Positions 1 through 39,626 of a stretch of 39,626 nt of DNA are shown in pieces. The notes under the pieces are model-generated. The model had not been told where the DNA came from. It saw nothing but the letters and a program-made list of their open reading frames with translations, and ran no database searches. Both the position numbers and the translations under genes were made by a program. This DNA comes from Prolixibacteraceae bacterium (lineage in GTDB: Bacteria > Bacteroidota > Bacteroidia > Bacteroidales > Prolixibacteraceae): contig JAQIBQ010000025.1 in the NCBI GenBank assembly GCA_027859005.1, positions 1 to 39,626 of the forward strand, in the 5' to 3' direction. The number at the start of each line of letters is the position of its first letter. The first letter of the stretch is position 1.

Positions 1-129
1 GACTCAACGATGTTAGCAATAATAAATTCCGCTTTTCAACCAACCAAGCTGGTAAAGTTGAAAAAATAGCTTTCAGCTCAAAACTATTGGCTTTTTCAAT
101 TCCAGTAAATACAAACCGAAATTAACTTT

Positions 130-330
130 TTCAGTTTTTTGTAATGAAGCTTCCCGCTGCAAGCAGACGGGGTATCTGCCAAGGAATAACTTTTTTATCG
201 CCCCAAGGGGCAGGGAATCGAGCTTGCGAGATCAGCGGAGCAAATATGACCTATGAGATCCCTCGACTTAGCTCGGGATCAGTTCGCCTACATAATTTCA
301 GTTCACTTCGTTTCTGAATTTATAGTCTCA
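130..330. repeat. Palindrome-rich intergenic repeat region (several short hairpins in series)
   Basis: CCCGCTGC-aa-GCAGaCGGG (153-171), GCCCCAAGGGGC (200-211), GATCCC...GGGATC (257-280); GC-rich relative to surroundings, no ORF; resembles dispersed Bacteroidota intergenic repeats. Confidence 0.6.
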
Positions 331-377
331 TTGATTTAAAAACTTACTTTTATAGCACAAATCAAATTTGACGAACT

Positions 378-1256
378 ATGAAAGCTGCATTTCTATCCAT
401 TCTTTTTATTGCCTTATTTAGTCAATTAATAGGACAGGAAATCTCCATTCACCTTGAGGAGTTAACGACTCCGGATTATATTAAAGCAGTTGAGAAATCA
501 GAAAAAACATGCCTTTTACCTATAGGCGTTTTTGAAAAACATGGAGCACATTTACCTCTTGGTACCGATTTGTACATTGCGCGTGAATATGCAAGCAGAG
601 CAGCCAAACAAGAATATACTGTAATTTTTCCCTGGTACTATTTTAGCCAGATAAACGAGGCAAGGCATCAGCCGGGAACCATTGCTTATAGTCCTGAATT
701 AATTTGGAAAATGCTTCAGGAAACACTGGATGAGTTATCGCGAAATGGCTTTGAAAAAATTATTATTGTGAACGGACACGGTGGTAACAATGCCTTTCTA
801 AATTATTTTGGAATGGCACAACTCTCGGAAAATCGTAATTATTCTCTTTATCTTTTTCAACCCGATTATTCATCAGAAAAGATTGTGAATGCAGCTGCGT
901 TAACACCACCCGATAAATACGATTCACATGCCGGAAAATCTGAGTCGTCGATGATGAGTGCAATTGTACCTGAGGCCGTTCATTTAAACAGAGCCCACAA
1001 ACAATCAGGTGCCGATTTAGACCGAATTAAACACATGGAAAATATTTATACCGGCATTTGGTGGTATGCAAGTTACCCCAATCATTATGGTGGCGATGGT
1101 GCTTTGGCGAGTGCCGAAGCAGGAAAACTCATATTAGAAGGTATTGCCGATCAGTTGGTGGAGGTAATTAAAACAGTAAAAACAGACAGCCTTGTGCCTG
1201 CACTTGAAAATCAATTTTATAAAGATTCTGCTGAACCAATCAAAACAAAACAATAA
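378..1256 (+). CDS. Secreted creatininase-family (creatinine amidohydrolase-like) protein
   Basis: N-terminal signal peptide (MKAAFLSILFIALFSQLIGQ); EKHGAHLPLGTD, NGHGGNN and HAGKSESS motifs. Confidence 0.85.
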   Translation: MKAAFLSILFIALFSQLIGQEISIHLEELTTPDYIKAVEKSEKTCLLPIGVFEKHGAHLPLGTDLYIAREYASRAAKQEYTVIFPWYYFSQINEARHQPGTIAYSPELIWKMLQETLDELSRNGFEKIIIVNGHGGNNAFLNYFGMAQLSENRNYSLYLFQPDYSSEKIVNAAALTPPDKYDSHAGKSESSMMSAIVPEAVHLNRAHKQSGADLDRIKHMENIYTGIWWYASYPNHYGGDGALASAEAGKLILEGIADQLVEVIKTVKTDSLVPALENQFYKDSAEPIKTKQ

Positions 1257-1295
1257 AAAAAGCCCAACAAAACATTTCGTTTCATCAGGCTTTTC
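1257..1295. terminator. Probable bidirectional intrinsic terminator
   Basis: AAAAGCC (1258-1264) / GGCTTTT (1288-1294) with inner AAAC/GTTT pairing, between convergent genes. Confidence 0.6.
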
Positions 1296-1311
1296 AACTT
1301 CTATTCTTAAC

Positions 1312-3156
1312 CTATTTTTTTAAGGAGTATGCGCCAACTCCTGTTTTTTTCGATCGTTGTATTAATTTACTAATTTCTGTTGGTAGTGTGTTAGAGATAT
1401 CAGCACCTGAAAACTCAGGAATCAAATCATAGTTCCCTAAATCAGTGCTTTTAAAAACAGCCGATGTATAATCTATAAAGGCCTTACTTTCTGATTCATA
1501 TTCAGGATAGAGTTTAGTTAACTCATTCAATGCACTAATTTTTATTTGGCATTTTTCATTTTGACCAGGACTCCAAACAATAAGATCTGTGTTTGTTGCT
1601 GTTGAAGCTTTCACATATACATTGTTATTCATTTCCTTAATGGGTGAATTGGACAAACGTTCGCACATAAAAGCAGGTTGCCAAACCAAAACTAAGGAGC
1701 GATGGAAGTCTTCACCAGCATAAAATAAATTATTTTTAAATATAAAGCCATCTCGTTCTTCTACCTCAGGACCAGTAGCCGGATGCCATCCTAAATGATC
1801 GCCAACAGCACTTCGCTGGTCACGAGCAACTACAGCCATAGCATTCACAAAAGTATTGTTGTAAAATTCAACATCGCAACTGTTTAACGATGTAACACCA
1901 TGGTCGCAATCAACAAAAACATTACCAGCACAAACTGCACCTTTCGAAATTTCAAAGAAGAAACCATTTTGAGCGGGCCATAAATTATCGCTGTTAATAT
2001 CGTCTCCATTTCGCCCTACACCTTGTACCCAGTTATTGGTAAATACGCCATCGATATTACCTACATCGTACCAAATACCGTTGGAGTTAGGATGATCAAT
2101 TACCAAATTATCGTTACAAGTTACCCGGTAACATTGGTTGAATATTTTAACTGCTGCTGGAAAATAACCGGTAATATTTTCGATGTTATTTCGTGTGATT
2201 ATGTTCTTTTCTAAAAGCACATCGTTTGAGCTTAAAATAAAAAGTCCTTCGGTGCTGGTGTCGCTAATTTTACAGTTTTTAATGGTGAGATTATCACCTC
2301 TGAAATAACCTGCAACTCGGGAACAATAAGATATTTCACAATTTTCGATGGTCGTTCCAACAATGTCTTTTCCATGTTCAGCCTCGGGCGAGACCTTCTC
2401 TGGGTTATAGCCATCAAATTCCATGGCACGATAGGCATATTGTGTAAACGTAAGGCCTTGAATGGTTGGCCCTATTTTATCACTTGCTTTTCCGTGTACA
2501 TTTTCGATGCTACGATGCAAGGCCACATTAAAGGCCGTAATCTCCACCAATTTATCGGAAGGATCAACACCAATGTATACTTGTTTATTTTCGTAATCGA
2601 TGTAATACGAGTTTTCATCTACTTCGCCAGGCCAGCCTACTACATTCAGAAACTTCCCGTTTACAAAAACCATATCGTCGTTAAACTTGTATAAAGGTGT
2701 ATACATACCTTCGCGGGTTCTGCGCCACCAACTCTGGGGTGCCGATGGAAAGAATACATCCCAATCGCACACCCACAATTTGGTGCGTAATTTTTGCCAT
2801 TCTGAGGCCACCTTTGTGCCCTTAAAAACAGCTTTTTCATTTTTAAAGGGTTGAATGGTAATACCCTGATTAAAAACTAAATTCCCTGTACGATAGGTTC
2901 CACCACGTACTATTATTGCATCTCCGCTAATAACTTTTGTAATGGCTTTTTCAATAGTAGTTGGTTTTTCTAATTCAGTACCGGCACTGTTTTCGTCTCC
3001 ATCGGGAGCAACATAATAAACCGTTTTAGCAGCCGATGGTATTTCGTATGTAACTGAAACCGGGCCATAAGGGCCACCAGAAGGCTGTGCATTTAGGGTA
3101 AATGTGAACATTAACAAACTCACAATTCCTAACATTTTATTTCCAAGTAATTTCAT
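1312..3156 (-). CDS. Secreted right-handed parallel beta-helix repeat protein (polysaccharide-lyase/pectate-lyase-like fold)
   Basis: Signal peptide after MKLLGNKMLGIVSLLMFTFTLNAQ; 'YYVAPDGDENSAGTELEKPTTIEKAI...GDAIIVRGGTY' DUF1565-like start followed by Asn-rich beta-helix rungs; likely start is the internal Met at 3156. Confidence 0.75.
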   Translation of the reverse strand: MKLLGNKMLGIVSLLMFTFTLNAQPSGGPYGPVSVTYEIPSAAKTVYYVAPDGDENSAGTELEKPTTIEKAITKVISGDAIIVRGGTYRTGNLVFNQGITIQPFKNEKAVFKGTKVASEWQKLRTKLWVCDWDVFFPSAPQSWWRRTREGMYTPLYKFNDDMVFVNGKFLNVVGWPGEVDENSYYIDYENKQVYIGVDPSDKLVEITAFNVALHRSIENVHGKASDKIGPTIQGLTFTQYAYRAMEFDGYNPEKVSPEAEHGKDIVGTTIENCEISYCSRVAGYFRGDNLTIKNCKISDTSTEGLFILSSNDVLLEKNIITRNNIENITGYFPAAVKIFNQCYRVTCNDNLVIDHPNSNGIWYDVGNIDGVFTNNWVQGVGRNGDDINSDNLWPAQNGFFFEISKGAVCAGNVFVDCDHGVTSLNSCDVEFYNNTFVNAMAVVARDQRSAVGDHLGWHPATGPEVEERDGFIFKNNLFYAGEDFHRSLVLVWQPAFMCERLSNSPIKEMNNNVYVKASTATNTDLIVWSPGQNEKCQIKISALNELTKLYPEYESESKAFIDYTSAVFKSTDLGNYDLIPEFSGADISNTLPTEISKLIQRSKKTGVGAYSLKK

Positions 3157-3299
3157 CGTATTTCTTAAAATTAATAAATAGGTAAGCAACTAAATTAAGG
3201 AAAGAATTAGAGGATCGAAATGATGCAGGCCATGAAAATACAGAATCACAATTTTAACCCCACAAGTTGACGAATTTGAAATATTAATATAGAACTGTT

Positions 3300-3845
3300 C
3301 TATCCCAACTTCCCCCTTATTTCCCTCAACCTAACTTTCATTCCAGCGCTGGGAGAGCGTTCCATTATATCGTCGATGTGAGCAATGAGTTCGGGTGACA
3401 TTTCGGGGTAAAGTTGAACTATACGAAAGAAAAACTCAAGACCCAAGCCCTGGCTCGAAATTTTTTTCTTAGGGTCGTTCATCCATTGAATACAACGTTC
3501 TAATAATTCTCCGGCAAAGTCTTCATTAATGGGGCAGCGTAAAATAAGTTTCATGGCATGGCGCAAAAAGCTTTCGTTATCGGTTTGCATAATGCGCTCG
3601 TATATTTCATCACGAATGGGAAGCAAGAAGTCGTTTTTCTTTTCCGACGCGTGATCTAATATCCACATAATACGCCACGATTCTTTTTCGGGTTTTTCTT
3701 TTATTATTTCCCACAGAAACAAAAAAAGTTCTTTGTCCTTTGAAGCTCTATCAAACATTACATCGTAATCGGCTTTAGAATAAAGCGATACCAATAAATC
3801 TTCTATTTCCTTACGTGTAATTGCTCTCATTTGCAACTGTTTCAT
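3300..3845 (-). CDS. Hypothetical alpha-helical (HEAT-like) protein
   Basis: Intact ORF, helical repeat-like composition; probable start MKQLQMRA at 3845. Confidence 0.55.
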   Translation of the reverse strand: MKQLQMRAITRKEIEDLLVSLYSKADYDVMFDRASKDKELFLFLWEIIKEKPEKESWRIMWILDHASEKKNDFLLPIRDEIYERIMQTDNESFLRHAMKLILRCPINEDFAGELLERCIQWMNDPKKKISSQGLGLEFFFRIVQLYPEMSPELIAHIDDIMERSPSAGMKVRLREIRGKLG

Positions 3846-3942
3846 TTTCTTTCGATATACAAAAATGAAAAAAATTTGAATACAGAAGTAACTTTTATAC
3901 AATCAAGTCCGTCATAGCAGCATAAGTTTTAATTTAAAAACC

Positions 3943-4956
3943 ATGAAAACAATTAAATATACACAGATGAAAACACTTATTACTTTACTAATTGCATTTA
4001 GCCTTACTTTTGGCGTTTATGCTCAAAGCGATTCAACTCAAATTGTAAACGATGAATTCAACGAGTTAATTGAAGAAATTGAAGAAGTAGATCAATCCAT
4101 CGTTGAAATTGATGAAGCATTGGAAGCTGTTGAGGCAGAAAAAGCTGAAATGACAGAAAATGATGAAAAAGACACTGTACATGTTCGCATAGGAAATCAT
4201 CGGGTTGAAATTATTTCCGGAGATAAGGATGCAAACATCGACATTGAAAAGATTGATGAATTTGAAAGTAAATGGAACGACTACGACTGGGAAATCGACC
4301 ACTTTGAAACCGTTCACCCCAAACGGAAAAGAGATTTTGACGGGCATTGGGCCGGATTCGATTTTGGTGGCAATCAGCTTTTAACTACTAAAACAAGCTA
4401 TTCAATGTACCCCGAAGGTACTCCTAAGTTCCTAGATACTAGACCTGAAAAATCGTTCGAATTCAATTTTAATTTTGCCGAATACAGTTTTGGTTTTGGA
4501 AACTACATTGGTATCGTAACTGGGTTAGGATTAAACTTTAACGACTATAAATTCAAAAACAAATATACGTTGGTTAAAGACGATAACGGGATGATACAAG
4601 CCGAAACTTTACCCGAAGAGGATTTCAGAAAGAGTAAACTCTCTACGGTATTCTTAACCGCTCCTTTATTACTCGAATTCCAAATACCTGGAAACCAAGG
4701 ACACGACCGACTATTTATTGCCGGAGGTTTAATTGGAGGAGTGAAATTAGGTGAACATACCAAAACAAAAATAGGGGATAACAAAGTAAAAGACAAAGGT
4801 GATTTTAACATTAGCCCATTGCGCTGGGGATATACTGCCCGCATAGGTTTTGAAGACATGGGAATCTATGCAACTTACTACAATACACCTCTTTTTGAAG
4901 ACGGGAAAGGACCAACAACTACTCCACTTACAATAGGACTTACATTCACCTTTTAA
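3943..4956 (+). CDS. PorT-like outer-membrane beta-barrel protein with acidic N-terminal coiled-coil region
   Basis: Signal peptide (..LLIAFSLTFGVYAQ), acidic helix EFNELIEEIEEVDQSIVEIDEALEAVEAEKAE, C-terminal aromatic barrel ending ...TPLTIGLTFTF. Confidence 0.65.
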   Translation: MKTIKYTQMKTLITLLIAFSLTFGVYAQSDSTQIVNDEFNELIEEIEEVDQSIVEIDEALEAVEAEKAEMTENDEKDTVHVRIGNHRVEIISGDKDANIDIEKIDEFESKWNDYDWEIDHFETVHPKRKRDFDGHWAGFDFGGNQLLTTKTSYSMYPEGTPKFLDTRPEKSFEFNFNFAEYSFGFGNYIGIVTGLGLNFNDYKFKNKYTLVKDDNGMIQAETLPEEDFRKSKLSTVFLTAPLLLEFQIPGNQGHDRLFIAGGLIGGVKLGEHTKTKIGDNKVKDKGDFNISPLRWGYTARIGFEDMGIYATYYNTPLFEDGKGPTTTPLTIGLTFTF

Positions 4957-4979
4957 TACATTTTAAAAATACCATTTTA

Positions 4980-5010
4980 AAGAACTATTCATGGTACTTG
5001 AATAGTTCTT
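4980..5010 (+). terminator. Intrinsic terminator hairpin
   Basis: Perfect 11-bp stem AAGAACTATTC (4980-4990) / GAATAGTTCTT (5000-5010), 9-nt loop, followed by CCTTTTTC. Confidence 0.75.
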
Positions 5011-5107
5011 CCTTTTTCTGACGATCTCAAAAAGAGATACCCACTAAATAGTTTTCCAATTTTTTTAGCTACTTTGCTGCTGGGATATTATAAAATTATT
5101 AGTGGCA

Positions 5108-8100
5108 ATGCAAAGGGTGTTTATATACATACTTCTATTATTTGCTGTTAGTGCTGTTGGACAAAATCAAAGTGAAAACTTTATTAGTTTCAATACAAGT
5201 AATGGGAAATTAATGCATAACTCGGTTGAAGCTTTTGCCAGAGATCAATTAGGTTATGCATGGGTAGGCACAAATTTTGGATTGTACAGACTTGATGGCT
5301 ACCAAACGGTTGAATTCAAAAACGACCCCTCAAATCCTAAATCTCTATCAAGTAAGTTCATTAAAGCCTGTTGCACCGATTCCGATGGAGACCTTTGGGT
5401 AGGAACAATTGGTGGTGGGTTAAATAGGTTTATCCGCGAAACAAATCAATTTATACATTTCGTACCTAACGATTCAATCAATAGCATTAGTGGCATCAAT
5501 ATCTCAGGAATAGTTGAAGATAAAAAAGGAAATATATGGATAGGAACCATTGGAAATGGCATCAATAAATATAACAAAAAAACAGGAAAATTCACCCACT
5601 TCAAACTTGAAAACTACGAAAAAGACAACTGGATTAGCTCTAATGTTAATGCTTTATTTTGTGATAACGAAGGCAATATTTGGGTTGGCGAAAATCAAAG
5701 TGAAATTTTCAAAATTGATGGATTAAGTCATAAAATTACATACTACGGTATACTAGAAAAAAGCAAGTCAGAAGCTGCTAAAGTAGGAGCGATAACTGGA
5801 ATTTCACAAATGAAAAATGGGAATATTCTTTTTACAACTTGGAAAGGAAACTTGTATCAACTAAATCCTTTATCCGACAAGTATATTTCTGTTTTTAAAA
5901 CTTCGGAATATTTTGAAAACTCAATTTTAACAGATATTGTAATTGATTCAAAAAACCAGATTTGGATTAGTACCTGGAACAATGGATTGTTTAAAATAAA
6001 TACAGAAACAACTGAAAAGAAACGGTATAAAAAAAATATTAAAAAACTAAATACGTATAACTCAACTGCCATAAATAGTTTGTACATCGATAACAATCAA
6101 AACCTTTGGACTTGTTTTCAAAACAATGGAATTGGCATATTACCCTTAAAAGAGAAAATGATAAGAACACTTCCTTTTAAGAATGAGATATTTGACTACA
6201 TCAATGCCTATTCTATTGTTCAAGATAAACAAAATAACATATGGGTTGGAACAAGGGGGCAGGGTTTATGGATGTACAATTTGAAAAATAATGAACAAAC
6301 AAACTATCTTGCCGAGAACTTTAATGGCCTAAATACCAACTCAATACTGTCCGTTAAACAAAGTAGCGATGAAAAATTGCTGATTGGCACAGACGGTACT
6401 TTTCTAAGTATTTTTAACCCTCTAACAAATTCATTTCAACAAGTTGAAGGCAATGCTGACGATTGGAGTAATGCCGTTTTTTCAATTGCCGATAATAGCG
6501 ATTACATTTTTGCTGGTACCTGGGGAGGAGGTATTAAAAAAATAGATAAAAAAGATTTAAGCTATTGCTCAATAAATTTTGATACAAAAGATCAATTCCG
6601 CAATTCAATATTCGATCTTGAATTAGTTGGCAATACACTTTGGGTTGCAAATATTGGTATTGGATTAATTAAATACAATATCGTAAATGACACTTATATC
6701 ACGTATAAAAACTCAATTGAAACTCCAAATTTTCCTAGCGAAAGAATAACCGATATATACATCGAAAACGATAATTCTATTTTACTTTCGACCGAAGGAG
6801 CAGGATTGTATCAATTCATCCCTTCATCAAGTACAATAAATAATGTTTTCAATGAATACGGAATTGAAAGTAAAACAGTTCAAGCAACAGTAGTAGACGG
6901 CAATAACAACCTTTGGATAACAACCAACTCAAATATTTTACATGTTGATACAAACACAAAAAATATATATACCTTCAATAAACACAATGGTCTAGCAAGT
7001 AATCAATTCAATAAATCGGCCTTATATTTCGATAAAACAAAAAACAGAATTTATACTGGAAGTGCTGAAGGCGTAAACTTTTTAGATGCCAATAAAATTG
7101 TTATCGATTCAATTGTAAATAAGGTTATAATTACCCAGTTAAGTATTATGGGTGAGAATATTTCGAGTCCAAACCTAAAGAATATTTATAAAACGATAGA
7201 TGTTGCAGATACGATTCACTTATACCACAAAGAAAAAATAATTACCATCAATTTTTCATCAATGGAATTTACTCCTTCAATGAAAAGTCGATATTATTAT
7301 CAACTTGAAGGATTTAACAAAGACTGGAATGAAACCAGCTATTCTAAAAATTTTGTACAGTATACCAATCTATATCCTGGAGAATATACCCTACATGTAA
7401 AAACATGCAACAGTGATGGAATAAGTAACTCCGATGTAACTTCAATAAAAATATTAGTTCATCCCGCTTTCTGGCAAACACTTCTATTTAAAATAGCTAT
7501 TGTTGTTCTTGTAATTCTTTTAGTATTTCTATATTCCCACGAAAAATACCAATCGTTAATTAAATCCCAAAAAGAACTTGAGCTGAAAATTGCCGAACGT
7601 ACCTACGAAATCACAGATCAAAAGGAGCAAATAGAGAAGCAAAACCACGAGCTAGAAACTGCAAATCAAACAAAAGATAAATTCTTCTCAATAATTAGTC
7701 ATGATTTAAGAAACCCATTGGCTTCAATAAACCAAATGGCACAAGTCTTATCAATGCAGTTCAAAACGGCATCGGAAGAAAGAAGATTAAAATACCTTGA
7801 GATATTAATAAAATCATCGGGAAATACATTAGAACTACTCGACGATTTATTGATTTGGGCCCGCACTCAAACCAATCGGATTAAAATTAAGAAAAACAGC
7901 TACCCTATTGATGAATTATTTTACGAAGTGCTAAGCCATTGCTATCCACTGGCTGAAAAAAAGAATATTGAATTAAAAATACCACTACATACCAATAAAA
8001 AAGCTTTTGTAGATAAAAATACAATTGCAACAGTACTTCGAAACTTAATTACCAATGCCATTAAGTTCTCGCCAACAAATAGCACTATTGAAGTTAAAGT

Positions 8101-8347
8101 TCGCGAAAAAAACGAAAGCTTAATCATTTGCATTTCCGATCAGGGAATTGGCATTAGCCCTCAAGAAATTAAAAAATTATTCAAAATTGAAAACATTTAC
8201 TCGAAGGAAGGAACATCGGGCGAAACAGGAACGGGTCTTGGATTAGTTCTATGTCAAGAATTTTTGGCGTTGAATAATGGAAGCATTTGGGTTGAAAGCG
8301 AAGTAAACAAGGGAAGTACTTTCTGTTTTAAAATTGAAAAAGGCTAA
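5108..8347 (+). CDS. Two-component-regulator-propeller sensor histidine kinase (Reg_prop x n, Y_Y_Y, TM, HisKA, HATPase_c)
   Basis: Repeated 'GNIWIGT.GNGINKY' propeller blades; 'FKIAIVVLVILLVFLYS' TM; 'FFSIISHDLRNPL' H-box; 'TGTGLGLVLCQEF' G-box; ends after HATPase_c, no receiver or AraC HTH. ORF track starts at GTG 5102; ATG at 5108 possible. Confidence 0.9.
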   Translation: MQRVFIYILLLFAVSAVGQNQSENFISFNTSNGKLMHNSVEAFARDQLGYAWVGTNFGLYRLDGYQTVEFKNDPSNPKSLSSKFIKACCTDSDGDLWVGTIGGGLNRFIRETNQFIHFVPNDSINSISGINISGIVEDKKGNIWIGTIGNGINKYNKKTGKFTHFKLENYEKDNWISSNVNALFCDNEGNIWVGENQSEIFKIDGLSHKITYYGILEKSKSEAAKVGAITGISQMKNGNILFTTWKGNLYQLNPLSDKYISVFKTSEYFENSILTDIVIDSKNQIWISTWNNGLFKINTETTEKKRYKKNIKKLNTYNSTAINSLYIDNNQNLWTCFQNNGIGILPLKEKMIRTLPFKNEIFDYINAYSIVQDKQNNIWVGTRGQGLWMYNLKNNEQTNYLAENFNGLNTNSILSVKQSSDEKLLIGTDGTFLSIFNPLTNSFQQVEGNADDWSNAVFSIADNSDYIFAGTWGGGIKKIDKKDLSYCSINFDTKDQFRNSIFDLELVGNTLWVANIGIGLIKYNIVNDTYITYKNSIETPNFPSERITDIYIENDNSILLSTEGAGLYQFIPSSSTINNVFNEYGIESKTVQATVVDGNNNLWITTNSNILHVDTNTKNIYTFNKHNGLASNQFNKSALYFDKTKNRIYTGSAEGVNFLDANKIVIDSIVNKVIITQLSIMGENISSPNLKNIYKTIDVADTIHLYHKEKIITINFSSMEFTPSMKSRYYYQLEGFNKDWNETSYSKNFVQYTNLYPGEYTLHVKTCNSDGISNSDVTSIKILVHPAFWQTLLFKIAIVVLVILLVFLYSHEKYQSLIKSQKELELKIAERTYEITDQKEQIEKQNHELETANQTKDKFFSIISHDLRNPLASINQMAQVLSMQFKTASEERRLKYLEILIKSSGNTLELLDDLLIWARTQTNRIKIKKNSYPIDELFYEVLSHCYPLAEKKNIELKIPLHTNKKAFVDKNTIATVLRNLITNAIKFSPTNSTIEVKVREKNESLIICISDQGIGISPQEIKKLFKIENIYSKEGTSGETGTGLGLVLCQEFLALNNGSIWVESEVNKGSTFCFKIEKG

Positions 8348-8367
8348 TAAAAGCACTATATTGGGTC

Positions 8368-11300
8368 ATGGTATTCTTCAGAATAAGGGTTAAAATACTT
8401 TTACTTGTTTTCATTACCTTTTTTGTAGTAAGGGTAAGTGGAAACAACAAACAGAAAAGTTTCTTGAGTTTTAATACCGAGAATGAAATGCTTATGCACA
8501 ATTCTGTAGAAACAGTTGTGCGAGACAGCTTTGGGTACATTTGGGTTGGAACCAATTATGGATTAAACCGTTTAGATGGACATAAAACAATTAACTATCT
8601 TTCAGATCCAACAAACCCAAACTCAATAAGCAACAGTCATGTAAAAGAACTTTTTGTTGATTCAAAAGGTAGGCTGTGGATTGGAACAGTAAGTGGAGGA
8701 TTAAATCGATTCAATTATTCCAATAACACTTTCATACAATACTCACCATACGATTCCATTATATCAAAAGCTGGGTTAAATGTACCTGCAATTACCGAAG
8801 ATTTGGAAGGAAATATATGGATAGGTACCGTTGGAAAAGGAGTAAGTAAATTTTATCCCGATTCGGGCGTGTTTCAAAACTTCGACTTAGAGCTTTTCGA
8901 TCCATTAATTCAGGAAAATACAAACATTAGTAATTTACATTGCGACAAAAAAGGAAACATATGGGTTGGTTTTGATTTTGATAGAAATGGGATATATAAA
9001 ATTGATGGAAAAACCTATGAAATTACATTTCATGGTCTTACTACCGAAACAACTGATTATTTAAATGTTGGGGCCGTTACTGGAATTGCCGAGCAAAAAG
9101 ATGGAACACTTCTTTTCACAATATGGAACAGTCAAATTTTCAAGCTAAATCCTGAAGTTGATGAACGAATTAAACTTGTTCTTGAAAAAAACATATTTAA
9201 CAATTCGCATTTAACTTCAATTGTTATAGACGAAGATGACAACATTTGGATTAGCACATGGGAAAATGGACTTTACAAATTTTCACCCGATTTTAAAGAA
9301 GTTCAACAATATTGTAAAAACGATTTCGACCTATCAAGTCTTAGCTCTAATTCAATTAACGATTTATATATCGATGAGAATAACCTTTGGATCTGCCTTC
9401 GAGAACAGGGTTTAAATTTATTGTCGCTAAACAATAAAATATTTAGCAAAGTAAACACGCTTCAGGTTTCTGCCTTTAAAGAAATTGACGCACATTGCTT
9501 CACTACCGACAAAGTTGGAAATATCTGGATTGGTAGTCGTGGACAAGGATTATGGAAATATTCACCAAGTAATGGAAGTTTAAAAAACTATAATAAGCCG
9601 AACTATAAAAGTTTACTAAACAACAATATCTTAAGCATTAAATACAGCAACGATAGTATGCTTTGGATAGGAACCGATGGTGATTTTATTGCTGCATTTA
9701 ATACTAAAAAAGAAGAATTCAAATTTGTACCACATCACGAAGGCGACTGGAGTTCGGTGTATTGTATTGAAGAAACTGAAGACTACTTATGGTGTGGGAC
9801 TTGGGGCGCAGGATTGAAAAAAGTTGATAAAAAAACCCTGTCTTATACCAGTATTAATTTTGACGTTAAAGACCAATATAGAAACAGCATTTTCGATATC
9901 GATATTGTTGAAGATGATATATGGATGGCAAACGTAGGCATGGGTTTAATAAATTACAATATACCTAACAACCAAATAAATTATATTTATCAGTACCCTA
10001 ACTTAAGCGGTAAATTTCCAAAAGAAAGTCTGAATGATATATACATTGAGAACCCCTCAAGTTTTTGGTTATCAACTGCGGGTGGTGGTTTGTTAAACTA
10101 CAACCCCAACACCTACAAAATTGAAACTACAACTACCGATAACGGCCTTTCGAGCAACGTTATTCAAGCCATTGCAATTGATAATAATAAAAACCTTTGG
10201 ATTAGTACAAATACTGGTATAAATCTATACAATCGGGAAAAAAACGAAATAGCTACATTTTATAAGCATAACGGGTTAATTATAAATCATCTTAATAAAT
10301 CGGCGTTATTATTCAGCCCCATCGATAATCAGCTTTACATAGGTTCACCAAAAGGTATTAATACCTGTAATACAAACAAGGTTGAGCTAAATCAAAACAC
10401 AAATCCAGTTGTTTTAACCCAACTAGCTGTAAACGAGAAAAATATTACAATTAAGGATTCAGATGTTTTAAACCAACCTATTGAACTTGCCAAAAAAATA
10501 AAACTAAAACACGATCAGAAAATAATTAATATCGGATTTTCATCAATGGAATTTAATCCATCGTCGAAAAGCAAATACTATTATAAACTAGAAGGATTTA
10601 AAGATAATTGGACCGAATTAGCTCATTCATCAAATCACGTTCAATATACCAATCTCGATCCAGGAAATTATACTTTTAAAGTAAAGGCCAGTAATAACGA
10701 TGGTATTTTTCACCCAATAGAAACCGCTTTAAAAATTACCGTTAAACCATCTTTCTGGCAAACCATCTTGTTCAAAGTTTTGTTGGTTTTAATAATTCTA
10801 ATTATAGCGGCATTATTCTTCTACTTACGTTACAAAACATTAATAAAAAATCAATTAAAATTAGAAGAAACCGTACAAGAACGAACAATAGAAATAAACA
10901 AACAAAAAGAACACATTGAGCAACAGAAATCGGCACTTGAACTGGCCAATCAAACAAAAGACAAATTCTTTACACTTATAAGTCACGACTTAAAAAATCC
11001 TATAAGTATTATCGATCAATTCCACGAGCTATTATTGCTCGAACACGAATCCATATCTAAAGAAACAACTCTAAAATATTATCAATTATTGAAGAAAACT
11101 TCGAATCAAACCCTACAACTACTCGACGATTTATCCATGTGGGCACAAACACAATCGAAACGAATTACCATAAATAAGAAGCATATTGATGTTGCCAAGT
11201 TAATTAAAACAAATTTTACTATTTGCGAATCAATTGCATCGAATAAAAACATTAAACTGCAACAAACAAAAAATATTTACCAAACAGTTAATGCCGACGA

Positions 11301-11631
11301 ATCTACTTCGCTTACAATAATAAGAAACCTAATAACTAATGCCATAAAATTTTCAAATGAAAATAGCACGATAAATGTGAATGCTATAGCCAATGATAAA
11401 TACATAACCATTTGTATTGAGGACTCGGGTATTGGGATGTCGCAAAAAGTGAAAGAAAATTTATTTATTACTGATAAAATAATTTCACGTGAAGGCACCT
11501 TAGGCGAAAAAGGTTCAGGCATTGGCCTTGTTTTATGTAAAGAATTTGTGAACCTTAACGGTGGTGAAATATGGGTCGAAAGTGAAGAAAACAAAGGATC
11601 AACTTTTTATTTCACGCTCGAAAAAGCATAA
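8368..11631 (+). CDS. Paralogous two-component-regulator-propeller sensor histidine kinase
   Basis: Same architecture and collinear motifs as 5108-8347; 'FFTLISHDLKNPI' H-box; 'GSGIGLVLCKEF'; no receiver/HTH. Confidence 0.9.
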   Translation: MVFFRIRVKILLLVFITFFVVRVSGNNKQKSFLSFNTENEMLMHNSVETVVRDSFGYIWVGTNYGLNRLDGHKTINYLSDPTNPNSISNSHVKELFVDSKGRLWIGTVSGGLNRFNYSNNTFIQYSPYDSIISKAGLNVPAITEDLEGNIWIGTVGKGVSKFYPDSGVFQNFDLELFDPLIQENTNISNLHCDKKGNIWVGFDFDRNGIYKIDGKTYEITFHGLTTETTDYLNVGAVTGIAEQKDGTLLFTIWNSQIFKLNPEVDERIKLVLEKNIFNNSHLTSIVIDEDDNIWISTWENGLYKFSPDFKEVQQYCKNDFDLSSLSSNSINDLYIDENNLWICLREQGLNLLSLNNKIFSKVNTLQVSAFKEIDAHCFTTDKVGNIWIGSRGQGLWKYSPSNGSLKNYNKPNYKSLLNNNILSIKYSNDSMLWIGTDGDFIAAFNTKKEEFKFVPHHEGDWSSVYCIEETEDYLWCGTWGAGLKKVDKKTLSYTSINFDVKDQYRNSIFDIDIVEDDIWMANVGMGLINYNIPNNQINYIYQYPNLSGKFPKESLNDIYIENPSSFWLSTAGGGLLNYNPNTYKIETTTTDNGLSSNVIQAIAIDNNKNLWISTNTGINLYNREKNEIATFYKHNGLIINHLNKSALLFSPIDNQLYIGSPKGINTCNTNKVELNQNTNPVVLTQLAVNEKNITIKDSDVLNQPIELAKKIKLKHDQKIINIGFSSMEFNPSSKSKYYYKLEGFKDNWTELAHSSNHVQYTNLDPGNYTFKVKASNNDGIFHPIETALKITVKPSFWQTILFKVLLVLIILIIAALFFYLRYKTLIKNQLKLEETVQERTIEINKQKEHIEQQKSALELANQTKDKFFTLISHDLKNPISIIDQFHELLLLEHESISKETTLKYYQLLKKTSNQTLQLLDDLSMWAQTQSKRITINKKHIDVAKLIKTNFTICESIASNKNIKLQQTKNIYQTVNADESTSLTIIRNLITNAIKFSNENSTINVNAIANDKYITICIEDSGIGMSQKVKENLFITDKIISREGTLGEKGSGIGLVLCKEFVNLNGGEIWVESEENKGSTFYFTLEKA

Positions 11632-11706
11632 TATTATTCCCATCAAAAATCATTTACTTTTCAAAATGGATCAATTATATTTGGATTGAATTAAGACATA
11701 ACAACA

Positions 11707-12420
11707 ATGCAACTACTACTGATAAGTAATTCAACAATGGCTGGCGAGCCCTATTTGGATTACCCAAAAAATGAGATAAAGAAATTCCTAGGAGAGAAAG
11801 CTGTAAAAGCCATTTTTATACCTTTTGCTGCCGTAACATTTCCATTCAACACCTACGAAGAAAAAGTAAACGAACGCTTTCTGGTAATTTGACACGAATT
11901 TATTGGAATTCATCGTTTCGATGATAAGTTGAAGGCCATTGAAGAAGCCGAAGCAATTGTTGTTGGAGGTGGAAATACCTGGCAATTGGTTCGCATGATG
12001 CGCGATAATAAATTGATAGCTGCAATTCGCAAAAAAGTAGAAACAGGTACACCTTACATTGGTTGGAGTGCAGGATCGAATGTAACTTGTCCTACAATCA
12101 AAACCACCAACGACATGCCCATTATCGATCCGCTTGGTTTTGATGTACTCAATCTGGTTCCTTTCCAAATTAATCCGCATTACCTCGACGCAAACCCCGA
12201 TGGACATGCTGGCGAAACCCGCGAGCAACGTATTGAAGAGTTTTTAGAAATAAACCCCGATACTTATGTTTTAGGATTACGCGAAGGAACCATGCTAAAA
12301 TTAGATGAAAACAAGCTATCGTTAATTGGGAAGTTAAATGCTCGTATTTTCAAGAAAGGCACAACACCAGAAGAGCTCTCGACTAAAGATGATTTTAGTT
12401 TTTTACTCAAAAAAGATTAG
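11707..12420 (+). pseudogene. pepE: Dipeptidase E (alpha-aspartyl dipeptidase, S51 family) interrupted by in-frame TGA
   Basis: MQLLLISNSTMAGEPYLDYP...FIPFAAVTFPFNTYEEKV then TGA at 11890-11892, same frame continues HEFIGIHRFDD...EAIVVGGGNTWQL...YIGWSAGSNVTCPTIKTTNDMPI...INPHYLDANPDGHAGETREQRI. Confidence 0.85.
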
Positions 12421-12654
12421 TGCAAAAATATTTTCCGACACCTTAAAATGAATTAAGAGTTACTTTTAGTTAACCTATTTATTAAAGTTCGATTACATAA
12501 AATGGTAAAAGATTTTAATTCAATCACATCTAATTTATTACATGTGTAGGTTTTTCATCATTTATTAACTCTATCGTATATTTTTAATAAACATGAGAAT
12601 GATTTGTTGTTTGAACAAATAAATAGGTTTGAACAATTCTTTATATCATTTACC

Positions 12655-14514
12655 ATGAAATTAAAAACCAGATTTAAAATACTACTTGCCCTATTAATTG
12701 TTACTTTTTCTGCAATTGCCCTTTTCACTTTTTTTTCAATGGGCAAAATAAATAAGCTGTCTGAAATTGATAAACAAGTTCAACAACTCTATAGCTTATC
12801 TTTAGAAATTAGAAAAAACGAAAGTGATTTTTTTAATTGGGATTTAAAAAACACGACCTATTTCAAAACAGGCAGAAGCATTTTTAGCAATACTCTAAAT
12901 CAGAATCTTAGAAAATCAAATGAGATTACAAATCAACTCTTAACTTCAAATTTTACGAAAAGAAACAGTCTGATTAACGAAATTGAAAACATTCAAAACT
13001 TGAATGCCAAATACCTCCATTTGTTCTCTATAATTCAAAGAAATAAATATGAATTAGGATTCGAAGAATGGGGAATAATAGGTGAAATGAATCAGTCTGC
13101 TAAGGATATAGAATCAATAATTACCACACAAAGAAATAGCATGTTAAAAGTTCAATTGCTAATTTTACGCCGATACGAAAAGGACTATTTGTTCAAACGC
13201 AATTTCGAGTCAAAATCAAATTTCGACAAACAACTTTACCACATTTATAAAACCATACCCAACTACACTTCAAATAAAAGTGAAACCGATAAAATAAAAA
13301 ATACCCTTAAAAAATACGGAGAGACCTTCAACAATTTTGTCGATAAAGATATCTACACTGGATATTGGAAAAACGAAGGTTTAATGGCATCGCTTGAAAC
13401 AAAAGGAAATATTTTAAACCAAGCAATTAACACTTTAAGTTTAAAAATTTCGAACAAAACAAAGCATTATATAAACGAAGCAAAAAATATTCTACTGTTA
13501 TTCATTCTTATTTTTGCATCACTTGCTTTATTTATTGGATTTTATATATTCCAGCGTATTTTCAATTTAATGGGAGGCGAGCCGGAAGAGGTGGCAAAAA
13601 TTGCAAAAAGCATTGCAAAGGGTGACCTCCAAATTGAACTTCCAAAACAAGCAAATCAGAAGGGATTAATGAAATTTGTTGGGATAATGGCTGAAAATTT
13701 AAAACAAATAATTTCAGGTATTTACCTTAACTCAAAACACATTTCAATTGCTATTAAAAACTACAACAAAACCTCGTTAATAATTTCACAAACAACAATT
13801 CAACAAGCTGCTTACATTGAAGAAATTTCTGCTCGAATTGACAAAATAAGTGAGAATACAAGCTCCAATGCTGTGAATGCCTTGGAAACAAAAAATATTT
13901 ATGAAAAATCGAAAGTTGAAATTCATAAAATTAAAGATCAAACTGCATTATCTTTCGTTACTAGCAATACTATTGCACAAAAACTTGCAATTATAAATCA
14001 CATTTCAAAACAAACTAAAATCCTTGCCTTAAATGCTGCAGTTGAAGCTTCTCGTGCTGGTCGTGAAGGAGATGGATTTCAAGTAATTGCAGAAGAAGTA
14101 AAACGACTGGCAGAAGTGAGTCAGGAAGCAGCCGTTGAGATAAATAAACTTACCGAACAAAATCAGACTCAATCAAAACATGTTACCGATTTAGTCACAA
14201 GCATACTTCCTCAAATTGAAACAACTTCAGAATTAATTACAAGAATAACAACAGCTAGTCAAGAACAAAACGAAGACATTAACCATGTAAACAACTCTAT
14301 TAAGTATTTGTACGATATGAGTCAGGAAAATGCTACTGCTGCCGAGGAAATGGAAACTAACAATGATGAACTTGAAAAACAAATTTTCGCTTTAGAAAAA
14401 ATGATTGCATATTTTAAAGTCGATTCTAACGTTTCAACAGGTAAAAAATATCTTTCACAAGAAAAAAAACCTAAAAAGAAGAAAGCAATTAAACTCTGGA
14501 AGAAAAGAGCATAA
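12655..14514 (+). CDS. Methyl-accepting chemotaxis protein (membrane, HAMP, MCP signalling domain)
   Basis: [29 protein letters not shown]1; second [85 protein letters not shown] hairpin tip. Confidence 0.85.
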
Positions 14515-14536
14515 ACTACCGACACATAATTGTTGT

Positions 14537-14645
14537 CTTATTTTCTTTCAATTTCTCTCAGGTTGTCCATTTTTTTCTTTGCTAAAAAGCTGTAGTTATC
14601 ACCCAGGTGTTCTTTCACTTTTTTGTTGCCATATTCGTATACTTA
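14537..14645 (-). pseudogene. Truncated duplicate of the ABC-F ATPase 3' end
   Basis: Minus-strand translation VYEYGNKKVKEHLGDNYSFLAKKKMDNLREIERK*; 51-bp identity (14541-14591 = 15393-15443) plus ~50 bp diverged similarity to the downstream ABC-F gene. Confidence 0.8.
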
Positions 14646-14783
14646 TCTTATTTTTCACACTGCAACACCCTCGAAAAAAAAAGTGATTTACTGAATCAGG
14701 TAATGGGTTGGATAAATCCTTATTTCAGCTTGAAAAATTGTAAGGATTTAGTTCAATAGTTCTTGTCTTAGAGTCAGACAGAC

Positions 14784-15225
14784 TCTTACTTTTTCTTAGA
14801 TAAAAAGTAAGCAAAAATCAAGTGCAAATTTAAACTCCCCTAACACCTCCTCCATGAGTTTTTTACATTAAAGAATGTTATCAAGATTCGAATTATAGTA
14901 AATAAATCAGGGTGATCAAAATACAATCATGTCGTCTCGCTTGACACTGCCGTCACGATTTGCACACCCCCTCGCGCCGTTCTAATCTGATGTTGAGTCT
15001 AAAGTTAAACCTCTCTATTTAAGCAAATACTAGTCCGCCTTAAAAAAATGCGTTAAAAAATTTAATGTGTCGAAACGTTAAAAATGAAAATTGTTTGACC
15101 CCGATTTTTTTCGGGGGAGTTATTTTCATTTAGTGAAAAGAAATTAAATTTTAGCTAATTTTTTTCGAGCGGCGGCATTTTTGCTTATCTCTTTTTGCTG
15201 TAGAAAAAAGTAAGAGCCACTTCCG
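14784..15225. repeat. Non-coding repeat-rich segment: inverted repeat copies and a large imperfect palindrome
   Basis: 'gactcttactttttcttagataaaaagtaagcaaaaatc' (14784-14819 region) is inverted relative to 'catttttgcttatctctttttgctgtagaaaaaagtaagagcc' (15177-15218 region); second inverted pair flanks CCCCGA-TTTTTT-TCGGGG (15099-15116). Confidence 0.6.
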
Positions 15226-15377
15226 GCTCGAGAAAGAAAACGGTAAACTACAAAACAGCTTTTCAAATTAAAAACAATATCTATGAAAGACCCAAAAACA
15301 AGAAGACAAAAACGTTAGTATCCTAACAATGTATTATTTATATCGGTGTTATTTGCCTAATATAAAAAGTGCGGAAC

Positions 15378-17024
15378 TCATGAGTTTATATCTTTTCTTT
15401 CAATTTCTCTCAGGTTGTCCATTTTTTTCTTTGCTAAAAAGCTAAAGATATCACCCAGATGTTCTTTCACTTTTTGGTTTCCAAACTCGTAAACTTTTTG
15501 GACTAAACCATCCAAGAAATCACGGTCGTGCGAAACAACGATTAAAGTACCATCGAAATCCTTGAGTGCAGTTTTAAGTATGTCCTTTGTTTTCATATCG
15601 AGGTGATTTGTAGGCTCATCAAGAATTAACAAATTCACCGGTTCCAACAACAACTTCACCATGGCTAATCGAGTTCTTTCACCTCCCGAAAGGACTTTAA
15701 CTTTTTTGTCCCACTCTTCACCGCCAAACATAAATGCGCCCAAAATATCTTTAATTTTTGTGCGAATATCTCCTACGGCAACATCGTCTATGGTTTGAAA
15801 AACAGTAAGTTCTTCATCCAACATTGAAGCTTGATTTTGTGCAAAATAGCCAATCATCACATTATGTCCCAATTGCAATTCGCCCCCAAATTCAATCTCA
15901 CTCATGATGCTTTTCACCAAAGTCGATTTTCCTTCTCCATTTCTGCCAACAAATGCGACCTTCTCTCCTCTTTCAAGTGTCAATGAAACATTATTGTAAA
16001 CCGTATGCTCGTCGTATTTTTTGGATACATCGTTTAAAATAACAGGATAATTACCAGAACGAGGCGAAGGTGGGAAACGAAGTTTCAAGGCCGAATTATC
16101 TTCTTCATCTACCTCAACCATCACTAATTTTTCGAGCATTCGTACCCTCGATTGAACCTGATTAGTTTTAGAATATGTTCCTTTGAAGCGTTCAATAAAA
16201 CCTTTATTATCGGCAATCATTTTTTGCTGTTCAACATAAGCTTTCTGCTGATGTGCTCGTCGCTCTTGACGCAAAGTCTGATAATGTGAAAAATTTACTT
16301 TGTAATCGTATATTCTACCCATTGTAACCTCAACTGTGCGATTGGTAACATTGTCGACAAAAGCTCTATCGTGCGAAATTAGAATCACTGCTTTTGCAGA
16401 GTTAGTCAGAAAATCTTCTAACCATTGAATCGATTCAATGTCCATATGATTGGTTGGCTCATCGAGTAAAATCAAATCGGGTTTTTGAAGTAATATTTTA
16501 GCCAGTTCAATGCGCATGCGCCATCCTCCACTAAACTCACTCGTTGGGCGTGTAAAATCATTACGCACGAATCCCAAGCCAAGTAATATCAATTCAACCT
16601 CAGCATCGAAATTTATTTCTTCAATGGAATAATACTTTTCACTCAATACCGAAACCTGTTCAATAAGTTGGTAATAGCTATCCGATTCATAATCGGTTCG
16701 AGTTGTAAGTTGGTTGTTAAGCTCTTCAATTTCTTTGGCCATTTCAAGAATTGGTGCAAAGGCTTGAGATGCTTCCTCAAAAACGGTTCGTTTATCGTGT
16801 GTTAATAAATGCTGCGGTAAGTATGCAATAACTGCATCGTTGGGTGCCGATACTCTCCCTTTATTGGCAGTTTTTACGCCTGCAATTATTTTCAAAAGGG
16901 TTGATTTTCCTGCACCATTTTTACCCATTAGTGCTATTCTATCGGTATCGTTTATTACAAACGAAATATTTTTGAATAAAGTTGTTCCACCAAACTCTAC
17001 AGTTAAACCATCAACTGAAATCAT
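15378..17024 (-). CDS. ABC-F family ATP-binding cassette protein
   Basis: Two ABC domains: GKNGAGKSTLLK, LSGGERTRLAMVKLLL, LLILDEPTNHLDM; linker with RVRMLEKL; no TM domain. Confidence 0.92.
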   Translation of the reverse strand: MISVDGLTVEFGGTTLFKNISFVINDTDRIALMGKNGAGKSTLLKIIAGVKTANKGRVSAPNDAVIAYLPQHLLTHDKRTVFEEASQAFAPILEMAKEIEELNNQLTTRTDYESDSYYQLIEQVSVLSEKYYSIEEINFDAEVELILLGLGFVRNDFTRPTSEFSGGWRMRIELAKILLQKPDLILLDEPTNHMDIESIQWLEDFLTNSAKAVILISHDRAFVDNVTNRTVEVTMGRIYDYKVNFSHYQTLRQERRAHQQKAYVEQQKMIADNKGFIERFKGTYSKTNQVQSRVRMLEKLVMVEVDEEDNSALKLRFPPSPRSGNYPVILNDVSKKYDEHTVYNNVSLTLERGEKVAFVGRNGEGKSTLVKSIMSEIEFGGELQLGHNVMIGYFAQNQASMLDEELTVFQTIDDVAVGDIRTKIKDILGAFMFGGEEWDKKVKVLSGGERTRLAMVKLLLEPVNLLILDEPTNHLDMKTKDILKTALKDFDGTLIVVSHDRDFLDGLVQKVYEFGNQKVKEHLGDIFSFLAKKKMDNLREIERKDINS

Positions 17025-17207
17025 CTTCTAACTTTTTTAATATTGAAGGCGCAAAAATAAAGCTATAATTAAGAAACTCAGCTATTGACACAAAAAGATT
17101 GGATCCATTCCCAATTCGTTCACAAATACTTCATTTCGCGTTTATTTCCTCATTGTAAATTAATGAAGATTTTTTCGTCTTTTATATTTAAAAATTAACC
17201 ATTTCAA

Positions 17208-17215
17208 TACCTTTG
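17208..17215 (+). promoter_or_regulatory. Candidate Bacteroidota -7 element (TAnnTTTG)
   Basis: TACCTTTG 23 bp upstream of the start codon at 17238. Confidence 0.45.
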
Positions 17216-17237
17216 TACTTTCAAAAACTTAAAGAAA

Positions 17238-18824
17238 ATGGATTTATTTACAAATGTCTATTTCTCATTCTTCCTAATTGTAACCCTAGGTTTTCTTATT
17301 GGTAGGATCAAGATAAAAGGTATTTCACTCGATGTATCGGCAGTAATTTTTATTGCCTTGGTGTTTGGACATTATGGTGTTATTATTCCCAAAGATTTTC
17401 AACAAATAGGACTTGTACTCTTTATTTTTACCATAGGAATACAAGCTGGTCCAGGATTTTTTGCATCTTTTAAAAAGCATGGAAAAGATTTAGCAATACT
17501 AGCATCTACTTTAATAATTACTGCTGGCTTAGTTACTGCATTAGTCGTTTATATATTCGATATCGACATGAACATAGGTATCGGTTTATTAACTGGAGCA
17601 CTAACAAGTACGCCCGGGTTAGCTGCTGCAATCGATACAACTGGCTCTCCATTGGCATCAATTGGCTATGGAATTGCCTATCCTTTTGGGGTTATTGGGG
17701 TTATTCTCTTTGTAAGTTTCATGCCTAAATTCATAAAAGCAAACATTAAAAATTCAGAAGAAGAATATGAGACAAGTATAAAGTCTGATTTTCCAGAAAT
17801 AGAAAAAGCAAACTTTATTGTTGAAAACGAAAATGTGGTAGGAAAAACAATTGCAGAACTACGCATTCGATACATGACAAAAGCAGTAGTTTCGCGTGTA
17901 ATGCACAACGAAACAGCTATTACTCCAACTCCAACAACAATTCTGCACAAAGGTGATATAATTAAAGCCGTTGGCGATAATGAGGCGCTTGACCGAATAA
18001 AACTTCTTATTGGCCAGAAAACTACAATTGAAATTCCGTTGTCTACGAAATACGATATACGAAGAGTGCTTGTTACCAATAAAGAATATGTAAATAAAAC
18101 CATTAAGCAACTCAATTTATTGGGAAATTATGGAGCTACAATTACACGCATAACACGTTCTGGAATTAACATTTCGCCAACACCAGCTTCACGTATTCAG
18201 TTTGGTGATAAATTAATGATTGCCTGTGGAACCGAGAACATGAAACAAGTTGTTAATATATTTGGCAACGACGACAGAAGACTTTCCGATACCGATTTTT
18301 TACCCATTGCATTAGGAATTATAATTGGTGTATTAATTGGAAAAATTAATATTTCAGTAGGTAGCTTTAGTTTCAGTCCTGGCTTAACAGGAGGTGTTTT
18401 GTTTTCGGGCTTAATGTTGGGCCGTATAGGTAAAACGGGGCCAATTCTTTGGACTATGACAAGCGCTGCGAACCAACTTATTCGTCAGCTAGGCTTATTG
18501 TTTTTTATGGCTGCAGTGGGTACATCGGCTGGAGCAAAGCTTGTAGAAATATTCATGGAAAACGGAGTAAGTATGTTTATTGCTGGCGCTATTATTACAG
18601 TGGTTCCAATGATAGTTGCAACCCTAATTGCAAAGTTTGTTTTTAAATTGAATATACTAACTTTATTAGGAGCACTAACAGGAAGTATGACAAGTACTCC
18701 AGGTCTTGCAGCTGTTGATAATATGACAGAAACCAATGCTCCAAGCGTTGCCTATGCCACAGTATATCCGTTGGCAATGGTATTGCTAATTATTGTTGTA
18801 CAAATACTGGGAACAATGATTTAA
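17238..18824 (+). CDS. AspT/YidE-YbjL-type putative transporter with two RCK_C (TrkA-C) domains
   Basis: Duplicated membrane halves with GALTSTPGLAAAID / GSMTSTPGLAAVD; central soluble TrkA-C-like repeats. Confidence 0.88.
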   Translation: MDLFTNVYFSFFLIVTLGFLIGRIKIKGISLDVSAVIFIALVFGHYGVIIPKDFQQIGLVLFIFTIGIQAGPGFFASFKKHGKDLAILASTLIITAGLVTALVVYIFDIDMNIGIGLLTGALTSTPGLAAAIDTTGSPLASIGYGIAYPFGVIGVILFVSFMPKFIKANIKNSEEEYETSIKSDFPEIEKANFIVENENVVGKTIAELRIRYMTKAVVSRVMHNETAITPTPTTILHKGDIIKAVGDNEALDRIKLLIGQKTTIEIPLSTKYDIRRVLVTNKEYVNKTIKQLNLLGNYGATITRITRSGINISPTPASRIQFGDKLMIACGTENMKQVVNIFGNDDRRLSDTDFLPIALGIIIGVLIGKINISVGSFSFSPGLTGGVLFSGLMLGRIGKTGPILWTMTSAANQLIRQLGLLFFMAAVGTSAGAKLVEIFMENGVSMFIAGAIITVVPMIVATLIAKFVFKLNILTLLGALTGSMTSTPGLAAVDNMTETNAPSVAYATVYPLAMVLLIIVVQILGTMI

Positions 18825-20069
18825 TTATTCCTGGTTTATTTGGAAGAATTTTTTTGGAAGAAGCTTAACTGGCAACCACGAAGCAACTGCTCCAATAAGC
18901 AAAACAGTAATTGCAATTACAATTAAATTTGTCCATCGGAGTTCAACCGGATAATATTCAATTGAGAACGAACCCGGAAATTTCAACCATCCGTAATGCA
19001 TTTGCCCTAAGCATATTAAAACACCAAGCACTAATCCAATAGCAGCACCTACAATTGATACCAACCAACCTTCAAATAAAAATATTAAGCCAATTTTTTG
19101 CTTCGTTAAGCCCAAACTTGAAAGTATGTTAATGTCTTTTCGTTTGTCGAGTATTAGCATCGATATTGAACTTGCCAAATTAAATGAAGCAATTACCAAT
19201 ATAAAAGAAAGAGTCAGGTAGATGAAAAAACGTTCGCTTTTGGCCACACGGTAATACGATTCGTGCTGTTGGTATCGATTTTGAATCACAAATTCATTAC
19301 CCAATTTCTTTTTGATTTCTTTTTGGAAACGTTTCACATCGGCACCTTCAACAAGGCCAATTTCAATAGAAGTAACCGTGCTGTCCATTTCGAGTAACTC
19401 ACGTGCTAAATCGAGCGTTACCAGTGCATACTGGTCATCAACCTCCTGCTGCTTCACTTCGTATATTCCTGAAAGAAAAACATGCTTGTGGCGAAATGGA
19501 TCGAGCAGCGTAGAACTACCTTTTCCTTTCTTCGGAACGGATATATAAATCGGGCGAACAAAATTAGTTGAAGCTCCTAAGTTATAGGCCATGCCACGCC
19601 CAATCACTGCGTAATCGAAGTTTCCATCGTTCAGTAATAAATTTCCATCGTACATGTGATTGTCGAGTCCACTCATTTCCAGAAAATCTTCAGAAACACC
19701 TTTAATGTTGGCAATAAACTGACGATCTTCAAACTTAAAATGAGCAATTTCTTCAGCTACTTCACAAAAATAAGCAACAGATTCGTCGTTGCGGATTTGT
19801 TCGAACGCCGATGAATAAGGATCGAACTGCTTACCTTCAGCTGCAGTAATTTTTATCTCTGAATCGAAAACACTGAAAAACGATTTTATTAAAACATCGA
19901 AACCGTTAAAAATTGAAAGTACAACTACCAATGCAGTTGTGCCAACAATTACACCAATCATAGCTATCGCCGAAATAATATTAACTACATTTTTCGACTT
20001 TTTCGAGAGTAAATACCTTCGAGCTATGTATAATGAAAAGTTCATCTGGTAACGATTATTTTTAAACAA
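18825..20069 (-). CDS. LolC/LolE-type (FtsX/MacB-like) ABC transporter permease
   Basis: NFSLYIARRYLLSKKSKNVVNIISAIAMIGVIVGTTALVVVLSIFNGF; C-terminal FtsX-like TMs 'FILVIASFNLASSISMLILDKRKDINILSSLGLTKQKIGLIFLFEG'. Confidence 0.88.
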   Translation of the reverse strand: MFKNNRYQMNFSLYIARRYLLSKKSKNVVNIISAIAMIGVIVGTTALVVVLSIFNGFDVLIKSFFSVFDSEIKITAAEGKQFDPYSSAFEQIRNDESVAYFCEVAEEIAHFKFEDRQFIANIKGVSEDFLEMSGLDNHMYDGNLLLNDGNFDYAVIGRGMAYNLGASTNFVRPIYISVPKKGKGSSTLLDPFRHKHVFLSGIYEVKQQEVDDQYALVTLDLARELLEMDSTVTSIEIGLVEGADVKRFQKEIKKKLGNEFVIQNRYQQHESYYRVAKSERFFIYLTLSFILVIASFNLASSISMLILDKRKDINILSSLGLTKQKIGLIFLFEGWLVSIVGAAIGLVLGVLICLGQMHYGWLKFPGSFSIEYYPVELRWTNLIVIAITVLLIGAVASWLPVKLLPKKFFQINQE

Positions 20070-20171
20070 AAAGATGGAATTCCAAATGAATTTAAAAATG
20101 TAAAATGATGGTATAGCATATTTAAATTGGTTATACGATTTTCACTTTGTTCCAACTCATGATCGTTTTAA

Positions 20172-20984
20172 TTATTTATAAGCTGTAACAATTAAGCCTA
20201 TTCCTTTTACGTGCTCAATTTTTGTATCCACCCAGTTTAATAAAGCAGAAATAGGAAAGACAACAAGGTAATAGAACGGAAGTAGAACAAAAAATATTTT
20301 ACTTACACCTAACATTTTAATTGGATATTTCATAGATAAACGCCAATCAATGCTTCCCGGTTTTCCATATTGATAACGCGCATAAACTTCGTTAAAACCA
20401 ACACGGTTCAGTTTATTTTTAATTTCTTGGATGTTATCGCCATCACGCACGTGTTCATCAATGAAGCCCGATACCTTATCGGGGTTGTGGTTGTGTGAAT
20501 CAGAACCCCCTTGGTCCGAAGGTGTTGAAATCAACAACATTCCTTTATCTTTCATTGAAGCATAGAAGTTTTTGAAGACTTTAACATCTTCTTCAATGTG
20601 CTCCATTACATCAACCGAAAGAACTAAGTCGAATTGTTCGGGCTCAATATAGTTGGTAAGATCGGCCTTTTCAAAAATAACGCGATCGTTCAATTTCATT
20701 TTTAAAAAGAACTTATTACAATCTAATATTTGTTCTTCTTTTACATCAACAGCTTTTATTAATGCATCTGGGAATAATTTTGACATGCTATAAGTGTATT
20801 GACCAAAACCTGAACCTGCATCTAAAATAACAGGTTTTGCAGGAAATATCCACTTTCGTAATTCAAGTCTTATGTGCCAAGAACGCAATAGAAGTAAATC
20901 GAGTAAACGATAAAATAGCTTTCTTATTGAAACAGATTTATTAATAACACGTCCTAATCTTCTTTTAATCGGATCGTATTGCAT
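20172..20984 (-). CDS. Class I SAM-dependent methyltransferase
   Basis: VILDAGSGFGQYTYSMSKLFPDALIKAVDVKEEQ; DLVLSVDVMEHIEED. Confidence 0.85.
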   Translation of the reverse strand: MQYDPIKRRLGRVINKSVSIRKLFYRLLDLLLLRSWHIRLELRKWIFPAKPVILDAGSGFGQYTYSMSKLFPDALIKAVDVKEEQILDCNKFFLKMKLNDRVIFEKADLTNYIEPEQFDLVLSVDVMEHIEEDVKVFKNFYASMKDKGMLLISTPSDQGGSDSHNHNPDKVSGFIDEHVRDGDNIQEIKNKLNRVGFNEVYARYQYGKPGSIDWRLSMKYPIKMLGVSKIFFVLLPFYYLVVFPISALLNWVDTKIEHVKGIGLIVTAYK

Positions 20985-20993
20985 AATATTTTA

Positions 20994-21353
20994 TTAATCG
21001 TTCAATGCATTTTCAATATTATCGATATAATCTAAACTATCGTCAATAAAGAATTCCAAATTTGGCACAATACGTAATTGTTTTCCTACTTTATGGCCTA
21101 AAAATCCGCGGATCTGACCCGAAATTTGTTTCACTAATTTGATAAACTCATCGCTACCATCCGAAGGGAAAATACTCAGATAAATTTTTGCTACCGATAA
21201 ATCTTTCGAAATACGAACAACAGTTACCGAGACCATTTTACCTCCAAACAACGAACGACTTTCTTGCCTGAAGAAATCGGCTAATTCCTTTTGGATTAAC
21301 CGCGATACTTTATTTTGACGAATTGTATACATTTTATAAAAAATTGAGTGCAA
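20994..21353 (-). CDS. rbfA: 30S ribosome-binding factor A
   Basis: RQNKVSRLIQKELADFFRQ...MVSVTVVRISKDLSVAKIYLSIFPSD...GKQLRIVPNLEFFIDDSLDYIDNIENAL. Confidence 0.9.
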   Translation of the reverse strand: MHSIFYKMYTIRQNKVSRLIQKELADFFRQESRSLFGGKMVSVTVVRISKDLSVAKIYLSIFPSDGSDEFIKLVKQISGQIRGFLGHKVGKQLRIVPNLEFFIDDSLDYIDNIENALND

Positions 21354-21897
21354 AGTTAGCGAAATGAATTGAATTAAACGGCTTCAGCTTTTTGAACAAT
21401 TATTGAATCTAAAAATCATAAAATATAGCGATCTGAAATGGTTCTTTTACTTCATTCAAACCTCTACTTTCAGTTTCAAATCCTAAACATAAAATAGAAG
21501 CTCATGGTTTTGAAACGAAGAAGTTTTATTAGAACTTAAGTCCTGAAATTGACTTTTTAGTTTTTCGGTACGACGTAATTCGATTGTAAAAAAATACATG
21601 GATCCAACACTGTATTGAAAAATGGGTACCTTTCTTTCAACAAACTTGGTGTTAACTTGGGTAATTATTTATTAACATGCATCCGACGAAAAGATCTACA
21701 ATGAAAAAAGAATGATATTGATACAATTTACTTGATAAAAACTGATGGCACAAATTCAATGGTATAATTTTTAAAACCTTTCAGTTTTCCTGTTCTCAGA
21801 ATTTCACTTCTTCTATTTTTTAGACCATCAGCTCAGCTGTCGTTCTGTTCCTCTACTTATCAGTCCTTTAGTTTATTCACTATTTCTGTATTCCAGC

Positions 21898-22926
21898 CTA
21901 TTCCCAATCCAAAATGATTTTGCCACAATTACCAGCTTCCATAATGTCAAATGCCTGCTGAAAATCATCAGCCTTCATTCGATGTGTAATAATAGGAGTT
22001 ATATCTAAACCGGTTGTAAGCATCATCTCCATTTGATACCATGTTTCGAACATTTCGCGTCCGTAAATGCCTTTAAGAGTAAGCCCTTTAAAAATTACTT
22101 TGTTCCAGTCAACCGTTGTATTGGGAGGCAAAATTCCAAGTAACGAAACCTTTCCTCCGTTGTACATGTGATCTATAAGTTGGTTAAATGCAACTGCCGA
22201 TCCTGAGCATTCGAGACCGATATCGAAACCAGCAATCATCCCCATTTTTTCCATTGCAATTTCAAACGAATCGGTTCGAGGATCTATTACTTGGTCGGCT
22301 CCCATTTTTAGCGCCAACTCGCGGCGGTAGGGGCTAAGATCGGTTCCTAATACATTGCGTGCTCCGGCAAACTTACAAATTGCTGCAGCCATAGATCCAA
22401 TAGGACCTCCAATCCCTGATATCATAATATCTTCGCCTAACAACGGAAAAGAAAGTGCGGTATGGGCAGCATTTCCGAAGGGATCCATAATGGAAACAAT
22501 CTCATCGGAAATTCGTGCATCCACTTTAATTACATTACTAACAGGCACAGCTACATACTCGGCAAAACCACCATCACGATGCACTCCAATTCCAACTGTA
22601 TAATTACAAATGTGTTGCCTTCCTCTACGACAATTTCTACAATGGCCACAAGCAATATGCCCTTCGGCAGTAACCCGATCACCTATTTTATATTGGTGAA
22701 CTTCTGATCCCAATTTTACAATTTCTCCAACATATTCGTGACCAATTATTAAAGGCGTTTTTATGGTTTTCTGTGCCCAATTGTCCCATTTATAAATGTG
22801 TAAATCAGTACCACAAATAGCCGATTTTTTAATTTTTATCAATACTTCGTTGGCCCCAACTTTGGGAATTGGAAGATCTTCCAACCATAAACCTCGTTCA
22901 GGTTTTGTTTTTACAATTGCCTTCAT
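21898..22926 (-). CDS. tdh: L-threonine 3-dehydrogenase (zinc MDR family)
   Basis: SAICGTDLHIYKWDNWAQKTIKTPLIIGHEYVGEIV; CGHCRNCRRGRQHIC; IMDPFGNAAHTALSF; KGIYGREMFETWYQMEMML. Confidence 0.92.
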   Translation of the reverse strand: MKAIVKTKPERGLWLEDLPIPKVGANEVLIKIKKSAICGTDLHIYKWDNWAQKTIKTPLIIGHEYVGEIVKLGSEVHQYKIGDRVTAEGHIACGHCRNCRRGRQHICNYTVGIGVHRDGGFAEYVAVPVSNVIKVDARISDEIVSIMDPFGNAAHTALSFPLLGEDIMISGIGGPIGSMAAAICKFAGARNVLGTDLSPYRRELALKMGADQVIDPRTDSFEIAMEKMGMIAGFDIGLECSGSAVAFNQLIDHMYNGGKVSLLGILPPNTTVDWNKVIFKGLTLKGIYGREMFETWYQMEMMLTTGLDITPIITHRMKADDFQQAFDIMEAGNCGKIILDWE

Positions 22927-23043
22927 AATAATTTATATTTATGCTTGCAAGTTCGAGAGATTCAAAAAACTAAAACATGATTTTTTACCGATTAGAACTC
23001 TTATTTATAAAAGCAATTGTAAATTGCCCCAAAAAGAAAAATA

Positions 23044-23754
23044 ATGGATAAACTGGTTCAACATACCATCGACAAACTGGAAAAAATCGAAGATCAGAAT
23101 CATAAACTCTTTATGAAAAAAATGATTCCTTCAAAAAAAACAGTTCTGGGAATTAAAACACCAATCTTAAAAAATATAATAAAAGAACTAATGGCTGAAA
23201 CAGCCAACTATTCCTTACGTGAAAAAATTGAGCTGGCTATTGAGTTTATACGAACTGATATTTTTGAAATGGGTCAAATTGCCTATGAATTTATAGGAAT
23301 AGATAAGAAACTAATGGCTGCTCTTACCTTGCCTGATTTAGAACGAATGAATTATAATTTGGACAATTGGGCATCGGTTGATACATTTTCGGTTTACGTT
23401 TTTGGAAAAGCATGGAAAACAGGTAAGGTTTCCGACGCTTATTTTATGAAATTAGTGCATCATCCCAATTTTTGGCAACGTAGAATTGCAATTGTTTCAA
23501 CTGTACCCTTAAACCAAAAATCAAATAAAAATATTTCTGACCCAGACCGTACTTTAAAGATTTGCACTGAAGTTGTAAGTGATTATGAAGATTTGGTTGT
23601 TAAAGCTCTTTCGTGGGCACTTAGGGTTCTAGCAAAACGAGAACCAAAAGCTGTACAAGCATTTATTGATACACATCAAAATGAATTACACAAACGTGTG
23701 CTACGCGAGGTAAATAATACTTTGATATTTGGATTAAAAAATGAAAAAAAATAA
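23044..23754 (+). CDS. AlkD-like DNA alkylation repair protein (HEAT-like)
   Basis: KTVLGIKTPILKNIIKEL; 'NWASVDTFSVYVFGKAW'; 'FWQRRIAIVSTVPL'; 'LVVKALSWALRVLAKREPKAVQAFI'. Confidence 0.85.
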   Translation: MDKLVQHTIDKLEKIEDQNHKLFMKKMIPSKKTVLGIKTPILKNIIKELMAETANYSLREKIELAIEFIRTDIFEMGQIAYEFIGIDKKLMAALTLPDLERMNYNLDNWASVDTFSVYVFGKAWKTGKVSDAYFMKLVHHPNFWQRRIAIVSTVPLNQKSNKNISDPDRTLKICTEVVSDYEDLVVKALSWALRVLAKREPKAVQAFIDTHQNELHKRVLREVNNTLIFGLKNEKK

Positions 23755-23772
23755 CAACAAGTAAGCAATAGA

Positions 23773-24966
23773 TTAGTCAATAGGAAGTGTGAAATAAAAT
23801 TCAGTACCCTTAGCAAATATTGAATTGAACCATATTTTTCCACCTAATAATTCGACATAAGCCTTTGTTATTGAAAGTCCCAGACCAGTACCACCATATT
23901 TCTTTGAATAGGTTTGATCAGCTTGCCAAAACCGATTGAAAACTATTTTCTGATGAGCAGCATTAATACCAATCCCTGTATCCTTTACAAAAAATAGAAT
24001 GGATTTATCTATAATCCTACAACCAAACTCAACAGATCCTTTGGGAGTAAACTTTAAGGCATTGTTTACCAAGTTGATTATAATTTGAATGAGCTTTGTT
24101 TTATCGGTATCAATGCAAAAGGAATCCTCCAAAATAATCGATAGTTTAAGTTCAATATCAGCATTCTTCCTATTTACTTGAAAACTTTTGTGCAATTCAA
24201 TCAAAAGTTTACTGAGCTCGATTGTTGATACATTCTTTTCAGAAATACCAGAGTCAATTTCAGACATACGAATAATGTCCTCTACAATCTCAATTAAATG
24301 ATAACTATTTTCAATTAGTATTTGACTGTACTGTTCTCTCTTATCAATTGGTATAGATTGATCGGTTATTAGTTGTGAAAAACCTGCAATACTATTTAAA
24401 GGCGTTCTTATTTCATGGCTCATATTGGCAAGGAATAAGCTTTTCAGTCTACTACTTTCCTCGGCCTTTTCTTTTGCTTTAAACAAATCATTTTCATGCT
24501 TTTTCCTTTGTGATACATCTCTGATAATAGCAATTATTGAATCTGTACCTGACCATATTGTTCTTTTCAACGAAATTTCAGCAAAAAATATAGTATTTGA
24601 AATCGTATTGTTTAGCCTTGTTTCAAATAACATTGATTCACCTTCCAGAATCTTTTTTGATATTTCGACATAACTATTTGTTTTATTTTCAAAAACAACC
24701 AAATCCTGCATTAATATAGGAATAGTTCCACTTTTATCGAAGTTGCAGAATTCTTTGGCTTTTTTATTTACTCTAATGATCTCTCCTGCTGCATTGTGTA
24801 TAATAATTGCATCGTTTGTATTATCAAAAAAAGTGCTTAGATTTTGATTCTTCTCTTCAAGTTCTCTAATCTTTTTCTGAAGTTCTGGATAATAACTCTT
24901 CCTCCCAGAATTGTCTCCTAATCCAATAATTCGATCTCTATATTTATCCCAATCTTCGTTACTCAT
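23773..24966 (-). CDS. PAS-domain sensor histidine kinase (ErcS'-like candidate)
   Basis: N-terminus DRIIGLGDNSGRKSYYPELQKKIRELEEKNQ; PAS 'DNTNDAIIIHNAAGEIIRVN'; H-box FLANMSHEIRTPLNSIAGF; G-box GGTGLGLSITKAYVELL. Confidence 0.88.
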   Translation of the reverse strand: MSNEDWDKYRDRIIGLGDNSGRKSYYPELQKKIRELEEKNQNLSTFFDNTNDAIIIHNAAGEIIRVNKKAKEFCNFDKSGTIPILMQDLVVFENKTNSYVEISKKILEGESMLFETRLNNTISNTIFFAEISLKRTIWSGTDSIIAIIRDVSQRKKHENDLFKAKEKAEESSRLKSLFLANMSHEIRTPLNSIAGFSQLITDQSIPIDKREQYSQILIENSYHLIEIVEDIIRMSEIDSGISEKNVSTIELSKLLIELHKSFQVNRKNADIELKLSIILEDSFCIDTDKTKLIQIIINLVNNALKFTPKGSVEFGCRIIDKSILFFVKDTGIGINAAHQKIVFNRFWQADQTYSKKYGGTGLGLSITKAYVELLGGKIWFNSIFAKGTEFYFTLPID

Positions 24967-26118
24967 CTATAATGATTCTTGATAGATTACTTCCAAATCT
25001 TTCAAATTTGGTACACGTGGATTCGTTGCATTACAAGGATCTTTAATTGCCCTACTTGCCAGAACTGATAGCATATCAGAAGTAACAGCATTATCTTTCA
25101 ACGTTTTAGCAACACCAACTCTTTCCTTAAAATGAATTAATTTTTCAACCAATATTTTTTTATACTCATTTACACTTCTTGATGCTGAGCTTATACCAAA
25201 AAGTTCACCTAATTTTCGGTATCGTTCTTCGGCATGATCAAAATTATAATCAACTACATGAGGTAATAAAATAGCGTTACATTCTCCATGAGGTAAATCA
25301 AGATATCCGCCCAAACTATGAGCCAGAGAATGAACACAACCTAAGCTAGTATTCGAAAAAGCTAGTCCTGCATACAAACTACCTAACATTATATTGCTCC
25401 GTAAATCCATGTCATTTGGATTTTCGAGGGTTGGGATCAGATTTTTGTAAATTAATTGTACTGCTTCAAGAGCATATAAGTCGGTAAATGGTGAATTTGC
25501 ATTTGATACAAAAGCCTCAAAAGCATGCGACAATGCATCTAATGCAGTGCAGGATGTTAAAAATGACGACATGCTCAACAATGTTTCCGGATCAATAAGC
25601 GCTAGATCGGGAACAACAGCCTTACTAATAATTGCCATCTTATACTTCTCTGTATAATTATTTATAATTGCAAATTGAGATACATCGGCAGACGTTCCTC
25701 CTGTAGTTGGAATACAGATAAGAGGAGGCATGGGATATATTATTTTATCCACTCCTTCAAAAAATTGAATTGGTTTATCGTTAGATACAACTATTCCAAT
25801 TCCTTTGGCACAATCCAAAACGCTACCACCTCCAAAAGCAACTATAAAATCACATTTATTTGCTTTAAATTGCTCTGCGCCTTCCATTACTTCATAATCT
25901 CTGGGATTGGGTGAGATATTAGAAAAAACTTCGAATGGTATATTTTCATTTTGTATTGATTCAACAACATCTTTATAAAAAAATTCATTCTTAACCTGAT
26001 TGTCTGTTACAAGCATCAATTTATTTGCGCCAAGATTCTTACAGTATTTGCCCGTAAGTTTACGAGCACCCGTTCCATATATAAATTCAGGAGCGACAAA
26101 CTTCCTAAGTTCAAGCAT
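24967..26118 (-). CDS. ercA: ErcA-like iron-containing alcohol dehydrogenase-family (possibly regulatory) protein
   Basis: LELRKFVAPEFIYGTGARKLTGKYCKNLGANK; FGGGSVLDCAKGIGIV; IPTTGGTSADVSQFAIIN; LDALSHAFEAFVSN; VHSLAHSLGGYLDLPHGECNAILLP. Confidence 0.8.
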   Translation of the reverse strand: MLELRKFVAPEFIYGTGARKLTGKYCKNLGANKLMLVTDNQVKNEFFYKDVVESIQNENIPFEVFSNISPNPRDYEVMEGAEQFKANKCDFIVAFGGGSVLDCAKGIGIVVSNDKPIQFFEGVDKIIYPMPPLICIPTTGGTSADVSQFAIINNYTEKYKMAIISKAVVPDLALIDPETLLSMSSFLTSCTALDALSHAFEAFVSNANSPFTDLYALEAVQLIYKNLIPTLENPNDMDLRSNIMLGSLYAGLAFSNTSLGCVHSLAHSLGGYLDLPHGECNAILLPHVVDYNFDHAEERYRKLGELFGISSASRSVNEYKKILVEKLIHFKERVGVAKTLKDNAVTSDMLSVLASRAIKDPCNATNPRVPNLKDLEVIYQESL

Positions 26119-26198
26119 ATTTCTTTAAATTATTCTCATGAATAAACTCTCAATGTACACAAGATAAACATTTACCTGTAATTAAAGTTTGAAAAGCA

Positions 26199-26231
26199 AA
26201 AAACCTATGCCGAATAACGAAATAGGTTTTT
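26199..26231 (-). terminator. Intrinsic terminator downstream of the SatP-like gene
   Basis: AAAAACCTAT (26199-26208) / ATAGGTTTTT (26222-26231) perfect 10-bp stem. Confidence 0.7.
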
Positions 26232-26263
26232 AGATAAACGAGCTTGATTTTTGCTCATATTTT

Positions 26264-26896
26264 TTAAGCCAAAGGCAAAACAGGTCTTTTATATACATCG
26301 ATATAAAGTTCTGCTAAAGCAATATAAAGGGCTGTACCTCCACAAACGATACCTTCAATACCTGCAAGTGTATGTACAAAATGACTTCCTGTGAAGTTGG
26401 CAATTGCTAATAATGCAAACAAAAGTACAACTGTTCCAAACAAGAAAATCATTGCTTTATTCATTTTTAATGTAGCTACAAACAGGCCAAAAGAGAATAC
26501 TCCCCAAACCGACAAATAATAACCCATTGCAGTTGCCGAAGGTGCTTCACCCATTCCCATTTTAGGTAATACCAACAAGAAAATAAGAGAAATCCAAAAG
26601 GCTCCGTAAGATGAAAAAGCCATTGTGCCAAAAAGATTATTCTTTTGCCATTCCATTATGCCAACAATAATTTGAATCGCGCCTCCCATCACTAAACCCA
26701 TGGCTAAAATCATGGTGTCCATTCCAAATAAACCAGCATTGTGTAGGTTCAATAACATCGTACTCAATCCAAAACCAGTAAGCCCAAGAGGACCTGGATT
26801 GGCCGTCAAATTTTTAGCAACAAAAGTGTTGTTCTCCATCTCTTCAATTAATTTATCAAAATTCTTAAAGGGCGCAAAAATAGATAAATAGCTCAT
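26264..26896 (-). CDS. GPR1/FUN34/YaaH-family (SatP-like) acetate/succinate transporter
   Basis: ANPGPLGLTGFGLSTMLLNLHNAGLF; six hydrophobic segments; 'GAFWISLIFLLVLP'; likely start MSYLSIF at 26896. Confidence 0.85.
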   Translation of the reverse strand: MSYLSIFAPFKNFDKLIEEMENNTFVAKNLTANPGPLGLTGFGLSTMLLNLHNAGLFGMDTMILAMGLVMGGAIQIIVGIMEWQKNNLFGTMAFSSYGAFWISLIFLLVLPKMGMGEAPSATAMGYYLSVWGVFSFGLFVATLKMNKAMIFLFGTVVLLFALLAIANFTGSHFVHTLAGIEGIVCGGTALYIALAELYIDVYKRPVLPLA

Positions 26897-27073
26897 TGTA
26901 GCTACTTTCAGCAAGAAATGAGCTTGGCAATTTGATGTAAAGTTTACGCATAAAGAGTAAATGAAATACGCTAGATGAAAATCCTCAAGCGCAAGGAACG
27001 ATATGCTCTAGCCACAATCCAAAGAGGATAAACTACTTACTAAATACTACTAGGAATTTTTATTGAAAAAGAT

Positions 27074-28462
27074 TTAGTCTTCGCGCCAAACCGACTTCAA
27101 TTCATAAACTTCCAAGTTTTCAACTAAAATTTCGCCACCCATGGTGAAGAGTTCGTATTTAAGCGATTCTGGTTTTGGGGCAAATGGATAACTAACAACG
27201 TACCTACCTCCATCGATAAACAATTCGATTGATGAACGATCAACAATAATTTCAATTTCCATTTTATTGTTTTCTGGCTTATATTCAAAGTTGGTTTGCA
27301 AAAAACTAAGCATCGATTTTTTTACATTGTATGTAATATCTACTCCAATATCATCTCTTCCTGAACGAATAAGAAAACCAAATTTGTCACAATTTAGAAT
27401 ATCAATTGTTCCCTTGAAATGAAATGCTTTCCCTTTCAATTTTGACAATATATTATTCTTAATACCTGGGTATATTTTCTTATCCTCGAAAAGATATGAT
27501 TTGGTGTATAACTTCACAATCTCATCAATTGGTTTTTGCAACAATTCAACGCTATTTTCAAACTGATGTAAGTAAACCTCTACCGGAAAACAAAGCTGTC
27601 CGTTTGCAGGCATATCTGCCAACTGATCACCTATCATTCCTGACACAGCTAGTGTTCGCTCACCCTCAACATCGTTGAAAAATACAGTGCTTCCTACTTC
27701 TTTACTATGGTTTGAGCGAAGAACTGAACTCGTGAGATTAAATACCTTTCCATCGAATTCACCAAGCATATAAGTTCCGTTTTCAGTAGCCAAAACCCAG
27801 CGTGTATCATCCTGTTTACGATCAACTGGCATTTCAAAGAATTGTGGAAATCCAAATAAATAATTAAACGTTGAAGTTTGTTCCCAATTTATTCCGTCGT
27901 TAGAATTGTGAATGTACATGGTAGTAGATTCACGCTCAAATGCAACCATTACCCATTTTTGACTTGCCTGGTGCCAAAAAACGTATGATTCACTTTTTGA
28001 TAACTTTTCAGTTCCAGCTGTTTCTACTTCATTCTCCCAAGTACTTCCATCTTTACGTTTAACACTATAAATGCCATCGTTCCATCGGTTAACCCAAGCA
28101 TGCAGTTCACCCTCTTTTGAAACAACTGAACCACTCCATGGAACCTGTTCCATGGAATCAGTTTCAGTTTCGGGCTGAGTAATCACAATATCTTGTTGAT
28201 CCCACTTTAATAAATCGGTACTGGTGGCTAATCCCCAATTTACATAAGCATTCATAAAATTATGTGGGTTGTATTGATAAACCATTTGATAGGTAGAATC
28301 TTCAATCCAAACTGAAATTGGATTTCCCATCCTATTAACAGCTGGTGAATAATGAAACTGAGCCCTATAGATTTCATCGTATACTTTTACTTCGTCTTTT
28401 TTCTTTGGAAAAGCTACAATTGCAACTAAAAGTAGAAATACTAAAAATAGGTTTTGTTTCAT
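27074..28462 (-). CDS. Secreted glycoside hydrolase family 32-like protein, catalytic motifs not conserved
   Basis: Signal peptide; 'QFHYSPAVNRMGNPISVWIEDSTYQMVYQYNPH...WGLATSTDLLKW'; 'VFWHQASQKWVMVAFE'; 'TRWVLATENGTYMLGEFDGKVF'; C-terminal 'IEIIVDRSSIELFIDGGRYVVSYPF'. Confidence 0.82.
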   Translation of the reverse strand: MKQNLFLVFLLLVAIVAFPKKKDEVKVYDEIYRAQFHYSPAVNRMGNPISVWIEDSTYQMVYQYNPHNFMNAYVNWGLATSTDLLKWDQQDIVITQPETETDSMEQVPWSGSVVSKEGELHAWVNRWNDGIYSVKRKDGSTWENEVETAGTEKLSKSESYVFWHQASQKWVMVAFERESTTMYIHNSNDGINWEQTSTFNYLFGFPQFFEMPVDRKQDDTRWVLATENGTYMLGEFDGKVFNLTSSVLRSNHSKEVGSTVFFNDVEGERTLAVSGMIGDQLADMPANGQLCFPVEVYLHQFENSVELLQKPIDEIVKLYTKSYLFEDKKIYPGIKNNILSKLKGKAFHFKGTIDILNCDKFGFLIRSGRDDIGVDITYNVKKSMLSFLQTNFEYKPENNKMEIEIIVDRSSIELFIDGGRYVVSYPFAPKPESLKYELFTMGGEILVENLEVYELKSVWRED

Positions 28463-28566
28463 TGGTATAGGTTCAAAAAGATTGGATACAAATATAATTT
28501 AAAATCGATGACCGGAGGTATCAAAAACCAGCTTAAGGGTTAAGAATACTTAACACACTTTAATAG

Positions 28567-29229
28567 CTACCACTCTATTGGCTCAAAGCCTTTTGCATTC
28601 AAATATTCATTTGTTTTGCTAAAGTGATGATTCCCAAAAAAGCCTCTCGAAGCCGACAATGGCGATGGATGTACCGATTGTAACACTAAATGCTTTGTAG
28701 CATCAATTACTTCTCCTTTTCGTTGCGCATGAGCTCCCCAAAGTAAAAAAACTACATTCTCTTTCTTCTCAGACAGGACTTTAATAACAGCATCGGTAAA
28801 AGTTTCCCACCCCTTTTTTTGATGCGAACCAGCCATATGAGCCCGAACAGTTAATGTTGCGTTAAGTAACAATACTCCTTGTTTTGCCCAAGATGTTAAA
28901 TCGCCACTTTGAGGAATAGGAGCAGCAATATCTCCATTAATTTCCTTAAAAATATTCCGTAACGAAGGTGGAAATTTAATCCCTCCTTTAACGGAGAAAC
29001 ACAAACCATGTGCTTGATCTGGACCATGATATGGGTCTTGTCCAATAATTACAACTTTCACATTGTTGAAAGGACAAAGATTAAAAGCATTGAAAATTTC
29101 TTTCCGAGGAGGAAAAATTTGCTGTGTTTGATATTCGTTTTTTACAAATGCAGAAAGCTCCTTAAAATAGGGTTTATCAAATTCTTCATTAAGAATTTCT
29201 TTCCACGACTGTTCAATTTTTACATCCAT
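28567..29229 (-). CDS. ung: Uracil-DNA glycosylase family 1
   Basis: [70 protein letters not shown]; likely start MDVKIEQSW at 29229. Confidence 0.95.
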
Positions 29230-29293
29230 TGCAGTTCTGTTTTGAGTTTCTAAAAATACAAATGATAGTTGCGAACTACAATTGTAAAATACA

Positions 29294-30760
29294 TCAAATG
29301 CTAATCCAGTCTTCAAGCGTTTTGCTATCGAAATTTTCGCTCTTATGTTTGAAGTGATTCTGGTGCCTGTCGTAGGTGTATTCCTTTTCGTAAGAAGTAA
29401 AATTAGCAACAATGTCTTTTAAGGCTGTAATCATTAATTCAACTTCACGATCAGTTGTTGTCGGATGTAAAGACCATCGCACCCAGCCAGGTTTAACCGA
29501 AAGGTCGCCATGAGTAATTTTATCAGTAATCTCATCCGATTGATCTTCCTGCATTTCTAACAAGAAATGTCCATAAGTTCCAGCACAAGCACAACCGCCA
29601 CGAGTTTGAATGCCGTACAAATCGTTCAACATTTTAACCAATAAATTGTAGTGCAATCCATCGATATAAAATGAAATTACGCCCAACCTATCACGATGTT
29701 GGTTCGCAAGTACTACAACCTCGGGGATTTCATCAATTCCATTAAATGCAAGTACTAAAAGTTCTTCTTCGCGAGCACGAATGTTTTCAATTCCCATTTG
29801 ATCTTTCAACTGAAAACAAAGTGCTGTTTTAATGCTTTGTAAAAATCCTGGAGTACCTCCGTCTTCGCGCACTTCAATACTATCAACATATTTATACTTT
29901 CCCCAAGGATTGGTCCAATCTACTGTACCACCACCAGGATTGTCGGGAGCTTCACTTTTGTACATCGATGCGTCGAAAATTAAAACACCAGAAGAACCAG
30001 GTCCACCCAAAAATTTATGAGGAGAAAACAAAATGGCATCAAGTTTTTCCATTGGATCCTTAGGGTGCATATCAATTAAATCGTAAGGAGCCGAAGCCGC
30101 ATAGTCTACAAAAATAACACCGCCGTATTCGTGCATAACACACGCCAAATCGTGAATAGGAGTTCTTATGCCTGTAACATTCGAGCAAGCTGTAAAAGAA
30201 CCAATTTTAAACTCTCGGTCTTTGTATTTTTCGAGTTCATTTCGTAAAACTTCAGTGTCAACAAGAAGTCCTTCGCCAGGAGGAAGAACAACTACATCGG
30301 CATTGGTTTCATACCACGATGTTTGATTTGAATGATGTTCCATATGCGTTAAGAATACAACAGGCCGAACACGATCCATTTGGCAACCCTTATTCGATAC
30401 TTTCGTGCAGTATTTCAGCCCCAAAATACGTTGAAACTTATTTACAACAGCTGTCATTCCAAAACCGGCTGTAAGTATTACATCGTTATCACCAGCATTA
30501 ACATGAGTTTTAATAAATTTATGAGACCAATTATACGCCAAAGTCATTCTTGTCCCTGTTTCGCAAGTTTCGGTGTGAGTGTTTCCAACAAAAGGTCCAA
30601 GCTCTTTGGTTATTTTATCTTCAATGGGTTGATATAATCGTCCACTAGCAATCCAATCGGCATACACAATATTTTTTTCTCCAAAAGGTGATTGAAAAGA
30701 AGTATCAATACCTACAATATTTTCTCTGAATTTTGAAAAATAATTTTCGAGTTCGCTCAT
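29294..30760 (-). CDS. Aminotransferase class V-fold PLP-dependent enzyme (cysteine desulfurase-like)
   Basis: [46 protein letters not shown] (PLP lysine); [19 protein letters not shown]. Confidence 0.88.
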
Positions 30761-30919
30761 GGTAAATATTTATGCTACAAAATAAAGCTCTTTTAATTAG
30801 AAAAAGCTTATATAAATCAGCATTTTCATTACTCGAAGATACATATTCCTACTTATGCATCGATTAACTTTTATTACATTACATGATATTTTTAAACACA
30901 TCAATCGTTATACCTCTGA

Positions 30920-31435
30920 ATGACCGAAAAGGAATTCAAAATAAAGGTTTTACCCTTGTCGTTGTTGGTTTTTCCAATGGCAAAACGGATGCTTCGAGAT
31001 GAAGAAGCAGCTAAGGATGCCGTACAATTAAGTATGCTTAAGCTGTGGGAAAAAAGGAGACAATTGAAGAAATGCGAGAACCTAAAGGCATTTGCTTTTA
31101 GGGTTGTAAGAAATACCTGCTTAGACGAAATTAAAAGGAAAAAACCTGTTTCTTTCAACCATTCGGAAAATATTATTTCAATGCACCCCTGTGAATCTAA
31201 TAGTTACGATGAAAAAGAGGCCGTTGGATTAGTAAAAAAACACATTGCTGAATTACCAAAAAAGCAACTTGAGGTTATTCAAATGAAAGATATTGATGGA
31301 TTAGACTATCCTGAAATAGCAGACGTTCTTAACACCGATATTGCTTATATAAGAGTATTGTTATCGAGAGCTCGAAAAACAATTAAACAAAAATTAGAAA
31401 ACGATTACGCATATGAAGCCGTTCGACAGAGATAA
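30920..31435 (+). CDS. ECF-type RNA polymerase sigma-70 factor
   Basis: 'PMAKRMLRDEEAAKDAVQLSMLKLWEKR' region 2; 'ELPKKQLEVIQMKDIDGLDYPEIADVLNTDIAYIRVLLSRARKTIKQKL' region 4. Confidence 0.9.
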   Translation: MTEKEFKIKVLPLSLLVFPMAKRMLRDEEAAKDAVQLSMLKLWEKRRQLKKCENLKAFAFRVVRNTCLDEIKRKKPVSFNHSENIISMHPCESNSYDEKEAVGLVKKHIAELPKKQLEVIQMKDIDGLDYPEIADVLNTDIAYIRVLLSRARKTIKQKLENDYAYEAVRQR

Positions 31436-31826
31436 ATTAAAAGAGAATTTTTGGGCTGGCAATACATCGTTTAGCGATGAGGAAATGCTCAAAGAAATTG
31501 CTGAGACCGATAGCTCCGAAGCTATTTATCTTGAAGCAATGCAACAAGAACACTTTTCTGTTAAAAACATTGAGAAATCGAGTTGGAACTTCATTCAGCA
31601 GAAAAGAAAGAACAAAAGAAGAGTTCGCTTCTCAATTGCAGCCTCAGTTGCAATAGTTGTAGGAATTATGGGATTAAGTTTTCAAAATCAACGTCAGGCA
31701 AAATTGCTAGAACAATTTATTATTCTGGAACAAACCTTAAATCATGTTTCTTCTGAATTAACAACAACCCATAAATCCGATGTAATTTATCAAGATGATT
31801 ACATTGTAATTGTTGCCAATAACTAA
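31413..31826 (+). CDS. Putative anti-sigma factor (single TM, short periplasmic tail)
   Basis: Overlaps sigma gene by 23 nt; cytoplasmic N-term, TM 'FSIAASVAIVVGIMGLSF', ~45 aa extracytoplasmic tail. Confidence 0.65.
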   Translation: MKPFDRDKLKENFWAGNTSFSDEEMLKEIAETDSSEAIYLEAMQQEHFSVKNIEKSSWNFIQQKRKNKRRVRFSIAASVAIVVGIMGLSFQNQRQAKLLEQFIILEQTLNHVSSELTTTHKSDVIYQDDYIVIVANN

Positions 31827-31844
31827 CCCATAAAACAGATTCTT

Positions 31845-32888
31845 ATGAAAAAGATACTTCTAGTATTTCTGTTATTTTCTTCATCAATTCATATTGGATT
31901 CTGCCAAAATGCTTTCAATGTAATAAGCGAAACGTTCAAAAATAACAATCAGTTTTTCAATACCGAATTATCGAAAAAAACAATAAAACTTTACTTGAAA
32001 GATAAAACTGAAAATGAGGAGATCAGTTCAATTTTAAAGAACATAGAAAACCTTAAAGTACTTCGCTTTTCAACTCAAAATGAAACCGATATTACTAAAT
32101 TTTTATCGATAGTAAACAATCAATATAATTTTGAAAATTATGTTCCTTTTAAAGTCAATAAATCGGGAATCAACAATCAATTAATTTACCTTAAAGAGCA
32201 AGATGAAATAATCAATACACTCTTGGTATTGAATACAAGTTATTCTCAAATATCAATGATTGAAATTAAAGGTATAATTGATTTAGAAAGCATTGCCATT
32301 CTCAATACAAGACTTAATATTAGCGGCTTAGAGGCCTTAAATACAATTCCAAACAAAAGGAAGACTAGAAGAAAAGAGGCCGCCTCAGAAAAACAATATT
32401 ATGGTATAAACAATAAATACCCTACTACCTTTAAACAAGGTACGGTGTCTGTTTATAATAAGTATGGAAATAAAATTGTTGAAACGGATAAAACACCCAA
32501 CCTTCTTGTAAATGGCTATCTTCCAATGAAGGATTTTCATGCTCAATTAACCGACATCAACCCTGAATGCATTCAAAGTATTCATGTAACCAAAAAAGAT
32601 GAAGAATTGCTGCAAGAAGGGCAAATAGATATTTTGCTAAAAGGTGATTTAAACAATGTTTTTACCGTATGTGAAGGAATGCTTTTTTTTGGTCAAAACG
32701 GATACTTGCAGTGCATAAAAATTGACGACGATTGCAGCCCTGAACTATTATACAACTGTAAAGGGAAACCATTATCGAGTATTCTACAATTGGAACCAGA
32801 AAATGTAAAATCAATTGAACTCACTGCCGATCCCAGAAACTGTGAAGGCACATTAGAAGGGGAGTTTGTTGTGGTTGAATTAAAATAG
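31845..32888 (+). CDS. Secreted DUF4252-like protein with C-terminal tandem TonB-plug-like repeats
   Basis: Signal peptide; N-terminal 'ISSILKNIENLKVLRFST...YVPFKVNKSGINNQLIYLKEQDEIINTLLVL...MIEIKGIIDLESI' DUF4252-like; C-terminal 'INPECIQSIHVTKKDEELLQEGQIDILLKG' and 'LEPENVKSIELTADPRNCEGTLEGEFVVVELK'. Confidence 0.6.
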   Translation: MKKILLVFLLFSSSIHIGFCQNAFNVISETFKNNNQFFNTELSKKTIKLYLKDKTENEEISSILKNIENLKVLRFSTQNETDITKFLSIVNNQYNFENYVPFKVNKSGINNQLIYLKEQDEIINTLLVLNTSYSQISMIEIKGIIDLESIAILNTRLNISGLEALNTIPNKRKTRRKEAASEKQYYGINNKYPTTFKQGTVSVYNKYGNKIVETDKTPNLLVNGYLPMKDFHAQLTDINPECIQSIHVTKKDEELLQEGQIDILLKGDLNNVFTVCEGMLFFGQNGYLQCIKIDDDCSPELLYNCKGKPLSSILQLEPENVKSIELTADPRNCEGTLEGEFVVVELK

Positions 32889-32985
32889 TTTTTCATCATA
32901 AATCATAATCTTTTCAAACATAATCTCCGTATTTTTTATTGAATAGCGACAAATCAAAAATTTGGAATGTGGAATTTCATGTAAA

Positions 32986-33121
32986 TTATTTGTCCGTTAT
33001 AGCGTCTACTTTTTCAGCAATGGTATTAAAATAACGTGAGTTCGACCTAACCACTTCTTTTAATGCTTTATTTACAGACTTTTACATGATTCATTTGTTG
33101 GCCATTAGAGCCATTGGTCAT
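32986..33121 (-). pseudogene. Relict small ORF with apparent 1-nt frameshift
   Basis: Minus strand: MTNGSNGQQMNHVK|(frameshift)|SVNKALKEVVRSNSRYFNTIAEKVDAITDK*. Confidence 0.35.
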
Positions 33122-33464
33122 TAAGGAAATTAAATGTAAAATAATCCATGGTACAAGCGCAAGAGTTATTCTGGATATAAAAAAAGGTATTTCACGAGAT
33201 TAAGTCCAAAAATATCAATTACGAAAATTCACGAGTGATTTAATTTAAAGATAAAAAGAACAAATCAAAGTCTAAAACAATTGATTATGTTCATATTGTA
33301 AGTGTGATTTGAAAATTAGGTATACTCGTTGTTTAATAGCTTTAGGCATTTTAGACACTCAAATAGAACGAAAATATTAATTTATAATTACGTTTCAACA
33401 ATAGTAACAGAATATAAGCCTGAAAACTATTTGAGAATGTATTTTAGCAACAAATACGAAACAA

Positions 33465-34211
33465 ATGATTCAGGAAACAATTCATAAAGCATTTAATAAA
33501 TTTGCCCAAGAGTTAGAACAACCATTTCAGCTCAAGGGCATTTTTTTTGATATGGATGGCGTACTTTTTAATTCAATGCCCTTACATGCTAAATCGTGGA
33601 TTCAAACTTTTAAGGAGTTTGGTTTAACACTTCCAGAACCTGAACCTTATATGAACGAAGGCAGTACTGCATTCTACACTGTTCGGAAAATGTTCAAAAA
33701 ATACCTAAACAAAGAAGCAAATGATGAGGTTTGCGAGCAAATTAAAAACCGCAAACATGAGATAATGGGAAAAATGCCTAAAGCAGAGGTGATGGTTCAC
33801 ATGCAAAAATTTGTTGCAGAAGTTGCAAGCAAAAATATTGATTGTTGGGTTGTTACTGGTTCTGCTCAGGAAATACTAATTAGCAGGCTTATGAAAGAGT
33901 ATGATTTTGCTTTTGAACGGAACAACATGATTACTGCTCACGATGTTAAAATTGGAAAACCAAACCCTGAACCCTACCTCAATGCAATGAAAAAATCGGG
34001 TTACTCAACTTCTAACGCATTTGTGATTGAAAATGCTCCTTTAGGGGTTGAATCAGCAAAAGCTGCCGGACTTTTCACCATTGCGATAAATACGGGTCCA
34101 ATTGATCCAAGCCACCTAAAAAAGGCTGGAGCTGATTTAGTTTTAGATGGAAGCAAAGAGTTATTAGAATGCTTTCCAATCCTATTAACGAATACATCTA
34201 TTGTTAAATAA
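33465..34211 (+). CDS. HAD-family hydrolase (beta-phosphoglucomutase/phosphatase-like)
   Basis: GIFFDMDGVLFNSMPLHAKSW; CWVVTGSAQE; KIGKPNPEPYLNAM; VIENAPLGVESAKAAG. Confidence 0.92.
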   Translation: MIQETIHKAFNKFAQELEQPFQLKGIFFDMDGVLFNSMPLHAKSWIQTFKEFGLTLPEPEPYMNEGSTAFYTVRKMFKKYLNKEANDEVCEQIKNRKHEIMGKMPKAEVMVHMQKFVAEVASKNIDCWVVTGSAQEILISRLMKEYDFAFERNNMITAHDVKIGKPNPEPYLNAMKKSGYSTSNAFVIENAPLGVESAKAAGLFTIAINTGPIDPSHLKKAGADLVLDGSKELLECFPILLTNTSIVK

Positions 34212-34331
34212 ATCATTTTCAATATTTTGTTTTGCATTTGTTTGCGATACTTTTCTTAATTTGGTAAAAAATTACATTCCCGATCTATATTGGAATGTAC
34301 ATTTTGCTTAAACAAAACGTTACCCAACTTA

Positions 34332-34943
34332 ATGAAATTTGCATCCAAACTCCTCATTTTATTAATCTCAATAACCTTCATTCGAATGTTATCGAGTTGT
34401 TGTTCTTGCGAGGATATTTTCTACAATTTTAATTACGAAGAAGTTTTAGTATGCAATAGCCTAGATTCACGGCCAAGTGATCTTAATAGTATGCCTGCAA
34501 ATGAAGTTGTTTTCGAAATTCAAATTGTAGGGTCTGAACCTATTTTAACGGCAAAAAATAAGATTAAACTGCCTGGATTCAAAACTCTTTCAGCTCAAAA
34601 CTGTAATTGCGATGAGTTGTTTGTTCCCAATCAAAACATTACAGCTATTCGAATTCTAACCATAAACAAGCTGAATGATAATTTTTGTTGCAACGAAGAT
34701 GTAAGCAATTTATTCGTAGCAAACTTATGCGCCGATTGCGAAGACATAGGAACCTTTTATATTACAATTGATGAGCTATTAAAACGAATAAATCCAGATG
34801 CACTTTACCATACAGCAATAAACAAATTTAAAATATACCTAAGTGTTCCTGTTGAAAATCCCGACGCACAGTTTCAAATTGAAATTGAATTAAGCAGTGG
34901 TGAATTATTGAGTACAAAAACTTCATTAATTGAAATTATATGA
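34332..34943 (+). CDS. Cysteine-rich putative lipoprotein, unknown function
   Basis: MKFASKLLILLISITFIRMLSSCCSCED signal/lipobox; CC, CxC, CC and CxxC motifs; start codon inferred (upstream ATG at 34290). Confidence 0.55.
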   Translation: MKFASKLLILLISITFIRMLSSCCSCEDIFYNFNYEEVLVCNSLDSRPSDLNSMPANEVVFEIQIVGSEPILTAKNKIKLPGFKTLSAQNCNCDELFVPNQNITAIRILTINKLNDNFCCNEDVSNLFVANLCADCEDIGTFYITIDELLKRINPDALYHTAINKFKIYLSVPVENPDAQFQIEIELSSGELLSTKTSLIEII

Positions 34944-35794
34944 TAAGAATAATTGTCATATTTTCGACTTTAATAATTTGCCAACTTTCACTTAAGGCAC
35001 AGAATGACAAACATTTTACAAACAAATGGTTTTCACTTCACGAGGGCTTTCGAAATATACTTTCTGATCAAATTACAACAGAAAACCGCCTCGACTTTTT
35101 AAATAATTTATACACGCAGGACGAAGTTTCTGATTTCTCTTATTTTGAAGCATCAATAAAACTTCGAAGAAATGATAAGTATCAAATAGATGGCCGTTTA
35201 ATGCTTTACAATAATTTAGTTCCCTATTGTTTCAACTTATCCTATACCCGTTGGCTAAATTCTAGCTTTGGAATTATTGTAGGTTCAATGGCCAACAGGT
35301 ACTACCTTACCGAATTCTACGGATTCTATCCATCGATATTCGAAAAAGACATTACTGTACGATACATTTCACGTCAGTGGAATATATCTCATTTAGGGTT
35401 TTATCTTGGTCCTACTTACCAACTAAAGTACAAAACAATTGAATTAAATGTACTTCTTAAAGCAGGTTTAGGAACCTTCTATCCTTTTCAACAAAGAGAT
35501 ATTATTAAAGAAAATAAGTCGAATTTAAAATACGTTTACGATTATAAAACACGGTCGAATTATACCATGTTCTACATGCCCGAAGCCGAACTTTTAATTG
35601 ATTTATTTGAGTACAAAAAAGCCATTATTGGAGGCCGCATAAAACTAGGATACACCTATTCGCGAACAGCAATAAATTACGATCTTACCATTTATAAATG
35701 GAACTATAACTCTTCTCGTGAAGAATTAGTTCGGCTACCCAAACACAACTTTCAACAACTCGATTGGGATTTTGGGATATTTATTCGTTGGTAA
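34940..35794 (+). CDS. Putative outer-membrane/secreted beta-barrel-like protein
   Basis: Signal peptide (MIRIIVIFSTLIICQLSLKAQ); aromatic alternating segments; ATGA overlap with preceding gene; ends ...WDFGIFIRW. Confidence 0.55.
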   Translation: MIRIIVIFSTLIICQLSLKAQNDKHFTNKWFSLHEGFRNILSDQITTENRLDFLNNLYTQDEVSDFSYFEASIKLRRNDKYQIDGRLMLYNNLVPYCFNLSYTRWLNSSFGIIVGSMANRYYLTEFYGFYPSIFEKDITVRYISRQWNISHLGFYLGPTYQLKYKTIELNVLLKAGLGTFYPFQQRDIIKENKSNLKYVYDYKTRSNYTMFYMPEAELLIDLFEYKKAIIGGRIKLGYTYSRTAINYDLTIYKWNYNSSREELVRLPKHNFQQLDWDFGIFIRW

Positions 35795-35808
35795 AAATCA
35801 ACTGATCA

Positions 35809-38178
35809 CTAAAAATTTATCCGATACAACATCATTGGAAACATTCCTTGCTGATAGACGTAATCGATTGCTTTTTTGCTTGAGCTGTAAAACGAGTTGT
35901 ACACATTTTGATGATTGCTTAAGTTGGTAATATCAAGCGCCCATTCTTGTGTGGTTTTTTTTCCGTTCATTTTAAACGACACCCTTGCATCGAGCCTAAA
36001 ATAACTTTTTTCACGTTGGCTATAGGCTTTCGAATGATCGTACTTCGTTTCATTATTTGCTATTGACTTTTCTAAATCGATAAATAAATTGCGCTTTCCT
36101 CCCGCTGAAATCATACGCACATTCATATCGATCGACATTTTGTCGTTAATTGGAATTTCGTATCCACCCAAAGCATTCACCACGTAATTGGTATTGAATT
36201 CAGTGTTTCGCCACACACCATCGCTCGGTAAATATTTTGATTCAAAAAGCGAAGTTGTAATTAAAAAATAGTAATTGTTGTTGAGGTATTTTTCCAGAGT
36301 AAATTCGGTACCATAGTTTCGAGCCAAACCTCCATTTACCAAATTGTCTACACGATCTTGATGAAACGAACTACCAGCATTTACCATCGAAAAATAGCTA
36401 CTTGAATTTTTAATTGGAATATTGTACAAATATTGGTAATAGCCTTCCACTTTCAATTTTAAATTTTCCGCCAGATACTGATCGTATCCTACCACAAAAT
36501 GATGTGCTTTAGAAAAATCTAAATTAATATTAGTCTTTTCGTAGGTTTCATTAGTACGATCGTAGGCCTCTGTAAGTAAAATATAAAATGGTTGCATTTG
36601 TGAGTGCTTTCCATATGCAAAACTAATTTTTCTCGATTCGCTTAGCTTGTACGATAAACTTGCACGAGGATCGATAGAGTAAGTTGAATTGTAAAAGAAA
36701 AATTGAGAATACAAACCACCATAAAAAGTAAGTCCATTGGTAAAATGATGCTGCCACTCGCCAAAACCCTGTATTAAATTTAATCCGTTTTCTTTTGTGT
36801 CCAGCTGCTTAATGTATTGTCCATACATTGGGGGATCATACACTTCGCCCGTAACACTGTCGACATAATTCACGCCAAACGACTCGAAGGTAGCACCTGT
36901 TTTAAATGTGTTTTTTGAATTTATTTTAAGTGTATATTTTGTCGATGCCGATAACCTAATTTCTTTGTTCCCTTCACCATAAAAACGTTTGTCGGCTGCG
37001 TTATCAAAAGTTGAATCGATTTGAGTAGATACACCCTGATACGAAATGGCTGCTGTGGTATAAATGTTTGAACGCTTGTTTGGAAAAAAACGATGCGTGA
37101 TACCAGCAATTCCCATTTGTGATCCATTTTCAGTTCGTTCAAAAGTATCATAAGTATTTCCTCCTTCTTCGCTGCTTGGTTCAAATTTTATACTGCTATT
37201 ACCACCAACTGAAAACAGTGAAAAGGTACCCAGTTTTTTTGTTGGAAAATTAAGTTTTAAGGTTAAATCCTGGTATTCCGGAACAGCTCCATCAGCAACA
37301 TCTAAACCCAACAAATTCATTACCGATAAAACCGAATACCGATAGTTGATCATGTATGAAGAACCTGCAATTTTTGAAATAGGACCTTCTGCTCCCAGCT
37401 CAAAGCCGTTGAAACCAATTTGTCCTACAAATTCATGTTTCTTGTTATTTCCATTTCGCATTTTTAAATCGAAAACACCCGAAAGTGCATTACCATATTC
37501 GGCAGGAAAAGCACCGGTAAAAAAATCGGAGTTCGACAGAACGTTATTGTTCAGCATACTTACTGGCCCTCCTGTAGAGCCAAGTGCCCCAAAATGGTTA
37601 GGATTTGGAATGTTGATTCCCTCCAATTTCCACAACAAACCTTGAGGCGAATTTCCACGAATAATAATATCATTTCTACTATCGTTAGCAGTTATTACTC
37701 CTGCAAAATTCGATGCCATTCGGGATGGATCACCCAAACTACCAGCAAATCGCTCGGTTCCTTTTACCGAAAAAGAACGGGCACTTAATACAGCCATTTT
37801 ATTGCGAGTCTCTCCATTTTTCAAAGCAGTTACAACCACTTCCTCAACGTTTACTACTTTCTCGGTTAGTGCAATGCTCACCACTTTCTCTTTGCCTGAT
37901 GTTAATTCGAGATTACGCATTTCAAAGGGTTCATAACCCATAAAACTCACGTTAAGACTGTATCGTCCAATTGGTACATTGAATAATTCAAATTCACCAC
38001 TTTCATTGGAAATAGTTCCCAGCGACTTTTCACCCAAACCAATGGCAACATTAGCTCCAGGTAATGCACCTTTAGTAACTTCGTCTATTATAACTCCGCG
38101 AATGTTTTGTGTAAACTGTGCTTTTGCATTAAAAAAAAATAGTAAATAGAACAAAACAAATAAACTGAATTTTCTCAT
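35809..38178 (-). CDS. TonB-dependent receptor with N-terminal CarboxypepD_reg-like domain
   Basis: Signal peptide; 'IRGVIIDEVTKGALPGANVAIG...GTISNESGEFELFNVPIGRYSLNVSFMGYEPFEM'; plug 'NDIIIRGNSPQGLLWKLEGINIPNPNHFG'; C-term ...MFPMMLYRINF. Confidence 0.9.
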   Translation of the reverse strand: MRKFSLFVLFYLLFFFNAKAQFTQNIRGVIIDEVTKGALPGANVAIGLGEKSLGTISNESGEFELFNVPIGRYSLNVSFMGYEPFEMRNLELTSGKEKVVSIALTEKVVNVEEVVVTALKNGETRNKMAVLSARSFSVKGTERFAGSLGDPSRMASNFAGVITANDSRNDIIIRGNSPQGLLWKLEGINIPNPNHFGALGSTGGPVSMLNNNVLSNSDFFTGAFPAEYGNALSGVFDLKMRNGNNKKHEFVGQIGFNGFELGAEGPISKIAGSSYMINYRYSVLSVMNLLGLDVADGAVPEYQDLTLKLNFPTKKLGTFSLFSVGGNSSIKFEPSSEEGGNTYDTFERTENGSQMGIAGITHRFFPNKRSNIYTTAAISYQGVSTQIDSTFDNAADKRFYGEGNKEIRLSASTKYTLKINSKNTFKTGATFESFGVNYVDSVTGEVYDPPMYGQYIKQLDTKENGLNLIQGFGEWQHHFTNGLTFYGGLYSQFFFYNSTYSIDPRASLSYKLSESRKISFAYGKHSQMQPFYILLTEAYDRTNETYEKTNINLDFSKAHHFVVGYDQYLAENLKLKVEGYYQYLYNIPIKNSSSYFSMVNAGSSFHQDRVDNLVNGGLARNYGTEFTLEKYLNNNYYFLITTSLFESKYLPSDGVWRNTEFNTNYVVNALGGYEIPINDKMSIDMNVRMISAGGKRNLFIDLEKSIANNETKYDHSKAYSQREKSYFRLDARVSFKMNGKKTTQEWALDITNLSNHQNVYNSFYSSSKKAIDYVYQQGMFPMMLYRINF

Positions 38179-38361
38179 AGTTAGAATGATCTAGGTTTTT
38201 TATTAATGACAATGGTTTTATTGAATAGTCCAAATATCCTTCACATTTTTTTCTTAAACAATAATAATATCCTGAATTGCAGTTAAACGTGACTCAATTG
38301 CAGAATTATACCTCCGAATTGAATTGCTTTGTTTAATAAATTTTTACAAGCATTTTTTTTC

Positions 38362-38369
38362 TACTTTTG
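38362..38369 (+). promoter_or_regulatory. Candidate Bacteroidota -7 element (TAnnTTTG)
   Basis: TACTTTTG 22 bp upstream of the ATG at 38391. Confidence 0.45.
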
Positions 38370-38390
38370 CAGACCTTATAAAATGAATAA

Positions 38391-39611
38391 ATGGAATATC
38401 AGATCTTTCCGTTGAAAAATGGAATACGGGTTATACACCAACAAGTTGATTCACCCGTTGCACATTTTGGTGTGATAGTTAATACCGGTTCTCGCGATGA
38501 GCTAGAACACGAACAGGGTATGGCTCATTTTATTGAACACACCATTTTTAAAGGAACCAAAAAACGAAAAGCGGTACAAATTATTAACCAATTAGAAGAT
38601 GTTGGCGGTGAATTAAATGCCTACACAACCAAAGAAGAAACAGCCATTTATGCTACTTTTTTGAACGAGTACTACCAACGTACTATTGAATTGGTAAGCG
38701 ATATTGTGATCAATTCAACCTTTCCAGAAAAAGAACTGATACTTGAAAAAGAGGTAATAATTGAAGAAATAAACTCGTACAACGACTCTCCTTCAGAATT
38801 AATTTACGATGAATTTGAAGAATTAGTTTTCAACAGTCATCCAATTGCAAGAAACATTTTAGGTACACCTGAAAAAGTACGCTCATTTAACAAGGAGCAA
38901 GTAAAGCAATTCATGAAAAAAAATTACCAAACAAACGAAATGGTAATTTGCTCTGTTGGAAAGATTAAACCCACAAAATTTGAATCGCTAATTAGAAAGC
39001 ATTTCGAGTTAATGGATGAGAATGTTAGCGAACGAAACAGAATTCCTTTTAACGGTTATATTCCTCAAAATATTGAAGTTGAAAAAGACACTTTCCAGTC
39101 GCATTGCGTGATTGGTGCCGAGGCATACAAACTAACCAACGAACTAAGACTTCCAATGGTATTGCTTAACAATATTCTTGGCGGAAGCTCAATGAACTCG
39201 AGGTTAAACATGGCGCTGCGCGAACGAAATGGATTAGCCTATAATGTTGAGGCTAACTACTCATCCTATACCGATACTGGTGTATTTATGATTTATTTCG
39301 GAACCGAACGCAACAATTTGTACAAAGCAATTGATTTGGTTGAAAGTGAATTTCGAATTTTACGAGCTAAAAAACTTGGTCCAAAAATTCTGGCAAAATC
39401 GAAAAAACAGCTTATCGGACAACTGGCCATAGCCAACGAAAATCGCGAAGATTTAATGCTAACCATTGGCCGAAGCTATTTGTACTTCAATAAAGTTGAC
39501 CGCTTACAAGATGTTTTCCAGAAAATTGAAAACATTACTGCCAACGATTTGCACAAAATTTCGAACGAAATATTGGCAAAAAATAATTTGTCGAAGTTAA
39601 TTTTCTTGTAA
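38391..39611 (+). CDS. M16 family zinc metallopeptidase (processing-protease-like)
   Basis: GMAHFIEHTIFKGT (HxxEH), EKEVIIEEINSYNDSP, 'LGGSSMNSRLNMALRERNGLAYNVEANYSSYTDTGVFMIYFGT'. Confidence 0.92.
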   Translation: MEYQIFPLKNGIRVIHQQVDSPVAHFGVIVNTGSRDELEHEQGMAHFIEHTIFKGTKKRKAVQIINQLEDVGGELNAYTTKEETAIYATFLNEYYQRTIELVSDIVINSTFPEKELILEKEVIIEEINSYNDSPSELIYDEFEELVFNSHPIARNILGTPEKVRSFNKEQVKQFMKKNYQTNEMVICSVGKIKPTKFESLIRKHFELMDENVSERNRIPFNGYIPQNIEVEKDTFQSHCVIGAEAYKLTNELRLPMVLLNNILGGSSMNSRLNMALRERNGLAYNVEANYSSYTDTGVFMIYFGTERNNLYKAIDLVESEFRILRAKKLGPKILAKSKKQLIGQLAIANENREDLMLTIGRSYLYFNKVDRLQDVFQKIENITANDLHKISNEILAKNNLSKLIFL

Positions 39612-39626
39612 TTTACGGGTTATGAA

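Follow-up and report, generated by a model that had tools for sequence, protein, structure and literature searches.

A secreted GH32-fold protein with lost catalytic motifs, probably kept as a pseudoenzyme in a near-universal orthologous gene of its bacterial family

The window analysed here (the whole stretch of DNA, 39,626 nucleotides) carries on its reverse strand, at positions 27074 to 28462, a gene for a putatively secreted protein of 462 amino acids with the fold of glycoside hydrolase family 32 (GH32), in which the catalytic triad has been lost. We consider, with a probability of about two in three, that this protein is a secreted GH32-fold pseudoenzyme, the vertically inherited ortholog of a core gene present throughout the bacterial family, and that it would be kept for a non-catalytic role in the cell envelope.

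The open reading frame is intact, and both GH32 domain models exceed their curated Pfam cut-offs, which makes the protein a member of this fold family: the N-terminal model (PF00251) scores 78.5 bits over residues 37-311 (cut-off 22.1) and the C-terminal model (PF08244) 60.6 bits over residues 317-454 (cut-off 21.9). These matches delimit the five-bladed propeller region (27530-28354, minus strand) and the C-terminal beta-sandwich region (27101-27514, minus strand). Inspection of the sequence revealed a probable signal peptide at residues 1-19 (28406-28462, minus strand), without a lipobox cysteine and with a hydrophobic helix at residues 3-17 that also appears in the predicted models. Among solved structures, the top match by sequence is the exo-inulinase 1Y4W. 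AlphaFold models built from shallow alignments of two and four sequences had mean pLDDT values of 47.7 and 56.8, sufficient for the fold and too low in confidence for pocket or side-chain geometry; over residues 321-420 of the sandwich, pLDDT is mostly 65-88. In a Foldseek search with a model of mean pLDDT 56.8, all of the 50 best matches listed were GH32 proteins, with TM-scores up to 0.71 (endo-inulinase). The predicted propeller-plus-sandwich architecture is secure, and the intact frame and GH32 fold signature recognized in a previous sequence-only reading of this DNA are both corroborated.

The positions of the catalytic motifs were fixed by alignment to 1Y4W and to 70 triad-bearing orthologs. 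The motif RMGNPIS (residues 44-50; 28313-28333, minus strand) replaces W(M/H)NDPNG, with N47 (codon 28322-28324) instead of the nucleophile Asp and G46 instead of Asn; SES (residues 157-159; 27986-27994, minus strand) replaces RDP, with S157 instead of Arg and E158 instead of the transition-state Asp; and GFP (residues 204-206; 27845-27853, minus strand) replaces ECP, with G204 instead of the acid/base Glu and F205 instead of the pocket-floor Cys. None of the three acidic residues of an active GH32 enzyme, the Asp of WMNDPNG, the Asp of RDP and the Glu of EC, is therefore present in the window protein. The sequence-only reading had proposed that all three motifs were lost and had located the N47 codon, and the alignment agrees on both points; RDP is altered as it had claimed, but the aspartate has become a glutamate, so that a carboxylate remains while Arg and Asp are gone. 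The loss is common to nine species of three genera, hereafter the window clade, and is therefore neither a chance event nor an assembly error. In this clade, the nucleophile position is occupied by N, S or A, the neighbouring Asn and the acid/base Glu are both replaced by Gly, and position 158 is Glu in eight members and Asp in one. Pseudoenzymes are defined by the absence of the conserved catalytic motifs of their enzyme family (PMC10211241), and by its motifs the window protein belongs among them. In the endo-levanase BT1760, the acid/base mutation E221A reduces activity about 4,000-fold (PMC6560043). The structure entry 7znr, titled 'Inactive D62N mutant of BT1760', corresponds to a nucleophile Asp-to-Asn change identical to that of N47. 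We infer that the window protein does not hydrolyse fructans.

Ten positions of the fructose pocket were mapped by alignment, in what we take to be the numbering of the Aspergillus awamori exo-inulinase, anchored on the 1Y4W alignment. Going from the exo-inulinase to the window protein, N40 corresponds to G46, D41 to N47, R188 to S157, D189 to E158, E241 to G204, C242 to F205 and the aromatic residue of the AW motif to G275, and W65 is lost; among the ten positions, only Q63 (Q57 of the exo-inulinase) is unchanged in all nine members of the window clade. The bottom of the pocket in BT1760 is formed by Asp41, Thr104 and Cys222 (PMC6560043). At the pocket floor of the window clade, Cys is replaced by Phe or Tyr, and the floor Ser (position 110) by Trp in eight of the nine members, the window protein itself having Ser. 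These changes should fill or distort the pocket, which makes the binding of fructose at this old site unlikely. In addition, five propeller residues are invariant specifically in the window clade: W123 and W127 (28082-28096, minus strand), which occur in less than 10% of active orthologs, E227 (27782-27784, minus strand), which is Gly in active orthologs, P108 and Q96. Other residues, located in the C-terminal domain, are invariant in both active copies and the window clade, namely D408, R409, E413 and G419 within DRSSIELFIDGG (27206-27241, minus strand) and the GGE of residues 442-444 (27131-27139, minus strand).

The genes surrounding the GH32 gene in the window encode a uracil-DNA glycosylase, a class-V aminotransferase, a GPR1/FUN34/YaaH transporter, an iron-containing alcohol dehydrogenase and a histidine kinase. 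As had been stated before, no SusC/SusD pair, fructokinase or other glycoside hydrolase adjoins the gene; SusD, other glycoside hydrolases and fructokinase are absent from all window genes scanned, and the locus is thus no fructan utilization locus of the SusC/D type. Elsewhere in the genome, PF00251 has two other matches above the cut-off, which look GH43-type by eye, and a third below it, so the window gene is the only GH32 gene seen. The sequence TATATTTG (28489-28496, minus strand), located 34 bp upstream of the start codon, matches TAnnTTTG, presumably the consensus of the Bacteroidota -7 box; this motif precedes 60 of 113 orthologs, whereas mononucleotide shuffling would lead one to expect 11.2, and may be taken as a weak sign of expression.

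A match to the orthologous gene was detected in 137 of the 140 genomes and in all 23 genera of the family, a count that includes a few fragments or possible paralogs (e.g., in G003 and G131) and many draft assemblies; among good-quality genomes, the match is present in 102 of 103. Additional GH32-like genes are patchy, since two or more matched stretches occur in 52 of the 140 genomes. Profile searches extended the retention to diverged copies in four genomes of the genus g12, detected mainly by their C-terminal domain, and in the one g12 genome whose surroundings were examined (G018) the copy occupies the same site as in the genus g7. The propeller is hardly recognizable in the g12 orthologs (L175-L178), and their C-terminal domains contain near-identical runs such as ELRYYKKQNIYQCTGGEMAVKP; g12 would be the group of choice for work on the retained function. 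The orthologs are located among housekeeping genes and not within a fructan locus, with aroF-tyrA upstream and tdh-rsgA-uvrC, rnr-tetR or dxs-yceD-bactofilin downstream (several of these names being assigned by eye), and these blocks are common to active and inactive copies, which supports the vertical descent of the GH32 gene. The window retains two genes of such neighbourhoods at some distance from the GH32 gene: a tdh-like zinc alcohol dehydrogenase (21898-22926, minus strand), whose family directly adjoins the GH32 gene in active g18 and g3 genomes and in inactive g13, g17 and g1 genomes, and an Asp-Al_Ex permease (17238-18824, plus strand), whose family is found near the active ortholog in g11, g9, g10 and g5 genomes. 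Viral relatives of the window protein were found by neither protein nor profile queries.

In many genomes of the family, the GH32 gene is divergently adjoined by a gene encoding an 822-amino-acid protein with a T9SS sorting tail (L152:3113-5581 and equivalents), which shows no other Pfam domain above the cut-off and no relative of solved structure detectable by sequence. We rejected a functional link to this Por_Secre_tail neighbour, which is also present away from the GH32 gene and does not track its catalytic state.

The full set of Asp, Asp and Glu is present in 71 of the 115 genomes in which the three catalytic positions could be scored, and one or more of these residues are missing from the other 44; the single cases G082, G112 and G134 each rely on one draft genome. 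Trees were built after removal of the motif columns. Between the intact and non-intact states, a quick tree of 113 rows requires 12 changes; a careful tree, inferred under a mixture model from 53 representatives and strongly supported at most relevant nodes, requires 9, so catalytic residues have changed independently at least nine times. Parsimony gives no direction to these changes; we read them as losses because the outgroup is intact and the regain of catalytic residues is implausible. Members of the genus g8 (L082, L084, L096-L099, L153 and L154) have kept RDP and EC, and their nucleophile is replaced by Glu (once Gln), preceded by Phe. Some losses are therefore incomplete, and g8 would represent a partial inactivation or possibly an altered chemistry. 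The replacement of the acid/base Glu by Gly and that of the Asn preceding the nucleophile (N40) by Gly recur in several independent lineages. By a hand count, Glu-to-Gly accounts for 6 of the 12 acid/base losses (binomial p 0.008 under an arbitrary null of 1/6, both the statistic and its null being chosen after seeing the data), an apparent excess that is only a lead. The replacement of the lost activity by a second, active GH32 paralog is unsupported: extra GH32 matches are not more common in inactive genomes (12 of 44) than in active ones (28 of 71; Fisher p 0.23), and the other PF00251 hits of the window genome are GH43-like.

Selection was measured in inactive lineages other than that of the window, whose own nearest pair is saturated, with dN/dS estimated by the Nei-Gojobori method. 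In the two inactive pairs whose synonymous sites are not saturated, the values are 0.131 and 0.150; the other inactive pairs, with high dS, gave 0.038-0.170, and active pairs 0.033-0.088. Inactive copies are under purifying selection, with a constraint somewhat relaxed and far from neutral; taken from these other lineages and combined with retention, this indicates that the gene is maintained after the loss of catalysis. The two domains differ in this respect. The ratio of propeller to sandwich divergence has a mean of 0.68 in active pairs (5-95% range 0.55-0.82), the propeller evolving more slowly, and means of 0.97-2.21 in the inactive groups; the pairs are non-independent and the statistic was chosen after seeing the data. 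In g12, the sandwich is far better conserved than the propeller, with long invariant runs, and in some inactive pairs the divergence of the sandwich equals or exceeds that of the propeller. This is a relative shift of constraint in inactive clades and not a proof of sandwich function, because faster change of the propeller alone raises the ratio. At about 1.06, the ratio of the window clade means that its two domains are about equally constrained; considering also the clade-specific invariant residues of the propeller, both domains may matter, and the propeller may carry a function of its own.

These data bear differently on the other explanations that can be put forward. Slow neutral decay of a dispensable fructanase would account for the repeated loss of catalytic residues and for the relaxed constraint on the propeller, but a dispensable gene should have been deleted in some lineages, and the open frames, the near-universal presence, the dN/dS values well below 1 after the loss, the clade-specific invariant residues and the promoter-like motif all argue against decay, which we regard as the least probable of the alternatives. 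The sequence-only reading had favoured a maintained pseudoenzyme over decay, and this part of its proposal is strengthened by the nine species, the intact frames, the family-wide retention and the purifying selection seen in inactive lineages. That the loss is one of many, in a core gene of the family, was beyond the reach of that reading. It is hardly more probable that the protein regulates an active GH32 paralog or serves as its decoy, a role suggested for the defective invertases of plants, among which Nin88 reportedly activates cell wall invertases in an indirect manner (PMC3713406): no other GH32 was seen in the window genome (assembly about 91% complete), and extra GH32 matches are not enriched in inactive genomes, as indicated above.

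Two further alternatives involve sugar binding in the old pocket or a new active site. Tryptophans often stack on sugars, and the new invariant W123 and W127, together with the Q63 kept in all nine members, would fit a lectin in which the old fructose pocket binds sugar without cutting it. The other pocket positions have changed, however; the floor residues Asp, Ser/Thr and Cys (PMC6560043) have become N/S/A, Trp in eight of nine and Phe/Tyr, and the inactive lineages elsewhere altered the pocket differently. We therefore consider such a lectin unlikely, even though it is the strongest of the rival readings. The earlier suggestion of a re-purposed sugar-binding protein thus finds no support as regards the old pocket, with only Q63 of ten positions kept and bulky residues at the floor (F205 or Tyr, and Trp at position 110 in eight of nine members); sugar binding elsewhere, for instance on the C-terminal beta-sandwich, is possible. 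A new active site for a different substrate, formed by E158 and the clade-specific E227 or by another acidic pair, is less probable still. Position 158 is acidic in all nine members, E227 is a new invariant Glu that would align with a loop near the acid/base residue of other GH32 proteins (as judged from the 1Y4W alignment and knowledge of the family), and pseudoenzymes whose catalytic residues have migrated are on record (PMC10211241). E158 is nevertheless absent from other inactive lineages, which leaves the recurrent pattern unexplained, and the predicted propeller is too low in confidence to support the geometry of an E158/E227 pair.

According to the preferred reading, that of a retained envelope pseudoenzyme, the ancestor would have been a bifunctional protein, a secreted catalytic beta-fructosidase that also had a non-catalytic role in the envelope. 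This second role would predate the loss of catalysis, and lineages that no longer needed fructan cleavage would have lost the catalytic residues and retained the protein. With moderate confidence, we propose that the retained role is binding or structural and involves the C-terminal sandwich. GH32-type beta-sandwich domains bind fructan in CBM66 and in levan fructotransferase, which favours such a role; that of BT1760 does not, and folding has been proposed as its purpose (PMC6560043). The sandwich of the window protein may likewise be kept for folding alone. Extended to the whole family, the proposal becomes tentative, a little short of even: all members might depend on an older non-catalytic envelope function of the GH32-fold protein, and optional fructan cleavage would have been discarded about nine times, by partly convergent substitutions.

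The window protein shares its fold, its domain order and sequence similarity in both domains with GH32 exo- and endo-inulinases and levanases (1Y4W, 8i12, 3sc7) and differs from them in each of the catalytic motifs and over most of the fructose pocket. With triad-bearing orthologs (e.g., L069, L061 and L071) it shares the orthologous gene itself, the neighbours and the invariant residues of the C-terminal domain; unlike the window protein, these orthologs keep W(H/M)NDPNG, RDP and ECP and a propeller more constrained than the sandwich. Plant defective invertases such as Nin88 likewise belong to GH32, do not show the expected hydrolysis and have been proposed to act as regulators, but their catalytic triad is said to be unaffected in every case (PMC3713406), whereas in the window protein the triad itself is gone. 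A search of the open-licence literature returned no paper on GH32 pseudoenzymes.

Pseudoenzymes are well known, and it is frequently assumed that they originate from a gene duplication that preserves an active version of the enzyme. In this family, catalysis was lost in place, several times over, from an ortholog that in most genomes has no second GH32 copy beside it, yet the gene was kept family-wide; recurrent loss of the triad in place in a near-universal ortholog is unusual. The case distinguishes what it costs to lose catalysis from what it costs to lose the protein and, if our interpretation is correct, would provide a replicated natural experiment in the conversion of an enzyme into a pseudoenzyme, in which any culturable member of the family could serve to test the hidden second function. 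For these genomes, being annotated with GH32 should not be taken to mean that fructans are used.

Two other observations concern the window. The uracil-DNA glycosylase ORF (28567-29412), which begins with TTG, overlaps the upstream aminotransferase ORF (29294-30760), and its start is probably internal since relatives have about 220 amino acids. At 5102-11631, a tandem pair of genes encodes sensor histidine kinases of 1081 and 1087 amino acids with Reg_prop and Y_Y_Y domains.
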